Below are positions 1-64,000 of a stretch of 64,000 nucleotides of DNA, piece after piece. A model generated the notes under the pieces. It was not told where the DNA came from and ran no database searches. It worked only from the letters and a program-made list of their open reading frames with translations. Origin of the DNA: Luteolibacter luteus (GTDB lineage Bacteria; Verrucomicrobiota; Verrucomicrobiia; Verrucomicrobiales; Akkermansiaceae); contig NZ_CP051774.1 of the NCBI RefSeq assembly GCF_012913485.1, positions 3,286,001 to 3,350,000 of the forward strand, read 5' to 3'. A program made the position numbers and the translations under genes. Each line of letters starts with the position of its first letter. Position 1 is the first letter of the stretch.

Positions 1-326
1 CCGCGATCTCCATCCTCGACGCGGAGCCGACCGTTTCCGTCGCAGGAAGCACCCCGGTGGATGGCGCGGTAGCCGTGAACTTCACCCGGAGTGGCGGGCA
101 CTCGTTCGCCTTGCCTCTCACCCTGAAGGTGACCCGTGAGGAAAATGGCGTCGTGAAGACGACCCGGGCGAAGCTCTCCTTCAAGGCTCGCGCTACCAGT
201 GCCCAGCTCTTGCTCAAGCCTTCCTCCGGTGCGTCCGGAGGGGCCTTGGTCACCGTGCAGATCGAGGACACCGGAGCCTTCCACCTCGGCACGTCGAGCT
301 CGGTTTCCTTCACGCTCGATCCTTGA
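1..326 (+). CDS. C-terminal fragment of a Calx-beta-like surface protein (partial)
   Basis: The reading frame is open from the first base of the window and ends at TGA 324-326, so the gene begins upstream. The visible 107 residues begin with AISILDAEPTVSV, the typical end of one Calx-beta repeat and the start of the next, followed by a beta-rich stretch (FTRSGGHSFALPLTLKVTRE) and a last strand VSFTLDP. Calx-beta repeats are calcium-binding beta sandwiches found in long secreted or surface proteins. No C-terminal sorting signal is visible in the fragment. The assignment rests on repeat texture only; another immunoglobulin-like fold is possible. Confidence 0.6.
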   Translation, partial: AISILDAEPTVSVAGSTPVDGAVAVNFTRSGGHSFALPLTLKVTREENGVVKTTRAKLSFKARATSAQLLLKPSSGASGGALVTVQIEDTGAFHLGTSSSVSFTLDP

Positions 327-357
327 TGGGATCCCGGTGAAGGGTAGGGCGGAGCTC

Positions 358-1398
358 TCACTCCGCCTTGCCCAGCACCACCGTATCGCCCGCCTTCACT
401 CCCAGTGAATCCACCGCGCGGCCACCGTTGGTCACGATTCCCACCCAACCCTTCGGGGTCACATAGATCGCGGCCTCGCCTTCCTTCGCCTCGCTCCAAT
501 AGCGCACCACGGAGACGGCCAGGCTCTTCTCGCCGTTCTTCACCACCGCCTTGTCGCCCAGTTTCAGGCCCAAGGTTTCAAGATCCTTGCCGACCAGATC
601 GGTTGTCAGGTTTCCCCAGGATTCGGATACCACCGTGATCTTTCCGGAAAGCCCGCCGTCCACCTTCGTCGCCGTGCTCTCCCGCACGGGCGGCGCCACG
701 GTGCCATCGCGTTCCTTTTCGATCGCCTTGCCATCTACCCAATCGTTCACCGCCAGCATCGCGTTCAGGCGTTCGATGTCGGAGACGTTGCAGTGGCCCG
801 GCCGCTTCACCTCCCACAGCGCGGTCTTCGCCCCGCCTTCCTGCTTCCGGTAGTTCTGCGGGTGATTGAGCTCGGTCTCGTTCGTCAGGTAGAGGATCGG
901 TGCCGTGGGCTTGAAGCTCAGCGAACCATTCGCGCCATCCCGCGATTCGTTGCCGAGGTAAGCACCGATCGCCACCACGCCATCCACATGATCCAGTGCG
1001 CCCTCCGCGATCAGCGTGCCGATCAACCCGCCCATCGAGCTTCCCACCAGCAGGCAGCGGTCGATCTTCCCGTGCTCCTTCGCCACGTGGTCGCTCAGTG
1101 CCCGGAGGTCCAAGATCGCATCTTCCACGATCCATCCGTTCCGCCGGTAGCTGGTCGAGGCGATCGCCCAGCCCCGCTCTAACATCCCGGTCGAAAATGC
1201 ATCCTTGGTGTCGAATCCCGCATCCAGCGGGCTATCCGCATTCCGGTAGCCATGGGCGATCAGCACCAGCTTGCCCTGCCATTTTTCCGGTGCGGCGATC
1301 ATGTATTTCGCGCCGCCGATCTCACCTTCCGTGATCCCGGCGGAAGCCGCCGCCATCATCATCCCGAGCAATGCGAAAATCCGGAACAGGGTCTTCAT
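358..1398 (-). CDS. Secreted alpha/beta hydrolase with a C-terminal SAM-hydroxide-adenosyltransferase-like domain
   Basis: A protein of 346 residues. Residues 1-20 form a signal peptide ending in AASA. Residues about 25-215 are an alpha/beta-hydrolase fold: LVLIAHGY (oxyanion strand), nucleophile elbow GSSMGG with Ser121, and a late His202 in RPGHCN; the acid residue was not pinned down. Residues about 250-345 are different: GKITVVSESWGNLTTDL followed by a beta-rich domain ending in GVKAGDTVVL. This resembles the C-terminal domain of SAM hydroxide adenosyltransferases (pattern D-x-F-G-N-x-x-T-N). The substrate is unknown; an ester or peptide substrate in the periplasm is the simplest inference. 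The gene converges on the upstream Calx-beta gene and stands alone. Confidence 0.75.
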   Translation of the reverse strand: MKTLFRIFALLGMMMAAASAGITEGEIGGAKYMIAAPEKWQGKLVLIAHGYRNADSPLDAGFDTKDAFSTGMLERGWAIASTSYRRNGWIVEDAILDLRALSDHVAKEHGKIDRCLLVGSSMGGLIGTLIAEGALDHVDGVVAIGAYLGNESRDGANGSLSFKPTAPILYLTNETELNHPQNYRKQEGGAKTALWEVKRPGHCNVSDIERLNAMLAVNDWVDGKAIEKERDGTVAPPVRESTATKVDGGLSGKITVVSESWGNLTTDLVGKDLETLGLKLGDKAVVKNGEKSLAVSVVRYWSEAKEGEAAIYVTPKGWVGIVTNGGRAVDSLGVKAGDTVVLGKAE

Positions 1399-1587
1399 GC
1401 TCCGACCCTAGCGATGCCTCCCCACCGCGCGGAAGAAAAAGAAGGGGGCAATCCTTTTTGGCCACCGCGTCCTGCACGCCGAGCCACTGCCATCTGCAAC
1501 GCCATCCCTTCCGGGAAAGCGCTCCAGCGCCCGCGCAGGGCCGGAACGCCTCATGCTCGCATGAAAAGGGAACAACCCCATATCGAC

Positions 1588-1830
1588 ATGCCACGAGGAG
1601 ACAAATCCAGCTACACCGACAAACAGAAGCGCAAGGCTGAACACATCGCCGAAGGATACGAGGACCGGGGAGTCTCTCACAAGGAAGCCGAGTCCCGCGC
1701 CTGGGCCACGGTCAACAAGGAGTCCGGTGGCGGCAAGAAGTCCGGATCCGGCCGCGGCAAAAAGGAAAGCCACGCGTCTTCCCGGAAGGGTGGTCGCAAG
1801 GGCGGCAAGGCATCTCACGCTCACCACTGA
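1588..1830 (+). CDS. Small basic Lys/Gly/Ser-rich protein, plasmid-stabilisation-like
   Basis: An 80-residue protein beginning MPRGDKSSYTDKQKRKAEHI. The N-terminal half resembles the short proteins annotated as plasmid stabilisation protein in many bacterial chromosomes (MPRGDKSSYT start, amphipathic helix, SHKEAESRAWATVNKESGG). The C-terminal 30 residues are a low-complexity basic tail (GKKSGSGRGKKESHASSRK) ending in HAHH, suggesting nucleic-acid contact. The start at 1588 is preferred because homologous proteins start at MPRG; an in-frame ATG at 1561 would add nine residues. It ends six bases before the molybdenum hydroxylase operon and could be cotranscribed with it. The function is not established. 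Confidence 0.65.
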   Translation: MPRGDKSSYTDKQKRKAEHIAEGYEDRGVSHKEAESRAWATVNKESGGGKKSGSGRGKKESHASSRKGGRKGGKASHAHH

Positions 1831-1836
1831 GAGGAC

Positions 1837-2358
1837 ATGTTGCTCGAACGGAAGATCCCTGCCACCACGCTACCGCTTCATCCCTTGCGCCTGCGCCTCA
1901 ACGGCGAAGAGCGGGAGTTCGAAGTGGAAGCTTGGACCACCTTGCTCGATCTCCTCCGCGAGCAAGCCGCCCTGTGCGGCAGCAAGAAGGGATGCGACCA
2001 TGGCCAATGCGGCGCTTGCACCGTCCTGATCAATGATCGCGCCGTCCTTTCCTGTCTCTCGCTTGCCCTATCCCATGATGGCGATGAGATCCGTACGGTC
2101 GAAGGGGTGGGGGAGGAAGGCCGGCTCCATCCGCTCCAGCAGGCCTTCATCGATCAGGATGCCTTCCAATGCGGATATTGTACTTCGGGTCAAATTTGTT
2201 CCGCGCTCGCCCTCTTGGAGAAAGGGGAGGTCCCCGGGGATGACGATACCCTGCGGGAAAAGATGAGCGGGAATCTCTGCCGCTGCGGTGCCTATCCAAA
2301 TATCCTCGCCGCGATCCGCCAGGCCGATGCGCAGATGAACCCCGGCAAAACGCCATGA
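1837..2358 (+). CDS. paoA: [2Fe-2S] subunit of a xanthine dehydrogenase-family molybdenum hydroxylase
   Basis: A 173-residue small subunit of an aldehyde oxidase/xanthine dehydrogenase-type enzyme (PaoA/YagT class). It carries the plant-ferredoxin cluster motif [16 protein letters not shown] (residues about 47-62) with a further Cys about 12 residues on, and the second helical cluster motif CGYCTSGQ...CRCGAYPN near the C-terminus. It passes electrons from the molybdenum site to FAD. E. coli PaoA has a Tat leader; this protein starts [20 protein letters not shown] with none, so a cytoplasmic enzyme is inferred. It is first of three genes joined by ATGA overlaps. Confidence 0.92.
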
Positions 2359-3353
2359 AGCCGTTTTCCTATGAACGGGCAGCCGGGCTCGAAGAGGCGC
2401 TCGACCGCGTTTCGCATCCGGACCCACCGACGCTTCTGGCCGGGGGGACGAATCTTCTGGACCTGATGAAGGAACGCATCGCGCTGCCGGATGCGCTGCT
2501 CGATATCTCTCGTCTTGCCTTGGATCGCATCGAGGAATTGCCCGGCGGCGGCCTGCGTCTGGGAGCCTTGGCCCGCAATGCGGATACCGCCGCGCATCCT
2601 CTCGTCCAAGAGCGCTATCCGCTGCTCGCCAAGGCCATTCTCGCCGGTGCCTCACCCCAGATTCGCAACATGGCGACCAATGGCGGCAATCTCATGCAGC
2701 GCACCCGCTGTCCCTATTTCTATGATACCGATACTCCCTGCAACAAGCGCCAGCCCGGCAGCGGCTGTGGCGCGCTCTGCGGTTATCAGCGCCTCCACGC
2801 GATTCTCGGCAGCAGCGAGGAGTGCATTGCGACGCATCCCTCCGACCTTTGCGTGGCATTGGCCGCGCTCGAAGCTGTCGTGATCGTCAGTGGCCCCGAT
2901 GGCGAACGCGGCATTCCCTTCTCGGGCTTTCATCGGCTCCCAGGAGACGAACCGCAGCGTGACAACAATCTCCACGCGGACGAGATCATCACCGCCATCG
3001 ATCTTCCGCCGGAGGGCTTCCCACATCACTACTCCTACCTCAAGATCCGCGACCGCCGCTCCTACGCCTTCGCGCTCGTGTCCGTGGCAGCCGGGGTAGC
3101 TTTGGAAAATGGCACCATCACCGGTGCCCGTGTCGCCTTGGGCGGCGTGGCGCACAAGCCGTGGCGCGTGCCCGAGGCCGAAGCACGATTGGAAGGTCGT
3201 GCGCCTGCGGAAGATGTCTTCCTTGAAGCGGCGGACACCCTCCTGGCAGGAGCCCGCGGCTATGGAGGAAATGATTTCAAGATCCCCCTTGCGCGCCGGG
3301 CCGTCGTCCGGGCGCTGGCCGAGTGCTGCCAACTCCAACTTCAACCGCGATGA
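2355..3353 (+). CDS. paoB: FAD-binding subunit of the molybdenum hydroxylase, with an extra Fe-S insertion
   Basis: A 332-residue FAD subunit of the CO dehydrogenase medium-chain/PaoB type. The FAD motif [11 protein letters not shown] is near residue 30 and [22 protein letters not shown] near residue 100. The stretch after it has a cysteine-rich insertion ([28 protein letters not shown]) that in E. coli PaoB carries an additional [4Fe-4S] cluster, which identifies the PaoB subgroup. The C-terminal CO-dehydrogenase flavoprotein domain follows ([14 protein letters not shown]). Its ATG overlaps the paoA stop (ATGA) and its stop overlaps the paoC start, indicating translational coupling. Confidence 0.93.
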
Positions 3354-5545
3354 ACGAAGTCATCGGCAAGCCGCTCAACCGGGTCGATGGACCCGCGAAG
3401 GTCACCGGAAAAGCCCGCTACGCGGCCGACCATCCGCACCCGGATCTTCTGCACGGCCATCTGGTGGGTGCCGCGATTCCCCGTGGCAAGATTCTCTCCG
3501 TTGATACCACGGAGGCCTTGGCCCAGCCGGGCGTCGTGGAAATCTTCACCCACGAGAATGTTTCGCGCCTTGCGATCTTCGATCGCTCTTACAAGGACCA
3601 GTTGGCTCCGGAGGGTCACCCTCTGCGTCCCTTGCAAGACACGCAGATCTATTTTTCCGGGCAACCGGTGGCACTGGTCGTGGCGGTCTCGATCGAGGCG
3701 GCTCGCCACGCCGCTGCCTTGGTCCGCTTCGATTATGATCGGGAAGATCATCGCATGGATTTGGAAAGGCAGCGTCCCGAAGCCGAGGACAGCGGCGACG
3801 CTCCCGAGCCGCGCGGTGACGTCGACACGGCGCTGCTGCATTCGGAGCACGCCATCCATCAGCTGTATGAGACACCTCCGGAGCATCACAATGCGATGGA
3901 GCCCTTCGCCAGCACCGTGATCCTGGAGCCGGACGGGACTTATACCGTCTACGAAAAAACGCAGGGCGTTCAGAACTGCCACAAGTATCTCAAGAAGGTC
4001 TTCAGCTTGGGGGATAGGGAGGTAAAGGTCCTGGCGCCCTTTGTTGGCGGGGCTTTCGGCTCCGCATTGCGCCCCGGGGCGCAGCTCTACCTGGCGATGC
4101 TTGCCGCGGTCCATCTCCAGCGCAGCGTGCGGGTGGTGCTGGAGCGGAAGGAGATGTTCACGCTCGGCTTCCGCCCGCCTGCCATCCACACCCTGCGGCT
4201 TGGTGCTTCAGCCGCAGGCAAGCTGGAGGCGCTCTGCCATGACTCGCTCGCCGCCACTTCCAGCTTCGAAAAGTTTCACCGGCCCATCGTCGAATGGTCC
4301 GCCGGGCTTTATGCCTGCGACAACGTGCGGACGCTTCAGGAGATCGCACCGCTCGATACCAATACGCCTTGCGACATGCGTGCTCCCGGGGCAGCGGAGG
4401 GGAATTTTCCGATCGAATCCGCGATGGACGAGTTGGCTTGGGAAGCGGGTCTTGATCCTCTGGATTTCCGGCTCGCGAACTACGCGGAGAAAGATCCGGA
4501 AAGCGGGAAGCCCTACTCCAGCAAGGCCCTTCGCGAATGCTACCGCCTCGGTGGCGAACGCATCGGCTGGAGCCAGAGGAGCCGCGCCTGCCGCGCCAAT
4601 CGTGAAGGCACCACCCTCAAGGGCATGGGCATGGCCACCGGGAGCTGGGACGCCATGCAGATGCCAGCCAGTGCCCGCGCGGTCCTGCGGCCGGATGGCA
4701 CCCTGGTGGTCAGCAGCGCCACTGCCGACATCGGCACCGGCACCTATACCATCATGACCCAGATCGCCGCCGGAGAGCTCGGCCTCCCGGAGGAAAGGGT
4801 CACCTTCCTCCTTGGCGATTCCACGCTGCCCATGGCTCCCGTGCAGGGCGGCTCCTTCACGGCTGCCAGCGTCGGCAGCGCCGTCCTGAAGGCCTGCGGA
4901 AAAGTGAAGAGGAAGCTCGTGAAGTTGGCTCAAGGCCTCGGTGACTCGCCCTTCGATTCCATCGACAAGGAAGAGATTCGCTTGGAAGACGGTCACGTCG
5001 TAGCGGGGGATATCCGCATGCCTATCCCGGAGGTGCTGCGACGTGCGAAGAGCAAGGGCATCACCTGCAAGTCGCTGGCCATCCCCCAGCTTCTCAAGCG
5101 GCGCAAGGTGACCTGCAAAACCCACTCCGCCGTCTTCGCGGAAGTCTCGGTCGACGCCGACTTCGGCACGGTCCACGTCACACGCGTTGTCTGCGCCGTC
5201 GCCGCGGGCCGCATTCTCAATCCGAAGACCGCCCGTAGCCAGATCATCGGAGGTGTCGTCTGGGGCATCGGCATGGCCCTCCATGAAGAAAGCTACCTCG
5301 ACCCGGAGAGCGGCCGTTTCATCAATCACGACTTCGCCGGCTATCACATCCCGGTGAATGCCGACATCGGCGAAATCGAAGTCATCTTCGTCGAAGAGGA
5401 AGACGAGGTGGTCAATCCGCTGGGTGTGAAAGGCGTGGGCGAAATCGGCATCGTCGGCACTCCCGCCGCCATCGCCAATGCGATCTTCCATGCCACCGGC
5501 AAGCGGGTCCGGTCCCTGCCCATCACTCCCGACAAGCTTCTCTAG
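3350..5545 (+). CDS. paoC: Molybdopterin-binding catalytic subunit of the molybdenum hydroxylase
   Basis: A 731-residue large subunit binding the molybdopterin cytosine dinucleotide cofactor and substrate (PaoC/YagR class). It begins [20 protein letters not shown], a signature of the family, has the cofactor region [13 protein letters not shown] near residue 230, and [16 protein letters not shown] near the C-terminus, which supplies the catalytic Glu. The start at 3350 overlaps the paoB stop; a longer in-frame start at 3323 would lie inside paoB and is rejected. The likely reaction is oxidation of aromatic or other aldehydes to acids. No PaoD/XdhC-type maturation factor is next to it in the window. 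Confidence 0.93.
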
Positions 5546-5552
5546 CCTGCCG

Positions 5553-5577
5553 GGATCGCGGATCTCCAGGGCGATCC
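5553..5577. terminator. Hairpin between convergent genes
   Basis: GGATCGC (5553-5559) and GCGATCC (5571-5577) form a 7-bp stem with an 11-base loop in the 46-bp gap between the ends of paoC and the sugar dehydrogenase gene. There is no T-run on either side, so intrinsic termination is only a possibility. Confidence 0.35.
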
Positions 5578-5591
5578 GCTCCGATGGCTTC

Positions 5592-7751
5592 TCACTTCGC
5601 CCCGATCCGCGTCCGCGCCGCCCGGTATCCCGGTGCCTCCGCGATGATCTCCCAGGCACCGCCGCCCTGCACGCCTTCCGGCTGCGCGGAGAGCTTCAGC
5701 ATTCCTTGGGCGCTACCACGCGTCTCCGCCATGCCGCTGGAAAGCCCGAGGATCGACTTCACGATCGTCTCGCCCTCGCCATCATTCACCGCCACCTGCG
5801 GCGGCATCGGCACCTCGCCCCAGACTCCGGCACCGCCGGTCTTGAGCTTCGCGCGCAGACGCTCCAGCGCCCCTTCATCCGTGCGATACTTCATCGCCAC
5901 GTCCAGATACGCGGGACCCACCGATGCCTTCTCGATCTGGTGACAAGCGAAGCACTGCTTGGAAATCACCAGCTTCTCGATGTCCGCGGTGAATTGCGGC
6001 CCGCCCGCATCGTGTCCGGTCGGCGGGATGTAGCGCGCCCGCACCACCGTCTTCGCCGGATCCGCCTGACCCTTCACCGTGAAAGCGATCTCCTCGCCGA
6101 AGCCCCGCTTCGCATCCTTGTCCGCCAGCTCCAGTTGCAGCGCCGGACCGGTCTGCTCTTCCACCAGTGCGATGCGTGCCACCGTGGTGGCTCCCTTCGC
6201 ATCCTTCGCCACCGCACGCAGCTCCGTCCCACCCGCGGTCGACACCGCCAGCGCCGGACCGGTGCCCAGCTTCGTCTCATGCGCGCCCTGCGTCAGCCAC
6301 CACTCGATCGTCACATCGCCACCATCCGGGTCGGAGGCCGTCGCGGTGAAACTCTCACCCTCGCGTGCTGCCGTGATCACCGGTGCCTTGTTGCCATCGG
6401 CGGGGAGCAGGCGGCGGACACGGCCATTCGTGTTGAACCACCACTCGGTGCCGTATTCCAGCAGCCACATCGTGCCATCGGCAGCCATCTCGAAATCCAT
6501 CGGGTGGACCAGATCGCTCATCAGCACTTCCAGGGAGGCCAATTTCTCACTCTCGCCCAGCTTCGCCTTGAAGATCTTCCCGCGCGACCACTCGTAGCTC
6601 AGCAGCGTGTGGTCATCCTCCTTGCCCAGCAGGTTGTACTTCCGGTTCGCATCGTAGTAGAAAACAGGGCCCGCCATCGCATTGCGGCCGCCCTCGCCCA
6701 TCACCGGGAATTCCTCGCTCTTCGCATACGGATACCAGATGAAGGCCGAAGTCGCCGGCGGCAGATCCTTCAAGCCTGTCGTGTGCGTGCTCGGATTCTT
6801 CGGCGCTGCCGGATCGGTCATCACGCCCGGCTTGCCCGTGTTGAAATCGACGATCGGATACGGCTTGTTGTTCGCGATCACGAAGGGCCATCCAAAGTTC
6901 CCCGGACCCTTCGCCTGGTTCACCTCATCGTGCCCGCGCGGACCCTTCTCGCTATCCTTGCCCGCATCCGGCCCCACCTCGCCCCAGTAGATCACCTTCG
7001 TCTTCGGATCCACCGACATGCGGAAGGGATTCCGGCAGCCCATCACATAGATCTCCGGACGCGTCTTCGCGGTGCCCTTCGGGAAAAGGTTGCCTTCCGG
7101 GATCTCGTAGCCGTCCTCGGTCGGGCGGATCCGCAGGATCTTCCCGCGCAGGTCGTTCGTGTTTCCCGCGCTGCGCATCGCATTCGCATGCTCGCGGCCT
7201 TCACGGTCATCGATCGGCGCGTAGCCATCGCTCTCAAACGGGTTTGTATTATCGCCCGTGCTCAGGAAAAGCAGGCCATCCGGCCCGAAGGTCAGCGAGC
7301 CACCGTGATGGCACACCCGGTCGCGCCGCTCCGTAGGGATATCGATCAGCACTTTCTCCGATGCCAGATCCAGCACTCCATCCTTCAGCTCGAAACGCGA
7401 AAGCCGGTTCATCAGCTCCTTCGGATGGCTATAGTAGATGTAAAGGCGGTGGTTCGTAGCGAAGCCCGGATCCAGCGTGATCCCCAGGATCCCGTCCTCC
7501 CGCGCGTAGGGGCTATCCGGATCATTGCTCCGCAGCGCCGTAACTTCGATCTTCCCGATCTCGAAAATCCCGCCCGTGGATGGCCGGAGGCGCAGCACCC
7601 GCCCCTCGCGCTCCACCACATACACATCGCCGTCGGGAGCCACCGTCAGCTCCATCGGGTCCTTCAGATGCTCGGCGATGAAAGTGCTTTCGATTTCCGC
7701 CGCCGTGGCGGCCGCAGACAACAGGGTGGTGAGGAGGGCGGCAGTTCGCAT
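5592..7751 (-). CDS. Secreted glucose/sorbosone dehydrogenase-like protein fused to cytochrome c
   Basis: A 719-residue exported protein. Residues 1-18 are a signal peptide. Residues about 22-450 form a six-bladed PQQ-dependent glucose/sorbosone dehydrogenase-type propeller (HHGGSLTFGPDGLLFLSTGD, GNTNDLRGKILRI, YVMGCRNPFRMSVDPKT). Residues about 455-535 look like a PKD/cadherin-type sandwich (TASDPDGGDVTIEWW). Residues about 590-675 are a mono-haem cytochrome c with C600-F-A-C-H604 and a likely axial Met649 in PMPPQ. It probably oxidises sugars in the periplasm and passes electrons to its own haem. The gene lies 77 bp downstream of the amylase gene on the same strand. Confidence 0.85.
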   Translation of the reverse strand: MRTAALLTTLLSAAATAAEIESTFIAEHLKDPMELTVAPDGDVYVVEREGRVLRLRPSTGGIFEIGKIEVTALRSNDPDSPYAREDGILGITLDPGFATNHRLYIYYSHPKELMNRLSRFELKDGVLDLASEKVLIDIPTERRDRVCHHGGSLTFGPDGLLFLSTGDNTNPFESDGYAPIDDREGREHANAMRSAGNTNDLRGKILRIRPTEDGYEIPEGNLFPKGTAKTRPEIYVMGCRNPFRMSVDPKTKVIYWGEVGPDAGKDSEKGPRGHDEVNQAKGPGNFGWPFVIANNKPYPIVDFNTGKPGVMTDPAAPKNPSTHTTGLKDLPPATSAFIWYPYAKSEEFPVMGEGGRNAMAGPVFYYDANRKYNLLGKEDDHTLLSYEWSRGKIFKAKLGESEKLASLEVLMSDLVHPMDFEMAADGTMWLLEYGTEWWFNTNGRVRRLLPADGNKAPVITAAREGESFTATASDPDGGDVTIEWWLTQGAHETKLGTGPALAVSTAGGTELRAVAKDAKGATTVARIALVEEQTGPALQLELADKDAKRGFGEEIAFTVKGQADPAKTVVRARYIPPTGHDAGGPQFTADIEKLVISKQCFACHQIEKASVGPAYLDVAMKYRTDEGALERLRAKLKTGGAGVWGEVPMPPQVAVNDGEGETIVKSILGLSSGMAETRGSAQGMLKLSAQPEGVQGGGAWEIIAEAPGYRAARTRIGAK

Positions 7752-7828
7752 GATCCAGTGTCCGAATCCTACGCCTCAGATCAAGAGGCCGTTTCAGCGC
7801 TGACAGGATCCCTCTCTTGCTCAAGTCG

Positions 7829-10800
7829 CTATGGTGCCACCGCGATCACCACGCGGTAGAACCGTTTCCCGCTCCCGCTTGTATCCTCCGCTTGGAAAAT
7901 TCCCGGCCCATCCGCCCCCGCCGTACTCAGCGGAGCGCCCGAATCACTCCAGCTCACCAGATCCCCGGAAACCTGCAGCTGATAGATCCGGCCCGGCAGC
8001 GTCGGAAAGCTCACGCGATACCCGCCCGCGATCGCCGCCAGCCCTGGCGATGCCGCCGCTTCCCGCTCCAGCACCTCCTGCTGCGTCACCACCGCCACAT
8101 GGCGCGTCTCCGTCTTCACCGCCTGCGGCAAGGTCGCCGTCGCCACCAGGCGATATTGGCCCGCCGCCGTGACATGCCAGGTGAAGTCCCAGAAGGCGCT
8201 CGACCCCTGGATCTCCGGCTGGATCCCCGGAGCCACCGGATCGAAGTCCACCGGCGTCAACGCCCCGCTGCCGATCGCAAACGAAAGGTTCACCGCCGTC
8301 GCCGTCGCGTCCGTCCCCACCCGCACCGTGTAGTCCACCGGCTGATCCGGTAGGACGATCTCCACCGGCCTCCCGGAGGCATCCACCTCCAGCGGCTGCA
8401 GGATCGCCACATACGGACCCGTCCCCGCTTGGGCGGCCAGACGCCGCGTCGCCGTCAGATCCACCATCGGCACCGGCCGGTCTTGGGAAATCTCCACGCG
8501 ATACAGGAAATCCGGCCGGGCATCGTAGAAATCCGGCAGCGAGAAGGCCAGCGCGTGGTAATCCGCCGTCTCGTTGTACACGATCGAGAGCGCGCCCGCT
8601 GGCAAGGTTTGCACCCCTTCCGGCCAGCTGTCGTCCGGACCGTATCGCACGGCCAAGCGTGCCTTCAGCTCCGCGTCCGTCAGCCCATCTGCCAGCGACT
8701 TCGAAAAGTAAGTCTTCAGCACATAGTCGCTGCCGATCGCCGCGCCATCATTCTGCGGAAAGGCCACGAACATCTTCCGGTCCGGACCCGCCGTCAGCAC
8801 CGTGCGGGTCAGCGTCGTGTAGTGGCCCGCGCTATCGCTCAGGCCATTGTCCGGGGAAGAGGTCACTTCCTTCAGCCGCACCTGGATCGTCGCATTGCCC
8901 GTCGCCGGGATGTTCACGTAGTTGAAGCGGAACTCACGGGTATGCGCCGCGTTCAGGGGAGTGATCCCTCCGAATGGTGTCACCTCGCTTGCCTTCACCC
9001 AGGCACCGTTCCCGCTGTTCGTCCCGGTCGCACTGTCGTCGTTGCTCGCCTCGCCATCCTCGATCTTGTACCACACCTCGTTGGTGAAGTTGTCCGCGCG
9101 CACCACCACGCCATACTCGCTGCCGCCGATCGACGAACCATCCGCCGCTGGAAACATGATCTGCCCCCCTGGAGCCAGCGCATCGTAGTAAAAGGTCTGC
9201 GTGAAGGTGCTGTAGAGCGACGCCTTGCCGCTGCGCTTCAGGAAGGGCCGCGCTCGCAGCACGTGGAAGCCCTCCGCCAGCCCCGTCTCGGTGGCACCGT
9301 AGTCATTGTGCGGGCTATGGCTCACTGTTCCCGCATTGAAGCCGCTCACCTCGAACACGGTCATCATGTTCTTCTTCTTCGCCACCGTATTCGGGCCGGA
9401 GGGATAAACGCTCGCCGCTCCGGTTTTGAAGATCCCGATCTTGTACTTCAGCGTCAGCCCCGCCGCGGGCTTCGGGATGCTCGCGTTCATCCACCAGTCA
9501 TCGCTGGATTGGTTGTGGGAGAAATTCATCTCCACCACCTTCGTGCTGCCTGTCCCGTCGCCGCCGGCTCCTTCCGGATTGCTACCGTCCGTCGTGTAGT
9601 AAAAGTACATCCGGAAGCCATTGCCCACGCCATTCGGCTTCGCCCACACCGCGATCGTCGAGGCGTTCTCGACATACTGCTTCGGTGCCATGCCACCAGG
9701 CCAGCCGCCTGCCGGAGCGCCTCCCACATCCGCTGCCGGATCATGGTAAAGGAAAGCCGCCACCTCGCCGCCCTGCGTGCTGTAGTCGTTCGCATTCGCG
9801 GGACCGTTTGCGATCGTGAAGCCCGCGCTGCCGATCACCCTCTGATACGTTTCCGCACCTGCCGATCCCGCCTTGTTCCGCAGCGTATCCTTGGCTGCAA
9901 ACTTCTCCGCGAATTGCCGCTTCACGAAGCCCGGTTGCTCATAGCCGAGAAATGAATCGGTCGAAAGCGCGGGCGGGTTGTCGCGCTTGAGCGGATCCGT
10001 ATTTCCGGGAGGCCGCGTGCCATTCAGATCGATCCCCCCGTCCAGCAGCAGCATGATGTTCTCCGCGGAGCCGTCTGTCCGCACCTTGAAACGCAGGTCG
10101 CTCGTGTTCGTGACCCGCGGGATCGAAATACGATACGCATAGTCGGTCGTGTTCGCATCCGGCAGGCCATGGGGATTGAATCCCGGATCGCCATCCGTCC
10201 CGTCCTTCCGCTCCACCTCGAAGCTGCCGGCCTTCTCCGTCCCCTGGTAGATCGTGATCGGCTCACCGCCCGCATTCTTCCACGCATCCGATTCCTCCGG
10301 CGTGCGCGGTGCGAAGATGAAATAGCTTCCCGGTCCCACCACCACCGAGTTCAGCCCTGAGGCATAGGTGTAGAATCCGGTCTGGCTCCCGTAGCCGTGG
10401 GCATACTGGAAGAGATACTCATCATTGGTCTCCGGATTGTTCTCCGAGCCGCCGCCACCCTGCGCGGGAAACGAGGTCCCGCCCACGATGCCCCTGCCGG
10501 AGGCATAGTTGTCGTTCACCGCCACCAGCATCGTCACTCCCTTGCGCTCCTTCAGAGCCTGGTTGCCCTCGCTGAACTCGCGGTCATCGATCCGTTCGTA
10601 GGTCACCAGGTCCGCATCGCTCCAGCGCCCGCGCTGCCAGCCGCGCGCGAAGTCATTGTGGATCTTCAGCAGGTTCGGGATCCGCGCATCACCCCATTGC
10701 CCCAGGAAGGCGGTGTTCGCATGCCGGGGGAAAGCCCCGCCGCTCGCACCCAGCACCCCGGCATGGTAATTCCCATCCGTGTAGACCAGCCCGAGCCCCG

Positions 10801-12067
10801 CACGCGTGAAGTAGAAGGCATGCTGCAGCTCCCGCCGCGCCGCGTAGTCGCTGTCATGGCTCTGCGCGTGCATCACCGCCACCGATGGCGAAAAGCCGCC
10901 TTGTCCCGGCTGGTCATAGCCGTTCAACCCCGACGAAGGATTGCCTAACAGGTTGTTGAAGCTCGACCTCAGGTCGTTGTCCACCAGCCGCATCCCCGCA
11001 TCGATGTAGGAGCCGTAGCCCGGCGGCTGGCCCAGATGCTCGCCGAAGAGCATCGCATCATCCCGGCCCTTCTCCGTGTCGAAGACACTGTCGCGATGAT
11101 TGTTCCAGTCCGTGAAACCGCGGCTCAGGTTGAACTGCTGCTGGATCTGCCCGGTGTAGCCATAGTTCGAGGAATCCTTGTCGCCGCCGAAGGTCGCGCC
11201 GAAGAAATCCGCTGGCGTGTGCTTCACCGCATCGAGACGGAAGCCATCCGCCTTCGTCCGATCGATCTGCCAGCGCGCCGCCCGGTTCAGGAAGTCCTCC
11301 ACCCGCTCCGTGTAGAACGAGCCATTCGCCGTGATCGATGCCGCGGTGATTCCGTTGTTAGGGCCGAAGCCCACGTAGGTTCCTTGTCCCGCGGAGTGTT
11401 TCTGCCCGGCACCCGTCGGCACATAGCAGTAGTATTCCGGGTTGTTAGGGTGCCGCACGAAGTCCGGTTTCGTCGCCGTGCTGCCTTCCACCGGACCATG
11501 GTTGAAGTTCGTCGTGCCCGGCTCGGTGGCGATGTCAATCAGATCCGAAAGCCCCAGGTTCTGCACCTGCCAGGCATCGTTCCAATCCCGCGTGTTGTCC
11601 CATTTCCGATAAAAGCCCTCGGCGGTCGTCCGAAGGTGGAAGTCCCCGGGCCTAAAGCCGGGATACACGTCCTCCGGTACCGACGCGTTGTAAGAAGGCG
11701 TCTCGAAGGCATTATGGTTCATCACGTTGTCAAAATAGACGCGGATCCCGAAGCGATGCGCCACCCGCACGAGTTCGATGAGTTCCGCCTCCGTCCCGTA
11801 GAAAGTCCGCACCGATCCCCGCTGATCCTTCGAGCCCAAGTCGAAGCGGTCCCAGCAATCGTACCCTACCGAAAGTCCTCCCGAGCCCTTCGTTGGCGGC
11901 GGCAGCCACAGCGAGTCATAGCCCGCCTCTGCCAGCTCCGGCATCTTGCGCGTCAGCTCCGCCCAGCTCGTGTTGAAGTACTGGAGCATCGCCTCGCCCT
12001 TCGCTGCAGGCGGTAAAAGCATCAGGAGCGCTCCGGCAAGACCGGCGACTCGCGCAGGGTGTTTCAT
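7829..12067 (-). CDS. Large secreted GH13 alpha-amylase-family glycosidase
   Basis: A 1412-residue secreted enzyme with a signal peptide (1-24). The catalytic barrel spans about residues 25-560. The four GH13 motifs are visible: DNVMNH at 113-118, GFRLDAVKH with nucleophile Asp279, FGEHL with acid/base Glu343, and QSHDSD with His404-Asp405. The remaining ~850 residues are beta-rich modules, including a carbohydrate-binding-like segment (MYFYYTTDGSNPEGAG) and a final verrucomicrobial-type sandwich (YQLQVSGDLVSWSDSGAP). It probably cleaves alpha-1,4-glucans outside the cell. A long upstream region holds a palindrome shared with a divergent glycosidase gene. Confidence 0.9.
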   Translation of the reverse strand: MKHPARVAGLAGALLMLLPPAAKGEAMLQYFNTSWAELTRKMPELAEAGYDSLWLPPPTKGSGGLSVGYDCWDRFDLGSKDQRGSVRTFYGTEAELIELVRVAHRFGIRVYFDNVMNHNAFETPSYNASVPEDVYPGFRPGDFHLRTTAEGFYRKWDNTRDWNDAWQVQNLGLSDLIDIATEPGTTNFNHGPVEGSTATKPDFVRHPNNPEYYCYVPTGAGQKHSAGQGTYVGFGPNNGITAASITANGSFYTERVEDFLNRAARWQIDRTKADGFRLDAVKHTPADFFGATFGGDKDSSNYGYTGQIQQQFNLSRGFTDWNNHRDSVFDTEKGRDDAMLFGEHLGQPPGYGSYIDAGMRLVDNDLRSSFNNLLGNPSSGLNGYDQPGQGGFSPSVAVMHAQSHDSDYAARRELQHAFYFTRAGLGLVYTDGNYHAGVLGASGGAFPRHANTAFLGQWGDARIPNLLKIHNDFARGWQRGRWSDADLVTYERIDDREFSEGNQALKERKGVTMLVAVNDNYASGRGIVGGTSFPAQGGGGSENNPETNDEYLFQYAHGYGSQTGFYTYASGLNSVVVGPGSYFIFAPRTPEESDAWKNAGGEPITIYQGTEKAGSFEVERKDGTDGDPGFNPHGLPDANTTDYAYRISIPRVTNTSDLRFKVRTDGSAENIMLLLDGGIDLNGTRPPGNTDPLKRDNPPALSTDSFLGYEQPGFVKRQFAEKFAAKDTLRNKAGSAGAETYQRVIGSAGFTIANGPANANDYSTQGGEVAAFLYHDPAADVGGAPAGGWPGGMAPKQYVENASTIAVWAKPNGVGNGFRMYFYYTTDGSNPEGAGGDGTGSTKVVEMNFSHNQSSDDWWMNASIPKPAAGLTLKYKIGIFKTGAASVYPSGPNTVAKKKNMMTVFEVSGFNAGTVSHSPHNDYGATETGLAEGFHVLRARPFLKRSGKASLYSTFTQTFYYDALAPGGQIMFPAADGSSIGGSEYGVVVRADNFTNEVWYKIEDGEASNDDSATGTNSGNGAWVKASEVTPFGGITPLNAAHTREFRFNYVNIPATGNATIQVRLKEVTSSPDNGLSDSAGHYTTLTRTVLTAGPDRKMFVAFPQNDGAAIGSDYVLKTYFSKSLADGLTDAELKARLAVRYGPDDSWPEGVQTLPAGALSIVYNETADYHALAFSLPDFYDARPDFLYRVEISQDRPVPMVDLTATRRLAAQAGTGPYVAILQPLEVDASGRPVEIVLPDQPVDYTVRVGTDATATAVNLSFAIGSGALTPVDFDPVAPGIQPEIQGSSAFWDFTWHVTAAGQYRLVATATLPQAVKTETRHVAVVTQQEVLEREAAASPGLAAIAGGYRVSFPTLPGRIYQLQVSGDLVSWSDSGAPLSTAGADGPGIFQAEDTSGSGKRFYRVVIAVAP

Positions 12068-12260
12068 CGATCAGGGTTCGTGGAAAAGATCGCAGCGAGT
12101 GACGGCGATTCAAAAGGAGACTTGCCCGGCTCACTTCGCATCCGGAGCCAGACCGCACAGGGTTCAGCTTCGGAATGTTTCGCACGCTTCCGGGGTTTAG
12201 GGAATCCGGTCCAGTGGTCTCCATACCCGGCCCCTCGGGGGGCTTTGGGGGATTTCCGAT

Positions 12261-12310
12261 TCCTTTCTCATTCCCTTCCCTTCCTTTCCTTTTCCTTTCT
12301 CTTTCCCTTC
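12261..12310 (+). repeat. 50-base pyrimidine tract with mirror symmetry
   Basis: Forty-nine of 50 bases are C or T (one A at 12270), and 12271-12310 is pure pyrimidine. Within it 12284-12299 (CTTTCCTTTTCCTTTC) is a perfect mirror repeat, the arrangement that can form intramolecular triplex (H-DNA). It abuts the palindrome at 12310. Whether it is functional is unknown. Confidence 0.6.
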
Positions 12311-12346
12311 AAGCACACGGGAACCACGTGGTTACCCATGTGCTTG
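12310..12346. promoter_or_regulatory. 37-bp palindrome, candidate operator of the glycosidase pair
   Basis: The left arm CAAGCACACGGGAACCAC (12310-12327) and right arm GTGGTTACCCATGTGCTTG (12328-12346) are reverse complements except for one mismatch and one extra base, meeting at a central CCACGTGG. It lies 111 bp before the MGH1-like start and 243 bp before the amylase start. A centre with CG and GGNAACC half-sites is reminiscent of LacI-family operators, but this is inference; a stem-loop in RNA is an alternative. Confidence 0.5.
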
Positions 12347-12456
12347 GAAAATTCTGACGCGCCGTCTTCCTAACTCGCTGAAAAACGACCCTATTTTGTC
12401 GTAATTCTACATGCCAAACTCGTTTGGTGAACATAGAACGAACACAAACCGATCAC

Positions 12457-14730
12457 ATGTTGAAACAATTCGCATCCGGACTCGTACTTTTTTCGACCTG
12501 TGCCTACGCCGCGCACCCCGTCGGAAACATCAATCGCTACCTCTCGAATTCCGCCCGGACCGACCTCGTCGGCCAGGATATGTGGACCACTTTGAAGGAA
12601 TATAGCGATGGCCGCGTGAGCCGACCGGACACTCCGGAGTCCGAGATCCCGCAGGTGCCGGAGGAAAACTGGGGCCGCCCGCAGCTCGGCATGCAGGGCG
12701 TCTTTTGCGCAGGCCACCAGACCCCGATCCAAAATCTCGTCGCCATCTCCGCCTCCGAAAGCAGCGGGGAGGGGACCTCTCCCGTGAAGCTGGTAGTGAC
12801 CCGCCATCAGTGGACCCCGGCATGGATGGAGAGCCGCTACCGTGCACTTCCTTCCGGCAAGCCGGGCACCTCGCCGCTGGCCGGCTATCTCTCGATCAAA
12901 GAGACCAAGTGCATCACGCCGGAGGATGTCTTCGTGGCAGAGCTGGAGATCCTCAATGACCAGCGCGAGCCCGGCACCTTCGATCTCGAACTCCTGCATC
13001 CCGAACTGAAGGCCGATGGCAATGAAGGTCGTGTCACCTTCACCGCCGTGACGAATGTCGGCGGCGTCGCCCGCGAAGGCGGCAAGGGCTGGGAGATCAA
13101 TGGCAGCGGCTGGCTTTCCTCAAAGGGCGATCTCACGCCCGGCAAGGGCCTCGTCGTTCCTCCGCAGAAGACCCTGAGGCTGCGCTACGCCTTCGCCATC
13201 GATCACGTCGGCACCAGCGATTCCCGCCAGCGCGTCGAAGCCGCCCTTTCCGAAGCCAGCCCCTTCAAGCGCAACGAAGCCGCCTTCAATGCCTGGTTCG
13301 AGAAAAACGTGCCCGCGTTCCAGACCACCGAGCCGGATATCCTGAAGCTCTACTACTACCGCTGGTTCCTGGTGAAGCGCTCGATCCACGATCCGAAGAA
13401 CTTCATCGCGGATCACCCCTACAAGCGGCCCTCGATCTATGAGAGCCCCATCGGTGATTGGTTTTGTGCGGTGATCGGCCTGCCCATCCCGGTCCAGCTT
13501 CAGGAGACCCGCTGGCTGCGCGATATCACGCCGGGGAAGAACCACATCCTGAATTGGGCGGAGCGCGTCCACTACCAGTATCGCGAGTATCTCCAGTTCA
13601 CCCCGGCCGCGATGTGGAATTTCTACAAGATCCATCCGGATCCGGAGATCCGCAGCGCCGTCGCCCAGCCTGCCACCGACTACGCATGGAAGGACGTGCC
13701 CGTCCATGGCCAGCCGCAGCTTCCGGTTCAGGAAGGCAGTTGGCCCACCGGTGCCGAGTACCAGCCGAATTTCTACCAGTTCACCAAGCCCGATGCCTGG
13801 GACTGGCGTCACGACGTGCAGGGTCACAAGCAGGGCTTCCCCTATGCGAAGTCCGTGCGCCTCGATAAGGCCTCCTTCACCATCGCGAACCTCTATGGTG
13901 CCGCGAACTTCATGGAGGAACTGGGGAATACCAAGAGCTTCAACGATTCCCGGAACCAGGCCGACCGGATGCTGAAGACCATCAAGGACAAGCATTGGAA
14001 GGATGGCTTCTTCTACGCCGCGAAGCCGGAAAGCTACGCGCTCGCCGATCAAGCCGCCTGCTACGATGGCTTCCTGCCTTTCCTCTTCGGCATGCTACGG
14101 GATCCGCAGTACTTCAGCGCCTTCGACAAGTTCTTCGATCCCGCCTGGTTCTGGTCGGACTACCCGATCACCACCGTCGCGAAGAACAACCCGATGTACT
14201 GGACCGGAAATGCCATCGCCGGACCCACCGCTTCCAGCGTCGAAAACCCGCACAGCTATCCCTGCTGCTGGAACGGCCCGATGTGGAACTACAACAACAG
14301 CGCGATGTGCGAGGCTCTCGGCTCCGTCGCCTCCTCGCCCGGGGGCGAGCGCTACCGTGAAGGCTGGGTCGAGTTCCATCACCGCTGGTCGGACAGCCAC
14401 TTCGTCTATGGGGATCGCTCCGTTCCTTGCGCCATGGAGCACCTCCGCCCCACCGATGCCTCGAACTTCCGCCGCCAGGTCGTCGACTACTTCCACAGCG
14501 CCTGGCTCGACTCCACTTTCAGCTACTGGGCCGGCATCCGCGTCACCGACAAGCGTGACAAGGTCATCTTCGATCCCTTCACCAAGGAAGACTTCACCCT
14601 CGAACACGTCCCCTCCGGCGGAAGGGAACTCACCTTCGTCCAACTCGAAGGCAAGCGCCGCATCCTCGACGACCAGGGAAAGATCCTCGCCGAAGGTGAC
14701 GGCATCTTGGAACTCCCGATTGCACGCTAG
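12457..14730 (+). CDS. Secreted MGH1-like (alpha/alpha)6 glycosidase
   Basis: A 757-residue exported protein. The start MLKQFASGLVLFSTCAYA at 12457 gives a clean signal peptide; the in-frame ATG at 12424 would put charged residues before it and is rejected. After an N-terminal beta region (to about residue 270) comes a six-hairpin alpha domain of the MGH1/GH63-like type: KLYYYRWFLVKRSIHD, YESPIGDWFCAV, QETRWLRDI, FYAAKPESYALADQAACYDG, PCCWNGPMWNYNNSAMCEAL. The WNGPMW segment and the late Glu/Asp residues fit the family's active-site cleft. Cleavage of an alpha-linked oligosaccharide outside the cytoplasm is inferred. It is divergent from the GH13 gene. Confidence 0.8.
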   Translation: MLKQFASGLVLFSTCAYAAHPVGNINRYLSNSARTDLVGQDMWTTLKEYSDGRVSRPDTPESEIPQVPEENWGRPQLGMQGVFCAGHQTPIQNLVAISASESSGEGTSPVKLVVTRHQWTPAWMESRYRALPSGKPGTSPLAGYLSIKETKCITPEDVFVAELEILNDQREPGTFDLELLHPELKADGNEGRVTFTAVTNVGGVAREGGKGWEINGSGWLSSKGDLTPGKGLVVPPQKTLRLRYAFAIDHVGTSDSRQRVEAALSEASPFKRNEAAFNAWFEKNVPAFQTTEPDILKLYYYRWFLVKRSIHDPKNFIADHPYKRPSIYESPIGDWFCAVIGLPIPVQLQETRWLRDITPGKNHILNWAERVHYQYREYLQFTPAAMWNFYKIHPDPEIRSAVAQPATDYAWKDVPVHGQPQLPVQEGSWPTGAEYQPNFYQFTKPDAWDWRHDVQGHKQGFPYAKSVRLDKASFTIANLYGAANFMEELGNTKSFNDSRNQADRMLKTIKDKHWKDGFFYAAKPESYALADQAACYDGFLPFLFGMLRDPQYFSAFDKFFDPAWFWSDYPITTVAKNNPMYWTGNAIAGPTASSVENPHSYPCCWNGPMWNYNNSAMCEALGSVASSPGGERYREGWVEFHHRWSDSHFVYGDRSVPCAMEHLRPTDASNFRRQVVDYFHSAWLDSTFSYWAGIRVTDKRDKVIFDPFTKEDFTLEHVPSGGRELTFVQLEGKRRILDDQGKILAEGDGILELPIAR

Positions 14731-15153
14731 CTCGGCGAACGGCAACGCCGTTCCCTCGGCTCCTCCCTTGCTGGCGATCCATCCATCCGTGCACTGGGGA
14801 CCACCACGGCAGCTTCACTAACTCTCGAAACCCGATATCCTCCACCCCGATGTCGCCTTTTTCCTCACCCTCTTCTCATTCCGCTCCGGCTCCCCGATCC
14901 ACCCGCATCGCCTGTTAATTTCTCTATTATAACAGGTGGAACAGGTGCCCTTCCGAGCCTTGCCGCCATCGTGTATCATCCCGACATGCATTCCCCTTCC
15001 GTGGTAAATCCATACCACCAAAATGAACCCGTTCCTTCCCGCCCTAAGCCCCGATACGAAACGATCTTGAGCGCCATCACTCTTCATCTGGCCGCATTTC
15101 CTCGGATAAACGCGTTTCCATCCCCGTAACAGGACGCACTCGAAACCCTTCGC
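14731..15153. other. Gene-free stretch upstream of the LamG/cytochrome gene
   Basis: A 423-bp intergenic region between two plus-strand genes. The only ordered element seen is the inverted plus direct repeat at 14911-14947. No open frame of coding quality was found on either strand; a long minus-strand frame crossing it is the antisense shadow of the next gene. Confidence 0.5.
14911..14947. promoter_or_regulatory. Candidate regulator-binding site
   Basis: CCTGTTA (14911-14917) and TAACAGG (14930-14936) form a perfect 7-bp inverted repeat around an AT-rich 12-base spacer. The right arm is also part of a direct repeat, AACAGGTG at 14931-14938 and again at 14940-14947. It lies about 210 bp before the next start codon, in the most AT-rich part of the gap. 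Operator function is inferred from symmetry only. Confidence 0.4.
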
Positions 15154-18100
15154 ATGAAAGCTCCACGCCTCCTCGGCTGCTTCCTTCTTCTCGGCCTCCA
15201 TCCGCTTCACGCGGAGATCGCCCGCTGGGCGGATGCCACCTTGCCAATCAAGGAGGGCCTCCAGCTCTGGCTCGATGCCACCCGCGAGAACGAGGCCCGC
15301 GAGGCGCACTACATGAACCGTCTCACCGATGACCAGCGCATGGAGCTCTGGCACGATTCCTCCGGGAACTCCCGCCATCTCACCCAGTGGTCCACGAATG
15401 CCCGCCCCGCCTGGCAACACGGTGCCGTCTTTTTCGATGGCGATGATTACCTTGCCGCTCTCCTCACCCCCGGCCTTCAGGCGAGGAATGCTACGATCTT
15501 CATCGTAGCAGCACCGGATCGCGCACCCGGTGACTTCCCGGCCTTCCTCAGCACCGCTCGCCGTGAGGAGAATGATTACACCAGCGGTCTCTGCCTTGAC
15601 CTTGGCCGCGAGCCATCTCCGCAGGGCGCCATGCATTATTTGAATGTCGAAGGCGCGGGCCAGCTGAAGGAGATGAACCTCCTCACCACGCCCCTCTCCC
15701 TCGATCACGGCCACCTCTTCTCGATCACCACTGCGCCCGGCGCCAGCAGTGTCCGCGTCGATGGCAAGGACCAGGGGAAGCGCGAGCGCGGGGATGTCGC
15801 CTTCTTCGCGGATCGCATCGCGGTGGGTGCCCGCTTCGTGGAGCCGGAGATGCGCCACTTCTTCCATGGCAAGATCGCGGAGATCCTCGTCTTCGATCGC
15901 AAGCTCGATGACAAGGAGCGCGCCCGGGTCGAGGCATGGCTTTCCAACAAGCACGCCGCTTTTCTCAAGCCCCTCGATCCAAACGCGCCTCGCGAAGTCC
16001 AGCTCCAGCCGGAGAAAGATGCCCCCATCGTCCAGATGCTTGTCCCCGGCTTTGAAGTCGAGGAACTGCCGGTGACGGTCACCAATCTCAACAACATCGA
16101 ATACGCCCCGGATGGCCGCCTCTTCGCAGGCGGCTACGATGGCCGTTTCCATTTGCTCCGCGATACCGACGGCGATGGCTTGGAAGACAAGCTCGATACT
16201 TTCTGGGGCGAAACCTCGGACAACTATCCCGTCGGCATGCTCGTGAAGGACGGCATGCCCCACGCGCTGCTCTCCGATGAGATCGTCCGCTTCCGCGATA
16301 CCAATCGCGATGGCATTCCGGACAAGCGCGAGACCGTGGTGAAAGGCTGGGATGATCCCGCGCTTCAGAAGGACCCGCTGCTCATGCATCGCCGCGTCGA
16401 TAGCGCCATGGCCATCGCCGCGGGCCCGGACGACGACTGGTATGTCACCATGGGCAGCGCGAATCCCGGCAATGGCTATTGGCAGAAAGCCGAGGGCGAT
16501 GTCTGGGCACCCGATGCCGTGAAAACCGGTGCCCCTGCATACTCTCCTGACAAGCGCCGCGGCTGCCTGCTGCATATCACGAAGGACGGCAAGGTCGAGC
16601 AACTCAGCAGTGGCCTCCGCTACATCATGTCCCTGCAGTGGGACCAGCATGGCGAACTCTTCGCCACCGATCAGGAAGGCGCGACGTGGCTGCCGAATGG
16701 CAATCCCTTCGACGAACTGCTGCATCTCGAGAAAGGCCGCCACTATGGCTTCCCGCCGCGCCATCCGAAGCTGCTGCCAAACGTGGTCGATGAACCCAGC
16801 GTCTGGGATTACTCGCCGCAGCACCAGAGCACCTGCGGCTTCCGCTTCAATGGCCCGGGCAAGGACGGCAGCCCGCGCTTCGGCCCCGAGGATTGGTCAA
16901 ATGATGCCATCGTCACCGGGGAGTCGCGCGGCAAGCTGTGGAGCACCACCTTGGCGAGAACCGCGGCAGGTTACGTGGCGAACAACCATCTCTTCGCCAG
17001 CGTCGGCATGCTCGTCACCGATTGCACCATCTCTCCGAAGGGAGAGCTCGTGATCTGCTGTCACTCCGGCCCGCCGGATTGGGGCCGTGGTCCGGCTCAT
17101 GAAGGCAAGCTCTTCAAGATCCGCTTCACCGATCCCGCCGCGCCACGTCCCGTGCTCACCTGGGCGCAGGATGAGACTCATTCCGTCATCGAGTTCCGCC
17201 GCGCATTGAAACAAGAGGAGTGGCAGGATCTTGCCTCGCGCATCCACATCGAGGGCGGCGCCTTCGTCGCTGCAGGAGACCGCTTCGAAGCAATCCGTCC
17301 CGGCTATGCCGTGTTGCGCGCACAGCAGAATCAGCCCCGCTACCGCATCCCGGTGAAGTCCGCGGTGCTCGGGAAGGACGGACGCAGCATCATCATCGAA
17401 TCCGCCGCACGTACCGAAGCCTACGGCTATGGCATCGCGATCGACTACCCGCGGAAAGAGAAGGGCATCAAGCAAGCGGATTCCATCGACGTCGAACATC
17501 AGCTGACCGGGGTGCAAGCCTCATGGACAGGCAGCGGTGAAGCTTGGCAAGGTTGGCTCCCGCATCCCGATTTTGAAGTGGCCCGGGAACTCACTTGGGG
17601 AAGCGCGATGTCGCAGGCTGCTCTCATGCGCTTGTCGCTTCGTGGCACGATGACGCTGCGCACCAAGCTCGATCTATCCCATATGCTGCGCCCGAAGACC
17701 CAGCCGGGATCGCAGCTCGACTACACGCCGGAGCCGGAAGTCGTGACGATCACGATGAAGAGCGATGCTGCGATCCGTGTGAAGGGCAAGGATCTCTCCG
17801 CAAACGGCAAGGAGATCTCCTTCACCCGCACCATCAAGGACGGCGATGCCTGGCAGGATCTTGAAATCACTTTGCCGACACCGGCGAAGCGTTTCGAGGT
17901 CACCTACCACACGGCCATCGACTCGCGTCCTCGTCCGCTCGGTGTGCGGCGCTTCATGATGCCCTTCGCCCGTCCTCCGGGTGCCCTTGCCGCGGAAGCT
18001 CCGATCCCCGAGATCGCCGGTGGCAGCTGGGAGAAGGGCAAGCAGCTCTTCTTTGGCAAGGCGACCTGCTTCACCTGCCACCAGATGAACGGCGAAGGTC

Positions 18101-18447
18101 ATGCCGTCGGGCCCGATCTTAGCAATACCCTGCATCGCGAGTATGAAGCGGTCATGCGCGACATCACGGATCCTGGTGCCACCATCAATCCTGACGCCGT
18201 TGCTTATCAAGTGACACTCAAGGATGGCAGCGCCGTTCTCGGCACCCGCGTCGGCGAGACCCCGGACGAGCTCAAGCTTGCAGCACCGGGTGGCAACCTC
18301 AGCGTGGTGAAAAAATCCGACATCAAGGAAACATCCGCTCTCCCCATGTCCCTCATGCCTGCAGGCCTCCTCGGCGCACTCAGTGAACAAGAGGTAAAAG
18401 ATCTCATGACCTTCCTCCTCACCAAACCCCAGCGCGACGGCGATTGA
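15154..18447 (+). CDS. Secreted LamG / dehydrogenase / PVC-type heme-binding protein
   Basis: A 1097-residue secreted protein with signal peptide 1-20. Residues about 30-270 are a LamG/concanavalin-like module (LQLWLDATREN, NSRHLTQW, VFFDGDDYLAA, HGKIAEILVFDRKL). Residues about 300-640 are a propeller of the PVC membrane-bound dehydrogenase type (NLNNIEYAPDGRLFAGGYDG, RDTDGDGLEDKLDTFWG). Residues 962-1097 are the Planctomycetes/Verrucomicrobia heme-binding domain with C972-F-T-C-H976 and the typical ending DITDPGATINPD and YQVTLKDGSAVLGTR. It probably binds a glycan and oxidises a sugar or alcohol in the periplasm. This architecture is close to diagnostic of the PVC superphylum. Confidence 0.88.
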   Translation: MKAPRLLGCFLLLGLHPLHAEIARWADATLPIKEGLQLWLDATRENEAREAHYMNRLTDDQRMELWHDSSGNSRHLTQWSTNARPAWQHGAVFFDGDDYLAALLTPGLQARNATIFIVAAPDRAPGDFPAFLSTARREENDYTSGLCLDLGREPSPQGAMHYLNVEGAGQLKEMNLLTTPLSLDHGHLFSITTAPGASSVRVDGKDQGKRERGDVAFFADRIAVGARFVEPEMRHFFHGKIAEILVFDRKLDDKERARVEAWLSNKHAAFLKPLDPNAPREVQLQPEKDAPIVQMLVPGFEVEELPVTVTNLNNIEYAPDGRLFAGGYDGRFHLLRDTDGDGLEDKLDTFWGETSDNYPVGMLVKDGMPHALLSDEIVRFRDTNRDGIPDKRETVVKGWDDPALQKDPLLMHRRVDSAMAIAAGPDDDWYVTMGSANPGNGYWQKAEGDVWAPDAVKTGAPAYSPDKRRGCLLHITKDGKVEQLSSGLRYIMSLQWDQHGELFATDQEGATWLPNGNPFDELLHLEKGRHYGFPPRHPKLLPNVVDEPSVWDYSPQHQSTCGFRFNGPGKDGSPRFGPEDWSNDAIVTGESRGKLWSTTLARTAAGYVANNHLFASVGMLVTDCTISPKGELVICCHSGPPDWGRGPAHEGKLFKIRFTDPAAPRPVLTWAQDETHSVIEFRRALKQEEWQDLASRIHIEGGAFVAAGDRFEAIRPGYAVLRAQQNQPRYRIPVKSAVLGKDGRSIIIESAARTEAYGYGIAIDYPRKEKGIKQADSIDVEHQLTGVQASWTGSGEAWQGWLPHPDFEVARELTWGSAMSQAALMRLSLRGTMTLRTKLDLSHMLRPKTQPGSQLDYTPEPEVVTITMKSDAAIRVKGKDLSANGKEISFTRTIKDGDAWQDLEITLPTPAKRFEVTYHTAIDSRPRPLGVRRFMMPFARPPGALAAEAPIPEIAGGSWEKGKQLFFGKATCFTCHQMNGEGHAVGPDLSNTLHREYEAVMRDITDPGATINPDAVAYQVTLKDGSAVLGTRVGETPDELKLAAPGGNLSVVKKSDIKETSALPMSLMPAGLLGALSEQEVKDLMTFLLTKPQRDGD

Positions 18448-18647
18448 GGGGTAAGGTCGGACGCCCTCGGCCGACCGGGTGTGCGTCGTAACACAACGGG
18501 CCGTTCGCTGATAAGCGGGAAGGGGCTTTTCTTTCTCAACTCCTCACGCAGAAACCTGTTTGGAGAACAATCCCCTAGGGAAATCCCCGATAAGGGACTG
18601 TTCGCTTTCCCTCCCGGCCATTCGGGGTATACTGGCGGGAAGTTTTC

Positions 18648-19136
18648 ATGGATTTCCCGATCGCAATCTCCGGTATCCTTGCTATCGCCGCACTCACGGT
18701 CTGGGGACTTTTCTTGCTTCTGGCATGGTTGATCCGTCGCCGCCTGATGGCCGAGTTTGATCGCTTGGGCGAATCCAGTTCCGAGGAAATGCTCGATGAA
18801 TTGGAAAACGCCTACGCGGTCCGTCAGACCATCCGCATCGGCACGCAGACCGAGTACTTGCCTTTTGTCTTCGAAAGCATCCGCGAACTTGCGGAGAATG
18901 GCTTCGACGACAAACAGATGCTCTCCCTTCTCGAGCGCATCGAATACCATCGTCCCCACGAAGTCCGCCAGGCCGTCTTCCCCATCGAAGTCGCCGGGAA
19001 GCGCAGCGACCTTTTCCTGAAATGGTCACGCGACGCCAGCGACCGCATCGAGCTTCGGGTCACCGCCGCTCCCAAGATCATCCGTGCCCTCCGCGATCAG
19101 AAGAAGAAGATCCCGAAGGGCGTGCTGGTGAAGTGA
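18648..19136 (+). CDS. Hypothetical single-pass membrane protein
   Basis: A 162-residue protein. Residues about 5-27 form one transmembrane helix (ISGILAIAALTVWGLFLLLAWL) followed by RRRLM, so the C-terminal domain should be cytoplasmic. That domain is charged and mixed alpha/beta (EEMLDELENAYAVRQTIRIG, LLERIEYHRPHEVRQAVFPI, RSDLFLKWSRDASDRIELRV). No family is recognised. It ends 8 bp from the end of the convergent pabB gene. Confidence 0.65.
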   Translation: MDFPIAISGILAIAALTVWGLFLLLAWLIRRRLMAEFDRLGESSSEEMLDELENAYAVRQTIRIGTQTEYLPFVFESIRELAENGFDDKQMLSLLERIEYHRPHEVRQAVFPIEVAGKRSDLFLKWSRDASDRIELRVTAAPKIIRALRDQKKKIPKGVLVK

Positions 19137-19144
19137 TGCGTTGA

Positions 19145-20440
19145 TCAGTCCAGCTCCGGTCGCACCGAGGCCGTCCTCCACCTCTCCACCGCCATCCGGA
19201 TCCCCGCCGCCTTGTGCAGCGTTTCCTCGTACTCCTTCTCCGGATCCGAGTCCGCCACGATGCCGGCGCCGACATGATAGCTCAGCCTCTCGCCCTCCCG
19301 CACCAAAGTACGGATCGCGATGTTGAACTGGCTTTCGCCGTGGTAGCCCAGATAGCCGATCGCTCCGCAGTAGACACCGCGCGGTTCCGTTTCCAGTTCG
19401 CGGATGATCTCCATCGCACGCTTCTTCGGGGCACCGGTGATGCTGCCTCCCGGGAAGCAAGCCGCCAGCGCATCCGCGTGATCGATGTCCTCGCAGAGCG
19501 TGCCCGTCACGGTGGAGACCAGGTGATGCACTTGGCCCAGCGTCTCGAGTTGCAGCATCTCTGCCACTTGCACGCTGCCGAACTCACAGACCTGCCCCAG
19601 GTCGTTCCGCAGCAGATCGGTGATCATCACCAGCTCCGCGATCTCCTTCGGACTGGTCTGTAGCTCGTAGGCCGAGCGCCGGTCTTCATCCGGATTCGCG
19701 AAGCGTGGGCGCGTGCCCTTGATCGGCCGCGTCTCGATCCCGCGTCCCGACATGCGCAGGAAAGTCTCCGGCGAGGACGAAAGGATCTCCGTGCCGCCGA
19801 GCGAAAGGTAGGCCGCCAGAGGGGCAGGGGAGCATTCCCGCAGGGTCTCGTAGAGCGGGAAGAGATCGCCACCGTTCACCTTCGCCTCGAAGGCTTGGGT
19901 CAGGTTCACCTGGTAAATGTCCCCGGCTGCGATCCATTCGTGGATCCGCCGCACCCCGGAAAGGAAAGTCTCCCGCGGCATCAGCGGCCGGAACTCCCCG
20001 ATCTCAGCGCTCGTTCCGGCAGGGCGCGTCATCTCCCGCGCCAGCTCGCCGCTTTGATGCCAGCGCCCGCCGCGGTGATCGTAGACCAGCATCTCGGGAA
20101 AGTCCCCGAAGACAAAATCCCCCTCGTAGCCGACCCATCCGCACAGCCCGCCGAGCGGGAATCCACGGTCCGGAGCCGTCCCGGCTGCGCCTTTTTCCAG
20201 CATCGCGCGGAGATTTCCCCGGTCCGCCGCCGAGTGGATCGACCCCCGCAGAATCTCCCGCGGACGCGCGGCAACGATCGAGACCGGTGCCCCGTAGCTC
20301 GCGGGAAGGTTCCCGGAAGTGTCGAAGAAAACCAAGCCGGGCAAGTGCTGCAGGGCGGCCGCGACCTCCGCCGGCGTCATGCCGTCGAGGCTCAGGTGGC
20401 TTTCACGCGTGCCGGACTCGCCTGTCACGACGGCACCCAT
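19145..20440 (-). CDS. pabB: Aminodeoxychorismate synthase component I
   Basis: A 431-residue chorismate-binding enzyme that makes 4-amino-4-deoxychorismate for folate synthesis, together with a PabA glutaminase not seen here. Signature segments: GDIYQVNLTQAF, SSSPETFLRM, RPIKGTRPR with the Lys typical of PabB rather than the Ala of TrpE, EIAELVMITDLLRNDLG, and FPGGSITGAPKKRAMEII. The start MGAVVTGESG at 20440 is chosen because the frame continues upstream only through the divergent gene's promoter and antisense sequence; MTPAEVAAAL about 20 residues in is an alternative. No strong Shine-Dalgarno is visible. Confidence 0.88.
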   Translation of the reverse strand: MGAVVTGESGTRESHLSLDGMTPAEVAAALQHLPGLVFFDTSGNLPASYGAPVSIVAARPREILRGSIHSAADRGNLRAMLEKGAAGTAPDRGFPLGGLCGWVGYEGDFVFGDFPEMLVYDHRGGRWHQSGELAREMTRPAGTSAEIGEFRPLMPRETFLSGVRRIHEWIAAGDIYQVNLTQAFEAKVNGGDLFPLYETLRECSPAPLAAYLSLGGTEILSSSPETFLRMSGRGIETRPIKGTRPRFANPDEDRRSAYELQTSPKEIAELVMITDLLRNDLGQVCEFGSVQVAEMLQLETLGQVHHLVSTVTGTLCEDIDHADALAACFPGGSITGAPKKRAMEIIRELETEPRGVYCGAIGYLGYHGESQFNIAIRTLVREGERLSYHVGAGIVADSDPEKEYEETLHKAAGIRMAVERWRTASVRPELD

Positions 20441-20534
20441 CGCGGGCGGCGGCCTGTTTTCCAAGTGCGAAGTTTGCCGTAGGGACCGTCCTCTCGTCTT
20501 GCGTCCCTCCGGGCGCGTCCCTAGCTTGCCGCTC

Positions 20535-21704
20535 ATGGCCAGCAGCATCCGCCAATCCGCCCTTACTTTCCGGCTGTCGTGCTGGGTATTGGGCATGATC
20601 GCTTTCGGGCAATTGCTCGCCGCCGGCGTGGGCGTGGCGGTGAGGGCTGAGCGCGCCCAGGAAGTCCGTGTGGAAGAAAAGGTCGTGACCAAAATCGTGA
20701 CCGTCGCTGCACCCGTGCCAAAGCCCAGCGAGCCGCTGGTTGCAGTCCCGCCGACGAATGCCGTAGCGCTGCCGCCGATGCCCGATGCCACGCCCCTGCC
20801 TCCACCGCGGCCGCTGGCAGCTCCTGCGATTGTGGATCCGGTGGTGGAGCGCTTGGTCAATGAAGCCCGCGCCTCGCGGGTGGCCGGCGACATGGGGGCC
20901 GCGATGGCCAAGCTGGAAGATGCGAAGGCCCGCGCTCCGGAAGATCCCAGCGTCCTCTACGAATTCGGCCTGACCTTCGAGCAAATGGCGGCGGTCGATC
21001 CACGTCTCGCCGACTCGGCGGCAGACGCCTATCAGGCGGTCTTCTCGCTCGGCACCACGGGTGCTGGCGCACTTTATCCCTTGGCTGCCCAGAAGCTCCG
21101 CGATGGCATCGAGATGCCGGATGCGAAGCGTGGCGAGCTCCGCCTGGGTTACATCCGGGATTTCAAGGATGAGCAATATGCCGAAGGCCAGCGCGTGCTT
21201 CTCGATGTGCCGGTCCAGATGGCTCCCGGCGCGGAGATCGACCCGAAGGATCTGGTCGTAAAGGTGACTTTCTTCGACTCCACCACGAAGGCCGGGAAGA
21301 AGGAGATCCTGCCCGCCGCGGATGGGCTCTCCCAGACCAACTACGAGTGGGTGAGCGGTGAGTTCGATTTCCTCGGCGGCGAGGAAACCCTGCGTGTCAC
21401 CTACCTTCTGCCCTCGCAGGAAGCCCAGCAGGACCACTTTTTCGGCAAGCGGACCTACTACGGCCAGGTCGTCGATCTCTACTACAAGGAAGAGCTCATC
21501 GACTCCGTGGCCTCGCCCCGTCACCTCGCTTCCCGGGGCTCCGCGCAGCAACAGCAGCAGCCACAGGATCCGATGGAGCCGCAGTTCCTGTCTCCTTCCG
21601 ATATCGAGTACGGCGGCGTGCTTCCTGCCTATCCCGGCGATTTGCCGAACCTGCCGATCGAGCAGGATCCGAACGGCGCAATCCCCGCTTTGCCCCAACG
21701 CTGA
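20535..21704 (+). CDS. Membrane-anchored TPR-like hypothetical protein
   Basis: A 389-residue protein starting MASSIRQSALTFRLSCWVLG. An N-terminal membrane helix (residues about 12-35) is followed by a proline-rich linker (VAVPPTNAVALPPMPDATPL), a helical repeat region resembling two TPRs (RLVNEARASRVAGDMGAAMAKLEDAKARAPEDPSVLYEFG) and a beta-rich domain. A glutamine run (about residues 338-342) precedes a proline-rich end. The upstream extension of the frame is antisense to pabB and was excluded. It ends 3 bp before the pseudokinase/FGE-like gene, so the two are very likely an operon and may act together at the membrane. Confidence 0.7.
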   Translation: MASSIRQSALTFRLSCWVLGMIAFGQLLAAGVGVAVRAERAQEVRVEEKVVTKIVTVAAPVPKPSEPLVAVPPTNAVALPPMPDATPLPPPRPLAAPAIVDPVVERLVNEARASRVAGDMGAAMAKLEDAKARAPEDPSVLYEFGLTFEQMAAVDPRLADSAADAYQAVFSLGTTGAGALYPLAAQKLRDGIEMPDAKRGELRLGYIRDFKDEQYAEGQRVLLDVPVQMAPGAEIDPKDLVVKVTFFDSTTKAGKKEILPAADGLSQTNYEWVSGEFDFLGGEETLRVTYLLPSQEAQQDHFFGKRTYYGQVVDLYYKEELIDSVASPRHLASRGSAQQQQQPQDPMEPQFLSPSDIEYGGVLPAYPGDLPNLPIEQDPNGAIPALPQR

Positions 21705-21707
21705 CGC

Positions 21708-23195
21708 ATGGATGATCCCCGCTCCCGCACCGGCTCGATGCTGGGCGACTACCGGCTTGAAAATCTGATCGGGGAAAGCCCCATCACGCTCACTTGGCTC
21801 GCCGAACAGGCGTCGATCCGCCGGCCGGTGGTGCTCTTCGAACTCAAGCCGACCGCGCTGAACCGGCGGGAGGATTTCCTGGCAGACATCCGCGCGAAGG
21901 CCGCCGTCGATCATCCTTTGGTCGGCTCGGTGTATGAGGCCGTTTCCACCGACGAGCACTGCTACGTCACCCTCGAGCGCCTGCCGGGATCATCTCTGAT
22001 GGACCGCATCCGGGCGAAGGAAGCGATCAAGCCGGCGCAGCTCGCCAATATCCTGCGCCGCGTGGCCGATGCGAACCTGGCGCTGGAGTCGGAGAAAATT
22101 TGCACCGCCTCGCTCGGGCCCGACGATATCTTCGTCGACTCCCACGCGGTGGTCCGCGTCGCGAATCTTGCCCGTGCCGAAGAGCGTTCGCCGACCCGCT
22201 CCGCGGAAGACATCGTCGCCTTGGGCAAAGCGCTGCCACGCTTGGTGGCGGACGGTCATTCCGGCGCCTCCCGCATGATCACCCTGCTCGCGTGGATGCG
22301 TGGGGAGGGCTTGGATCGCAGCCTGACATGGGAGGAAGTGCGGGGCTATGCCGAGCAAATCGAGCAGCAGCTTTCCGGGCACCCGATGGCGACAGCGCCG
22401 AAGACCACGCGGGTCGAGCCGCGCAAGTCGCCATTGCCGCTGATCCTCGGGGTGGCAGGGATTGTTTTCCTCGGCGGGATCGCGGCCCTCGCCCTGCGGA
22501 GTTCGGGCTCGAGCAAGAATGCCACGATGTCGCTGCCACCGCCGGTCGATGTGCCCGCAGGTGGCCATCCTTTGCCGGATGGCGGCACGGGAAATCTCCC
22601 GGCCTTTTCGCTTTCCGGCCATGAAGTGACCATCGGCGAGTATGCCGAGTTTCTTGCCGCCCTGTCCGCCCTCGCTCCGGAGCGCCGGACTGCCTACGAC
22701 CATAAGGATCAACCCGCCAGCAAGCAGGACCACGAGCCCGAGAGCTGGACGGTGATGTTTTCCTCGGCCAAGACCGGCAGCGAATGGGAGGGCCGCGCCA
22801 TCACGACCTCCCATCCGGTGGTGAATGTCGATTGGTGGGATGCCGCCGCCTATTGCGAGTGGAAGCGCTGCCGCCTGCCTACCCAGGAGGAATGGTTCGC
22901 AGCCTTGCGCTTGAATCTCGCGGATCCTTCTTCGCTGCGACCTGCCAGCTGGGCTCCGGTGCCCGAGCTGCCACCTACCGATACCACGCCCTCGGGCCTG
23001 AGCGGCATGGCTGGCTCCGTGTCCGAATGGACCTCCAGCCTTTCCCTGAATCCGGCGAATCCCCTCGGCGAAAAAAGCTGGGTGATCATCGGCGGATCGC
23101 ACCTGAACCCCGGGAATGGGGCTCTCACCCGCGAATGGGTGCTGAACCGCAGCCTGCGTCGACCGGATCTCGGATTCCGGGTGGTGGAGAAGTAA
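21708..23195 (+). CDS. Pseudokinase fused to an inactive formylglycine-generating-enzyme-like domain
   Basis: A 495-residue protein. Residues about 12-235 follow a Ser/Thr kinase fold (LGDYRLENLIGESPITLTWL, YVTLERLPGSSLMDRIR), but the HRD and DFG motifs are missing: the corresponding stretch reads SLGPDDIFVDSHAVVRVAN. Residues about 247-265 are a membrane helix (LILGVAGIVFLGGIAALAL). Residues about 290-495 are an FGE-sulfatase-type lectin-like domain (VNVDWWDAAAYCEWKRCRLP, MAGSVSEWTSSL, DLGFRVV). The paired Cys residues used by true FGE in the GGSW...R segment are absent. Both domains look catalytically dead, so a ligand-sensing or scaffold role is inferred. Confidence 0.75.
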   Translation: MDDPRSRTGSMLGDYRLENLIGESPITLTWLAEQASIRRPVVLFELKPTALNRREDFLADIRAKAAVDHPLVGSVYEAVSTDEHCYVTLERLPGSSLMDRIRAKEAIKPAQLANILRRVADANLALESEKICTASLGPDDIFVDSHAVVRVANLARAEERSPTRSAEDIVALGKALPRLVADGHSGASRMITLLAWMRGEGLDRSLTWEEVRGYAEQIEQQLSGHPMATAPKTTRVEPRKSPLPLILGVAGIVFLGGIAALALRSSGSSKNATMSLPPPVDVPAGGHPLPDGGTGNLPAFSLSGHEVTIGEYAEFLAALSALAPERRTAYDHKDQPASKQDHEPESWTVMFSSAKTGSEWEGRAITTSHPVVNVDWWDAAAYCEWKRCRLPTQEEWFAALRLNLADPSSLRPASWAPVPELPPTDTTPSGLSGMAGSVSEWTSSLSLNPANPLGEKSWVIIGGSHLNPGNGALTREWVLNRSLRRPDLGFRVVEK

Positions 23196-23255
23196 GGAAG
23201 GGGCGCTTTCAGAGGTTCCCGCTGCCATGGAGGCCCGGGGTGAAGCCGTTGCCGT

Positions 23256-23387
23256 ACAAGGGAAGGCCGCCGAGGTCCCACCCCCGGCGGCCAAATCATC
23301 TACCCTTTAATACCCACACCCATGGGCAGGGAATCTGACTTTGTGCTGTTCACCCTTACATGAAGACTGACGCAGTGCGTGGTCTTC
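23256..23387 (-). ncRNA. Candidate small RNA, copy 1 of a three-copy family
   Basis: A predicted RNA of about 130 nt read on the minus strand, in the gap between the FGE-like and flavoenzyme genes. It begins with a hairpin GAAGAC...GTCTTC (23382-23387 with 23362-23367) with an inner ACGCA/TGCGT stem, continues through an invariant core TAAGGGTGAACAGCACAAA, and ends in the GGCCGCC/GGCGGCC hairpin (23265-23292). In this copy the CATG before the hairpin is lost, which fits a transcript starting at GAAGAC. The T-tail after the terminator is weak (TTCCCTT). The function is unknown. Confidence 0.6.
23265..23292 (-). terminator. Terminator hairpin of small-RNA copy 1
   Basis: GGCCGCC at 23265-23271 pairs with GGCGGCC at 23286-23292, extended by further G-C pairs around the conserved loop TCCCA (plus-strand reading). 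The following minus-strand tail is only partly T-rich. Confidence 0.5.
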
Positions 23388-23392
23388 AAAGG

Positions 23393-23422
23393 GATAGACC
23401 CTTCAGCTTTTCAGACGTTCAA
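23393..23422 (-). promoter_or_regulatory. Promoter of small-RNA copy 1
   Basis: On the minus strand: TTGAAC (23422-23417), an 18-base spacer, then TCTATC (23398-23393). The same boxes and exact spacing occur in the other two copies while the spacer sequences differ. Confidence 0.55.
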
Positions 23423-23518
23423 AGATTCTGAGATTTTTTTGGAAATCTCGGGAAATGGACCTGCAATCCTTCCCTGATTTTCCGCCCCGTGACTTCGCGC
23501 GGCCACCCCTCATCCCGC

Positions 23519-23654
23519 AAAAGGAGAAGGCCGCCGGGTCCCACCCCGGCGGCCTTTAAATCATCAACCCTTTGATGCCCACACCTATGGACAGGGAATC
23601 CGACTTTTTGTGCTGTTCACCCTTACATGAAGACTGACGCAGTGCGTGGTCTTC
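23519..23654 (-). ncRNA. Candidate small RNA, copy 2 of a three-copy family
   Basis: A predicted RNA of about 135 nt on the minus strand, 267 bp from copy 1 in the same orientation. The 5' hairpin is perfect and extended (GTCTTCATG 23649-23657 with CATGAAGAC 23626-23634, inner ACGCA/TGCGT). The invariant core follows, then a variable segment and the longest terminator stem of the three copies. It lies directly downstream of the flavoenzyme gene on the same strand but has its own promoter-like boxes. A short open frame (MKTTHCVSLHVRVNSTKS) crosses the hairpin and core and is an alternative reading. Confidence 0.65.
23529..23554 (-). terminator. Terminator hairpin of small-RNA copy 2
   Basis: A 10-bp GC stem built on GGCCGCC (23529-23535) and GGCGGCC (23548-23554) with loop TCCCA on the plus reading; read on the minus strand it is followed by TTCTCCTTTT. 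This is a good intrinsic terminator. Confidence 0.7.
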
Positions 23655-23659
23655 ATGAT

Positions 23660-23689
23660 CATAGACCATCAACCTAAGTGGACGTTCAA
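23660..23689 (-). promoter_or_regulatory. Promoter of small-RNA copy 2
   Basis: Minus strand TTGAAC (23689-23684), 18-base spacer, TCTATG (23665-23660). It matches a sigma-70-like arrangement and predicts a start at about 23653-23655, at the foot of the 5' hairpin. Confidence 0.6.
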
Positions 23690-23725
23690 AGATTCTTTAA
23701 AAAGTCTGCGAAAGTTTTTCGGGGC

Positions 23726-25105
23726 TTATCTGGCCGGGAGCCGGACGCTCTGTGGATGGCGGATCCGGTCCTCTGGATCGAGCTTCGCCTTGAGTGCTTG
23801 CAACCGGGTGTAAGTCTCTCCAAAATAAGAAGTTTCCCAGTGCGGTAGCCGCGGATCAGGATAGTTCCGGTAGTGCCGTTGGATCCCCGCATCGGAGAGC
23901 GCCTGTCGGACCGCGGCGTGTCCCGCGGCAAGTTTCGCCGGGATCTTTCCTTTCTCCCAATACGCCTGAAGTTCCCCAAGAAAGGGAAAATCGCGATGCG
24001 GATACGCCGATTCGGCACCCCGGGCGATGGCACCGCCCAAGGTATTCACTTGGAAAATCAGACCCGGCGTCTCCCGGACCGTGGCGCAAATCCCGCCCGC
24101 CGCGGATTTCAGGTCCTCATAGCTCCGGTAAAAGCCCCCGGATACATTGTCGAAGGGCAGGGGACCAGGCCGGCCCTCGTAGCGGTTGAGCGAATTCGCG
24201 AGCGGCTTGCTTAGCGCACCCTTCGAGGAAAAGCCTGCCTGAAACAGGGCCTTGGTCGCGGCGGCGAAGGCTGGACCCTCCGCGGATTTGGTGGAGGTCA
24301 GCAGCACCGTGGCCTGGCTGCCATTCAGAATCACGGCGGAGAAACAGGGCTCGGGAAGCGCGGCGGCAATCTCGAACCAGCGTTCCAGACGGCGCGCGAG
24401 TCCCGCGGCGTCGAGCCCCTTTGCCGTGAACTTGCGGCTCGCCAACATCGGCGGAGCCGGGCGGGTCTCGAAGGTGAAGGAAGTCGCGATCCCGAAATTT
24501 CCGTTTCCGCCACCACGGCAGGCCCAGAGAAGTTCCGGTTCATCCCGCGAATCGTGGACCTCGCCATTCCCATCGACCATCCGGACTTGGATCAGATGAT
24601 CGCAGGTCAGCCCGAACTCACGGGAGAAGAGGCCATAGCCGCCGCCGAGGGTGAGCCCCGCCAAGCCGACCCCCCCGCATGATCCTGCAGGGAGTAGCCG
24701 CCCGCGTGATAGCAGCCAGGAGTAGCAGTCCTTCAGCTTGAGGCCCGGACCGGCCGTGAAGTGGAAGCTGCCTTTTTCTAACAGACGCTCCGACATCCCG
24801 GAAAGCTCCACCACCAGGCCACCCTCGTTCAGACTGTAGCCGTGGAAAGCATGGCCGCCGCTCTTCACCGCCACTGGCAGGCCATTCTCCTTTGCATGAC
24901 GGACCGCCGCGATCACATCGGCTTCGGTGCGGCAGCAGGCGATCTTCGCCGGCTTCAGGATTACTGCGGAATTGAAGGGCTGCCGGGCTTCCTCATAACC
25001 GGCATCCCCGGGCTGGAGGTAGCGCGGTGCCATCTTCTCCTCGCCACGCGCCGGCAGCGCCGCCAGAGACAGGCCTAGAAACGCACGGCGGGAAATGGGC
25101 GACAC
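23726..25105 (-). CDS. Tat-exported FAD-linked oxidoreductase of the berberine-bridge type
   Basis: A 459-residue flavoenzyme. The N-terminus MSPISRRAFLGLSLAALPARG is a Tat signal. The FAD_binding_4 domain spans about residues 45-215 with two attachment residues for bicovalent flavin: His85 in KSGGHAFHGYS and Cys143 in GSCGGVGLAGLTLGGGYG. The C-terminal berberine-bridge segment ends NYPDPRLPHWETSYFG and KLDPEDRIRHPQSV. Family members oxidise carbohydrates or alcohols with O2, which fits an exported sugar oxidase. Small-RNA copy 2 lies 70 bp beyond its stop on the same strand. Confidence 0.88.
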   Translation of the reverse strand: MSPISRRAFLGLSLAALPARGEEKMAPRYLQPGDAGYEEARQPFNSAVILKPAKIACCRTEADVIAAVRHAKENGLPVAVKSGGHAFHGYSLNEGGLVVELSGMSERLLEKGSFHFTAGPGLKLKDCYSWLLSRGRLLPAGSCGGVGLAGLTLGGGYGLFSREFGLTCDHLIQVRMVDGNGEVHDSRDEPELLWACRGGGNGNFGIATSFTFETRPAPPMLASRKFTAKGLDAAGLARRLERWFEIAAALPEPCFSAVILNGSQATVLLTSTKSAEGPAFAAATKALFQAGFSSKGALSKPLANSLNRYEGRPGPLPFDNVSGGFYRSYEDLKSAAGGICATVRETPGLIFQVNTLGGAIARGAESAYPHRDFPFLGELQAYWEKGKIPAKLAAGHAAVRQALSDAGIQRHYRNYPDPRLPHWETSYFGETYTRLQALKAKLDPEDRIRHPQSVRLPAR

Positions 25106-25204
25106 GGAGTCATGCTTCCACGGCTCTTCCCAAAGACAAGCTTGCGGGTCTGCGGTTCTGATAGAGCATCCGTCCTGTGAAGGGTGTGCTGCGGATCTCC
25201 AGTC

Positions 25205-25879
25205 ATGAAAAGCTCCCCGAACAGTTCTGGAATAAAGTCCGCCATCGTCAGATGGATCGTTCTTGGCGGAGGGCTTTGCCTCTATGTGGCTGCCCTTCTT
25301 CTTGCGGGCAAAGCGCTGCGCGAAAGCCGGGTGATTTTTCTAGTCGTCCCTCTTCTGGCCATCCTGCTGCCGCTTCCGCTGTTAGCCGTCCTTTCGAGGA
25401 TCTACAATGTCGTGATGGGCGTGACCCTGGATGAACCGGTAGGCCCGGCGACTTCACGCGAGATCGGCGGCAGCCCGGCACTCGCCGGATATTTGTCGGA
25501 CTTGATCGCGGAGAGTCCGGGATCGGATGGCTACCTGTGCTCCATCGAACTGTTCTTCGATGGGAACGAAGAAATCGGTTCGATTGCAGCGAACCTCACC
25601 GACCATCCCGGACTGGTTGCCTTCCGGGAATGCCTGATGGAGATCCGCAAAAGGGCGGAGGTGGAGGCGGTGCTGTTAGGCGTGGTCGATTTTCCTCCGG
25701 GTGAATGGCCTTACGTGGAGACGATCCTCGTCTTTACCTCTGCCGCCCCTGAGGAGGTCTCGGCATGGGCTGAAATCATGGCACCGGATGAGGTGGGAGC
25801 CGGTCTCCGGCACAAGACTTTCGCGGGAATGCCTGCCTGCCGTCCCGACATCCAGCCGGTGCATCTGTGGTGGGACTGA
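25205..25879 (+). CDS. Hypothetical membrane protein with two N-terminal helices
   Basis: A 224-residue protein beginning MKSSPNSSGIKSAIVRW. Two hydrophobic helices lie at about residues 14-35 (WIVLGGGLCLYVAALLLA) and 43-65 (VIFLVVPLLAILLPLPLLAV). The soluble C-terminal part is acidic with WPYVETILVFTSAAPEEVSAW and ends QPVHLWWD. No known family is recognised. The start at 25205 is preferred over 25184 because it puts the charged residues directly before the first helix. It converges with the next minus-strand gene across small-RNA copy 3. Confidence 0.65.
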   Translation: MKSSPNSSGIKSAIVRWIVLGGGLCLYVAALLLAGKALRESRVIFLVVPLLAILLPLPLLAVLSRIYNVVMGVTLDEPVGPATSREIGGSPALAGYLSDLIAESPGSDGYLCSIELFFDGNEEIGSIAANLTDHPGLVAFRECLMEIRKRAEVEAVLLGVVDFPPGEWPYVETILVFTSAAPEEVSAWAEIMAPDEVGAGLRHKTFAGMPACRPDIQPVHLWWD

Positions 25880-25937
25880 TCCGGTGGCATACCAAGCCAG
25901 CCGTCAGCTATTGGCGAAGTGCTGGAGCGATCCCCCG

Positions 25938-26076
25938 GAAAAAGGAGAGGCCGCCAAGTCCCACCCTGGCGGCCTCCAGATTTTCATCCCTTATCGTGCC
26001 CACACCCATGGGCGGGATTCCAATCGTTTTTGTGCTGTTCACCCTTACATGAAGAGCCACGCAGTGCGCGGTCTTC
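25938..26076 (-). ncRNA. Candidate small RNA, copy 3 of a three-copy family
   Basis: A predicted RNA of about 138 nt on the minus strand between convergent genes, 2.4 kb from copy 2. It keeps the 5' hairpin (TCTTCATG 26072-26079 with CATGAAGA 26048-26055) although the inner stem is re-paired with different bases, the identical core TAAGGGTGAACAGCACAAA, and a GCCCA/TGGGC small stem. The terminator shows an A-T pair where copy 2 has G-C, a compensatory change. Outside these elements the sequence has diverged clearly, so the conservation is not a recent duplication. Confidence 0.65.
25949..25974 (-). terminator. Terminator hairpin of small-RNA copy 3
   Basis: GGCCGCCA (25949-25956) pairs with TGGCGGCC (25967-25974); loop TCCCA conserved; minus-strand tail TCTCCTTTTT. 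This is a convincing intrinsic terminator for leftward transcription. Confidence 0.7.
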
Positions 26077-26081
26077 ATGGT

Positions 26082-26111
26082 CATAGACTCCTTGCCTCCA
26101 CGGGCGTTCAA
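26082..26111 (-). promoter_or_regulatory. Promoter of small-RNA copy 3
   Basis: Minus strand TTGAAC (26111-26106), exactly 18 bases, TCTATG (26087-26082); the spacer is unrelated in sequence to those of copies 1 and 2. Confidence 0.6.
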
Positions 26112-26190
26112 TGATCCGGACAAATTTTCCGAATTTCTAACAAAAGGGTAGCTGCGGGGGATCGTTCTTCAGGGTGATTGATGCCGTGTG

Positions 26191-26829
26191 TTAGAGGGCG
26201 TCCTTCATCGCAGCCCGCCGCCTCTTCATCGAGATGGCCATCCAGCCGATCAAAAAGACTGCGGCGAGCGACCATAGGATCTTTCGACCGATGATCGTGG
26301 AACGAGCTTTGGTGACCCAGTCCCGTTCGGGTTCCGTATCCGGGATTGGCAGGGCACGGCCGGTGGTGGACCAGAGTTGCTGGATCCTGCTTTCGTCGAG
26401 CCACTCGAGTCCCCATCCACCCTCCGGACTGCGGCGAATGAGGTATCTTCCCGGACCCTTCAGAGCAGTGGTGTAGCCGGAGAAGGACTGTCTCGAGGTC
26501 ATCTCCATCATCGGCTTCTTCGTCATCGCCAGGACTTCGATCGCCTTGTGTTCGTGAAAGCGGAGCAGCAGCGGCGGATGGAAGTATTCGTAGCGGACCG
26601 TCGGCTTCACCCGGGGGAAGACCTCATCCAGCGGCTTCTCCCATGCGTCGCTGAGCTCCTTCCAATTGTGCGGCAGGCGCTGGTGCTCGTCTTCGTGGAA
26701 CTTGACCGACGAAGCGATGTTCATCAGCGCCACGCGTTCCGGGGTACTTTGGGTCAAAGCCGGTGCGCTGGCGACGCTTGCCCACAGACAAGCGGCCGAG
26801 ATGAAGAACAATCTTAGCTCCGATCTCAA
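26191..26829 (-). CDS. Hypothetical exported protein with a C-terminal membrane anchor
   Basis: A 212-residue protein. It has a signal peptide (residues 1-24, ending ASAPA) and a C-terminal helix about residues 185-203 (ILWSLAAVFLIGWMAISM) followed by the basic tail KRRRAAMKDAL, giving a periplasmic domain anchored at its end. The segment LMNIASSVKFHEDEHQRLPHNWKEL resembles the post-helix part of type II secretion pseudopilins (helix, then a proline-containing turn), but no prepilin cleavage site is present. No family is recognised. Small-RNA copy 3 lies downstream. Confidence 0.65.
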   Translation of the reverse strand: MRSELRLFFISAACLWASVASAPALTQSTPERVALMNIASSVKFHEDEHQRLPHNWKELSDAWEKPLDEVFPRVKPTVRYEYFHPPLLLRFHEHKAIEVLAMTKKPMMEMTSRQSFSGYTTALKGPGRYLIRRSPEGGWGLEWLDESRIQQLWSTTGRALPIPDTEPERDWVTKARSTIIGRKILWSLAAVFLIGWMAISMKRRRAAMKDAL

Positions 26830-26915
26830 ATCTTCCCCATCATGAAACTGCAGAGGCTTTTCGTAAACCTATCCTGCAGGTGCCAGGAATTTTTCATGCG
26901 TGCTTCACAATGAAG

Positions 26916-26947
26916 AAAGGCCGCTCCCCTCTCGGGAAGCGGCCTTT
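26916..26947 (-). terminator. Intrinsic terminator of aconitase
   Basis: AAAGGCCGCT (26916-26925) and AGCGGCCTTT (26938-26947) form a 10-bp stem; on the minus strand it is followed by TTTCTTC. It lies 27 bp beyond the acnA stop. Confidence 0.85.
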
Positions 26948-26973
26948 GAATCTTTCGCTCGGCATGCCGGGCT

Positions 26974-29835
26974 TCAGCCCTCCAGGATCTGATCCAGCAC
27001 GTAGGGCAGGATGCCGCCGGCGAGGTAGTAGTCCACTTCGGCCGGGGTATCGAGGCGCACCTTCAGCGGGATCTCGATGCGGGAGTGATCGGGCAGATGG
27101 GCGATGAGCAGCGCGTCTTGCATCGGCTTCAGTTCACCACCGATGCCGGTGATGTCGAAACGTGCATCGGCGAGACCCTTCACCTTGTCGTAGTCATCCT
27201 TGTTGATGAAGTTAAGCGGCAGCACGCCCATCCCGATCAGGTTGGAGCGGTGGATGCGCTCGAAGGACTTCGTCACCACGGCGGAAACACCCAGCAGGCG
27301 GGTGCCCTTGGCTGCCCAGTCGCGGGAGGAGCCCATGCCGTAGTCTTCACCGCCGATGATGATCAGCTTCGTGCCATCGGCCTGATAGGCCATCGAGGCA
27401 TCGTAGATGAAAGTCGGCTTGGCACCGGCCACGGCTTCGATGGTGGCATCCGGAGCGGACACTTCCTTCTCGCCGAAATACTGCGTGTAGCCGCCTTCAA
27501 TGCCCGGGCACATCAGGTTCTTGATGCGGACGTTGGCGAAGGTGCCGCGGGTCATCACGCGGTCATTGCCACGGCGCGCACCGTAGGAGTTGAACTCCGC
27601 CTTCTCCACTCCGTTCTCAAGCAGATACTTGCCCGCGGGCGAGGTCGCCTTGATCGAACCGGCAGGCGAAATGTGGTCGGTGGTGACGGAATCGCCGAAG
27701 ATGCCGAGCGGGCGGGCATTGAGCAGATCGCCCACTTCCGTGGCACCTCCTTCGAAGAAGGGCGGGCTCTGGATATACGTCGACTTCTCGTCCCAGGAGT
27801 AAGTCGCACCGGTGGTGCCGGAGATCTCCTTCCACTTCGGATTCGCCGAATCCAAGTCACCGTAGAGCTTCTGATAGACGGCCGGCTTCAGCGCGGCAGC
27901 CAGCTGCTCCTTCACTTCCTCGTGGCTCGGCCAGACATCCTTCAGGAAGACCGGATTGCCAGCCTTGTCGTTGCCGATCGGCTCGGTGCTGAGATCCAGA
28001 TCGACCCGGCCGGCGAGCGCATAAGCGACCACGAGCGGAGGGCTCATCAGGAAGTTGGCCTTGATCGAACCGTGGACGCGGGCCTCGAAGTTGCGGTTGC
28101 CGGAAAGCACGGACGCGCAGACCAGATCGCCTTCCTTGATCGCACCTTCGATCGAAGGATGCAGCGGGCCGGAGTTGCCGATGCAGGTCGTGCAGCCGTA
28201 GCCGACCGTCTGGAAGCCGAGCTGGTCGAGTTCCTTCTGCAGGCCGGTCGCTTCGAAGTAATCCGTCACCACGCGTGAACCGGGAGCCAGCGAGGTCTTC
28301 ACGTAAGGAGCCACCGTCAGGCCGAGCGCGTTTGCCTTCTTCGCCACCAGGCCTGCGGCGATCATCACGCTCGGGTTGCTGGTGTTCGTGCAGGAGGTGA
28401 TCGCGGCGATCAGGATCGAGCCGTGGGCCAGTTCCAGATCAACCGGGCCATCCGGGAAAAGATCCGGGTCCACGGAATCAGGGGTCGGGCGATTGGCCAC
28501 CATCTCCACTTCGTTGCGCGGTCCACCTTCGAAAGGCTTGTGATTGCCATCGGTCGCCAGCAGCGAATCCACGGACACGCCGGCCTTCTCGCGCATGGAA
28601 AGCGTCACGCGTTTCTCGCGAGCCTCGGCAGGCAGGCCGAAACCACCGGCGGAAACCGGAGCGGAGAACAGGGTGTCGAAGCTTTCGCGGAGCGCCGCCA
28701 CATCGATGCGGTCTTGCGGACGCTTCGGACCGGCCACGGAAGGAACGATTGTCGAGAGATCGAGTTCCAGCAGGTCGGTGTATTCGCACTCGCCCTTGTC
28801 CGGGATGCCGAAGAGGCCCTGAGCCTTATAGTAATTCTCGACCGTGGTGCAGAGCTCCTCGGAGCGGCCGGTGCCGCGCATGTAGGCGATGGTCTCTTCA
28901 TCGACCGGGAAGAAGCCCATGGTCGCACCGTACTCGGGAGCCATGTTGGCGATCGTGCCGCGGTCCGGCAGCGAGAGCGCCTTGGCACCCGGGCCGTGGA
29001 ATTCCACGAACTTGCCCACCACGCCGTGCTTCCGCAGCAGCTGGGTGATGCGCAGGGTCAGGTCGGTCGCGGTCACGCCTTCCTTCAGGTCACCGTGCAG
29101 GTAAACGCCCACCACTTCCGGGACGAGGAAGGTCACCGGCTGGCCGAGCATGCCGGCTTCCGCCTCGATGCCGCCCACACCCCAACCGACGACGCCGAGG
29201 CCGTTGATCATGGTCGTGTGGGAGTCGGTGCCGACGAGGGTGTCCGGGTAGAAGACGCCGCCCTTTTCAAGCACTCCCTTTGCCAGGAACTCGAGGTTCA
29301 CCTGGTGGACGATGCCGATGCCCGGAGGGACCACGGAGAAGGTTTCGAAAGCCTGCTGGCCCCACTTCAGGAACTCGTAGCGCTCGCGGTTGCGGATGAA
29401 CTCGATCGCCATGTTGCGGTCGAGCGAAAGCTGGGAACCGGCAAAGTCGACCTGCACGGAGTGGTCCACCACCAGGTCCACGGGGACGAGAGGCTCGATC
29501 TTTTCCGGGGCGGCACCGCGCTTCACGGCGGCATCACGCATGGCGGCCACGTCCACGAGCAGCGGCACGCCGGTGAAATCCTGGAGGACGATGCGGGCGA
29601 CGGTGAAGGGGATCTCGTATTCGCCCGGGGTCTTCGCGTTGTAGTTCGCCAGGTTGGCCACGTCCTTCTCGGTCACCTTCCGGCCGTCCACACAGCGGAG
29701 TACCGATTCCAGCACGATCCGGATGGACACCGGGAGCTTGGAGAGATTCGGGAAGCCCTGCTCGGCGAGCGCCGGCAGCGAGTAGAATTTGCCTTCGGCT
29801 CCGGAGCCGGTCTGGAAGGTGCGGAGTGTGTCCAT
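26974..29835 (-). CDS. acnA: Aconitate hydratase A
   Basis: A 953-residue aconitase of the AcnA/IRP type, interconverting citrate and isocitrate in the TCA cycle. It has the substrate motif [14 protein letters not shown], the cluster-ligand segments [15 protein letters not shown] and [12 protein letters not shown] that hold the [4Fe-4S] cluster, and [15 protein letters not shown] in the swivel domain. A slightly longer insert than in E. coli AcnA (about 891 residues) is visible around [13 protein letters not shown]-like sequence before the swivel domain. The start [12 protein letters not shown] is typical. It is followed by an intrinsic terminator and appears monocistronic. Confidence 0.97.
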
Positions 29836-29968
29836 GGAGTGCGGTTGCTAATGGCCAAACATTTGGGCGTGAAAAAGGAACGCACGGGGGCGCCCTGTTC
29901 GCGCGCGGGAGGGTAGGGTGAGGCGCTAAAATGTCAAAAAGCTTCCCCACAACCGCAATCTTCGCTGC

Positions 29969-31702
29969 TTATTCCGCTTTTGGTCTCTCGGGAAGGGGGG
30001 GCAGGCGGCGGGGCGGCGACAGTTTTCGGCCCGAATCAAGGGCCTTGGACGCGGCGAAAGCCGGGGATCGGTGCAGTCCATACCGCCCGATATCCGCTTC
30101 CTTTGGAAATTTTCGCGCGAACAGTGCGCCCGATTGGAACAGATCCCTAAGCTTTCCCACCGGAATTTCCGGCCATGAGGTTGGGCTCCCCGCATTTTTT
30201 TCCCATGAGGTCCACGTGGAATATCGACGGAGAACCCCATCTTCCAGCGGGAAGCCCTGCATTGCCAGGACCGTAGCGAAGTAGCTCTCGTCCGGAACGA
30301 ACATGTTCTCGAAGATGCCGGTGTAATCCACCCCGGCTGAGAGGACCGCGGTGATGCGGTCCATTAGCCACCACTGCGAGGTGAAGCGCCAGCATGCAGT
30401 GGGGACCAGTGGGGCTGCACCCGAGCGTTCCCTATGTTTGGCATGGCTTTCGTGCGGACGATTGTACCCGAACTGTGATCGAGGATCCAGCTCCAGTCGT
30501 CTCAGGATCTCCGGCAGAGGACGGATTGGCACGCAGCTTTCGGAGAGAAGCGCGAAGTGGGTAAGGGTCTTGTCTTCCAAGGCTTCCAGCAACAAGGAGC
30601 GGCTTGCCCGGACCAAGGAGATATCTCCCCATTTCGTGTCGAACCATTCGCTGATCGCCGTGCCATCCAGAAAGCCTCCCTGCAGTTGTTCGGGAAACTT
30701 GGGATGCGAAAAAACCCTCGCCCTTTCCGGAGCTTCTTCGAGGAACTCCCGCCAAATCTGTGGGTGATTCACATCACCGCGGGTGAGGAACAGCAATCCT
30801 AGCCGGGGGCGGCCCGCGGTTCCCGAGGATGGTTGGTGAGACCGGAGGATCGAGGCTCCCCGGCTGGCTTCCGCTCCATTTGCCTGGTGCGCGAATCGTT
30901 CCGTTTCAGAATCTGCCTTCGGTTCCTCGGGCGGATTGATCACTTCTCCCAACAGGCCCGCTACCGTTTGTGTCCAGTTCCGTTGTTGCCCGTCCGTCCC
31001 GTAATTTGAATAGCGGGTACCAGTTAAGTCCGACTCGGAGACGGCTTGCCACGCCAGATTGGGATAACAAGCGTAGGTGGGAATCTTGCGGTGCAAGAGC
31101 GCGAGAAATTGGTCCGACGCTTTGGCAACCCCGAGGTCGGGCTTCCCATGGCGGTCCAACATTCTCATGACTTGCTTGTAATAGGGGGCCCGGATCGCCA
31201 CCGCATGGGTATCCACCGCATGGGTCACGCGGACAACGCGGTTGCCGGCCCACCGCGGAGGCTGGGAATGGGCACAACCCAGATAGAAGATTCCCCAATC
31301 ATCAGGAACCTCCACCGCCTTGATGAGCTCTTGGAAGTTCGGATGAAACTGCACGTCATCTTCGAGAAGTAACACGGCGGGGGCGCCTCTCCTTGCTGCC
31401 TCTCGCAGTGCCAGCCGCTGGGTCAGGGCAAGCGCGTAGCGACCTGCGGACTCGTAGCCTCGGATGTCGACCTCAGCTGCTTTGGCATCGATGGAGCCGG
31501 GGTCACCGGTTTTCTCAGCAGCTTGCGGAAGTTCAGCAGGCGTGCTGGCAAAAGGTTTCCTTTTGCTTCTGGCATCGATCGCCGGGAATCTCCGGGCGGT
31601 GATCCCCGCATCGGCCAGGTTGAATTCGGTTTGAAGCCTGCGGTCCTCGCGTCTTCCCAAGTTAATCCATAGCTTGAGAGGAAACACTGCGTCGATGTCC
31701 AT
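29969..31702 (-). CDS. Two-domain glycosyltransferase: GT25-like plus GT14 (core-2/I-branching)-like
   Basis: A 577-residue cytoplasmic protein. Residues about 1-200 match LPS-type GT25 enzymes (LWINLGRREDRRLQTEF, VLLLEDDVQFHPNF, THAVAIRAPYY). Residues about 290-540 match core-2/I-branching GT14 enzymes (LGLLFLTRGDVNHPQIW, THFALLSESCVPIRPL, SQWWLMDRITAVLSAG, FVPDESYFATVLAMQ). A disordered linker (PPEEPKADSETERFA) joins them. The start MDIDAVFPLKLW at 31702 has AGGAA about 10 bases before it; an upstream ATG at 31750 would add 16 residues. Fusion of two different transferases suggests that two successive sugars are added to one surface glycan. Confidence 0.82.
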   Translation of the reverse strand: MDIDAVFPLKLWINLGRREDRRLQTEFNLADAGITARRFPAIDARSKRKPFASTPAELPQAAEKTGDPGSIDAKAAEVDIRGYESAGRYALALTQRLALREAARRGAPAVLLLEDDVQFHPNFQELIKAVEVPDDWGIFYLGCAHSQPPRWAGNRVVRVTHAVDTHAVAIRAPYYKQVMRMLDRHGKPDLGVAKASDQFLALLHRKIPTYACYPNLAWQAVSESDLTGTRYSNYGTDGQQRNWTQTVAGLLGEVINPPEEPKADSETERFAHQANGAEASRGASILRSHQPSSGTAGRPRLGLLFLTRGDVNHPQIWREFLEEAPERARVFSHPKFPEQLQGGFLDGTAISEWFDTKWGDISLVRASRSLLLEALEDKTLTHFALLSESCVPIRPLPEILRRLELDPRSQFGYNRPHESHAKHRERSGAAPLVPTACWRFTSQWWLMDRITAVLSAGVDYTGIFENMFVPDESYFATVLAMQGFPLEDGVLRRYSTWTSWEKNAGSPTSWPEIPVGKLRDLFQSGALFARKFPKEADIGRYGLHRSPAFAASKALDSGRKLSPPRRLPPLPERPKAE

Positions 31703-31959
31703 TGGATCGGTTCCTGACTTCCGAATCTGAGACAGGCAAGCGTTTTCCACCGGTAAGAAGAGAGCCGCGCTGGTGCCGTGGCATATCCTCGATAGGCGTT
31801 GCTTTGAGAGGTCGAGATGGACAAGGAGGGATGTCGTCTATCGTTGGGTTATCACATTTAATAACCTCAAAATCGGACATGAAGATGATTGTCCTTGTCT
31901 CGTGGGGTGTCCTATTGAAGGAATGTTTTTTGAACCTAACCATGAGTTAGCTACTAAAA

Positions 31960-32415
31960 ATGAACACTAATCCATTCTTGGTGTCCCCTCCCCAGCGGCC
32001 CTCAGGCAGCAGTCAACCGGGCGCGAGCCCCACCGGAGACGAAGTGAATCCGGAGAACTCAATCTCGCGCCGGGGCTTCCTCAAAAGAACCGGCGGTGCC
32101 TCGGTTGCCTCCTTGGTTGCCGCGGGGCTGGGGCTGGGAACGTATAGGGCATTTGGAGAAATCAGCGGACCTTATCCGTCTCTGGGTGAAGTCTTGGACG
32201 AAATCAGCGATATCATCAGCGACTTGTTCGGAGATGACGATCCGCCGCCGCCGCCTCCGTCCGTCCCGCCGTCCGCTCCCCCGCCGCCGCCGCCACACAC
32301 GCACAATTGGCAATACACCATTGATGGGGAGGACCAATTCTCGTATCATGTTACGAGAACTTGCTCCTGCGGTGCGTCGGAGAGCTATCGCTCTCCCAAG
32401 CCCAACGTAGGGTAA
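31960..32415 (+). CDS. Tat-exported proline-rich protein with a His/Cys metal-site-like end
   Basis: A 151-residue protein. After a polar leader comes a Tat signal SRRGFLKRTGGASVASLVAA (about residues 27-46), an acidic helical stretch (LDEISDIISDLFGDDD) and a proline run. The C-terminal 40 residues read HTHNWQYTIDG, then HVTRTCSCGASESY. The HxHxW ... H.R.C.CG order is common as a repeated motif in Gram-positive surface adhesins and is consistent with a small metal-binding fold; here it occurs once. The gene ends 12 bp before the next exported protein gene. The function is unknown. Confidence 0.65.
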   Translation: MNTNPFLVSPPQRPSGSSQPGASPTGDEVNPENSISRRGFLKRTGGASVASLVAAGLGLGTYRAFGEISGPYPSLGEVLDEISDIISDLFGDDDPPPPPPSVPPSAPPPPPPHTHNWQYTIDGEDQFSYHVTRTCSCGASESYRSPKPNVG

Positions 32416-32427
32416 AACCCAGCATCC

Positions 32428-33600
32428 ATGTTGAGCGCCGGACAAATACTCGGGCACCGTGCCTTCAGGTTGGGGGCCGGATGTGTCATTCTGGCGCTCG
32501 GAGCTTGGTTTGCTTTCTCAAACCTTGATCGTGAAGATTCCGCGCCCTTGGACCGGGTTTCCTCGCAGGAGACCCGGGAAAAGGGCGCGAATCGAAACGG
32601 GCTAACGGACCGCTCCGAATCGGCCCGAAAACGCCGCGATTCCGAGAAGTCTGACGACATCACTCCGGATGAAGCGCGGAAGCTTCTTTCGGCCGCCCGG
32701 GAGAATCCGGATATCATGCGCCGTAGCGCGGATTGTATCAGTATCATCGGGAGGCTTTGCGCCGCGGGCTATACGGAGGAAGCTTGGTCCATGATCGAGG
32801 AAGGTCCCGGACAGGTACGGGACTCGGAACTCGTGAGATTCTTCAAAGCCGCCGGACTGAGTCCCGCGGAGATGATCTCGAAAGTCGAAAATCTTCCCTA
32901 CAAGGGTGAAGCTTTCAACGCGCTGCGCGGCTATTTTTCATCTTTGGACCCGGCCAGCACCTCGGCTTTGTTGGCAGACCCCTCTTTCAAGGAGTTCATC
33001 CGCAAGCTGGACGAATCTTCTCCCGGCGTCCTCGGCAGGGCGATCTCCGCCTCGCTCACGGGTCGCCTCGCATTCTCGGGAAGCACGGCGGAAAAGATGG
33101 CGGCAAGGGATCTGGCGATGAGATACCATGCCGACGGTGTCCTCAATGACGGGCAGTTTGTTCAGATTCTCAAAGCGGACGAAACTGGCGACAGCTTTGA
33201 CAAGTGGGCGCTGGTTGCCAATGCCCTGCCAAATCCGGGGCGCGGCAGCGACGCTGCCACGTTGCGGAAAGACGTCATCGAGGGCATGGTCAATGCGGAC
33301 GCGCCGAAGGCGCTCCAGCAACTGGCGAAGGTCCCCGGTCGACAGGGCTTCCTGGATCTTCTGGCCGGCGTCAAGAAGTGGGGAAATATGGATCCCTCGG
33401 CCGCGGCCCAATGGTTCCAAACCAGCAGGAACGGCCTCAATCAGACGCAACGCGACAGCGTGGCGATGGCTTTCTATCAGCTGGCCTTGGATGCGGGAGA
33501 GCCTGAAGGAGCGGAGCAATGGGCTGGTGAGATTAGCAATGCCCAATTGAAGCAAGAGGCGGTTAAGCGTCTTCCCAAGAAAGCGTCTTCGGAGAAATGA
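32428..33600 (+). CDS. Hypothetical membrane-anchored helical repeat protein
   Basis: A 390-residue protein with one N-terminal hydrophobic helix (AFRLGAGCVILALGAWFAF, about residues 12-30), then a charged linker (KRRDSEKSDDITPDEARKL) and an all-helical repeat region rich in Ala and Leu (LSPAEMISKVENLPYKGEAF, PASTSALLADPSFKEFI, DPSAAAQWFQTSRNG). Similar long helical proteins of unknown role are common in verrucomicrobial genomes. It follows the Tat-exported proline-rich gene by 12 bp, so the two probably share a transcript. Confidence 0.65.
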   Translation: MLSAGQILGHRAFRLGAGCVILALGAWFAFSNLDREDSAPLDRVSSQETREKGANRNGLTDRSESARKRRDSEKSDDITPDEARKLLSAARENPDIMRRSADCISIIGRLCAAGYTEEAWSMIEEGPGQVRDSELVRFFKAAGLSPAEMISKVENLPYKGEAFNALRGYFSSLDPASTSALLADPSFKEFIRKLDESSPGVLGRAISASLTGRLAFSGSTAEKMAARDLAMRYHADGVLNDGQFVQILKADETGDSFDKWALVANALPNPGRGSDAATLRKDVIEGMVNADAPKALQQLAKVPGRQGFLDLLAGVKKWGNMDPSAAAQWFQTSRNGLNQTQRDSVAMAFYQLALDAGEPEGAEQWAGEISNAQLKQEAVKRLPKKASSEK

Positions 33601-33722
33601 ACTCCGGATCGCCCGGGCGGAACGGAAGATATTGCAGGCCGGGTTTTTGCTTCATCCGAAGACCTGCTGTTAGATAGGCCGGCAGCCGTGGATTTTGGTG
33701 GTGAACCGGAAACCGGTGCTCT

Positions 33723-34499
33723 ATGCCGATGGGCATGACCCTGCTGCCTCGCCTTTTGATCCCCGCAATGCGGTCCGATGTCCACGGACCGGGCAGGCAG
33801 CTTCTCGCGCGAGCTTTGGTTTCCTCGCTCGGGCGCAGCATGTTTAGCGGGCAAGTGACCGTGATCCGGGAGGATAGTCGCCCCTTGTTCAAGATTCCAA
33901 GGAGGGATGTCGACGAGTTTACCTTTACCCCACCTCCGCCTGCTTCCCATACCCGGCCGGAACCTCCTGCCAATCTGGGTCGCCTGGGACTGCTTGCCTC
34001 GATGGCGTCCTTGAATTTGGATCCTAGGCAGTGGGTGGTGATCATGGATGCGGCGAGCTTGGTGCTCCGGAACATCGATCACCTGATTGATCCCGATTTC
34101 CCCGGACCCCACGCCCCTCCTGAAGTGGACTTCTACTGGGCTGCCGGGACGGATGGTCAGGATGCCTCCCGCGGATTCTGGGCAGTGCGCGGTGAGCACC
34201 TGCCCAAAGTGCTGGCCCTCTGGGAGAAGCTTGAGGAAGCCCTTCCGGAAGGAACCTCGGAATCGGCGGTATGGGCGCGGGTCGTAAGCTTGTTGCCTCT
34301 ACGCAAGAAACGCTTTGAAGGTGGTGAGGTTGTCTCGCCGGAGATGAGCGCGCTGAATTGGGAGGATGTCAGTCATTCCGCGGTGGTTACCATCCCGGAC
34401 TGGCCCCCTGAGGAGCAGGAGCAATTTCTGCAGGCGCTCTTCTTCGGAACTTACTTCGGAGATCGGACGGGCTTGATGCTCCAGATTCTGGATGCCTGA
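33723..34499 (+). CDS. Hypothetical protein with a faint glycosyltransferase-like signature
   Basis: A 258-residue soluble protein, start MPMGMTLLPRLLIPAMRS (a second ATG at 33729 is possible; an in-frame TGA lies just upstream). Residues about 95-125, LASMASLNLDPRQWVVIMDAASLVLRNIDHLI, resemble the metal-binding strand region of small nucleotide-diphospho-sugar transferases (W-x-x-x-x-D-x-D), but the second Asp is replaced by Ala. Given the GT25/GT14 fusion nearby, a degenerate transferase is a reasonable but weak guess. Confidence 0.55.
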   Translation: MPMGMTLLPRLLIPAMRSDVHGPGRQLLARALVSSLGRSMFSGQVTVIREDSRPLFKIPRRDVDEFTFTPPPPASHTRPEPPANLGRLGLLASMASLNLDPRQWVVIMDAASLVLRNIDHLIDPDFPGPHAPPEVDFYWAAGTDGQDASRGFWAVRGEHLPKVLALWEKLEEALPEGTSESAVWARVVSLLPLRKKRFEGGEVVSPEMSALNWEDVSHSAVVTIPDWPPEEQEQFLQALFFGTYFGDRTGLMLQILDA

Positions 34500-34585
34500 C
34501 AAGGCCTCTTCCCAAGTGGGAATTGTTCGCAGGCGGACGAGGGATTGCCGTTGAGCAGCGGGGACATCTTTGTCTAGCGTCCGCC

Positions 34586-34945
34586 ATGCAAAGATGGGTC
34601 GCCGTACTGGGAATCTCGTGGATTTTGGCTAGCTGTGGAGGAACCGGGATTCCCTCCGACGGGAATATCCAGACCGGTGCGGAGCCCGCGGAAGGCGGCA
34701 TTTCGGAGGTTCCGAACCCGTCCCCGGAGATGGCGGCGAAGAGCAAGACCTCATTGGAAACCCTGCGCCACGGCCATGTCACCTACATGCTGAAGTGCGG
34801 CGAGTGCCACCACTACATGCTGCCGAAGGAGGTCGATACCGAGGACTGGGAAGACGCGATGCCGAAGATGATCCGCCACGCCGGCCTGGCACCGGAGGAT
34901 GAGAAGGCCGTGCTTTCCTACGTACTGGCGGTCAAGGCAATGTGA
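34586..34945 (+). CDS. Mono-haem cytochrome c lipoprotein (a)
   Basis: A 119-residue lipoprotein: signal MQRWVAVLGISWILASCGG with the lipobox LASC. The haem motif is C-G-E-C-H in MLKCGECHHYMLP, with likely axial Met in DAMPKMIRHAG. The frame extends upstream to 34523 but the lipoprotein start at 34586 is clear. The C-terminal 50 residues are paralogous to the next gene. It probably carries electrons at the outer face of a membrane; the sulfite dehydrogenase genes that converge on this pair are the obvious partner. Confidence 0.8.
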   Translation: MQRWVAVLGISWILASCGGTGIPSDGNIQTGAEPAEGGISEVPNPSPEMAAKSKTSLETLRHGHVTYMLKCGECHHYMLPKEVDTEDWEDAMPKMIRHAGLAPEDEKAVLSYVLAVKAM

Positions 34946-34985
34946 GACATTGCAGGCCTCAGTGCGGTCTGTTAGGATCGGGACC

Positions 34986-35285
34986 ATGAAGAAAAGCCTC
35001 CTCATCGTCCCGCTCCTGCTGCTGGCCGCCTGCGCGACCCAAGTCAAAACGGCACCCGCACCGGATGCCGCGATGTCGCAGCGCAGCGGGGTGAAGATGG
35101 AGACCCTGCAGCGCGGGCACACCGTTTACCTCTCCCAGTGCGGCCGCTGCCATCAGCACATCATGCCCGCAGACGTGACGAAGTCGGATTGGCACGTGGT
35201 GGTGCCGGGCATGGCGTGGAATGCCGGGATTTCCGCGGCGGATGAAAAGGCGCTTGCGGCCTACCTGACCGCGGCCGCCCATTGA
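34986..35285 (+). CDS. Mono-haem cytochrome c lipoprotein (b)
   Basis: A 99-residue lipoprotein starting MKKSLLIVPLLLLAACAT (lipobox LAAC). The haem motif C-G-R-C-H lies in SQCGRCHQHIMPADV, with an axial Met candidate in VVPGMAWNAG. The pattern ETL.RGH..Y...CG.CH..MP.....DW....P.M..... AG....DEKA is shared with the preceding gene, so the two arose by duplication. The gap between them is 40 bp. It ends 6 bp from the stop of the convergent sulfite dehydrogenase cytochrome gene. Confidence 0.8.
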   Translation: MKKSLLIVPLLLLAACATQVKTAPAPDAAMSQRSGVKMETLQRGHTVYLSQCGRCHQHIMPADVTKSDWHVVVPGMAWNAGISAADEKALAAYLTAAAH

Positions 35286-35291
35286 GCCACC

Positions 35292-35588
35292 TCACTTTTT
35301 GCCGTAGTTCTCCGTCAGGTAGTCGATGAGTGGCTGGACGGATTCCTCCGGGATCGGTGCTCCGAATTTGTCCCTCATCTTCAACACCGCTGCTTCCCAG
35401 AATTTCCGGGGCATGGGCGGCTGGGTGGCGATGTATTCCACGGAGTGGCAGGTGTAGCAGTAGGCGTTCGCCAGCTCGGAACCCTTGCCCTCCTTGAATT
35501 TCATTGGCTCCACGGGCAGCTCGATCTTCTTCTCCACCGCCAGCGTGAGAAGCGGGGCCAGCAGGATCAGCGGGAAAAATCGTTTCAT
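35292..35588 (-). CDS. sorB: Sulfite dehydrogenase cytochrome c subunit
   Basis: A 98-residue exported mono-haem cytochrome: signal peptide (1-17), haem motif C-Y-T-C-H in NAYCYTCHSVEYI, then PPMPRKFWEAAVLKMRDKFGAPI with the axial Met. This is the SorB subunit that accepts electrons from the SorA molybdenum subunit, encoded 3 bp upstream on the same strand. The ending PLIDYLTENYGKK is typical. Confidence 0.85.
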   Translation of the reverse strand: MKRFFPLILLAPLLTLAVEKKIELPVEPMKFKEGKGSELANAYCYTCHSVEYIATQPPMPRKFWEAAVLKMRDKFGAPIPEESVQPLIDYLTENYGKK

Positions 35589-35591
35589 GGC

Positions 35592-36827
35592 TCAGGCGAT
35601 CTCGACGTTCACGGTTTCCACTACATTCCGCATGTAGCCGGCGGGGTTCCAGAGGGCCTCGGCAGGCTGGCTCTCGCCCACGCGGTTGAAGGCGCGGACT
35701 TTCCATTCGGCCCGGCCCTTGGCACGTGCTTGATGGATCAGGGTCCACTCGCGGAAAGAGAAGCGCCCCAGATCCTCTCCCAAAGTCGTGGCGATCCAGG
35801 TTTTCCCGCCGTCGCCGGAGAATTGCACCTCCTTGATACCCTCTCCGCCATCGAAGGCGATGCCCCGGATGCTGACCTGCTCTCCGGCTTTCACCACCGC
35901 GCCATCGGGGTGGCTCGTGATGAAGGAGCGGACATTCAGCCGGTTGATCGGAATCGTGTTGGCTGGCGCGGTCCCCGGCGGAACGCAGGCCCCTGCCGTA
36001 TCCGGGATCCGGTAGGCGGTCTTCACCCAGAAGCCCTCGAAGGGCTGGTCCAGCACGGTGATCTCGCTCAGATGCTTCACCCAGTAGGTGGCGTAGTAGC
36101 CCGGCACCACCAGACGGATTGGAAAGCCATTCAGCATCGGCAGGTCTTCGCCGTTCATCGAGTGGGCGATGAGGATTTCCCCGTCCAGCGCCTTCCCCAG
36201 ATCGAGGGCCTTCACGAAATCCGGGGTCCCGGGCATCACCGCCGTGTCCAGCCCGTCGAAGGAAACCTGCTTCGCCCCCGGCTTCACGCCCGCCTTTTCC
36301 AGCACGTCCTTCAGGCGCACGCCCTTCCAGCGGGCATTGCCCATCGCGCCGTTGCCGAGCTGGCCGCCACCCACCCGCGGCTGGATGAAGCCACGGCTGT
36401 TTCCGGAACACTGGGCCACGGCGACCGTTTCCACCTGCTCGAAGTTGTTCTTCAAATCGTCGAGCGACAGTGAAAGCGGCGTGCCCACCGAGCCCTTGAT
36501 CGAAAGCCGGAAGGTTTCGGTATCGATGGAAAGCGGGATATTCGAAAGGTGGTAGCGGACGAAGAAGGCGTCGTTCGGAGTCAGCACGCCTTCATTGAAG
36601 ATGGAAAAGGGCGTCTCCAACTGCGGAGGGCGGGAGGTGAGCAGGATCAGTGGACGCTTGCCCGGATAGCTGGCGAGCGAGCGGACGCCATTTTCAAACG
36701 GCAGGGTGATCTGGTCCTCCGCAGCCAGCAGTTCACCGGCAGCGATCGCTGCGGTGCCGGATGCGAGGAGTCTCAAGAAATCGCGCCGCGTGGTCGCGGT
36801 AGCGGGAATCGAGGTCATGCCTTCCAA
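35592..36827 (-). CDS. sorA: Molybdopterin sulfite dehydrogenase, catalytic subunit
   Basis: A 411-residue sulfite oxidase-family enzyme. The N-terminus ATTRRDFLRLLASGTAAIAA is a Tat signal. The Mo-cofactor domain spans about residues 60-290; AVAQCSGNSRGFIQPRVGG carries the Cys that ligates molybdenum, and the Mo-co dimerisation domain (Ig-like, VSIRGIAFDGGEGIKEVQFS) fills the C-terminus. It oxidises sulfite to sulfate in the periplasm, giving electrons to SorB. The start may be at 36818 (MTSIP) rather than 36827. SoxC-type proteins are related, but no sox genes are nearby and the SorB partner is adjacent. Confidence 0.88.
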   Translation of the reverse strand: MEGMTSIPATATTRRDFLRLLASGTAAIAAGELLAAEDQITLPFENGVRSLASYPGKRPLILLTSRPPQLETPFSIFNEGVLTPNDAFFVRYHLSNIPLSIDTETFRLSIKGSVGTPLSLSLDDLKNNFEQVETVAVAQCSGNSRGFIQPRVGGGQLGNGAMGNARWKGVRLKDVLEKAGVKPGAKQVSFDGLDTAVMPGTPDFVKALDLGKALDGEILIAHSMNGEDLPMLNGFPIRLVVPGYYATYWVKHLSEITVLDQPFEGFWVKTAYRIPDTAGACVPPGTAPANTIPINRLNVRSFITSHPDGAVVKAGEQVSIRGIAFDGGEGIKEVQFSGDGGKTWIATTLGEDLGRFSFREWTLIHQARAKGRAEWKVRAFNRVGESQPAEALWNPAGYMRNVVETVNVEIA

Positions 36828-36983
36828 CTAGCGGTGCTCCCGGACGATGGTTCAAACCTTCATTTTATAAAGGAACTCCAGAGCAGAAGCGACACGAGTT
36901 TCAAACGCGAGGTCGCTGACGAAGGATTGCGGCAGGGCCGTGATCCGTTAGTTTCGGGCGGTGGATCGCCCTTTCTCGTTGCC

Positions 36984-37607
36984 GTGAACCTTGCTCTCGA
37001 ACTGGCGGCCTTTGCCGGGGTGATGGCCTTGGGGCAATTCAGTCCGGGGCCGGACATGGTCCTCCTGACCCGCACAGCCTTGTCCCAAGGGGCGAAAGCG
37101 GGGGCGATCATGGCCTGCGGGATTTCCAGTGGGCTGGCGATTCACATGACCTTTGCTGCCGGAGGACTGGCGCTGGCTCTCGAAAGGCTGCCGGCGCTGA
37201 ACAAGGCGATCACTTGGGCCGCTGCGGCCTACCTCCTGTGGCTTGCCTATGGGATTGCGAAGGCTCACTTGGCACCAAAGGTCGCCGGAACTGCGGGAGA
37301 GGTCCCGGAAGCGAAGGGTGGAAATCCCTATCTCCGCGGCTTCATCTGCAATCTGCTCAACCCGAAGGTGATGGTGATCCTCGCGGCGGTCTGCGCCCCA
37401 TTCCTGAAAGGCGAGCATCCCGGCTGGTGGCCCTTTGCGTTGTGGGCCTTGGTCGTGGTGCAGGGTGGTGTGCTTTGGTCCATCTGGGCATGGCTGCTCC
37501 AGTGGCCGCCGCTGCGGCTCCGCTACGAGCGCTCCGCGAAGTGGATCGATATCGCGTTTTCGCTGACCTTGGCCGCCTTGGCGCTGAAGCTGATCCTGAT
37601 GGTGTGA
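36984..37607 (+). CDS. LysE/RhtB-family amino-acid exporter
   Basis: A 207-residue inner-membrane protein with six hydrophobic segments. The family motif FSPGPDMVLLTRTALSQGAKAG lies at about residues 19-40, and NLLNPKVMVILAAVCAPFL is the second conserved block. A GTG start at 36984 is chosen because no ATG gives a full first helix; the ATG frame from 36549 is antisense to sorA. These carriers export basic or neutral amino acids or homoserine lactone; the substrate is not predictable. Confidence 0.82.
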   Translation: MNLALELAAFAGVMALGQFSPGPDMVLLTRTALSQGAKAGAIMACGISSGLAIHMTFAAGGLALALERLPALNKAITWAAAAYLLWLAYGIAKAHLAPKVAGTAGEVPEAKGGNPYLRGFICNLLNPKVMVILAAVCAPFLKGEHPGWWPFALWALVVVQGGVLWSIWAWLLQWPPLRLRYERSAKWIDIAFSLTLAALALKLILMV

Positions 37608-37624
37608 AAGGGAAAAAGGGGCAA

Positions 37625-37660
37625 GCAACCGTGGGTTCGAATCCCACCCCTCCGCGCCCC
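37625..37660 (+). other. Isolated tRNA 3'-end-like fragment
   Basis: GTGGG-TTCGAAT-CCCAC (37631-37647) is a perfect T-arm, preceded by a variable-loop-like GCAAGCAACC and followed by CCCTCCGCG, close to a tRNA-Ser acceptor end. No anticodon or D-arm is found upstream; the sequence runs straight into the end of the LysE gene. This is either a remnant left by recombination or integration at a tRNA gene, or a decayed tRNA. Confidence 0.55.
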
Positions 37661-37666
37661 ACAAAA

Positions 37667-37692
37667 AAGCCCCGCCGGTAAAGGCGGGGCTT
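37667..37692 (-). terminator. Intrinsic terminator of the L,D-transpeptidase gene
   Basis: AAGCCCCGCC (37667-37676) and GGCGGGGCTT (37683-37692) form a 10-bp stem with a 6-base loop. On the minus strand it is followed by TTTTTT. It may also stop rightward transcription from the LysE gene. Confidence 0.85.
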
Positions 37693-37723
37693 CTGGGAAA
37701 AAAACGGCGAGCTGCTTTCTTGA

Positions 37724-38410
37724 TTACTCGTAGCTCGGTGCCTTGTGGCGGGTGAAGTAGCCGTTGCCCACGTACATCGACATCGGGTCGTAGTCCGGCA
37801 GCGGACCGGCATCCGGAGGCAGCGGGATATTGCCGAGCGTGGAGTCTTCCGGCTGGCTCTGGGCGATGTTCACCTGGGTGCCGACCTTCACGAGGTTATA
37901 GAATTTCGGAGCCAGGTTTTCGTGCATGCGGATGCAGCCGTGGGTGCAGGGAGTGTGCTTCACCCAGCCGGTGTGGAAGCCGTAGTTCGGCTTGAACTCG
38001 CACCAGTAGGGCATCGGCGTGCCCTTGAAGAGCCAGCCGCCCGGCTTGCTGGAAAGCATGGTCTTCCGCACGCTGTTGCCGGAGTAGGCATAGCCGTGGG
38101 TATTGGCGCGGTGGAAGTGCTCCTTGTTGAAGATCGTGAAATTGCCTGCCGGAGTGACCGAACCGGGGGCCCCCACGGAGACAGGCATCACCAGCAGCGG
38201 GCTGCCGTTTTCCATCACGTACACGCGCTGCTTGGAGAGCGAGACCTTCACCTTCACCGCGGAAGGATTCGACGGCTTCTTCGCGGGACGGTCATAGGAT
38301 TGATAGGCGGCGAGACCACCTCCCGAAGAACTGCCGGTGGTGGAACAGGAAGAGAGGGCTCCCGCGGCGAGCGCGGCGGCGGCGAGGCAGAGCGGTTTGA
38401 GGAATTTCAT
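37724..38410 (-). CDS. L,D-transpeptidase lipoprotein
   Basis: A 228-residue YkuD-family enzyme that forms 3-3 peptidoglycan cross-links or attaches proteins to peptidoglycan. The lipobox is LSSC in GALSSCSTTG, followed by a Ser/Gly linker. The catalytic segment HTPCTHGCIRMHE contains the conserved His, Cys and Arg of the H-x-x-x-x-H-G-C-x-R motif. The substrate-side stretch VKVKVSLSKQRVYVMENGSP is the usual first strand pair. It should act on the periplasmic face of a membrane. It is monocistronic with a strong terminator. Confidence 0.87.
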   Translation of the reverse strand: MKFLKPLCLAAAALAAGALSSCSTTGSSSGGGLAAYQSYDRPAKKPSNPSAVKVKVSLSKQRVYVMENGSPLLVMPVSVGAPGSVTPAGNFTIFNKEHFHRANTHGYAYSGNSVRKTMLSSKPGGWLFKGTPMPYWCEFKPNYGFHTGWVKHTPCTHGCIRMHENLAPKFYNLVKVGTQVNIAQSQPEDSTLGNIPLPPDAGPLPDYDPMSMYVGNGYFTRHKAPSYE

Positions 38411-38490
38411 GAGTAAAGACGTTCGGACCTAGGATTCAGAGATCGGAGGCTAGTGCAAGCACGCACCGGCGTTGGGGAAAGAGGCGGGGA

Positions 38491-38943
38491 CTAGCGGATT
38501 TTTTCCCAAGAATCCACGCGACCGTTGCGGAAAAGCACCGTGGCCTTCCGGTAGGGGACGTAGACGACATCCGGACCCGCGTAATAAGGGTAGGGGTATC
38601 TCCCATAGCGCCAATTGTAGCCGTATCCGTAGCCCAGGCCGTAGGGCCCGAAATTGCCGTAGCTATTGGTCGGAAAAGCCGTGCTCGCGTTGTAGTCCCA
38701 GCGCAGCGTGGCATCCCCGCCTTCGCTGCCGTCAAAGACGCGGCTTGCCCGGCCCCAGGCGAGATACACGGCGTCCGTGTTCATCCCTTTTGCGATTTCT
38801 CCCTTGCGGACCAGATCCTGCTGCTTGGCTGGCAAACTCTCGAACATCGCGGGCTGCGCGGCGATGCGAGTCTCCGGCGTCGAGGGGGCGCAAGAGGCAA
38901 AAATCAGCACGGAAAGAGCCGCGGGCAACAAGAGCGCTTTCAT
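38491..38943 (-). CDS. Hypothetical lipoprotein with a Tyr/Gly-rich segment
   Basis: A 150-residue lipoprotein: MKALLLPAALSVLIFASC with lipobox FASC. Residues about 40-75 (LPAKQQDLVRKGEIAKGMNTDAVYLAWGRASRVFDG) form the helix-turn of a BamE/SmpA-like small domain in which a short helix precedes A-x-G-x-P-x-x-V. Then comes a low-complexity stretch rich in Tyr and Gly (YGLGYGYGYNWRYGRYPYP). The frame's upstream extension to 39204 is antisense to phhB and was excluded. The function is unknown. Confidence 0.7.
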   Translation of the reverse strand: MKALLLPAALSVLIFASCAPSTPETRIAAQPAMFESLPAKQQDLVRKGEIAKGMNTDAVYLAWGRASRVFDGSEGGDATLRWDYNASTAFPTNSYGNFGPYGLGYGYGYNWRYGRYPYPYYAGPDVVYVPYRKATVLFRNGRVDSWEKIR

Positions 38944-39073
38944 GAACACCGGGATACACCGGGACCTGTGGTCCTGCAAACTTCCGACATCGTGAAAATT
39001 CGATCGCGAACTCGCTTGCCAATCGAGAATCGGTGAACGCAATCTCGCCGCGCAAACGTTCCCTCTGCTCGCC

Positions 39074-39358
39074 ATGTCCGATCTGCTCGAAGACGAAGAC
39101 CTTACCGCCGCCCTCAAGAAGTGCCCCGAGTGGGAACTCGAGAAGAAGTCGATTACCCGCACCGTCGAGTTCGAGGAATTCATGGAAGCGATCGACTTCG
39201 TCAACGATCTCGCCGAGATCGCCGATGAAGCGCAGCATCATCCCGACATCCGCATCCGCTACACGAAGGTGACCCTCACCCTCACCACGCACGATGCCGG
39301 TGGTGTGACCGAAGCGGATATCGAGCTTGCCCAGCGCATCGACAACCTCGTCGATTGA
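39074..39358 (+). CDS. phhB: 4a-hydroxytetrahydrobiopterin dehydratase
   Basis: A 94-residue pterin-4a-carbinolamine dehydratase. The active-site motif EAQHHPDIRI is present, and the protein length and the pattern F.eFm.AidFVN....A are those of the family. It recycles the pterin cofactor of aromatic amino-acid hydroxylases; no such hydroxylase is in the window, and stand-alone copies are also linked to molybdopterin metabolism. An intrinsic terminator follows. Confidence 0.92.
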   Translation: MSDLLEDEDLTAALKKCPEWELEKKSITRTVEFEEFMEAIDFVNDLAEIADEAQHHPDIRIRYTKVTLTLTTHDAGGVTEADIELAQRIDNLVD

Positions 39359-39400
39359 TCGAGTCGCGAGTTTTCGCGAGCGATTCTCTTCCTTTCATGA

Positions 39401-39425
39401 AGGCCTGCATCACGCGGGCCTTTTT
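39401..39425 (+). terminator. Intrinsic terminator of phhB
   Basis: AGGCCTGC (39401-39408) pairs with GCGGGCCT (39414-39421) with one G-T pair and a 5-base loop, followed by TTTTT to 39425. Confidence 0.85.
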
Positions 39426-39426
39426 G

Positions 39427-39716
39427 TTTGGCGGCCTCTCCTTCCGGAGCGCTTCAAAGGAAGGCTCGGCAGCTTCGGCTATCAGCGTGTCTCTCTGTAG
39501 AGCCCGAGGAGCGGAGGGACGATAGTCCAGGAGATGCACCGCCGCCTGAGCCACTATACCCCAAAGCTCCAACGGGGCGGCCGGGAGAGATAGCCCGGGG
39601 TAAGCGCATAGCGTGCGCAAGCCTGGGTTGTCGGGGAAAGGGGATCGCACCCTGAAGGGGAGCCGGGATGCTTCTAACTTCTGCCGTCCCCGCAACTGCT
39701 CTCTCCGCCCCGCCTT
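39427..39716. other. Gene-free stretch with a degenerate interspersed repeat
   Basis: About 290 bp with no open frame of coding character. It holds motifs such as GATAGTCCAGG (about 39521) and GATAGCCCGGGG with an imperfect 38-base hairpin at 39592-39629. Palindromic units of this kind (a GATAGCCC... arm facing ...GGGTT) recur as intergenic repeats in Planctomycetes and Verrucomicrobia genomes; that recollection was not checked by search. Confidence 0.4.
39592..39629. repeat. Imperfect palindrome, REP-like
   Basis: AGCCCGGGGTAAGCGCA (39592-39608) faces TGCGCAAGCCTGGGTT (39614-39629) around the loop TAGCG. The arms pair over about 13 positions with a few mismatches. Confidence 0.5.
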
Positions 39717-40493
39717 TTAGCGAGGCATCATCAACTCGTCATCGTTGTAGCCGGTGATCTCCCGCAGCCCTTTCAGCAAGCGCGTGAGGATCAGGAACAG
39801 GATTCCCAACAGCGGAACCCCGATCGCGGCAAAGCCCGCCCAGGTCAGCTTGCCGATGATCTCGTTGTATTTCTCCAGCGCATCGATCGCCTTTGAGTCG
39901 AAGCCACGGAAGAACCACAAGGCGAGCACCACATTCATCGCGGCACTCAGGAAGAAGGATCCGGCGAAGAGCAGCGTGGCGCCTTTCAGGAGCTGCTGGT
40001 AGCGGGGCTCCTCATTCCGTTCGGCGATGCGCTTTTCGATCTTCGGCACATCGAAGATCGAGTCGTTGTAGAGGAAGAGCCGGATCAGCGGGGTGGCAGA
40101 CTTCTGCGAACCCAGCACCGCGAAGGCGAGCACGAGCGGGATGAGTCCTTCCTTCACGCCGAAGAGCAGCCCGGCATTCGGCTTCACGGAGCCATCCGCA
40201 TTCCAGAGGTAAAGTGTCAGTCCGCCGGAGAGCGCCACCGAAATGAGACCCAGTGCGGAGAAGAAGTTCCCCTTCCGCGTCTTGATGAAGTGCCACACGC
40301 CGTAGCCGAAGGGCAGCAGGAGCGCGATGATCATCGACCAGAGCGGGCCGATGTGCCACGGCTTCACCGGCTTCCCAAGCTTCTCCTGGATCGCAGGGTC
40401 CTTGCTCAGATAGCTGAGCACCATCACCGGGATCAGCACGTTGATGAAGATATTGACGAGCGGATGCTCTTGTTTGGGCTTCTCTTCGGCCAT
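39717..40493 (-). CDS. VC0807-like multi-pass membrane protein
   Basis: A 258-residue inner-membrane protein with about six helices (NIFINVLIPVMVLSYLS, LWSMIIALLLPFGYGVWHFI, FSALGLISVALSGGLTLYLW, FFLSAAMNVVLALWFF, WAGFAAIGVPLLGILFLIL). The segment WHIGPLWSMIIALLLPFGYG and the charged middle loop YNDSIFDVPKIEKRIAERNE match the VC0807 family, whose function is unknown. It ends in MMPR, near the degenerate repeat region. Confidence 0.7.
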   Translation of the reverse strand: MAEEKPKQEHPLVNIFINVLIPVMVLSYLSKDPAIQEKLGKPVKPWHIGPLWSMIIALLLPFGYGVWHFIKTRKGNFFSALGLISVALSGGLTLYLWNADGSVKPNAGLLFGVKEGLIPLVLAFAVLGSQKSATPLIRLFLYNDSIFDVPKIEKRIAERNEEPRYQQLLKGATLLFAGSFFLSAAMNVVLALWFFRGFDSKAIDALEKYNEIIGKLTWAGFAAIGVPLLGILFLILTRLLKGLREITGYNDDELMMPR

Positions 40494-40559
40494 GGGGATT
40501 GCCTGCAGGGAAGCGGCTTGCGGGGGGAATGGGAACGAAAAAAGCCGGACGCTTCCGCC

Positions 40560-41267
40560 TCACTTGTCGAGCAGCCAGCGGAGGGCATCGGGCAATTCCG
40601 CCTTCCACGGTTCGGCCCGGTGCCCGTCCTCGTAGAGATGGTAGTGGACTTCATTGCCGCGCGCCCGCAGCGCATCCGCGAAATTCCGCACCCCGGAGAT
40701 CTGGTCCAGCTCCTGGTGCAGCCCGGTCGGCGGATGATGGATGTCGGTGGCATCCTCCTTGGTCCCGACGCTCAGCCAGTATCTGGAGCTGTTCCTTGGA
40801 AAGCCGGGGACTTGCCGGGCCAGCCATTCCCTTTGCCACCAGAAGGAACCGGAGTGGCTGAGCACGGAGGAAAAGATCCCGGGATGCTTCAGCGAGGTGT
40901 ACGCCACCTGTAGCCCGCTGAGACTGACCCCGGCGAGCAGATGCCCGCTTTCTTCCGAGACACCGCTGCGTTCCCTGAGCCACCGGAGCAGATCGATGGC
41001 GACGAATTCCGAATAGGCTTCGCTGCAGGTATAGTCATAGTGCCGCGCCTCGCCATCCAAGCGGGAAACGAAGAGACAGGCGATCGGCGGAATCTCGCCG
41101 CTACGCTGCAGCATCTCCAAGGTCGCTGGCGCTTCCATCGGCTCAAGATAGAGCTCGGCATCGAGAAAGATGCCGAGCATCCGGGCTTCGCTGACCGCGG
41201 GAAGATACCACGCCTTGCGCCGGTATTCGCCGGAGGCGCTGCTGAGTGCGATCTCTTCGAGATTCAT
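40560..41267 (-). CDS. Enterochelin-esterase-like hydrolase
   Basis: A 235-residue alpha/beta-hydrolase of the Fes/esterase D family. The nucleophile elbow reads AGVSLSGLQVAY with Ser115 in a variant G-x-S-x-S-G form, and His216 is in YEDGHRAEPW. LRWLRERSGVSEESGHLLAGVS is the strand-helix before the elbow. There is no signal peptide, so it is cytoplasmic. Family members hydrolyse siderophore or glycolipid esters; the substrate here is unknown. It is the second minus-strand gene of a loose run with the FN3 protein. Confidence 0.75.
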   Translation of the reverse strand: MNLEEIALSSASGEYRRKAWYLPAVSEARMLGIFLDAELYLEPMEAPATLEMLQRSGEIPPIACLFVSRLDGEARHYDYTCSEAYSEFVAIDLLRWLRERSGVSEESGHLLAGVSLSGLQVAYTSLKHPGIFSSVLSHSGSFWWQREWLARQVPGFPRNSSRYWLSVGTKEDATDIHHPPTGLHQELDQISGVRNFADALRARGNEVHYHLYEDGHRAEPWKAELPDALRWLLDK

Positions 41268-41320
41268 CGTGGGGAGGGCCGTGAGCGAAAGTGCCGGGGC
41301 TGTGCCGGTGGAGATCTTTC

Positions 41321-44300
41321 TTATTCAGAATCGAAGCTTGGTCCGATGAAGCGGGCTCGGAAGTAGCCTTTGGTGGCCTCGGACTTGGGTGTGAAGAAGC
41401 TTCGTTCGATCCCTCGGGAATCCGGGCTTTCGTGTTGGATGTCGAAGAGTTCGCCAGGAACGTTCTCAGTCCAATTAACAAGGTCGGGAGAATACTCGAT
41501 GGCGAGGCGGAATGGATCGAGTGCGATGTCGCTGCGACGCTGGACCTGGAAATAGGTCTTGCCTTTGCTTTTGTAGGTCTGGATCGGCCGGGCCTGATAG
41601 GGATAGGCCATCATATGTTCTTGGACAGCAGTGAAACCGTTGCCATCCGGATCGCCGATGTTGAGCCGGTATTCGTACCATTCAGGAAATCGTGGGGTCG
41701 CGTCGGGAAGCACTGCGGGGACCGGCATCATGCCGGGGCTGCCCGCGACCAGATTAAACGTGGAGAGTGCGGCGTCTCCGCGGAGAATGCGCCAGCCGCC
41801 CCCGGGAACACGATGGACGATAAGCCAGCCATCACCATCTTTTGAGAGGTGGAGGCCGTCTCCTGGAAGGGTGAAGGCTTTCCGCAAATCACCGGTGGCT
41901 GTAAAGAATGCGAGCAGGTGCTGGCCAGCGTCGTCCGTGCCTATGACGGCGAGGTCACGATCCTGCCACGCGGCGTCGGTGACATTCAGGGGAAGTTGGA
42001 AAAGAGGATTGAAATGGGGATAGCTGACCATGAAGCCCCCGCCGAAGATAGCGCGGGTGCGGTCAGGCGAGATTCTCAGGAATCCGGTGTAGGTCTCGCC
42101 TATGAGACCAATAAACGGGTAGACTGGTGCGCCGGTCGCATAGTCCAGGGTACGCAGCTCATTGTCAGAAGTTTGGTAGTGGAGACGGCTGGAGATGGCA
42201 TCCCATCTGGAGTAGATGGGCCGGCTATGCCAGTGTCCGCGGGCCGGCGTGGAGGCGCCATGGCGGTTGAACCCCGAATCATTTGAGAGCTCGATGCTAC
42301 TCCCGGCGAGCACCATGAAGGAAACGGATGCGGGGATTTTCCGATCCCAATCGGCAGAGCTGGAGGAAAGACCGTGACGGGTGACCAGACCTCCGCTGCG
42401 GAGAGCAAGCAGTGCGTTGTGGATGGGGTCATATTCCCAATCAATGATGCCATGCTCTGCCGAGCGTGCGGCACCAAAGCTATCCGACCCGGCAGCACGA
42501 TGGCGCCAGGTGCCGGAAGCACGGTGGACGAGGATTTGGTCGCCGGTCTCGCCTTCCTCCAAGCCGTCCGGAGGAATCGGCGAGGCCCAGAAGGCGGAAT
42601 CAGCAGCTGCGGGAGGCAAGCCTATCGGGCTGAGGCTCCAGCCACTGGCCGCGGCGGGATCCAGGGAGATGGCCCACACATTGCCCGCAGCCTCGCAGAG
42701 CGTCACGGCTTGCGCAGCAGGAACGGTGGAGTCGATATTCCACCATCGGTCGAAGAGGACGATCTCGTCTGCAGTGAGGATGGCACTGCCGCCATTTGAG
42801 AGAGAGATGGCAGCACGGATGCCGGACTTGCCAATGTGAGCGAAGGGTGGCGCGGTGGAATCGCCTTCAACGGTCAGCTTGCCCGAGTCAGTGAGAAGCA
42901 GCGAATTTCCGTTCACGGCAAAGACGCGGCCTGGGTCACTATTGATGAGAGGTGAATGAACTGCGGGCTCGGGAGTCAGCGCGGAGAAAGTGTCGCGGCT
43001 TACCGCCGTGCCACCAACTGCTCCTAAAATCTCACCAGTGAAGACCGTCTCGTTGCCGCTTCGAAAGAGCATCCGCAAATCGTGGAGACTGGAAGCCTCC
43101 GTGATCACGGCATCGGCAATCCCCGGGCCGATCCTTGGTTCGATGCTGATCGCCCAACCGGTGCCGCGGAGGGAGATCTGGCCATTGTTCGAAAGCAGCT
43201 TGCCGTGTTCGAGGGCGCCGGCGAGGAAGTGGGATTCTCCGGTGACCGAATCTGCGCGATAGAGTTGGGACTTCACGCCAAGGTAGATGCCGTCAGGCGC
43301 CAGCTCGAACTGATAGGCGGGGGTAGGGATCCTCAATTCGACCGGCGGCTGCCAGGTGCCTGCGGAAGCGTCGAAGCGCTGAATCTTGCGGCCGGTAGGA
43401 TCGAGCAGGTGAATGACCGAGCCGCTGACCACCGGTTCCTGAAAGCCGGGATGCCCCGGCGGGTGGGGAGAGTCCCGTGTATGATCTCCCGGATCGTCAT
43501 TAGCCACTCCGTTCGCATTGAAAGGCACTGCACGGTATTGAGCGGAGGCGGAGGCCTTGACGGTGGTGTCGATGAACTCCGGAACGTCTGAGGAAGTGCG
43601 GCCAACCTCGAACCAGAAGATCCAATTTCCGAAGCGGCGCTGCACACTGTAGCCCGTGACGTTGCCACCGCTTTCCGGAGTCCAGGTGATCCTTACCTTG
43701 CCTGCATCCACGGAAACATTTGCGCTGATAGGACCGCGATCGGGAACTGCATCAGGAGCCGGGACGCGGACCTCGAGTTCGTGGGTGAGGATGCCCGGGC
43801 CTTTCCTGGTCACCGGGGCGATGGTGTAGAAGTAGCTCTTCCCGGGCGTAACGGCCTTATCCATGTAGCGGGTTGAATTCTTCGGCAGGCGAACTTCGAC
43901 CGGGGAGACTTCGAAGAATTCATCGCGACGGTAGATGACATAGGCGGTCTCGGTGGTCGCCATATCATCCCAACGGAGCTCCACGCCGTCGCCGGAGGCA
44001 TGGACTTCGCGCCAGTTCTGGGCACCCCCTTTTGGGCCCGCGATGCTGGAGGTGGTGACGCGCACCGGGGGGCCGGTCTCGATTTGATCTCCGCGGAGAA
44101 GGACGAGACGCCATTCGCTAGCCGAGCCGGAGGCGAGGTTGGAGATGATGAGGCCTCCTTGGCTATGGGAATAGGTTCCGTAGGTCGCAAAAGCCACTCC
44201 TGCCTGGATTCGCCGGGACTCCAAACGGACTTCGGTGACATCTTCCGGCAGCTGGCCCCAGTAGAGGGTGTAGCCGTTGTTGTGCACGCGGCTTACCGTG

Positions 44301-44374
44301 ATAGCGGGTGCGGCCGCCATCAGGGAGGATGCAGAGGCAAGCAGAGCGAAAAGAGGAAACAGGTGGCGGGACAT
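41321..44374 (-). CDS. Giant secreted fibronectin type III protein
   Basis: A 1017-residue secreted protein with signal peptide 1-20. FN3-type modules occupy roughly residues 22-300 (ITVSRVHNNGYTLYWGQL, DGVELRWDDMATTETAYVIYRR, GKVRITWTPESGGNVTGYSVQRR). The middle 500 residues are beta-rich and repetitive without a recognised family. The C-terminal 130 residues are a verrucomicrobial-type domain with DPDGNGFTAVQEHMM and YSPDLVNW, seen at the ends of many large secreted proteins in this phylum and also in the GH13 protein here. A surface or extracellular binding role is inferred. Confidence 0.8.
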   Translation of the reverse strand: MSRHLFPLFALLASASSLMAAAPAITVSRVHNNGYTLYWGQLPEDVTEVRLESRRIQAGVAFATYGTYSHSQGGLIISNLASGSASEWRLVLLRGDQIETGPPVRVTTSSIAGPKGGAQNWREVHASGDGVELRWDDMATTETAYVIYRRDEFFEVSPVEVRLPKNSTRYMDKAVTPGKSYFYTIAPVTRKGPGILTHELEVRVPAPDAVPDRGPISANVSVDAGKVRITWTPESGGNVTGYSVQRRFGNWIFWFEVGRTSSDVPEFIDTTVKASASAQYRAVPFNANGVANDDPGDHTRDSPHPPGHPGFQEPVVSGSVIHLLDPTGRKIQRFDASAGTWQPPVELRIPTPAYQFELAPDGIYLGVKSQLYRADSVTGESHFLAGALEHGKLLSNNGQISLRGTGWAISIEPRIGPGIADAVITEASSLHDLRMLFRSGNETVFTGEILGAVGGTAVSRDTFSALTPEPAVHSPLINSDPGRVFAVNGNSLLLTDSGKLTVEGDSTAPPFAHIGKSGIRAAISLSNGGSAILTADEIVLFDRWWNIDSTVPAAQAVTLCEAAGNVWAISLDPAAASGWSLSPIGLPPAAADSAFWASPIPPDGLEEGETGDQILVHRASGTWRHRAAGSDSFGAARSAEHGIIDWEYDPIHNALLALRSGGLVTRHGLSSSSADWDRKIPASVSFMVLAGSSIELSNDSGFNRHGASTPARGHWHSRPIYSRWDAISSRLHYQTSDNELRTLDYATGAPVYPFIGLIGETYTGFLRISPDRTRAIFGGGFMVSYPHFNPLFQLPLNVTDAAWQDRDLAVIGTDDAGQHLLAFFTATGDLRKAFTLPGDGLHLSKDGDGWLIVHRVPGGGWRILRGDAALSTFNLVAGSPGMMPVPAVLPDATPRFPEWYEYRLNIGDPDGNGFTAVQEHMMAYPYQARPIQTYKSKGKTYFQVQRRSDIALDPFRLAIEYSPDLVNWTENVPGELFDIQHESPDSRGIERSFFTPKSEATKGYFRARFIGPSFDSE

Positions 44375-44565
44375 CGCGGGAGGGAACGGGCGGCGGGGAC
44401 CTATCTCCGGGAGCCACTGTTAGAGCAACTGCAAATCAGCCGGATCTGCTGCTTGGAAAATGCAGTGTGGCCATCGTGCCGTGCGTGCCTCGTCATCCAG
44501 ACCGGAAAAAGAAGGAGGCGGCCAGATGTCGGGATTGTTCGCGGCTCCAGCCTTCCGCCTAATCC

Positions 44566-44988
44566 TTACAGATTCCGCATCAGCCAGCCGCCGGGCATCC
44601 TTTGATACTGGATGACATGCGGCGGCGCGTCGTCGGTCTCACCGACAAAGCGCGCGTCGAGCGTTCGCGAATCGCGATGCAGGGTGAATTCATAGGGCCC
44701 CATTGCACCATCACCGGGAACATAAAGTTCATCGGCAGGGCGAATTTGATTCCGGGGCAGAGCTCGGGCGCTCCGAACCGTTTGCTCGAATCCTGCACGT
44801 GACCCCTCGTGAAGCTCGTGGGGAGGCACGGCGAGGATGTAGTCCTCGATCGTCGCGGAGTCGATCCGCCGGTCGATCGGATCCGGGCTCTTCATGTAGT
44901 GGTAAGTCAGGGGTGCCTCGGTGGAAGCACAGGAAATGAAGAGGAAGCAGACGGCGGAAAATCGGAGTGCGAGCATCAGCGGAATCAT
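44566..44988 (-). CDS. Small lipoprotein-like hypothetical protein
   Basis: A 140-residue protein; FSAVCFLFISCAST near residue 10-23 gives a lipobox candidate ISC. A 40-residue charged helical region and the ending IQYQRMPGGWLMRNL follow. No family is recognised. It sits 6 bp downstream of cdd on the same strand and may be cotranscribed with it. Confidence 0.6.
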   Translation of the reverse strand: MIPLMLALRFSAVCFLFISCASTEAPLTYHYMKSPDPIDRRIDSATIEDYILAVPPHELHEGSRAGFEQTVRSARALPRNQIRPADELYVPGDGAMGPYEFTLHRDSRTLDARFVGETDDAPPHVIQYQRMPGGWLMRNL

Positions 44989-44994
44989 GGGAGT

Positions 44995-45399
44995 TCAGGC
45001 TTCGCGACTCATGCTCACCAGCCAGTGCTCCGGCATCAACTCGCGGAGCTTCACCAGACGTCCGCCGTTCAGGATCACGGTGGCATCGGCGTTCCGCGGG
45101 TTCACTTGCAGGAGAAATTCGCGGCAACGTCCGCAGGGAGCGAGGATGGAATCTTCGGTCACCGCCACGATGGCTTCGATCTGCGTTTCTCCGGCCTTGA
45201 TCATTTCGGCAGAGGCCGCGTGTTCCGCGCAGAAGCCGAGGCCGCAGCTCAAGTGGATGCAGATGCCGGTGTAGATGTTTCCCGCAGGTGTGCGAATTGC
45301 CGCTGCTACCGAGGCTGCATCCCAATCAGGTCGGCCCAAGGATAGATTCCGGACCAAGGGTCGCGCGGCATCGATGAGTTGCTGGTGTTCCGGGTTCAT
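44995..45399 (-). CDS. cdd: Cytidine deaminase
   Basis: A 134-residue homotetramer-type cytidine deaminase converting cytidine to uridine in pyrimidine salvage. The zinc ligands and catalytic Glu are in CAEHAAS (Cys57, Glu59) and PCGRCREFL (Cys89, Cys92). The length is that of the short Gram-positive-type enzyme, not the 300-residue E. coli form. The downstream small lipoprotein overlaps its operon. Confidence 0.92.
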   Translation of the reverse strand: MNPEHQQLIDAARPLVRNLSLGRPDWDAASVAAAIRTPAGNIYTGICIHLSCGLGFCAEHAASAEMIKAGETQIEAIVAVTEDSILAPCGRCREFLLQVNPRNADATVILNGGRLVKLRELMPEHWLVSMSREA

Positions 45400-45442
45400 C
45401 TGCCTCGTCTTCTAGCAGAACTGTCCTGTCCGGAAAGCCCGT

Positions 45443-46012
45443 TCAGCGCTCCTGGACACGGCAGGGCACACCATAGGCCACCGAGCCCGCCGGAATGCTC
45501 TTCGTTACCACGCTGCCCGCGCCGATCACGCAGTCATCGCCGATGCTCACCCCTCCGAGGATCGTGACATTGCCGCCGATCCAGACGCGATTGCCGATCT
45601 TTACGGGAGCGGAGGTGGTCACGTAAGGAGCGCCATTCGGCGGAGGCGAGGCGACGACACGTTCGTCCGCATTCACCGGATGAGAAGCGCAGCAGACCTG
45701 CACGCCGGGCCCGATCAAGGTATCGCTGCCGATCTCGATCTCCGCGTTGTCCTGGAAGAAGCAGTTGATGTTGATGTAGGTCCGCTCCCCGATGCGGATG
45801 TGCGGTCCGTATTCGCAAAAGAAGGGCGGCTCGATCCAGACACCATCCCCCACTTCTCCAAGCAAGCCGCGCAGGATCTCCATGCGGTCGGGCGATGGCA
45901 TCGCTTGAGTGAATGCGTGCAAGGCTTCGCGTGCCTTCCAATACATCGCGATCAGCTCGGCATCGCGGGTGCTGTAAGTCTGGCCGGCCAGCATCTTCTC
46001 ACGTTCGGTCAT
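45443..46012 (-). CDS. Maltose/galactoside O-acetyltransferase-like enzyme
   Basis: A 189-residue left-handed beta-helix acetyltransferase. After an N-terminal helical cap (MTEREKMLAGQTYSTRD), hexapeptide turns run through ININCFFQDNAEIEIGS, GNRVWIGGNVTILGGVSIGDDCVIGAGSVVTK. CCASHPVNADERV contains the catalytic His of the galactoside acetyltransferase family. The start MTEREKM at 46012 is typical of the family; a start at 46045 would overlap the GNAT gene. It acetylates sugars to help export or detoxify them. It forms a minus-strand run with the next two genes. Confidence 0.85.
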   Translation of the reverse strand: MTEREKMLAGQTYSTRDAELIAMYWKAREALHAFTQAMPSPDRMEILRGLLGEVGDGVWIEPPFFCEYGPHIRIGERTYININCFFQDNAEIEIGSDTLIGPGVQVCCASHPVNADERVVASPPPNGAPYVTTSAPVKIGNRVWIGGNVTILGGVSIGDDCVIGAGSVVTKSIPAGSVAYGVPCRVQER

Positions 46013-46029
46013 GGTAGGTTGGAAAGGGG

Positions 46030-46491
46030 TTAGGAGAGCGGGCATTCCATGATGAAGTTCACCAAGGTCTCACCGCGGATCGGCACCAGATTGTCGCGCA
46101 CGTGAACGAAGCCATGGTGCTCGAAGAAAGGTCGCGCGGTGATCGAGACTTCGGCGAAGAGCTTCGGCGCACCCAGCCGCCGCGCTTCTGCCTTCACCGC
46201 GCTCATCAGCTCAGACATCACGCCGCGCCTCGCATAAGCGGGATCGACGTAGGTGCAGTCCACATGGCCGTCCGGATCGAGCTCGATAAAGCCGACCACG
46301 CGGCCATCGAGTTCCTTTACAAAAGGCTGCTTGAGCACGGCGCGCTTGGCCCAGTGCTCGAAGCCGATCGGCTTGCTCGCCCACGCTTCCAGCTGCGCAG
46401 GCGTGTAGTCCTTCGCCGCAAGCTGGTGGACGGCATCATGGTAGATTTGACCGAGGAAAAGGTGATCGCCCTCTTGATAGCGCCGAACCAT
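46030..46491 (-). CDS. GNAT-family N-acetyltransferase
   Basis: A 153-residue GNAT enzyme. The acetyl-CoA-binding stretch VDPAYARRGVMSELMSAVK has the Q/R-x-x-G-x-x-x pattern, preceded by the strand VVGFIELDPDGHVDCTYV. The C-terminal LFAEVSITARPFFEHHGFV is the usual second motif. The start at 46491 (MVRRYQEGDH) is preferred; 46542 would overlap ogt. The substrate is unknown. It lies 7 bp downstream of ogt, suggesting one transcript. Confidence 0.82.
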   Translation of the reverse strand: MVRRYQEGDHLFLGQIYHDAVHQLAAKDYTPAQLEAWASKPIGFEHWAKRAVLKQPFVKELDGRVVGFIELDPDGHVDCTYVDPAYARRGVMSELMSAVKAEARRLGAPKLFAEVSITARPFFEHHGFVHVRDNLVPIRGETLVNFIMECPLS

Positions 46492-46498
46492 GGCCGCT

Positions 46499-47044
46499 CT
46501 ATGACAGCGCCAGTTCGCCCTGTCCAAGTCCTTTCCCTGCATGCCCGGATCCTTCGATTCCGAGCAGGAGTGCCTTCGCCTCCAGTCCGCCGGCGAAGCC
46601 GGTCAGCTTCCCATTCGAGCCGATGACGCGATGACATGGAGCGATGATCGAAATGGGATTCTTGCCATTTGCCGCACCCACTGCCCGGACTGCCGTGGGA
46701 TTGCCGATCTGCTCGGCGATCTGTGCATAGCTGCGGGTCTCGCCAAAGGGGATGGTGGTCAGGGCATGCCACACGCTCCTTTGGAAATCGGTGCCCACGG
46801 TAAAGTCGAGTTTCACGGTGAATCGCTGGAGCTTGCCTGCGAAGTAGTCGCCCAGTTGTCGCTCTGCTTCGAGGAGCAGCGGGTGATCCTTGTTCTCCAC
46901 CAGCTCGCCGAGCCGCACGCGGTCCGGGGCATCGTTCTCCCAGAGGATCGCGGCGAGGCCCTTGTCGCTGGCGACGAGCGTGAGTTCACCGACCGGCGAG
47001 GGCATCGTCTTGAAGTGGTAGCTCTGTTTGGCCGCTTTCATCAT
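46499..47044 (-). CDS. ogt: Methylated-DNA-protein-cysteine methyltransferase
   Basis: A 181-residue suicide repair protein that removes O6-methyl groups from guanine. The active-site motif IIAPCHRVIG holds the acceptor Cys137; RAVGAANGKNP, which carries the arginine finger region, precedes it. It is divergent from the Ada-AlkA fusion gene, so the pair forms an alkylation-repair locus with a shared 135-bp control region. The long C-terminal GHAGKGLGQGELALS is unusual. Confidence 0.92.
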   Translation of the reverse strand: MMKAAKQSYHFKTMPSPVGELTLVASDKGLAAILWENDAPDRVRLGELVENKDHPLLLEAERQLGDYFAGKLQRFTVKLDFTVGTDFQRSVWHALTTIPFGETRSYAQIAEQIGNPTAVRAVGAANGKNPISIIAPCHRVIGSNGKLTGFAGGLEAKALLLGIEGSGHAGKGLGQGELALS

Positions 47045-47082
47045 GCTGCAAGTATGCCCCGCTTTCGGAGAACTACTGGCCG

Positions 47083-47122
47083 TTTCCGGACATTGAAGTA
47101 AATATATTCGCGTGTCCGAAAA
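47083..47122. promoter_or_regulatory. Inverted repeat in the ogt/ada-alkA control region
   Basis: TTTCCGGACA (47083-47092) and TGTCCGAAAA (47113-47122) are reverse complements at nine of ten positions, 20 bases apart, flanking an AT-rich core with TTGAAG and TATATT. It lies in the gap between the two divergent repair genes. A dimeric activator such as the Ada part of the fusion protein is an attractive but unproven ligand; canonical E. coli ada boxes are not evident. Confidence 0.45.
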
Positions 47123-47179
47123 TGGCGAGCGGACGGCTGGAGCTCGGCTAGCGTGCGCAGCAATTCACCCGGAGACAGC

Positions 47180-48628
47180 ATGATCGACGAACGCATCGCA
47201 TACAAGGCCATGACCTCGCGGGACCCGCGTTTTGACGGCGTGTTCTTCGTCGGGGTCACCTCCACCGGCATCTACTGCCGCCCGGTCTGCACGGTGAAAT
47301 CGCCGAAGCCGGAAAACTGCCTCTTTTTCGAAAGTGCGGAGGCCGCGGAGAAGGCAGCCTTCCGCCCCTGCCTGCGCTGCCGCCCCGAGCTGGCCCCCGG
47401 CCAAGCTCCGGTGGATAACGCGCACCGCATCGCCCACCTGATGGTGCAGCGGATTCATGAGGGCCTCGCCGATGAAGGCGCGGGCCTGGAGGAAATCGCC
47501 GCGGAGTTCGGCATCAGCTCGCGGCAGTTGCGGCGCATCGTCCAGCAGGAGCTCGGCGTTTCTCCGATCGAGTTGCTGCAGACGCGGCGCCTGCTTTTGG
47601 CGAAGCAGTTGCTCACGGAGACCAAGCTGCCGGTGATCGATGTCGCCTTCGCCAGCGGTTTCTCCAGCTTGCGCCGCTTCAATGATGCTTTCAGCACGCG
47701 CTATCGCATGCCGCCCACCCGTTTGCGAAAAGAGGCGGCGGGAAATGTTGCCGCGATCGATGCCTCGGACACCTCCGTGCTTCAGCTTGGCTATCGGCCG
47801 CCCTATGACTGGGAGGGGACGCTCGCCTTCCTGCGCGGACGCTGCATCCGTGATGTGGAGCATGTGACGGAGGACAGTTACGCGCGCACCGTGCGGATCG
47901 GGAAGCACGCCGGCTGGGTGCGGGTGAAACATGCGCCGCAGAAAAATGCACTGCTGGTGGAGTTCACGCACTCGTTGACGCCGGTCTTGCCTGCCTTGCT
48001 CGGGAGATTGCGGAATCTCTTCGACCTCGCGGCACGGCCGGATCTCATCGCGGAGCATCTGGGAAAGGATGAACTGCTGAGGAAGAGCGTGGAGAATCAT
48101 CCGGGCCTGCGGGTGCCGGGAGCCTTCGATGGTTTCGAAATGGCGATCCGTGCCATCCTCGGCCAGCAGATCACTGTGAAGGCCGCGACGACCATTGCAT
48201 GTCGCTTCGCAGAGGCATTCGGCGAGGAGATCCACACGCCGATCCCGGAGCTATCGAAGCTTTCGCCGCTGCCCGCCAAGGTCGCGGCTGCAACCGTCGA
48301 TGACGTTGCGAAGCTCGGCATCGTGAGCGCGCGCTCTGCGAGCATCATCGCCTTGGCGAAGGCCTATCACTCCGGCTTCTTGATCCTGGATGCCGGATCG
48401 AATCCAGAGGCAGCGATTGCCAAGCTGGTGGAACTTCCCGGCATTGGCCAGTGGACCGCGCACTACATCGCCATGCGTGCGCTACGCTGGCCGGATGCCT
48501 TTCCGAAGGAGGATATCGCCGTGCGGAACAAGCTGGGAGGGGTGAGTGCGAAGCAGGCGGAGGCGATGTCACAGGCTTGGCGGCCATGGCGAAGCTACGC
48601 GGTGCTGCATGTGTGGCGGAGTTTGTAG
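47180..48628 (+). CDS. alkA: Ada-AlkA fusion: methyl-sensing regulator and 3-methyladenine glycosylase
   Basis: A 482-residue three-part protein. The N-terminal Ada zinc domain has the four Cys at 33, 37, 64 and 67 (E. coli Ada 38, 42, 69, 72 spacing), with Cys33 as the methyl acceptor from phosphotriesters. An AraC-type helix-turn-helix follows (EEIAAEFGISSRQLRRIVQQ and VIDVAFASGFSSLRRFNDAF). The C-terminal AlkA glycosylase has the helix-hairpin-helix VELPGIGQWTAHYIAMRALR and the catalytic Asp in PDAFPKEDI. Start at 47180 is set by GGAGA four bases before ATG. One protein thus senses methylation, activates and repairs; divergent ogt is a likely target. Confidence 0.93.
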   Translation: MIDERIAYKAMTSRDPRFDGVFFVGVTSTGIYCRPVCTVKSPKPENCLFFESAEAAEKAAFRPCLRCRPELAPGQAPVDNAHRIAHLMVQRIHEGLADEGAGLEEIAAEFGISSRQLRRIVQQELGVSPIELLQTRRLLLAKQLLTETKLPVIDVAFASGFSSLRRFNDAFSTRYRMPPTRLRKEAAGNVAAIDASDTSVLQLGYRPPYDWEGTLAFLRGRCIRDVEHVTEDSYARTVRIGKHAGWVRVKHAPQKNALLVEFTHSLTPVLPALLGRLRNLFDLAARPDLIAEHLGKDELLRKSVENHPGLRVPGAFDGFEMAIRAILGQQITVKAATTIACRFAEAFGEEIHTPIPELSKLSPLPAKVAAATVDDVAKLGIVSARSASIIALAKAYHSGFLILDAGSNPEAAIAKLVELPGIGQWTAHYIAMRALRWPDAFPKEDIAVRNKLGGVSAKQAEAMSQAWRPWRSYAVLHVWRSL

Positions 48629-48641
48629 GAGGTCCGTCTTT

Positions 48642-49649
48642 CTAACGGACAGCGTGCTCCTTGATCCACTGCACCGAGAGATCCGGAAAATCGCTGCAAA
48701 CCGCATCCACTCCCGCCGTTTCGAAGAGTGCTGCGTGTAGCGCCTCCACGGAAGGGCAGTTCTCCGGAAGCGCATCGCGATTCACCACGCCCGAGCAGAT
48801 CCACAGCCCGGCTGCATGGGCATCGCTCGTGAAGCTGCTGGCCCGCACTTCCCCGGACTTGTCCCAAGAAACGACACGGCTGCTATTCGGGAAGACCGCA
48901 TTCACAAAGCCCGCCAAGCTCTGCAACCCCGCTGGCGTGGAAAGCTGATCATAGTCCGAACCATCGGCTCCCGGCTTGCCGACGGTGAGGATCATCATGA
49001 GCTGTCCCTTCCATCCGAACTCCTCGCGGAAGCGGCGCAGCGTGCTCTGTTCGAAGCACTGGATCCAGCAGCCCTTGTCGCCTTCCTGCCCGTAGCCATA
49101 GCGGCGGAGCAGGTCATACACGATGCGTGCGATGTCGCGGCCTTCTTTGGCGTGGAAGGTCGGCTGCTTGATCTCCGTGAAGAGTCCTGTGGTCCGCCCG
49201 GTGCTGAAGTTCAGCCCTTGGATAAAGCGGATCTCTTCTTCCAGGGTGTGAAGCGGATAGCTGTAGCCATCCAGAGGGAAGCGTTTTGGAAGCACCGCCT
49301 TGCCGGTCTTCGGGTCGAAGCGCTGCGTGGCACTGAGCTGCTTGATCTCCGCCAAGGTGAAATCGATCGCGTAATATCGCCCGTCGCTGCGCTTGCGATC
49401 CGGGAATCGCTTGGCGACATCCGTGGTGGTATCCAGGTGGATGTCGTGCAGGACGATCGGCACCTCGTCCTTCGTCAGCACCACATCCTGCTCGAGGAAA
49501 TCGGCACCTTGCGCGTGCGCCATCGCTTTCGCCGGAAAACTATGTTCGGGCAGGTATCCGCTCGCGCCGCGATGCGCGAAGACCGCGCGCTCGGCTGCCG
49601 GAGAAACGAGGGTACACAGGCCGAGGAAAAGCGGGATCAGGCGTCTCAT
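48642..49649 (-). CDS. glpQ: Secreted glycerophosphodiester phosphodiesterase
   Basis: A 335-residue GDPD with signal peptide (MRRLIPLFLGLCTLVSPAAE). The catalytic His and metal ligands appear in FAHRGASGYLPEHSF, EQDVVLTKDEVPIVLHD (Glu, Asp, His) and FTEIK. Length and domain order match the GlpQ-type enzymes that hydrolyse deacylated phospholipids to glycerol-3-phosphate in the periplasm. The start at 49649 is preferred over 49697, which precedes the signal with charged residues. Confidence 0.92.
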   Translation of the reverse strand: MRRLIPLFLGLCTLVSPAAERAVFAHRGASGYLPEHSFPAKAMAHAQGADFLEQDVVLTKDEVPIVLHDIHLDTTTDVAKRFPDRKRSDGRYYAIDFTLAEIKQLSATQRFDPKTGKAVLPKRFPLDGYSYPLHTLEEEIRFIQGLNFSTGRTTGLFTEIKQPTFHAKEGRDIARIVYDLLRRYGYGQEGDKGCWIQCFEQSTLRRFREEFGWKGQLMMILTVGKPGADGSDYDQLSTPAGLQSLAGFVNAVFPNSSRVVSWDKSGEVRASSFTSDAHAAGLWICSGVVNRDALPENCPSVEALHAALFETAGVDAVCSDFPDLSVQWIKEHAVR

Positions 49650-49706
49650 GGGTGAATCGAATTCCCCAAGACCGCGGCTTCCTGTCTCTGTAGCCAATAC
49701 AAAAAA

Positions 49707-49736
49707 GAGGGCGGACCCGTCACCGGATCCGCCCTC
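49707..49736 (-). terminator. Intrinsic terminator of fba
   Basis: GAGGGCGGACCC (49707-49718) and GGATCCGCCCTC (49725-49736) form a 12-position stem with one mismatch; on the minus strand it is followed by TTTTTT. Confidence 0.9.
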
Positions 49737-49752
49737 CTTTGAAATCAGTCGA

Positions 49753-50784
<1,032 letters not shown>

Positions 50785-51037
50785 AGCGGAAGTGGGGTAG
50801 CGGACGATTTTCCGGGGTGCAAGGCCGGAACGGGGCATGGGGCGTACGCAGTCACCGTGCCAGCAGCCTCATTCCGGAGAGGAAATGACCGCGAAGGCAG
50901 ATGCCAGCGGGAGTCATGCTTTGATTCCTCGTTTACGCGCGAGGAACGACTTTTTCGTCACGATCAATTGCTTAGGAAAAATTGATATTAAATCTGAATT
51001 TGAAATCGGAGCCATTCTGTGCCAAGGAGTCTGCTGA

Positions 51038-51700
51038 ATGTTCGCCGTATCCCGGAATCTCAGTGCCCCGCAGAACTTCATCTTCGCGGGCATCGTCGGG
51101 TGCTTGGTGTTTGGCTTTCTGACCTTCGTGGAGTTCTCGACTCCCACGTTCAAGCCGATCGGGGAGTCGGAGGTGCGCTATTTCCGTGGCCGGGCGGAGC
51201 ACGTGACGGTGGCACCGATGCGCTACGGAGGACTGAACTACCGCATCTGGCTGGAGGATCAGCCCGTGGCCTTCCAACAGCTCAAGCTCTCAGGTGATAA
51301 TCAGATCGATCCCGCCGAGTTCCGCGCGATCCAGCCGGGGGCGGAGATCGTGGTCGGCGTGGAGACGAGCAAAGTGGATCACCCCGGCGTGGACCGGAGG
51401 CTGAAGCAAGCGTTCCTGTCCTTTGTTTCGCTGGAAGCAGGCCAGAAGGCGATTGGATCGCTCGCGGACTACAATGCGGCGAAGGTGGCGAGCTCGAAGA
51501 AGGGGCTCTTCTTTCCCGGGATGCTCGCCTTGAGCATTGGCATGGTCGGGATCGGAATCGCCGCAGGCAGAGTGTCAACGAGGGAGGAAGACCATGAGCG
51601 TGCGATCCGGGAGCTGGTGCTCCGCCATCAGGCGGAGATCGCGGGAGATGATCCGGGCTTCCAGCCGGAGCGGCCGCTTCGGGAAGAGAAGGAAGCTTGA
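51038..51700 (+). CDS. Hypothetical membrane protein with two helices
   Basis: A 220-residue protein with hydrophobic helices at about residues 14-32 (FIFAGIVGCLVFGFLTFV) and 158-178 (LFFPGMLALSIGMVGIGIAAG). The loop between them is soluble and beta-rich; the tail is charged and ends EKEA. No family is recognised. The 250 bp before it are AT-rich and presumably hold its promoter. It converges with the AraC gene, 5 bp from its stop. Confidence 0.6.
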   Translation: MFAVSRNLSAPQNFIFAGIVGCLVFGFLTFVEFSTPTFKPIGESEVRYFRGRAEHVTVAPMRYGGLNYRIWLEDQPVAFQQLKLSGDNQIDPAEFRAIQPGAEIVVGVETSKVDHPGVDRRLKQAFLSFVSLEAGQKAIGSLADYNAAKVASSKKGLFFPGMLALSIGMVGIGIAAGRVSTREEDHERAIRELVLRHQAEIAGDDPGFQPERPLREEKEA

Positions 51701-51705
51701 GGTCT

Positions 51706-52644
51706 CTAGGGGCCGCGTCTTCGTCTGAGGAAGTCGGCGGGCGAGACGCCGTGGATGCGCTTGAAGACGCGGGAGAAGTGAAAGGGGTCGAGCCGAAGCT
51801 CCTCGGCCACCTCGCGGACGATCCTGTCGCCGCCGTCGAGCAGCGCCGCCGCGTGGCTCATGCGGCAGCGCAGCAGCAAGTGGTAGGGAGATTCGTGGCC
51901 ATGTAGTGCGAAGAGCCGTGAGAGGTAGGCGGTGCTGACATGGCAGGCCTCAGCAATTTCGGTGGCGGTGGCAAATTCGAGGAAGCGTTCCTCAATGCAG
52001 CGGCGGCATTTCAGGTAGGTCTGGAAGGACTGCTCGCGGCCACCTTCCGCCGGGGCGGATTCCGCCAGATTGAGCAGGATGATCTCGGCTTGGAGCGCCG
52101 CGATTCGCTCCGCTTGAGGACCTGCTTTCCTGCCGGTCGCGAGCAGGTGCTCGAAGGCTTCTTCCAGCTCTTCCGCATTGGCGGCGATGCGGCAGCTTCC
52201 TGGCAGGAGCCCGGCTTGGCGAAGCAGGTCCAGACCCTCGCGCCCGCTGAAATCGACGAAGTACTTCAGCGGTGGATCCTGCTCATCGGCCTCGATCCGG
52301 TGCGGGCATCCGGGGCCATAGGAAAAGATGCTGCCGCGGCGCAGCGGCCACTCCTTGCCATTCAGGATGACCTTCCCCGACCCACCGGCGACGAACTCCA
52401 CGCAGAGAAAAGGGAAGTCGGCCCGCTCCACGCGGAAATCCGGCGCGCAGCACTCCCAGCCGCCACAGACCACCGTGAGCCGGTGACCTGCGGGAGGACT
52501 CAGATTCAGGTAAAAGCGCCGCGCCTCCCGCACTTGGCGGGAGACAAAGGATGGCGGCTCGGCGATGGCCCGGTTCACGATTTCCACGATGAATGTCCGC
52601 ACGGCGGGGTCAAGAATCGTCATGGATCGGCGAAGATCCGCCAT
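51706..52644 (-). CDS. AraC-family transcription regulator
   Basis: A 312-residue regulator. The N-terminal part is a cupin-like AraC_binding domain (FVAGGSGKVILNGKEWPLRRGSIFSYGPGCPHRI). Two C-terminal helix-turn-helix units follow (TEIAEACHVSTAYLSRLFALHG and VREVAEELRLDPFHFSRVFKRIHG), ending SPADFLRRRR. Start at 52644 (MADLRR) is taken, with 52623 possible. It is divergent from the aldo/keto reductase gene by 40 bp and is the natural regulator of the sugar-acid operon. Confidence 0.88.
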   Translation of the reverse strand: MADLRRSMTILDPAVRTFIVEIVNRAIAEPPSFVSRQVREARRFYLNLSPPAGHRLTVVCGGWECCAPDFRVERADFPFLCVEFVAGGSGKVILNGKEWPLRRGSIFSYGPGCPHRIEADEQDPPLKYFVDFSGREGLDLLRQAGLLPGSCRIAANAEELEEAFEHLLATGRKAGPQAERIAALQAEIILLNLAESAPAEGGREQSFQTYLKCRRCIEERFLEFATATEIAEACHVSTAYLSRLFALHGHESPYHLLLRCRMSHAAALLDGGDRIVREVAEELRLDPFHFSRVFKRIHGVSPADFLRRRRGP

Positions 52645-52684
52645 GGTCGGGCCGCGCGGATCCGGCCATCCTGCGGGGAAACCC

Positions 52685-53644
52685 ATGAAATACCGCACGC
52701 TCGGCCATACCGGCCTGAATGTCTCCGTTCTCGGCTTCGGCGCGTCGTCGCTGGGCTCCGTCTTCCGCGAGGTCACCTTGGGAGACGCCGTCGCGACGGT
52801 CCAGGCGGCGCTGGAAGGCGGGATGAACTTCATCGATGTCTCGCCGTCCTATGGCGAGACGCTCGCGGAGCTCCGGCTGGGTCGTGCCTTGGAAGGAGTA
52901 CCGCGGGATTCCTACATCCTCGCCACGAAGATCGGCAGCTACAGCGAGCCACGGGGTGACTACGATTTCTCCCGCGCCAGCACGGAGCGCAGCGTCGAGC
53001 ACAGTTTGAAGCGGCTGGGGGTGGACTACATCGATCTCATCCAGTGCCACGACATCGAGTTCGGAGATCATGACCAAGTGATCAACGAAACCTTGCCCAC
53101 GCTCCATAAACTGAAGGAGCAGGGCTTCGTCCGCCATGTCGGCATCACCGGCCTGCCGCTGAAAATCTTCCCTTCCATTCTCGACCGCGTGCCTCCGGGA
53201 ACGGTGGAGACGATCCTGTCGTTCTGTCACTATGAGCTGAACGATACCTCGCTCGGGGATCTCATTCCTTACCTGCAAGAAAAGGGGGTGGGCATCATCA
53301 GTGCCTCACCAACCGGGATGGGCCTGCTCACGCAGCGCGGCGCGCCGGGCTGGCACATGGCCAGCGAGACCATCCGGGCGGGCTGCCGGAAGGCGATGGA
53401 GCATTGCCGGTCCAAGGGCGTGGATATCGTCCAGTTGGCGCTGCAGTTCGCCTGCGACAACGAGGCGATCGCGAGCACGCTGGTGGGTTCCGCGAATCCG
53501 GATAATATTCGCGCAAACATCTCCTATCTCGATCAACCGCTCGACCGGGAACTCCTCGCCGAGGTGATGGAGATTCTGGAGCCGATCCATAATTTCAACT
53601 TCACCCGCGGCCTGCCCCAGCACCGCGATCCGATCCTTGCCTGA
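52685..53644 (+). CDS. L-galactose/L-fucose dehydrogenase-like aldo/keto reductase
   Basis: A 319-residue AKR. It closely matches the L-galactose dehydrogenase subfamily: MKYRTLGHTGLNVSVLGFG, GASSLGSVF, IDVSPSYG with the catalytic Asp and Tyr, LATKIG with the Lys, and LIQCHDIEFG with the His. KIFPSILDRVPPGTVETILS and NDTSLGDLIPYLQEKGVGII are distinctive of plant-type L-GalDH. It should oxidise an L-galactose-configured sugar at C1 to a lactone with NAD(P). It is the first gene of a co-directional run ending with uxaB. Confidence 0.85.
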   Translation: MKYRTLGHTGLNVSVLGFGASSLGSVFREVTLGDAVATVQAALEGGMNFIDVSPSYGETLAELRLGRALEGVPRDSYILATKIGSYSEPRGDYDFSRASTERSVEHSLKRLGVDYIDLIQCHDIEFGDHDQVINETLPTLHKLKEQGFVRHVGITGLPLKIFPSILDRVPPGTVETILSFCHYELNDTSLGDLIPYLQEKGVGIISASPTGMGLLTQRGAPGWHMASETIRAGCRKAMEHCRSKGVDIVQLALQFACDNEAIASTLVGSANPDNIRANISYLDQPLDRELLAEVMEILEPIHNFNFTRGLPQHRDPILA

Positions 53645-54298
53645 ATGCGCTTCTTCGACCTAAGCCAGCCGCTGTTTGACGGTTGTCCGAATTGCCATGT
53701 GCATCCGCCGGTGAACCTGCCGCGCACCGCGGATCACCCATCGGATGGATGGCGGATGGAGGAATTTCACATGACCTCGCACACCGGCACGCACCTGGAC
53801 GCGCCGCTGCACAAGATTGCGGGCGGAGCTTCGATCGATGCCTATCCGCTGGAAACCTTCGCGGGGGAGCAGGTGATTCTCGATCTGACGCATCTGGATG
53901 CGAGCCATCCGATCGGGCCGGATGAACTCGTTGCGGCGGGAGCCGTGTCGGGAAAGATCCTGCTGTTGAATACCGGTTGGGGTCATAGGCGGGCGAAGAC
54001 GGAGGAGTGGATTCACCGCTCGCCCTACCTTTCACCCGCCGGAGCGGAGTGGGTCGTGGAGCATGGCGTGAAGGCGGTGGGGATCGATCATTTCTCGATC
54101 GGAGGCACCGGCCCCGACAACACGCCGACCCACGAGGTGCTGCTAGGGAATGGCGTCTGGGTGATCGAGGAGCTTTGTTTCCGCGAGGGCTGGCGCGAAT
54201 TTGCGGATGGTGCCACCTTCATGGCGTTGCCCTTGCTGGTGCCCGGTTTCTCGGGGTCGCCGTGCCGTGCGGTGCTCGTGAGGGATTCCCGGTCTTAA
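53645..54298 (+). CDS. Cyclase-family metal hydrolase (kynurenine formamidase-like)
   Basis: A 217-residue protein of the cyclase/formamidase family. The metal motif HTGTHLDAPLH lies at about residues 46-56, with an upstream DLSQPLFDG and a C-terminal GIDHFSIGGTGPDNTPTHEVLL. The ATG directly follows the aldo/keto reductase stop codon. Family members hydrolyse amides or lactone-like rings; next to an AKR producing a sugar lactone, a lactonase role is inferred but not shown. Confidence 0.82.
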   Translation: MRFFDLSQPLFDGCPNCHVHPPVNLPRTADHPSDGWRMEEFHMTSHTGTHLDAPLHKIAGGASIDAYPLETFAGEQVILDLTHLDASHPIGPDELVAAGAVSGKILLLNTGWGHRRAKTEEWIHRSPYLSPAGAEWVVEHGVKAVGIDHFSIGGTGPDNTPTHEVLLGNGVWVIEELCFREGWREFADGATFMALPLLVPGFSGSPCRAVLVRDSRS

Positions 54299-54318
54299 CC
54301 GGACCAGCAAACAGCCTT

Positions 54319-54750
54319 ATGAACACCTTCAGCATCGGCAACGTGGAGATCGATATCGCCGGTTACTTGGATACAAGGATCGAGGATGGCACCCTTGTGG
54401 CCTTCTTTCCTGAATCGGACTTTGCAAATGCCAGATTCACGGTTGTTACCGTAATGCGGGACGGAGGCGAAGTGCCGCGTGCAGCGGAAAAGATCATGGA
54501 GGATCGTGCCGCGAAAATCGGTGCCAAACTCCATATCGAAGAGAACTTCGTCTGGTACTACACGGTAGAGATCGCTTCAGAGGGAACATCGGGAAGCAAG
54601 ATGCACTACTGGTTTGTTGGTATGGGAGGGCATGCCGTCGTGGTGTCCTGCTTCATCGACGCCGCGCAAAGTGATTCCATCGATGCTCGGCGTGTCTTGG
54701 ACTCAATACTTGTCTCGGTAAAATCCATCCGGAGGAAATCCATAGACTGA
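54319..54750 (+). CDS. Hypothetical protein with DcrB/PsbP-like texture
   Basis: A 143-residue soluble protein, alternating strands and one helix: FSIGNVEIDIAGYLDT, RFTVVTVMRD, AAEKIMEDRAAKIGAKL, KMHYWFVGMGGHAVVVSCFI, RRVLDSILVSVKSI. This layout resembles the DcrB/PsbP fold (a small alpha/beta sandwich) often found in type VI secretion accessory or immunity proteins. Its place inside a sugar-acid operon is unexplained. Confidence 0.55.
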   Translation: MNTFSIGNVEIDIAGYLDTRIEDGTLVAFFPESDFANARFTVVTVMRDGGEVPRAAEKIMEDRAAKIGAKLHIEENFVWYYTVEIASEGTSGSKMHYWFVGMGGHAVVVSCFIDAAQSDSIDARRVLDSILVSVKSIRRKSID

Positions 54751-54792
54751 TTCGTTCTTATCGATCTCCGATCTCATGATCATGGTCCCGAC

Positions 54793-56283
54793 ATGAAACT
54801 GCTGGTACAGATCCATCCGGATGACAACGTCGCCGTCGCTCCGCAGGCTATCCCCGCGGGTACGAAAAGTGACAGGGCACTTGTCTTTGCGGACATTCCC
54901 GCAGGCCACAAGGCGGCGCTGCGCCCCATCTCCTCCGGCGAACCCGTCGTCAAATACGGTTTTCCCATCGGGATTGCGACCGAAGACATAGCAGCAGGCG
55001 AGCATGTCCACGTGCACAATGTGCGCACCGGGCTGGCGCTCGACACCGAGTTGAAGTACGATGATCATCGTAGCGAGATGGCCGCGGCTGGAACGGCGCC
55101 TGCTTTCATGGGGTATCGACGTCCCGATGGCCGTGCGGCGACGCGGAACGAGATCTGGATCGTCAATACGGTGGCCTGTGTGAACGTTCCCAGCCAACGC
55201 ATCGCGGACCTCGCGGCGCGGGAGTTCGTCACGCCTGGCGGGCCCATTGACGGTATCCATGCTTTCACTCATCCCTACGGCTGCTCGCAGCTCGGCGATG
55301 ATCTCGGCTACACCCGGAAGATCCTCGCGGGTCTGGTCCGGCATCCGAATGCCGCGGCGGTGTTGATCCTCGGACTCGGCTGCGAGAATAATACCCTGAA
55401 GTCCTTCCTCGCCGAAGCCGGCACGCTCGATCCGCAGCGCGTGCGCTTTTTCAACGCGCAGGAAGTGCAGGACGAGATCGAACATGGCCTTGAGGCGATG
55501 CGCGATCTCGTGAGCTATGCTTCGCAATTCAAGCGCGAGCCGATCCCGGCCTCCGAGCTGGTGCTCGGCATGAAGTGCGGTGGAAGCGATGGCTTCAGCG
55601 GCATCACCGCGAACCCGCTGGTGGGCCGCATCGCGGATCGCCTTTGCGCTTGGGGTGGCACCGCGATTCTTACCGAGGTGCCGGAGATGTTTGGTGCGGA
55701 GGCCCCGCTCTTCAGCCGCTGTGATCGCCAGGAAACCTTCGATGAAGCGCTGGGCATGGTGAATCGCTTCAAGGACTACTTCCGCCGCCATGGTGAGGAG
55801 GTCCACGAGAACCCTTCGCCCGGGAACAAGGACGGTGGCATCACCACGCTGGAGGAGAAGTCGCTGGGCTGCATTCAGAAGGGCGGACGGGCACCGGTGA
55901 AGCAGGTGGTCGGCTACGGTGAGGCCGCTGAGCAGGGATTGGGTGGCCTCTGTCTCGTCGAAGCGCCCGGCAATGACGGGGTCTCCAGCACCGCGCTGGC
56001 TGCGGCGGGAGCACACGTGATTCTTTTCACCACTGGCCGCGGCACGCCGCTGGGTGTGCCGGTGCCCACGCTCAAGATTGCCTCGAATCACGAGCTCGCC
56101 GCGCGCAAGCCCAACTGGATCGACTACGATGCCGGGCAGTTACTCGACCCGGATGTGGATCCCGCCACGGTGACCGATGGCCTGATGTCGCTGATTCTCG
56201 AAACTGCTTCCGGCAAGGAGGCTCGCAATGAACGCAATGGCTTCCGCGAGATCACGATCTGGAAGCAAGGTGTAACGCTTTAA
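54793..56283 (+). CDS. uxaA: Altronate dehydratase
   Basis: A 496-residue enzyme with the N-terminal SAF domain (MKLLVQIHPDDNVAVAPQ, IAAGEHVHVHNVRTGLAL) and the C-terminal dehydratase domain (YRRPDGRAATRNEIWIVNTV, HPYGCSQLGDD, GLGCENNTLKSFL, MKCGGSDGFSG). It converts D-altronate to 2-keto-3-deoxygluconate in hexuronate catabolism. The conserved Cys residues of the iron-dependent C-terminal domain are present. It is followed after 24 bp by uxaB. Confidence 0.92.
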   Translation: MKLLVQIHPDDNVAVAPQAIPAGTKSDRALVFADIPAGHKAALRPISSGEPVVKYGFPIGIATEDIAAGEHVHVHNVRTGLALDTELKYDDHRSEMAAAGTAPAFMGYRRPDGRAATRNEIWIVNTVACVNVPSQRIADLAAREFVTPGGPIDGIHAFTHPYGCSQLGDDLGYTRKILAGLVRHPNAAAVLILGLGCENNTLKSFLAEAGTLDPQRVRFFNAQEVQDEIEHGLEAMRDLVSYASQFKREPIPASELVLGMKCGGSDGFSGITANPLVGRIADRLCAWGGTAILTEVPEMFGAEAPLFSRCDRQETFDEALGMVNRFKDYFRRHGEEVHENPSPGNKDGGITTLEEKSLGCIQKGGRAPVKQVVGYGEAAEQGLGGLCLVEAPGNDGVSSTALAAAGAHVILFTTGRGTPLGVPVPTLKIASNHELAARKPNWIDYDAGQLLDPDVDPATVTDGLMSLILETASGKEARNERNGFREITIWKQGVTL

Positions 56284-56307
56284 GAAAGGCTCTTTCGTTC
56301 TTCCCTC

Positions 56308-57381
56308 ATGATCCTCCAGTTCGGTGCCGGCAATTTCCTCCGCGCGTTCGTCGATCTCTTCGTTTCCCAAACCGGCTTCGATGAAATCGTGGTCGTCCAA
56401 TCCACGGGGATCGAACGCGCTGAAGCCTTGAATGCGGCCAAGGGTCGCTATCATGTCGCCGTTCAAGGTTTTGCAGATGGGCGCGTGATCGACGAAACGG
56501 ACGAGGTCAGCTCCATCAAGAAGGCGCTGCATGCCGGGACGCAGTGGAGCGAGGTGCTGGAGATCGCCCGCTTGCCGGAGTTGCGCTGGATCGTCTCGAA
56601 CACCACCGAGGCAGGCTTCGCCTTGGACGAGGCGGATGTGGAGAATGTGGGTATCCCCCAATCCTATCCGGCGAAGTTACTCGCGGTGCTACTCGCGCGG
56701 CACGCTGCCGGTTTGCCGGGACCGGTGATCCTGCCTTGTGAACTCATTGAGCAAAACGGCAGCAGGCTCCGCGAGTTGGTGCTGGAGCAGGCGAAGCGCT
56801 GGACGGTGCCTGCCGATGCAATCGAGTGGCTGGAGCAGAGCTGCACTTGGGTGAACAACCTGGTGGATCGCATCGTGCCCGGGCCGCCGAAGAAACATCC
56901 GTTGCTGGGCAAAGATCCGCTTTTGCTGAGTGCGGAACCTTTTGCGTTCTGGGCGATCGAGACTGCCGGTGCTTTTGATCTGGAGCACCCCGCAGTGGTG
57001 ACGGCTGCGGACATCTCGCCCTATTATCTGAGGAAGGTCCGGATCTTGAATGGGCTTCACTCGGCGCTGGTGAGCCATGCCCTGCCCATGGGGATCGAGA
57101 CGGTCCGCGAGTGTGTGGAACATCCGGAAGTGGGTCCTTGGCTGGAGGATCTTCTCTTCAATGAAATCGTGCCGGTGCTGGAAGGGCGGGTGGACGATCC
57201 GGTGGCATTTGCAAAGACGACGCTGGATCGCTTTCGGAACCCTTTCTTGGAGCACAAGCTTTCGTCGATTGCGCTGAATCACGAGAGCAAGGTGCAGGTA
57301 AGGTTGCTGCCGACCTACGAGGAGTATCGTGCCAAGTTCGGGAAAGAGCCGGCGTTGTTGTCGCGGGTGATCGGAGTGTGA
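56308..57381 (+). CDS. uxaB: Tagaturonate reductase
   Basis: A 357-residue member of the mannitol dehydrogenase family. The Rossmann start ILQFGAGNFLRAFVDLFVSQ is the family signature and lies at the very N-terminus, where E. coli UxaB (483 residues) has about 20 more; the C-terminal domain is also compact (ISPYYLRKVRILNGLHSALV, KTTLDRFRNPFLEHKLSSI). It reduces D-tagaturonate to D-altronate, the substrate of the uxaA product. Length is at the short end for the family, but all core motifs are present. Confidence 0.85.
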   Translation: MILQFGAGNFLRAFVDLFVSQTGFDEIVVVQSTGIERAEALNAAKGRYHVAVQGFADGRVIDETDEVSSIKKALHAGTQWSEVLEIARLPELRWIVSNTTEAGFALDEADVENVGIPQSYPAKLLAVLLARHAAGLPGPVILPCELIEQNGSRLRELVLEQAKRWTVPADAIEWLEQSCTWVNNLVDRIVPGPPKKHPLLGKDPLLLSAEPFAFWAIETAGAFDLEHPAVVTAADISPYYLRKVRILNGLHSALVSHALPMGIETVRECVEHPEVGPWLEDLLFNEIVPVLEGRVDDPVAFAKTTLDRFRNPFLEHKLSSIALNHESKVQVRLLPTYEEYRAKFGKEPALLSRVIGV

Positions 57382-57446
57382 CGCCGCAGAAGTTCGACAG
57401 GCGTGGACTGCCGGCGGGGGTTTTGGTAAGGGAGAAAAATCCGCTC

Positions 57447-57857
57447 ATGCGATTCCGCTGGCACAAATCCTTCACCTTCTGGCTCGGCGTCCCGGGGCTG
57501 CTGTTCTTGGTCTGGATCTGGTTCCTATCCGCGGAGCATCGCACGGATCTTTCCGTAAGCGGTCCGGTGACCGTGTTCGTAGCCAATGAAGCGGGCTTCA
57601 TGCGGGTGACCTGCTGGAAAGATCCGGCGGCGATGGGGTGGTCGGACTACAATGCGAGTCACATGCGCAGCCGCCATTCCGCGAGGCTCTTCCCTGGCTT
57701 TGCGTGGCGGATGCAGACGCACAGCGGGGTATTCGACTTCTGGTTGTCGCATTGGCTGGCGCTTTTCGTTTACCAGCTCCTCTGGGGGCTCGCCATCGCG
57801 TGGCGTTGGCGGAAGTTCAGGCCTTCCCTTGCGCCCCGTTTACCAGCGGAAGCGTGA
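57447..57857 (+). CDS. Hypothetical small membrane protein
   Basis: A 136-residue protein with two helices, about residues 11-29 (FWLGVPGLLFLVWIWFL) and 102-120 (LALFVYQLLWGLAIAW), the second followed by RWRKFRP. The extracytoplasmic loop is rich in His and Trp. No family is recognised. A GGGAG sequence lies 14 bases before ATG at 57447. Its last 41 bp overlap the end of the convergent kinase gene. Confidence 0.6.
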   Translation: MRFRWHKSFTFWLGVPGLLFLVWIWFLSAEHRTDLSVSGPVTVFVANEAGFMRVTCWKDPAAMGWSDYNASHMRSRHSARLFPGFAWRMQTHSGVFDFWLSHWLALFVYQLLWGLAIAWRWRKFRPSLAPRLPAEA

Positions 57858-58950
57858 CGACGAAGCAGGCTCCGCCCCGCGAACCCTCTTCGTAGCGGAC
57901 CGTGCCACCCATGGCGGCCACCAATTCGTGAACGATGTGAAGGCCGAGACCGGTGGAGATCTCGCCGCCGGTGGGCCGGGCGCTCAGGCGCGTGAATTTC
58001 CGGAAAAGCAGCGGACGTTCTTCCAGCAGCACCCCGGGGCCTTGATCATCGATGCGGAAGATTCCGGAGCCCGCTTCTCTTCGCAGCGAGATCTGCACCA
58101 ACGAACCTTTCGGGGAAAACTTCAGCGCGTTCGAGATCAGGTTCTCCAGCGAGCAAAGCAGAGAACGGCGATCCGCGTTCACGGGGATGTGGTCGTGCTC
58201 GCTGGCCAGCTCCAGGGTGATGTTCTTTGTGCGCCCGTGCTGGCTGAAGGATTTCAGTGCCTGTTCCGCATACTCGCGCAGGCACAGCGGCACGAAGCCC
58301 ATCTGCGCCTTCGTCTCTTCAAGGCGGCGTGTCTGGAGCAAGGATCCGACGATCTCAAGCGCCCGGGAGACGGAATCCTTGATGCTATTCACCAAAGTCG
58401 TCTGGCGCGGGTCGAGATCCATGGCGCTTTCGCCAAGCATGGCTGCCGCAAACTGCACGCCACCCAGGGGATTCTTCAGATCGTGGGCCACCACCTCGAC
58501 CAGGCGATTCCGTTCGTCGATCGTGGCCGCAAGACGCTTGCGGGTATTCTGGAGATTCAGGTGGACCTGCACGCGGCTGAGCAGTTCCGGCCCGTGGAAA
58601 GGCTTGGTCACGTAATCGACCGCGCCCGCGCCGAGAGCCTCCATGATGAAGCTCTTGTCGGTTACCGCGGAAAGGAAGATCACCGGGATTTCCCGCCACT
58701 CTTCCTGCGATTGGAGCTTCCGGCAAAGATCGAAGCCGGTCATGCCCGGCATCATCACATCCAGCAGGATCAGGTCCGGCCGTGCGGTGCGGAGTTTCGC
58801 CAAGGCCTCCTCGCCGCTGCCGGCCGCGATGATCTCATGGCCCTGCCGCAAGAGCAGGGGCCCTACCACCTGGATGTTCTTCGGCTCGTCATCGACCACG
58901 AGGATCAAGGACGAGTTGCTGGTTACGGGCAGCGGATCAAACATGGGCAT
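57817..58950 (-). CDS. Response-regulator histidine kinase (REC-HisKA-HATPase)
   Basis: A 377-residue soluble signalling protein. An N-terminal receiver (LILVVDDEPKNIQV, LILLDVMMPGMTGF with the phospho-Asp, KPFHGPELL) is followed by a histidine kinase: HisKA VVAHDLKNPLGGV, the N-box SLENLISNALKFSPKG and the G-box region RIDDQGPGVLL and STGLGLHIVHEL. There is no output domain. It starts within the end of the hybrid kinase gene (14 bp overlap), so it is coupled to it and likely takes phosphate from it. Confidence 0.9.
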   Translation of the reverse strand: MPMFDPLPVTSNSSLILVVDDEPKNIQVVGPLLLRQGHEIIAAGSGEEALAKLRTARPDLILLDVMMPGMTGFDLCRKLQSQEEWREIPVIFLSAVTDKSFIMEALGAGAVDYVTKPFHGPELLSRVQVHLNLQNTRKRLAATIDERNRLVEVVAHDLKNPLGGVQFAAAMLGESAMDLDPRQTTLVNSIKDSVSRALEIVGSLLQTRRLEETKAQMGFVPLCLREYAEQALKSFSQHGRTKNITLELASEHDHIPVNADRRSLLCSLENLISNALKFSPKGSLVQISLRREAGSGIFRIDDQGPGVLLEERPLLFRKFTRLSARPTGGEISTGLGLHIVHELVAAMGGTVRYEEGSRGGACFVVTLPLVNGAQGKA

Positions 58951-61072
58951 CGGCGAGGCTATCGATCAGTCCGGGGAATCGTGCCAGAACCCTGCCAGCT
59001 TCGGCAAAGTCCATATTTCCGGCAGCGGCATTCAGTTCCGCGGCATAGGCGGTGAGGGGCGGGCAGCGGTGCTTTCCCGCAAGCAGGTCGAGGGTTTCGG
59101 CGAAGCGCAGCGTGGCCTGGGCGGGCACCAGCTCGACGAGCTCCGGCAAGAGGGTATCCCTCATGGCGGCAAGCTCGCCTTGCAAGGCAGGCCACTCCTG
59201 GCCATGGGAAACGGGCTCGGACTGTTGTTCCGGCTGCGGCCTGCGGGTGGCTCCGGCTGAGTGGACGGGCAAAAATTTCGCGAGCTCCAGATAGAGGCGC
59301 TCGCGGCTGACCGGCTTGCTCGCGAAGCCGTCGAAAATTCGTTTCAGCTCCTCCTGATCTTCGAGGAGGGAGGATGCGGTCATTGCCACCAGCGGGAGTT
59401 TCTCCATACCGGCATCCGACTTCAGCATCAGGTGGGCGGAAGGACCGTCCACTACCGGCATGCGGATGTCCATCAGCACCACGTCCGGCATTTGGCGGCG
59501 GCAGAGCGCCACGGCCTGCTCGCCGTCCTCGGCTTCCAGAACCTGATGGTGACTGCCTTCGAGATAGCCGCGGATGAGATCCCGGTTCAGGGGCACATCG
59601 TCCACGACGAGCACCTTCGAGGGGGCCAGACGATTGAAGTCCACCGTCTTGCCGATATCTTCCTCTTCCTGGTCCGGCATCTTGTTGAGGACGCGCTGGA
59701 CCGGGACGCTGACCGAGAAAACGGAGCCCTTGTGGATCTGGCTGAGGACCTTGATCTCCCCGTTCATCAATTTCACCAGGCGCTCGCTGATGCTCAGGCC
59801 CAGACCGGTGCCGTGGAAATTCCGGCCGTGCTGGGTTTCGACCTGGTAGAAAGGGCGGAAGATTTCGGTCACCTTGTCGCCCGAGATCCCGATGCCGGTA
59901 TCGGACACCCTGAAGTGGAGTGTCACCTCGTCGGAGGCCGCGTGGCTGTCGGCGCTTACCGTGACGAGCACACTGCCCCGCTTGGTGAATTTCACCGCAT
60001 TCCCGATCAGGTTCACGAGCACCTGGCGGAGGCGGAGGGCGTCGAAGAAAAGGAAAGGGGGGACGCCCGCTTCCAACTGCACGGAATATTCCAGCCCTTT
60101 TTCCTGGGCGCGGAAGGAAAAGAGGGTCTCCAGGTTTTCCGCGAAGCGCTTCATCTCCACCGTTTCCGGGTGAAGTTCCATCTTCGCAGCCTCGATCTTC
60201 GAGAGGTCGAGGATGTCATTGATGAGGGAGAGCAGGGAAGTGCCGCTGGTGACGATCGCCTTCGCGAAGTGCTTCTCCTGCGGCTTGTCCACCACGTCGT
60301 GGAGCAATTCCCCGAAGCCGAGGATGGCATTCATGGGCGTCCGGATCTCGTGGCTCATCATGGCCAGGAAATCGGTCTTCGCCTTGTCGGACTGGACGGC
60401 CTTCTCCTTTTCGAACTGGAGACGCTCCTGCCGCTCCTTGCCCATCAGGAAGAGGGCCAGCAAGAGGGTGCCCACCACACCTGCGGTGATCGCGACCACG
60501 CCGGTGGTCACCACCACCGTATTGGTGTCCTTGAAGCTCCGGACCAACTGCTGCTGGTGTGCCTTCAGGACTTCCATCTCGTCCTTCTGAAGGTTTTCCA
60601 CGGCCGTCCGGAAATGGTCCATCAGCTCCTCCCCGCGGACCGCGGCGACGAGATCGACGGCAGCTTCTAGGCCCTTTTCCTTTCGCACCGCGATGGCCTC
60701 CTCCAGCTCCTGCTTTTTCTGGCCGGCGGCCTCCGCGATCATGGTGACCGCTGCGGTTTGGCGTGGATTTTTTTCGGCAAGCGCGGCGAGCCGGGTGAGA
60801 TGGCTGTCGAGCACCTTGGTCGCTTCCCGGTACGGCTCCAAGTATTCCTCCTTGCCGGTCAGCAGGTAGTCGCGCTGGTTGCCTTCCAGCTCCGCCATGG
60901 CGGTCACGCAGGTCTGGAGCTGGAGCAGGATCACGCGGGTGCGGTCCACGGCGCCGAAATCCGTCAGATTCGTGCGTGTGTTCCGTACCGAGGTGATCGC
61001 CCCGTAGATGATCATCACGAGCGCGACCAAGGCCGGTCCCAAGTAGCGGGCTTTCAGATGCCGACGCATCAT
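58937..61072 (-). CDS. CHASE3 hybrid sensor histidine kinase
   Basis: A 711-residue membrane kinase. TM1 is about residues 11-28; a CHASE3 periplasmic sensor follows (MAELEGNQRDYLLTGKEEYL, EELMDHFRTAVENLQKDEME); TM2 is about 190-212. HisKA has FLAMMSHEIRTPMNAILGFG with the phospho-His, then HATPase (VNLIGNAVKFTKRG, FRVSDTGIGISG, GTGLGLSISERLV) and a receiver (KVLVVDDVPLNRDLI, DVVLMDIRMPVVDG). The last 100 residues resemble a degenerate Hpt segment (LTAYAAELNAAAGNMDF). It precedes the response-regulator kinase in one transcript. Confidence 0.92.
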   Translation of the reverse strand: MMRRHLKARYLGPALVALVMIIYGAITSVRNTRTNLTDFGAVDRTRVILLQLQTCVTAMAELEGNQRDYLLTGKEEYLEPYREATKVLDSHLTRLAALAEKNPRQTAAVTMIAEAAGQKKQELEEAIAVRKEKGLEAAVDLVAAVRGEELMDHFRTAVENLQKDEMEVLKAHQQQLVRSFKDTNTVVVTTGVVAITAGVVGTLLLALFLMGKERQERLQFEKEKAVQSDKAKTDFLAMMSHEIRTPMNAILGFGELLHDVVDKPQEKHFAKAIVTSGTSLLSLINDILDLSKIEAAKMELHPETVEMKRFAENLETLFSFRAQEKGLEYSVQLEAGVPPFLFFDALRLRQVLVNLIGNAVKFTKRGSVLVTVSADSHAASDEVTLHFRVSDTGIGISGDKVTEIFRPFYQVETQHGRNFHGTGLGLSISERLVKLMNGEIKVLSQIHKGSVFSVSVPVQRVLNKMPDQEEEDIGKTVDFNRLAPSKVLVVDDVPLNRDLIRGYLEGSHHQVLEAEDGEQAVALCRRQMPDVVLMDIRMPVVDGPSAHLMLKSDAGMEKLPLVAMTASSLLEDQEELKRIFDGFASKPVSRERLYLELAKFLPVHSAGATRRPQPEQQSEPVSHGQEWPALQGELAAMRDTLLPELVELVPAQATLRFAETLDLLAGKHRCPPLTAYAAELNAAAGNMDFAEAGRVLARFPGLIDSLADAHV

Positions 61073-61436
61073 GCAGGCTGCAGAGGTGACTTCAGATTAC
61101 GGGGGTGAGGCGAACATTTGAACATCGGTGAAAACAAGCCGTTTCGAGTCTCCGTGAAAAATGCACACCCCGGGAATTTTGCAACCCGGGGAGACTCGGT
61201 GATTTTCCTAGGTCGCGCTTTGCACAGGCTGAGGCTGGGGCAGGAAGCAGTCTGCATGCGTCTGCCGGATCGCCGAGGGAGCGGAGGTCGTCCCGATCCC
61301 TTAACTACGGGGTTTTGGCGCCGGAGAGTCCTCAGAAAGGCCGGTGGCACAAGGCCTGCCAATAGAAAAGGGAGAGCGCGGCTCCCCGGGTGGTCCGGAG
61401 GGCCAAGCGCTCCCTAACCAGCAACATTCGATACCC
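61073..61436. other. Divergent intergenic region between the kinase operon and csbD
   Basis: A 364-bp gene-free stretch upstream of both the hybrid kinase (leftward) and csbD (rightward). It contains the nested inverted repeats at 61145-61198. No other ordered signal was seen; no promoter boxes could be assigned with confidence. Confidence 0.5.
61145..61198. promoter_or_regulatory. Nested and competing inverted repeats
   Basis: CGAGTCTCC (61145-61153) and GGAGACTCG (61190-61198) are exact reverse complements. Inside them CCCCGGG (61168-61174) and CCCGGGG (61185-61191) form a second stem with a 10-base loop. The two structures share bases 61190-61191 and so compete. It lies about 75 bp before the kinase start. 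Confidence 0.5.
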
Positions 61437-61634
61437 ATGAATTCCTTGGAAATCAAAGGCAACTGGAACATCGCCAAAGGCAAGCTGAAGCAGAAGTGGG
61501 CCGAGCTCACCGACGACGATCTCGATTATGTCGAAGGCAAGCAGGACGAGCTTCTGGGCCGCATCCAGAAGCGCACGGGCGCCACCCGTGAAGAGGTCGA
61601 GAAGGAGATCAAGGCTTCCTGCGACTGTCGTTAA
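61437..61634 (+). CDS. CsbD-family stress protein
   Basis: A 65-residue protein MNSLEIKGNWNIAKGKLKQK, then WAELTDDDLDYVEGKQDELLGRIQKRTG. This is the CsbD family of small, hydrophilic, general-stress-induced proteins of unknown action. The start at 61437 is the family start; the frame from 61344 is not coding. It is followed by a stem-loop and a DUF3309 gene, a common stress pairing. Confidence 0.9.
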   Translation: MNSLEIKGNWNIAKGKLKQKWAELTDDDLDYVEGKQDELLGRIQKRTGATREEVEKEIKASCDCR

Positions 61635-61652
61635 GGCGCTTCTTCCCACCCT

Positions 61653-61678
61653 CGTGCTCCGGAAAGTCCGGGGCACGA
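61653..61678 (+). other. Stem-loop between csbD and the DUF3309 gene
   Basis: CGTGC-T-CCGGA and TCCGG-G-GCACG form an 11-position stem around AAG, with one G-T pair. No T-run follows, so it may stabilise or separate the csbD message and not end it. Confidence 0.5.
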
Positions 61679-61713
61679 AGGGGCGGGAGTTCTAATCCAA
61701 ACCCATACCTGTC

Positions 61714-61875
61714 ATGAGCACTCTTGGACTTATCCTCCTTATCGTTCTTCTTCTGGCGCTGATCGGCGCGATTCCTACCTGGGGTCACAGCAGAAGCTGG
61801 GGCTACGCGCCTAGCGGCGGCCTCGGCTTGCTGTTAGTCGTGGTGATCATTCTCGCCGTGCTGGGATATATTTGA
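61714..61875 (+). CDS. DUF3309-family small membrane protein
   Basis: A 53-residue protein: MSTLGLILLIVLLLALIG, then AIPTWGHSRSWGYAPSGGLG and LLLVVVIILAVLGYI. This is a textbook DUF3309 protein, two short helices around the conserved P-T-W and W-G-Y-x-P-S-G-G motifs. Its function is unknown; it is commonly found near stress genes such as csbD. It ends 14 bp from the convergent alpha-galactosidase stop. Confidence 0.9.
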   Translation: MSTLGLILLIVLLLALIGAIPTWGHSRSWGYAPSGGLGLLLVVVIILAVLGYI

Positions 61876-61889
61876 GCGGACGGACCGGC

Positions 61890-64000
61890 TCACTTGGCCT
61901 CGCGGATCACCAGGATCACGCTGTCGCGCTCCTTGGTGACCTGCGGGCTGAACCCGACGGTCATGAGGTAATCGCCCGACCATGAACCTTCGCCGGAGAT
62001 CGGGGACTTGGTGTCGGGGTAGAGGTTCACTTCGCGGACCGAGTAGCGCTTCGCCGGATCGAGGCCCTTCAGCTTCACCGCACCATCGCTGCCGAGGTTC
62101 TTGCGTGAGCCGGTGACGAGGTAGTTGAACCACACGGCTTCCTGCTTGGACTCGTTCACGTACATCAGCGAAGCGAAGTCATTCGTGTAGGGCGAGACGA
62201 GGCGGTAGAGATCGCCTTGCCAGATCGTGGGCCCGAGTTCCTTGTAGAGCTTCAGGGAATCCTGGGTGAAGCGGAGTTCCTTCTCATCGAGATGTGAAAC
62301 CACGATGTCGTGGCCGAACTTGCCCATGAGGGCCACATCGGTGCGGTACTTGATCGGCTGCTTGCCCCAGTCCGTGACGTGGGCAGCCATGGTGATGGAG
62401 GGGAAGAACTTCGAATACTCCCACTGCATGTAAACGCGGTCGAGAGGATCGGTGTTATCGCTCGGCCAGAACTCGGTGAAGTACTTGAGCGCGCCGTAGT
62501 CCGCGCGGCCACCGCCACCAGCGCAGAGCATGATGGGAAGCTTCGGATACTTTTGGCGGAGACGCTCCATCACGGAGTAGAAGCCCTTCACGTAATCGAC
62601 GTAGAGGTGGGCCGGATATGGGTTGGTGGCGGACTTCGCATTGAAGATCACCGCATTGCAGTCCCACTTGATGTAGCCCAGCGTGGGGTTTTCGGTGAGG
62701 ATCTTGTCCACGATGCCGAAGACGAAGTCCTGCACCTCGGGATTCGAGAGATCGAGGACCAGCTGGTTGCGGTAGTAGTGCGGCTCGCGATTCGGGGATT
62801 GGATCACCCATTCCGGATGCTTGGTGTAGAGCTCGCTCTTCGGGTTCACCATTTCCGGCTCCAGCCAGATGCCGAACTTGATGCCGTTGGTCTCGGCTTC
62901 CTTCACCAGATGGCCGATGCCGTGGGGGAGCTTCAGCTTGTTCGGCTCCCAATCGCCGAGTCCGGCGTGGTCATCATTGCGCGGGAACTTGTTTCCGAAC
63001 CAGCCATCATCGAGGAGGAAGACATCGCTGCCCAGCTTCTTTCCATCCTTGATGAGCGCGGCGAGCTTTTCCTCGTTGAAGTCGAAATAGGTAGCTTCCC
63101 AATTGTTGAGGATGGTCTGGCGGGTGCCTTCGCCTTCCAGCACGCGGTGCTTGCGAGCCCAGCGGTGGAGATTGCGGCTGGCATCGCCCGAGCCGGTGCC
63201 GGACCACGTGTGGATGAGGGCGGGCGTGGTGAATTCCTTCTTCGGCGCCAGCGTGTATTCGGAGGCGAAGGGATTGATGCCGGCGATGACCCGGAGGTTG
63301 CGCGCGGGGTCGACCTCCAGGGCGATCTGATAGTTGCCGGTCCATGCCAGGTTGCAGGCGATGACCTCGCCGTTGTCTTCTTCGACCGGGCCGTTGATCC
63401 CGATCATGAAGGAGGGCGGCTGGAAGAGATTGGCGCGGGTGCCGAGCTTGGAATCGAGGATCTTGATGCCTGCGCCGAGTTCTTCGGATTCGGGCTGCAT
63501 TTCGCGGGCCCAATCGCCGTGGTAGTGGGTGAGGTAGTGATGCTTGCCGGTGAGGAAGAGATTGGCAGAGGCGTATTTCTGCATCTTCACCGCACCCTCT
63601 TCGCCATGGCTGATGACGGACCACTGCTCGATCACGTCTTCCTCGATGTAGGCCTTGTAGTAGAGGGTGACGTGGAAGGGATGGGCGGGATCGACCAGCT
63701 TGACGGTGGTGAGCTGGACATCGTTCGCGAGTTGCTTCGCCTCGTGGCTCTCGTAGTTCAGGACGAGGGAGGCATCGCCATCCGAATGCGTGACCTGGAT
63801 GGCGGGCTCGAGGAGATTGCGTGACCCCGCGGTGGTGTAGGCGGCCCCGTAGACGCCGGTCGGGTCATCGGCGGCCTTCCGGCGGTCCGGGAGCTTGGCG
63901 TACTCGGCGGCATCGGCGAGGCGCTTGCCGTGGTGGATGACCAGCGGTTCCTTGCCAGCCTCGACGCGGAGGACCAGAGCGGAGTGCTTCGTTTCGATGG
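61890..64000 (-). CDS. GH36 alpha-galactosidase (partial, N-terminus beyond window)
   Basis: The frame is open past 64000, so the start is outside. The visible 703 residues contain the N-terminal beta-supersandwich part (SRNLLEPAIQVTHSDGDASL, LNYESHEAKQL) and the barrel: DVFLLDDGWFGNKFPRNDD, GYIKWDCNAV with the nucleophile Asp, and FTEFWPSDNTDPLDRV with the acid/base Asp. The C-terminal beta domain ends SVILVIREAK. It releases terminal alpha-galactose from oligosaccharides. The cellular location cannot be told without the N-terminus. Confidence 0.92.
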   Translation of the reverse strand, partial: IETKHSALVLRVEAGKEPLVIHHGKRLADAAEYAKLPDRRKAADDPTGVYGAAYTTAGSRNLLEPAIQVTHSDGDASLVLNYESHEAKQLANDVQLTTVKLVDPAHPFHVTLYYKAYIEEDVIEQWSVISHGEEGAVKMQKYASANLFLTGKHHYLTHYHGDWAREMQPESEELGAGIKILDSKLGTRANLFQPPSFMIGINGPVEEDNGEVIACNLAWTGNYQIALEVDPARNLRVIAGINPFASEYTLAPKKEFTTPALIHTWSGTGSGDASRNLHRWARKHRVLEGEGTRQTILNNWEATYFDFNEEKLAALIKDGKKLGSDVFLLDDGWFGNKFPRNDDHAGLGDWEPNKLKLPHGIGHLVKEAETNGIKFGIWLEPEMVNPKSELYTKHPEWVIQSPNREPHYYRNQLVLDLSNPEVQDFVFGIVDKILTENPTLGYIKWDCNAVIFNAKSATNPYPAHLYVDYVKGFYSVMERLRQKYPKLPIMLCAGGGGRADYGALKYFTEFWPSDNTDPLDRVYMQWEYSKFFPSITMAAHVTDWGKQPIKYRTDVALMGKFGHDIVVSHLDEKELRFTQDSLKLYKELGPTIWQGDLYRLVSPYTNDFASLMYVNESKQEAVWFNYLVTGSRKNLGSDGAVKLKGLDPAKRYSVREVNLYPDTKSPISGEGSWSGDYLMTVGFSPQVTKERDSVILVIREAK

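Follow-up and report, generated by a model that had tools for sequence, protein, structure and literature searches.

RybB and MicA use Hfq, and CsrB and RsmY carry many protein sites per RNA. The sigma-E promoters of rybB and micA have the boxes GGAACTTTT and GTCAAA (PMC1804206). FoxJ of Fusobacterium nucleatum is a sigma-E-dependent small RNA of about 156 nt with a putative terminator, formerly read as 5' UTR sequence of the gene that follows; its host lacks Hfq and ProQ (PMC11005410). CcsR1-4 arise from a single transcript that begins with a DUF1127 gene and is processed by RNase E (PMC10253847). Here we describe three blocks in a window of 64,000 nucleotides (the whole stretch of DNA analysed) that, from their sequences, are best explained as independent small non-coding RNA genes, each with its own promoter and intrinsic terminator.

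Inspection of the window bears out the first-pass annotation in placing three related blocks on the minus strand, with TTGAAC, 18 nt and TCTAT common to all three. Both gaps that hold them sit between convergent ORFs, as had been proposed: 21708-23195 (+) and 23726-25105 (-), both with Pfam domains, flank the first, and 25184-25879 (+) and 26191-26829 (-), neither with a Pfam domain, flank the second. The window contains no tRNA or tmRNA. The features of the three copies are as follows.

23396..23423, minus strand: copy 1 promoter, TTTGAAC-N17-GTCT, ECF-like, from sequence; a strict-pattern match in the whole-genome scan
23257..23392, minus strand: copy 1 RNA gene, type A, three stem-loops; 109.3 bits with covariance model R1 (all three copies are among the 43 sequences that built it); fold z -4.7
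23344..23362, minus strand: copy 1 core, CATGTAAGGGTGAACAGCA
23265..23292, minus strand: copy 1 terminator stem-loop GGCCGCC...GGCGGCC with a T-poor tail, from sequence and family-wide pair conservation
23663..23690, minus strand: copy 2 promoter, TTTGAAC-N17-GTCT, from sequence and the strict-pattern genome scan
23520..23659, minus strand: copy 2 RNA gene, type A; 97.3 bits with R1, which it helped to build; fold z -4.8
23611..23629, minus strand: copy 2 core, CATGTAAGGGTGAACAGCA
23527..23556, minus strand: copy 2 intrinsic terminator, from the terminator scan
26083..26112, minus strand: copy 3 promoter, TTGAAC-N17-GTCTAT, from sequence
25941..26081, minus strand: copy 3 RNA gene, type A; 72.7 bits with R1, again as a member of its building set; fold z -5.6
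26033..26051, minus strand: copy 3 core, CATGTAAGGGTGAACAGCA
25946..25977, minus strand: copy 3 intrinsic terminator, from the terminator scan

No direct-repeat family in the window is longer than the one these copies make up (105 nt, 75-77% identity), and the fold of copy 1 is equalled in stability by 1 of 200 shuffles. The string reported as invariant, TAAGGGTGAACAGCACAAA, is the same in all three (23340-23358, 23607-23625 and 26029-26047) and was found in none of 100 shuffles, even with 3 mismatches allowed. The GGCCGCC/GGCGGCC stem is likewise present in all three, and the base change reported in it is real: a G-C pair in copy 2 is A-T in copy 3. T-rich tails fit copies 2 and 3, which the terminator scan calls; copy 1 is T-poor and was missed by the scan. 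In copy 1, the loss of CATG upstream of the hairpin is genuine (TTTGAAGAC), but its use as a marker of the transcription start does not hold.

A genome-wide search corrects the count of three copies, since the genome has five members, the window's three included. Across genomes, 89 distinct copies lie within 3 mismatches of an 18-nt core. Of 195 genomes sampled from the GTDB family, 85 contain covariance-model matches, a count that includes one false match and the weakest model matches (e.g. G024, G058 and G109, E 2e-4 to 7e-4). In the order-wide sample the model matches 51 of 288 genomes, every one inside the same GTDB family, and all 18 genomes of the genus carry the RNA by this model. It was built from 43 of 88 copies, leaving out the odd-core L071 and L072 and copies at least 84% identical to a kept one; L042, cut by a contig end, was excluded from alignments and folds. 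Presence in genus g3 was rejected as a false positive, its single match (G149, E 0.008) lying at an apparent CDS end and having no core, and a BLAST match in G031 was not backed by the covariance model. Consistent with the earlier statement that no Rfam family was recognised, Rfam 15 gives no match at gathering score in the window or at 14 loci, of which most hold other copies, and the 5 matches that an E-value scan turns up in 23200-26200 all fall far under the cut-off. A known RNA family as the identity of the blocks is ruled out by the Rfam 15 scans. Small RNAs of this bacterial group were not evident by title or abstract start among the papers listed, and the core string is absent from the literature searched. 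By these searches, the family is found within part of the window's GTDB family and is new to Rfam, while being of a known general kind.

Covariation among the homologues is strong. In the model-fitted alignment, 26 of 29 pairs have changes on both sides, with 274 two-sided change cells compared to 82 in shuffles (0/500 shuffles as high) and 26-87 in slid controls. A plain MAFFT alignment agrees (20/29 pairs, 0/500 shuffles). Terminator pairs are intact in 99.9% of cells over 112 rows, and a downstream stem of 9-14 pairs, counted with a best-stem picker without shuffle control, is present in 89/89 copies, L042 among them. Some genomes have the terminator stem swapped wholesale for UUCG-, GAAA- or GCAA-loop stems at an unchanged position. 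This comparative evidence establishes a structured non-coding RNA family with three covarying stem-loops, whose RNA length is best read as about 113-145 nt. Boxes, stems and covariation thus agree with the proposal that these are RNA genes of one family, carrying promoters and terminators of their own.

The pattern T[T/C]GAAC-N17-GTC, at exactly 17 nt spacing, accompanies 83 of the 89 family copies. Its strict form has 49 occurrences in 10 genomes, where the reversed pattern has 1; of these 49, this RNA accounts for 32. No sigma-70-like promoter was found in 23100-26300, so that a sigma-70 reading was dropped. With its boxes GAAC-N17-GTC conserved, the putative promoter is ECF/sigma-E-like. 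None of the other repeated promoter sites leads into a recognised envelope gene, and Rfam gives no match at five loci carrying them. Among 45 sigma gene stretches of the window's own genome (44 of 51 PF04542 matches and one PF07638-type gene), one has T[TC]GAAC-N16-18-GTC upstream and three more have looser forms. The full match, a strict one, sits 34 nt upstream of an ECF gene (PF07638) in this genome (G000:C1:5380345). Autoregulation of that gene was rejected and the match put down to chance, because a 91%-identical orthologue in G015 lacks the boxes and relatives of the protein above 70% identity occur in only 4 of 18 genus genomes, as against 18/18 for the RNA.

The linker CAUGUAAGGGUGAACAGCA is nearly invariant and lies outside the helices except for its first letters. 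The core had been described as exposed, which the predicted folds do not support for the window's type: UAAGGGUGAACA is fully unpaired in none of the 21 type A folds and in 26 of the 67 non-type-A folds. Mean unpaired values predicted for the linker are 0.50 (type A) and 0.61 (others), where the RNA as a whole averages 0.32-0.33, while its GGG is at 0.09 in type A and 0.52 in the others. The linker is therefore predicted to be only partly open, least so in the window's type A.

A search of the window's own genome for sites antisense to the core (21-mer, 3 mismatches) yields just the five RNA genes. With a 13-mer and 1 mismatch in 8 genomes, 19 sites lie outside the RNA genes, compared to 28 for the control pattern, and neither blastn among the 19 stretches nor blastp among their 253 open frames gave any pair alike. 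At the level of at least 12 of 13 matches, extended complementarity to the core does not recur among the related genomes scanned. An Hfq gene (PF17209) was found in 0 of 57 genomes by a search that was positive in 5 of 14 control genomes. Since no Hfq gene was found, the family falls outside the class of Hfq-dependent trans-acting small RNAs, and a riboregulator in these bacteria must act without Hfq.

We propose that the family encodes an ECF-controlled, Hfq-free regulatory small RNA that recognises its targets through the linker, most probably by mRNA pairing, a reading for which our confidence is evenly balanced. An ECF (sigma-E-like) sigma factor would transcribe the RNA genes under stress, perhaps envelope stress. 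The RNA would then act in trans, with CAUGUAAGGGUGAACAGCA most likely making short base pairs with several mRNAs, and the paralogues could supply dosage or different timing.

The pairing of the linker with mRNA is the weakest step of this reading; protein binding may be the alternative. In that case the core would be a protein-binding site, through which the RNA sequesters a dedicated RNA-binding protein, serves as its scaffold or attaches to the ribosome, like CsrB/RsmY or 6S RNA, without mRNA pairing. We hold this tentatively as a real possibility. A usual mRNA seed is shorter than a nearly invariant 19-nt linker; the near-total invariance here spans paralogues and genera, and it comes with a core that has no recurrent antisense partner, both of which favour a protein site. 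Several divergent paralogues hold GTAAGGGT and ACAGCA while the 1-3 nt between them differ, an arrangement that suits a bipartite protein site, although a few distant matches (L173-L175, L177 and L178) break this bipartite core too. In type A, GGGUG recurs: the core has it, and so do the apical CCAUGGGUGUGGG and the terminator loop, but in some genomes that loop lacks it. Against a protein site there are also the single core per RNA, where CsrB/RsmY have many sites, and the RsmY match of 14.2 bits versus a threshold of 57. A bolder form, in which an undescribed RNA-binding protein would dock on the bipartite linker GUAAGGGU-(1-3 nt)-ACAGCA and, together with the RNA, make up a new stress-induced ribonucleoprotein standing in for Hfq-based regulation, strikes us as rather unlikely.

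The gene neighbourhoods bear on the proposed reading and on a further alternative. Type C adjoins rsmA-NUDIX and PPIase genes and type B follows an M48 peptidase gene; the PPIase and M48 peptidase genes are neighbours of envelope type, which favours the proposed reading. Type C precedes a SurA-like PPIase gene, which lies downstream on the same strand in 11 of 18 loci, one of them of another genus, and in the window's own genome 352 nt with a terminator in between separate RNA and gene. Type C could accordingly act in cis on this gene, as a 5' leader or attenuator, with the other copies as derived stand-alone decoys. We consider this improbable, because the window's type A copies sit in convergent gaps, the type C locus L058 of another genus has different neighbours, and the same-strand ORF family downstream of type B (8/12 loci) begins some 600-1250 nt further on, and at the two loci inspected a gene on the opposite strand intervenes. 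A mobile or REP-like nature of the blocks, with incidental promoter and terminator, as several alike and partly clustered copies per genome might suggest, is hardly credible, because stems covary, promoter boxes are conserved and neighbourhoods are kept between species (for type A, acnA, FAD-oxidase or kinase/FGE genes in 7/9 genomes tested, and for type C those named above). The kept neighbourhoods also disfavour the transposon end that the first-pass annotation had raised as an objection.

If the family is indeed an ECF-controlled, Hfq-free regulatory RNA, it would offer a strongly conserved entry point for riboregulation in these bacteria. Its promoter probably marks an ECF regulon, and the partner of its core could be fished out.

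Compared to known systems, the family has with CsrB/RsmY in common a stem-loop RNA with G-rich motifs, but its core has no GGA and the RsmY model stays below its cut-off. RybB and MicA use Hfq, whereas its gene was not found here. These enterobacterial RNAs are, as here, small and intergenic with an ECF-type promoter, the boxes having GAAC and GTC in common, and are about 70-80 nt long; the comparison concerns the manner of working only (PMC1804206). The CcsR (cuckoo) RNAs of Rhodobacter sphaeroides are likewise several related small RNAs side by side under alternative-sigma control, but they come from one transcript (PMC10253847), whereas promoter boxes and a terminator stem accompany every copy of the window individually. 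For FoxI and FoxJ, the article reports demonstrated expression, sigma dependence and targets, where the present family is known from sequence, and a seed that is a C-stretch, where the core here is G-rich (PMC11005410). The former 5' UTR status of FoxJ resembles the position of type C upstream of the PPIase gene, and by analogy FoxJ provides a precedent for an Hfq-free small RNA of sigma-E type (PMC11005410).

Alignment of the three minus-strand blocks in the window recovered the elements that the first-pass annotation had described there, namely the boxes TTGAAC-18-TCTAT, the GAAGAC hairpin, the invariant TAAGGGTGAACAGCACAAA, the GGCCGCC/GGCGGCC stem and the exchange of G-C for A-T. The window holds three occurrences of the TAAGGGTGAACAGCACAAA 19-mer; 100 shuffles gave none, even with three mismatches allowed. 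Convergent ORFs flank both gaps, as had been stated; the first pair has Pfam matches to kinase/FGE and FAD-oxidase and the second none. In the region of these copies the promoter scan found no sigma-70 promoter, and the terminator scan detected copies 2 and 3 and missed copy 1. In many copies of the window type (type A), a conserved CTTGTAC rather than a T run follows the terminator stem (23254-23260, minus strand, in the window).

The family, initially taken to have three copies, has five members in its own genome according to the covariance model. DNA comparison over this whole genome (6.41 Mb, one contig) found two members beyond the window, and a sixth match confined to the terminator part. 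The members are:

Window, 23257..23392, 23520..23659 and 25941..26081, minus strand: copies 1, 2 and 3, type A
Genome position 3174637, plus strand: type B
Genome position 3937534, minus strand: type C

The core, a nearly invariant linker between the stem-loops, and the promoter boxes are common to all types; stem-loop 2 and the tail differ.

With copy 2 as query, 21 of 57 relatives match at E <= 0.01, a count that includes the own genome and 17/17 other genomes of the genus. A core-pattern scan of a named genome collection returned 63 stretches, all under Verrucomicrobiota names (e.g. Luteolibacter, Haloferula, Roseibacillus, Akkermansiaceae MAGs). After duplicate removal there are 89 distinct copies with the core (<= 3 mismatches), 43 of which were used to build the covariance model. 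Of 195 genomes of the GTDB family, 85 have a model match at E <= 0.01, and these fall in 9 of 16 genera; discarding one false hit (G149) lowers the totals to at most 84 genomes and 8 genera. The model also matches 7/188 genomes of the class sample (G149 among them) and, at E <= 0.001, 51/288 of the order sample, in both cases inside the same GTDB family; the 20 genomes of genus g3 listed for the order sample, probably Akkermansia, gave no match. For any scan of more than 40 genomes the filters are stricter, and weak matches are lost.

The covariation anticipated among homologues was found. In the model-fitted alignment (117 matches, 112 distinct), 85.5% of pair cells are kept, two-sided changes occur in 26 of 29 pairs, and 0/500 shuffles attain any of five measures. 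Because this alignment is fitted to the model, pairs were also counted on a plain MAFFT alignment, giving two-sided changes in 20/29 pairs and again 0/500 shuffles on all five measures. In this register, only some half to three quarters of rows pair at the inner part of stem-loop 1 and in portions of stem-loop 2; we read type A as having a loop of three bases plus one additional bulge. The most telling structural evidence is the terminator: in some genomes a different stem, capped by UUCG, GAAA or GCAA, occupies the position of the entire GGCCG stem.

The core CATGTAAGGGTGAACAGCA lies directly 3' of stem-loop 1, which its initial letters close, and is 93-100% conserved per position (112 distinct rows). 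In several divergent paralogues it is bipartite, GTAAGGGT and ACAGCA being kept around 1-3 variable nt; five weaker matches (L173-L175, L177, L178) depart further from this pattern. The covarying helices leave the linker unpaired. When copies are folded individually, the linker is open in a type B, a type C and an other-genus example; in the three window copies at least AAGGG of it pairs with the tail. Over all copies, in folds beginning at stem-loop 1, UAAGGGUGAACA is wholly unpaired in the minimum-energy folds of 26/67 non-A versus 0/21 type A copies; the linker's predicted mean unpaired fraction is 0.61 in non-A and 0.50 in type A, with 0.32-0.33 for the whole RNA. On these predicted figures, the exposed core proposed earlier is only partly borne out, and least so in the window copies.

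Gene neighbourhoods are type-specific. Of 9 genomes tested, 7 have type A close to acnA, a FAD-oxidase gene or a kinase/FGE gene; in the stretches examined around type A in the other two (G006, G010), none of these matched. Type B comes after an M48 peptidase gene in 7/12 loci. Type C has a SurA-like PPIase gene on one side and an RsmA-NUDIX fusion gene on the other, with what we take by eye to be a metG-like gene further out. At L060:4080-5519 (+), RsmA (KsgA, PF00398) fused with a NUDIX domain adjoins the type C RNA. Automated ORF choice called the PPIase in 11 of 18 type C loci; at five others a longer opposite-strand ORF was picked (L054 read by eye), and of the rest one ends at a contig edge and L058, from another genus, has different neighbours. 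The genes beside types B and C have an envelope character; this agrees with an envelope-stress regulon but as evidence is weak.

Of 89 copies, 83 retain the promoter T[TC]GAAC-17 nt-GTC. Among the exceptions, one has 18 nt, one has GAC replacing GTC and one is apparently rearranged; in a Roseibacillus-like group (L064, L094, L097) the RNA and core are kept and the ECF-like boxes lost. Across ten genomes the strict pattern occurs at 49 places, versus 1 for a reversed control, and 32 of these are, by our count, copies of the small RNA. PMC1804206 gives the sigma-E boxes at rybB and micA as GGAACTTTT and GTCAAA, which have GAAC and GTC in common with the boxes described here; from this likeness we infer that an ECF sigma factor transcribes the small-RNA genes. 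Among 45 sigma-gene stretches, one has the boxes and three have looser matches; the one was rejected, its orthologue having no boxes. Sigma-factor genes are very numerous: PF04542 matches number 51 in the own genome (G000), 66 in G015 and 58 in G007, and PF07638-type ECF factors, one followed by a kinase-like gene, come on top of these.

The 17 other strict matches include two recurrent sites, the first with boxes kept and spacer diverged:

G000:C1:4437622 (L217:1623), L223, L225, L229-L233: mutL-adjacent promoter-like site, eight genomes of the genus
G000:C1:6196980 (L218), L221, L222: second common promoter-like site, three genomes

The first reads TTTGAAC-N17-TGTCT or GTCT with AACAAGAAATTTCT upstream, between mutL and a gene that is Pfam-less in the one genome run. 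The gap of about 300 nt has a conserved inverted repeat in seven of the eight genomes and no Rfam match at the three loci searched; it may hold a further non-coding RNA controlled by the same sigma factor. The second site, AACAAGAAAATC...TTTGAACACC...TGTCT, is kept with a diverged spacer. Two further strict matches, L224 (G015:C60) and L227 (G003:C9), have similar downstream sequence and are perhaps orthologous.

As the first-pass annotation had it, no Rfam family matches the small RNA. The core string was not found in the literature searched; for Verrucomicrobia small RNAs, ECF sigma factors or RNA motifs, nothing on this group stood among the matches listed, nor in the portion of PMC9029176 consulted.

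Hfq is absent from 57/57 genomes of the order (PF17209 profile; 5/14 control genomes positive), so the RNA should act without it. Our leading idea, by analogy with FoxI/FoxJ of Fusobacterium nucleatum, which has neither Hfq nor ProQ (PMC11005410), is that the core would base-pair with mRNAs. Three points speak against mRNA pairing: the invariant core is long, it is partly paired in predicted folds, and a search of related genomes found no recurrent antisense partner. A protein partner is a close rival. The binding partner is the testable question that this RNA raises. The small RNA is a new family of a kind already known.
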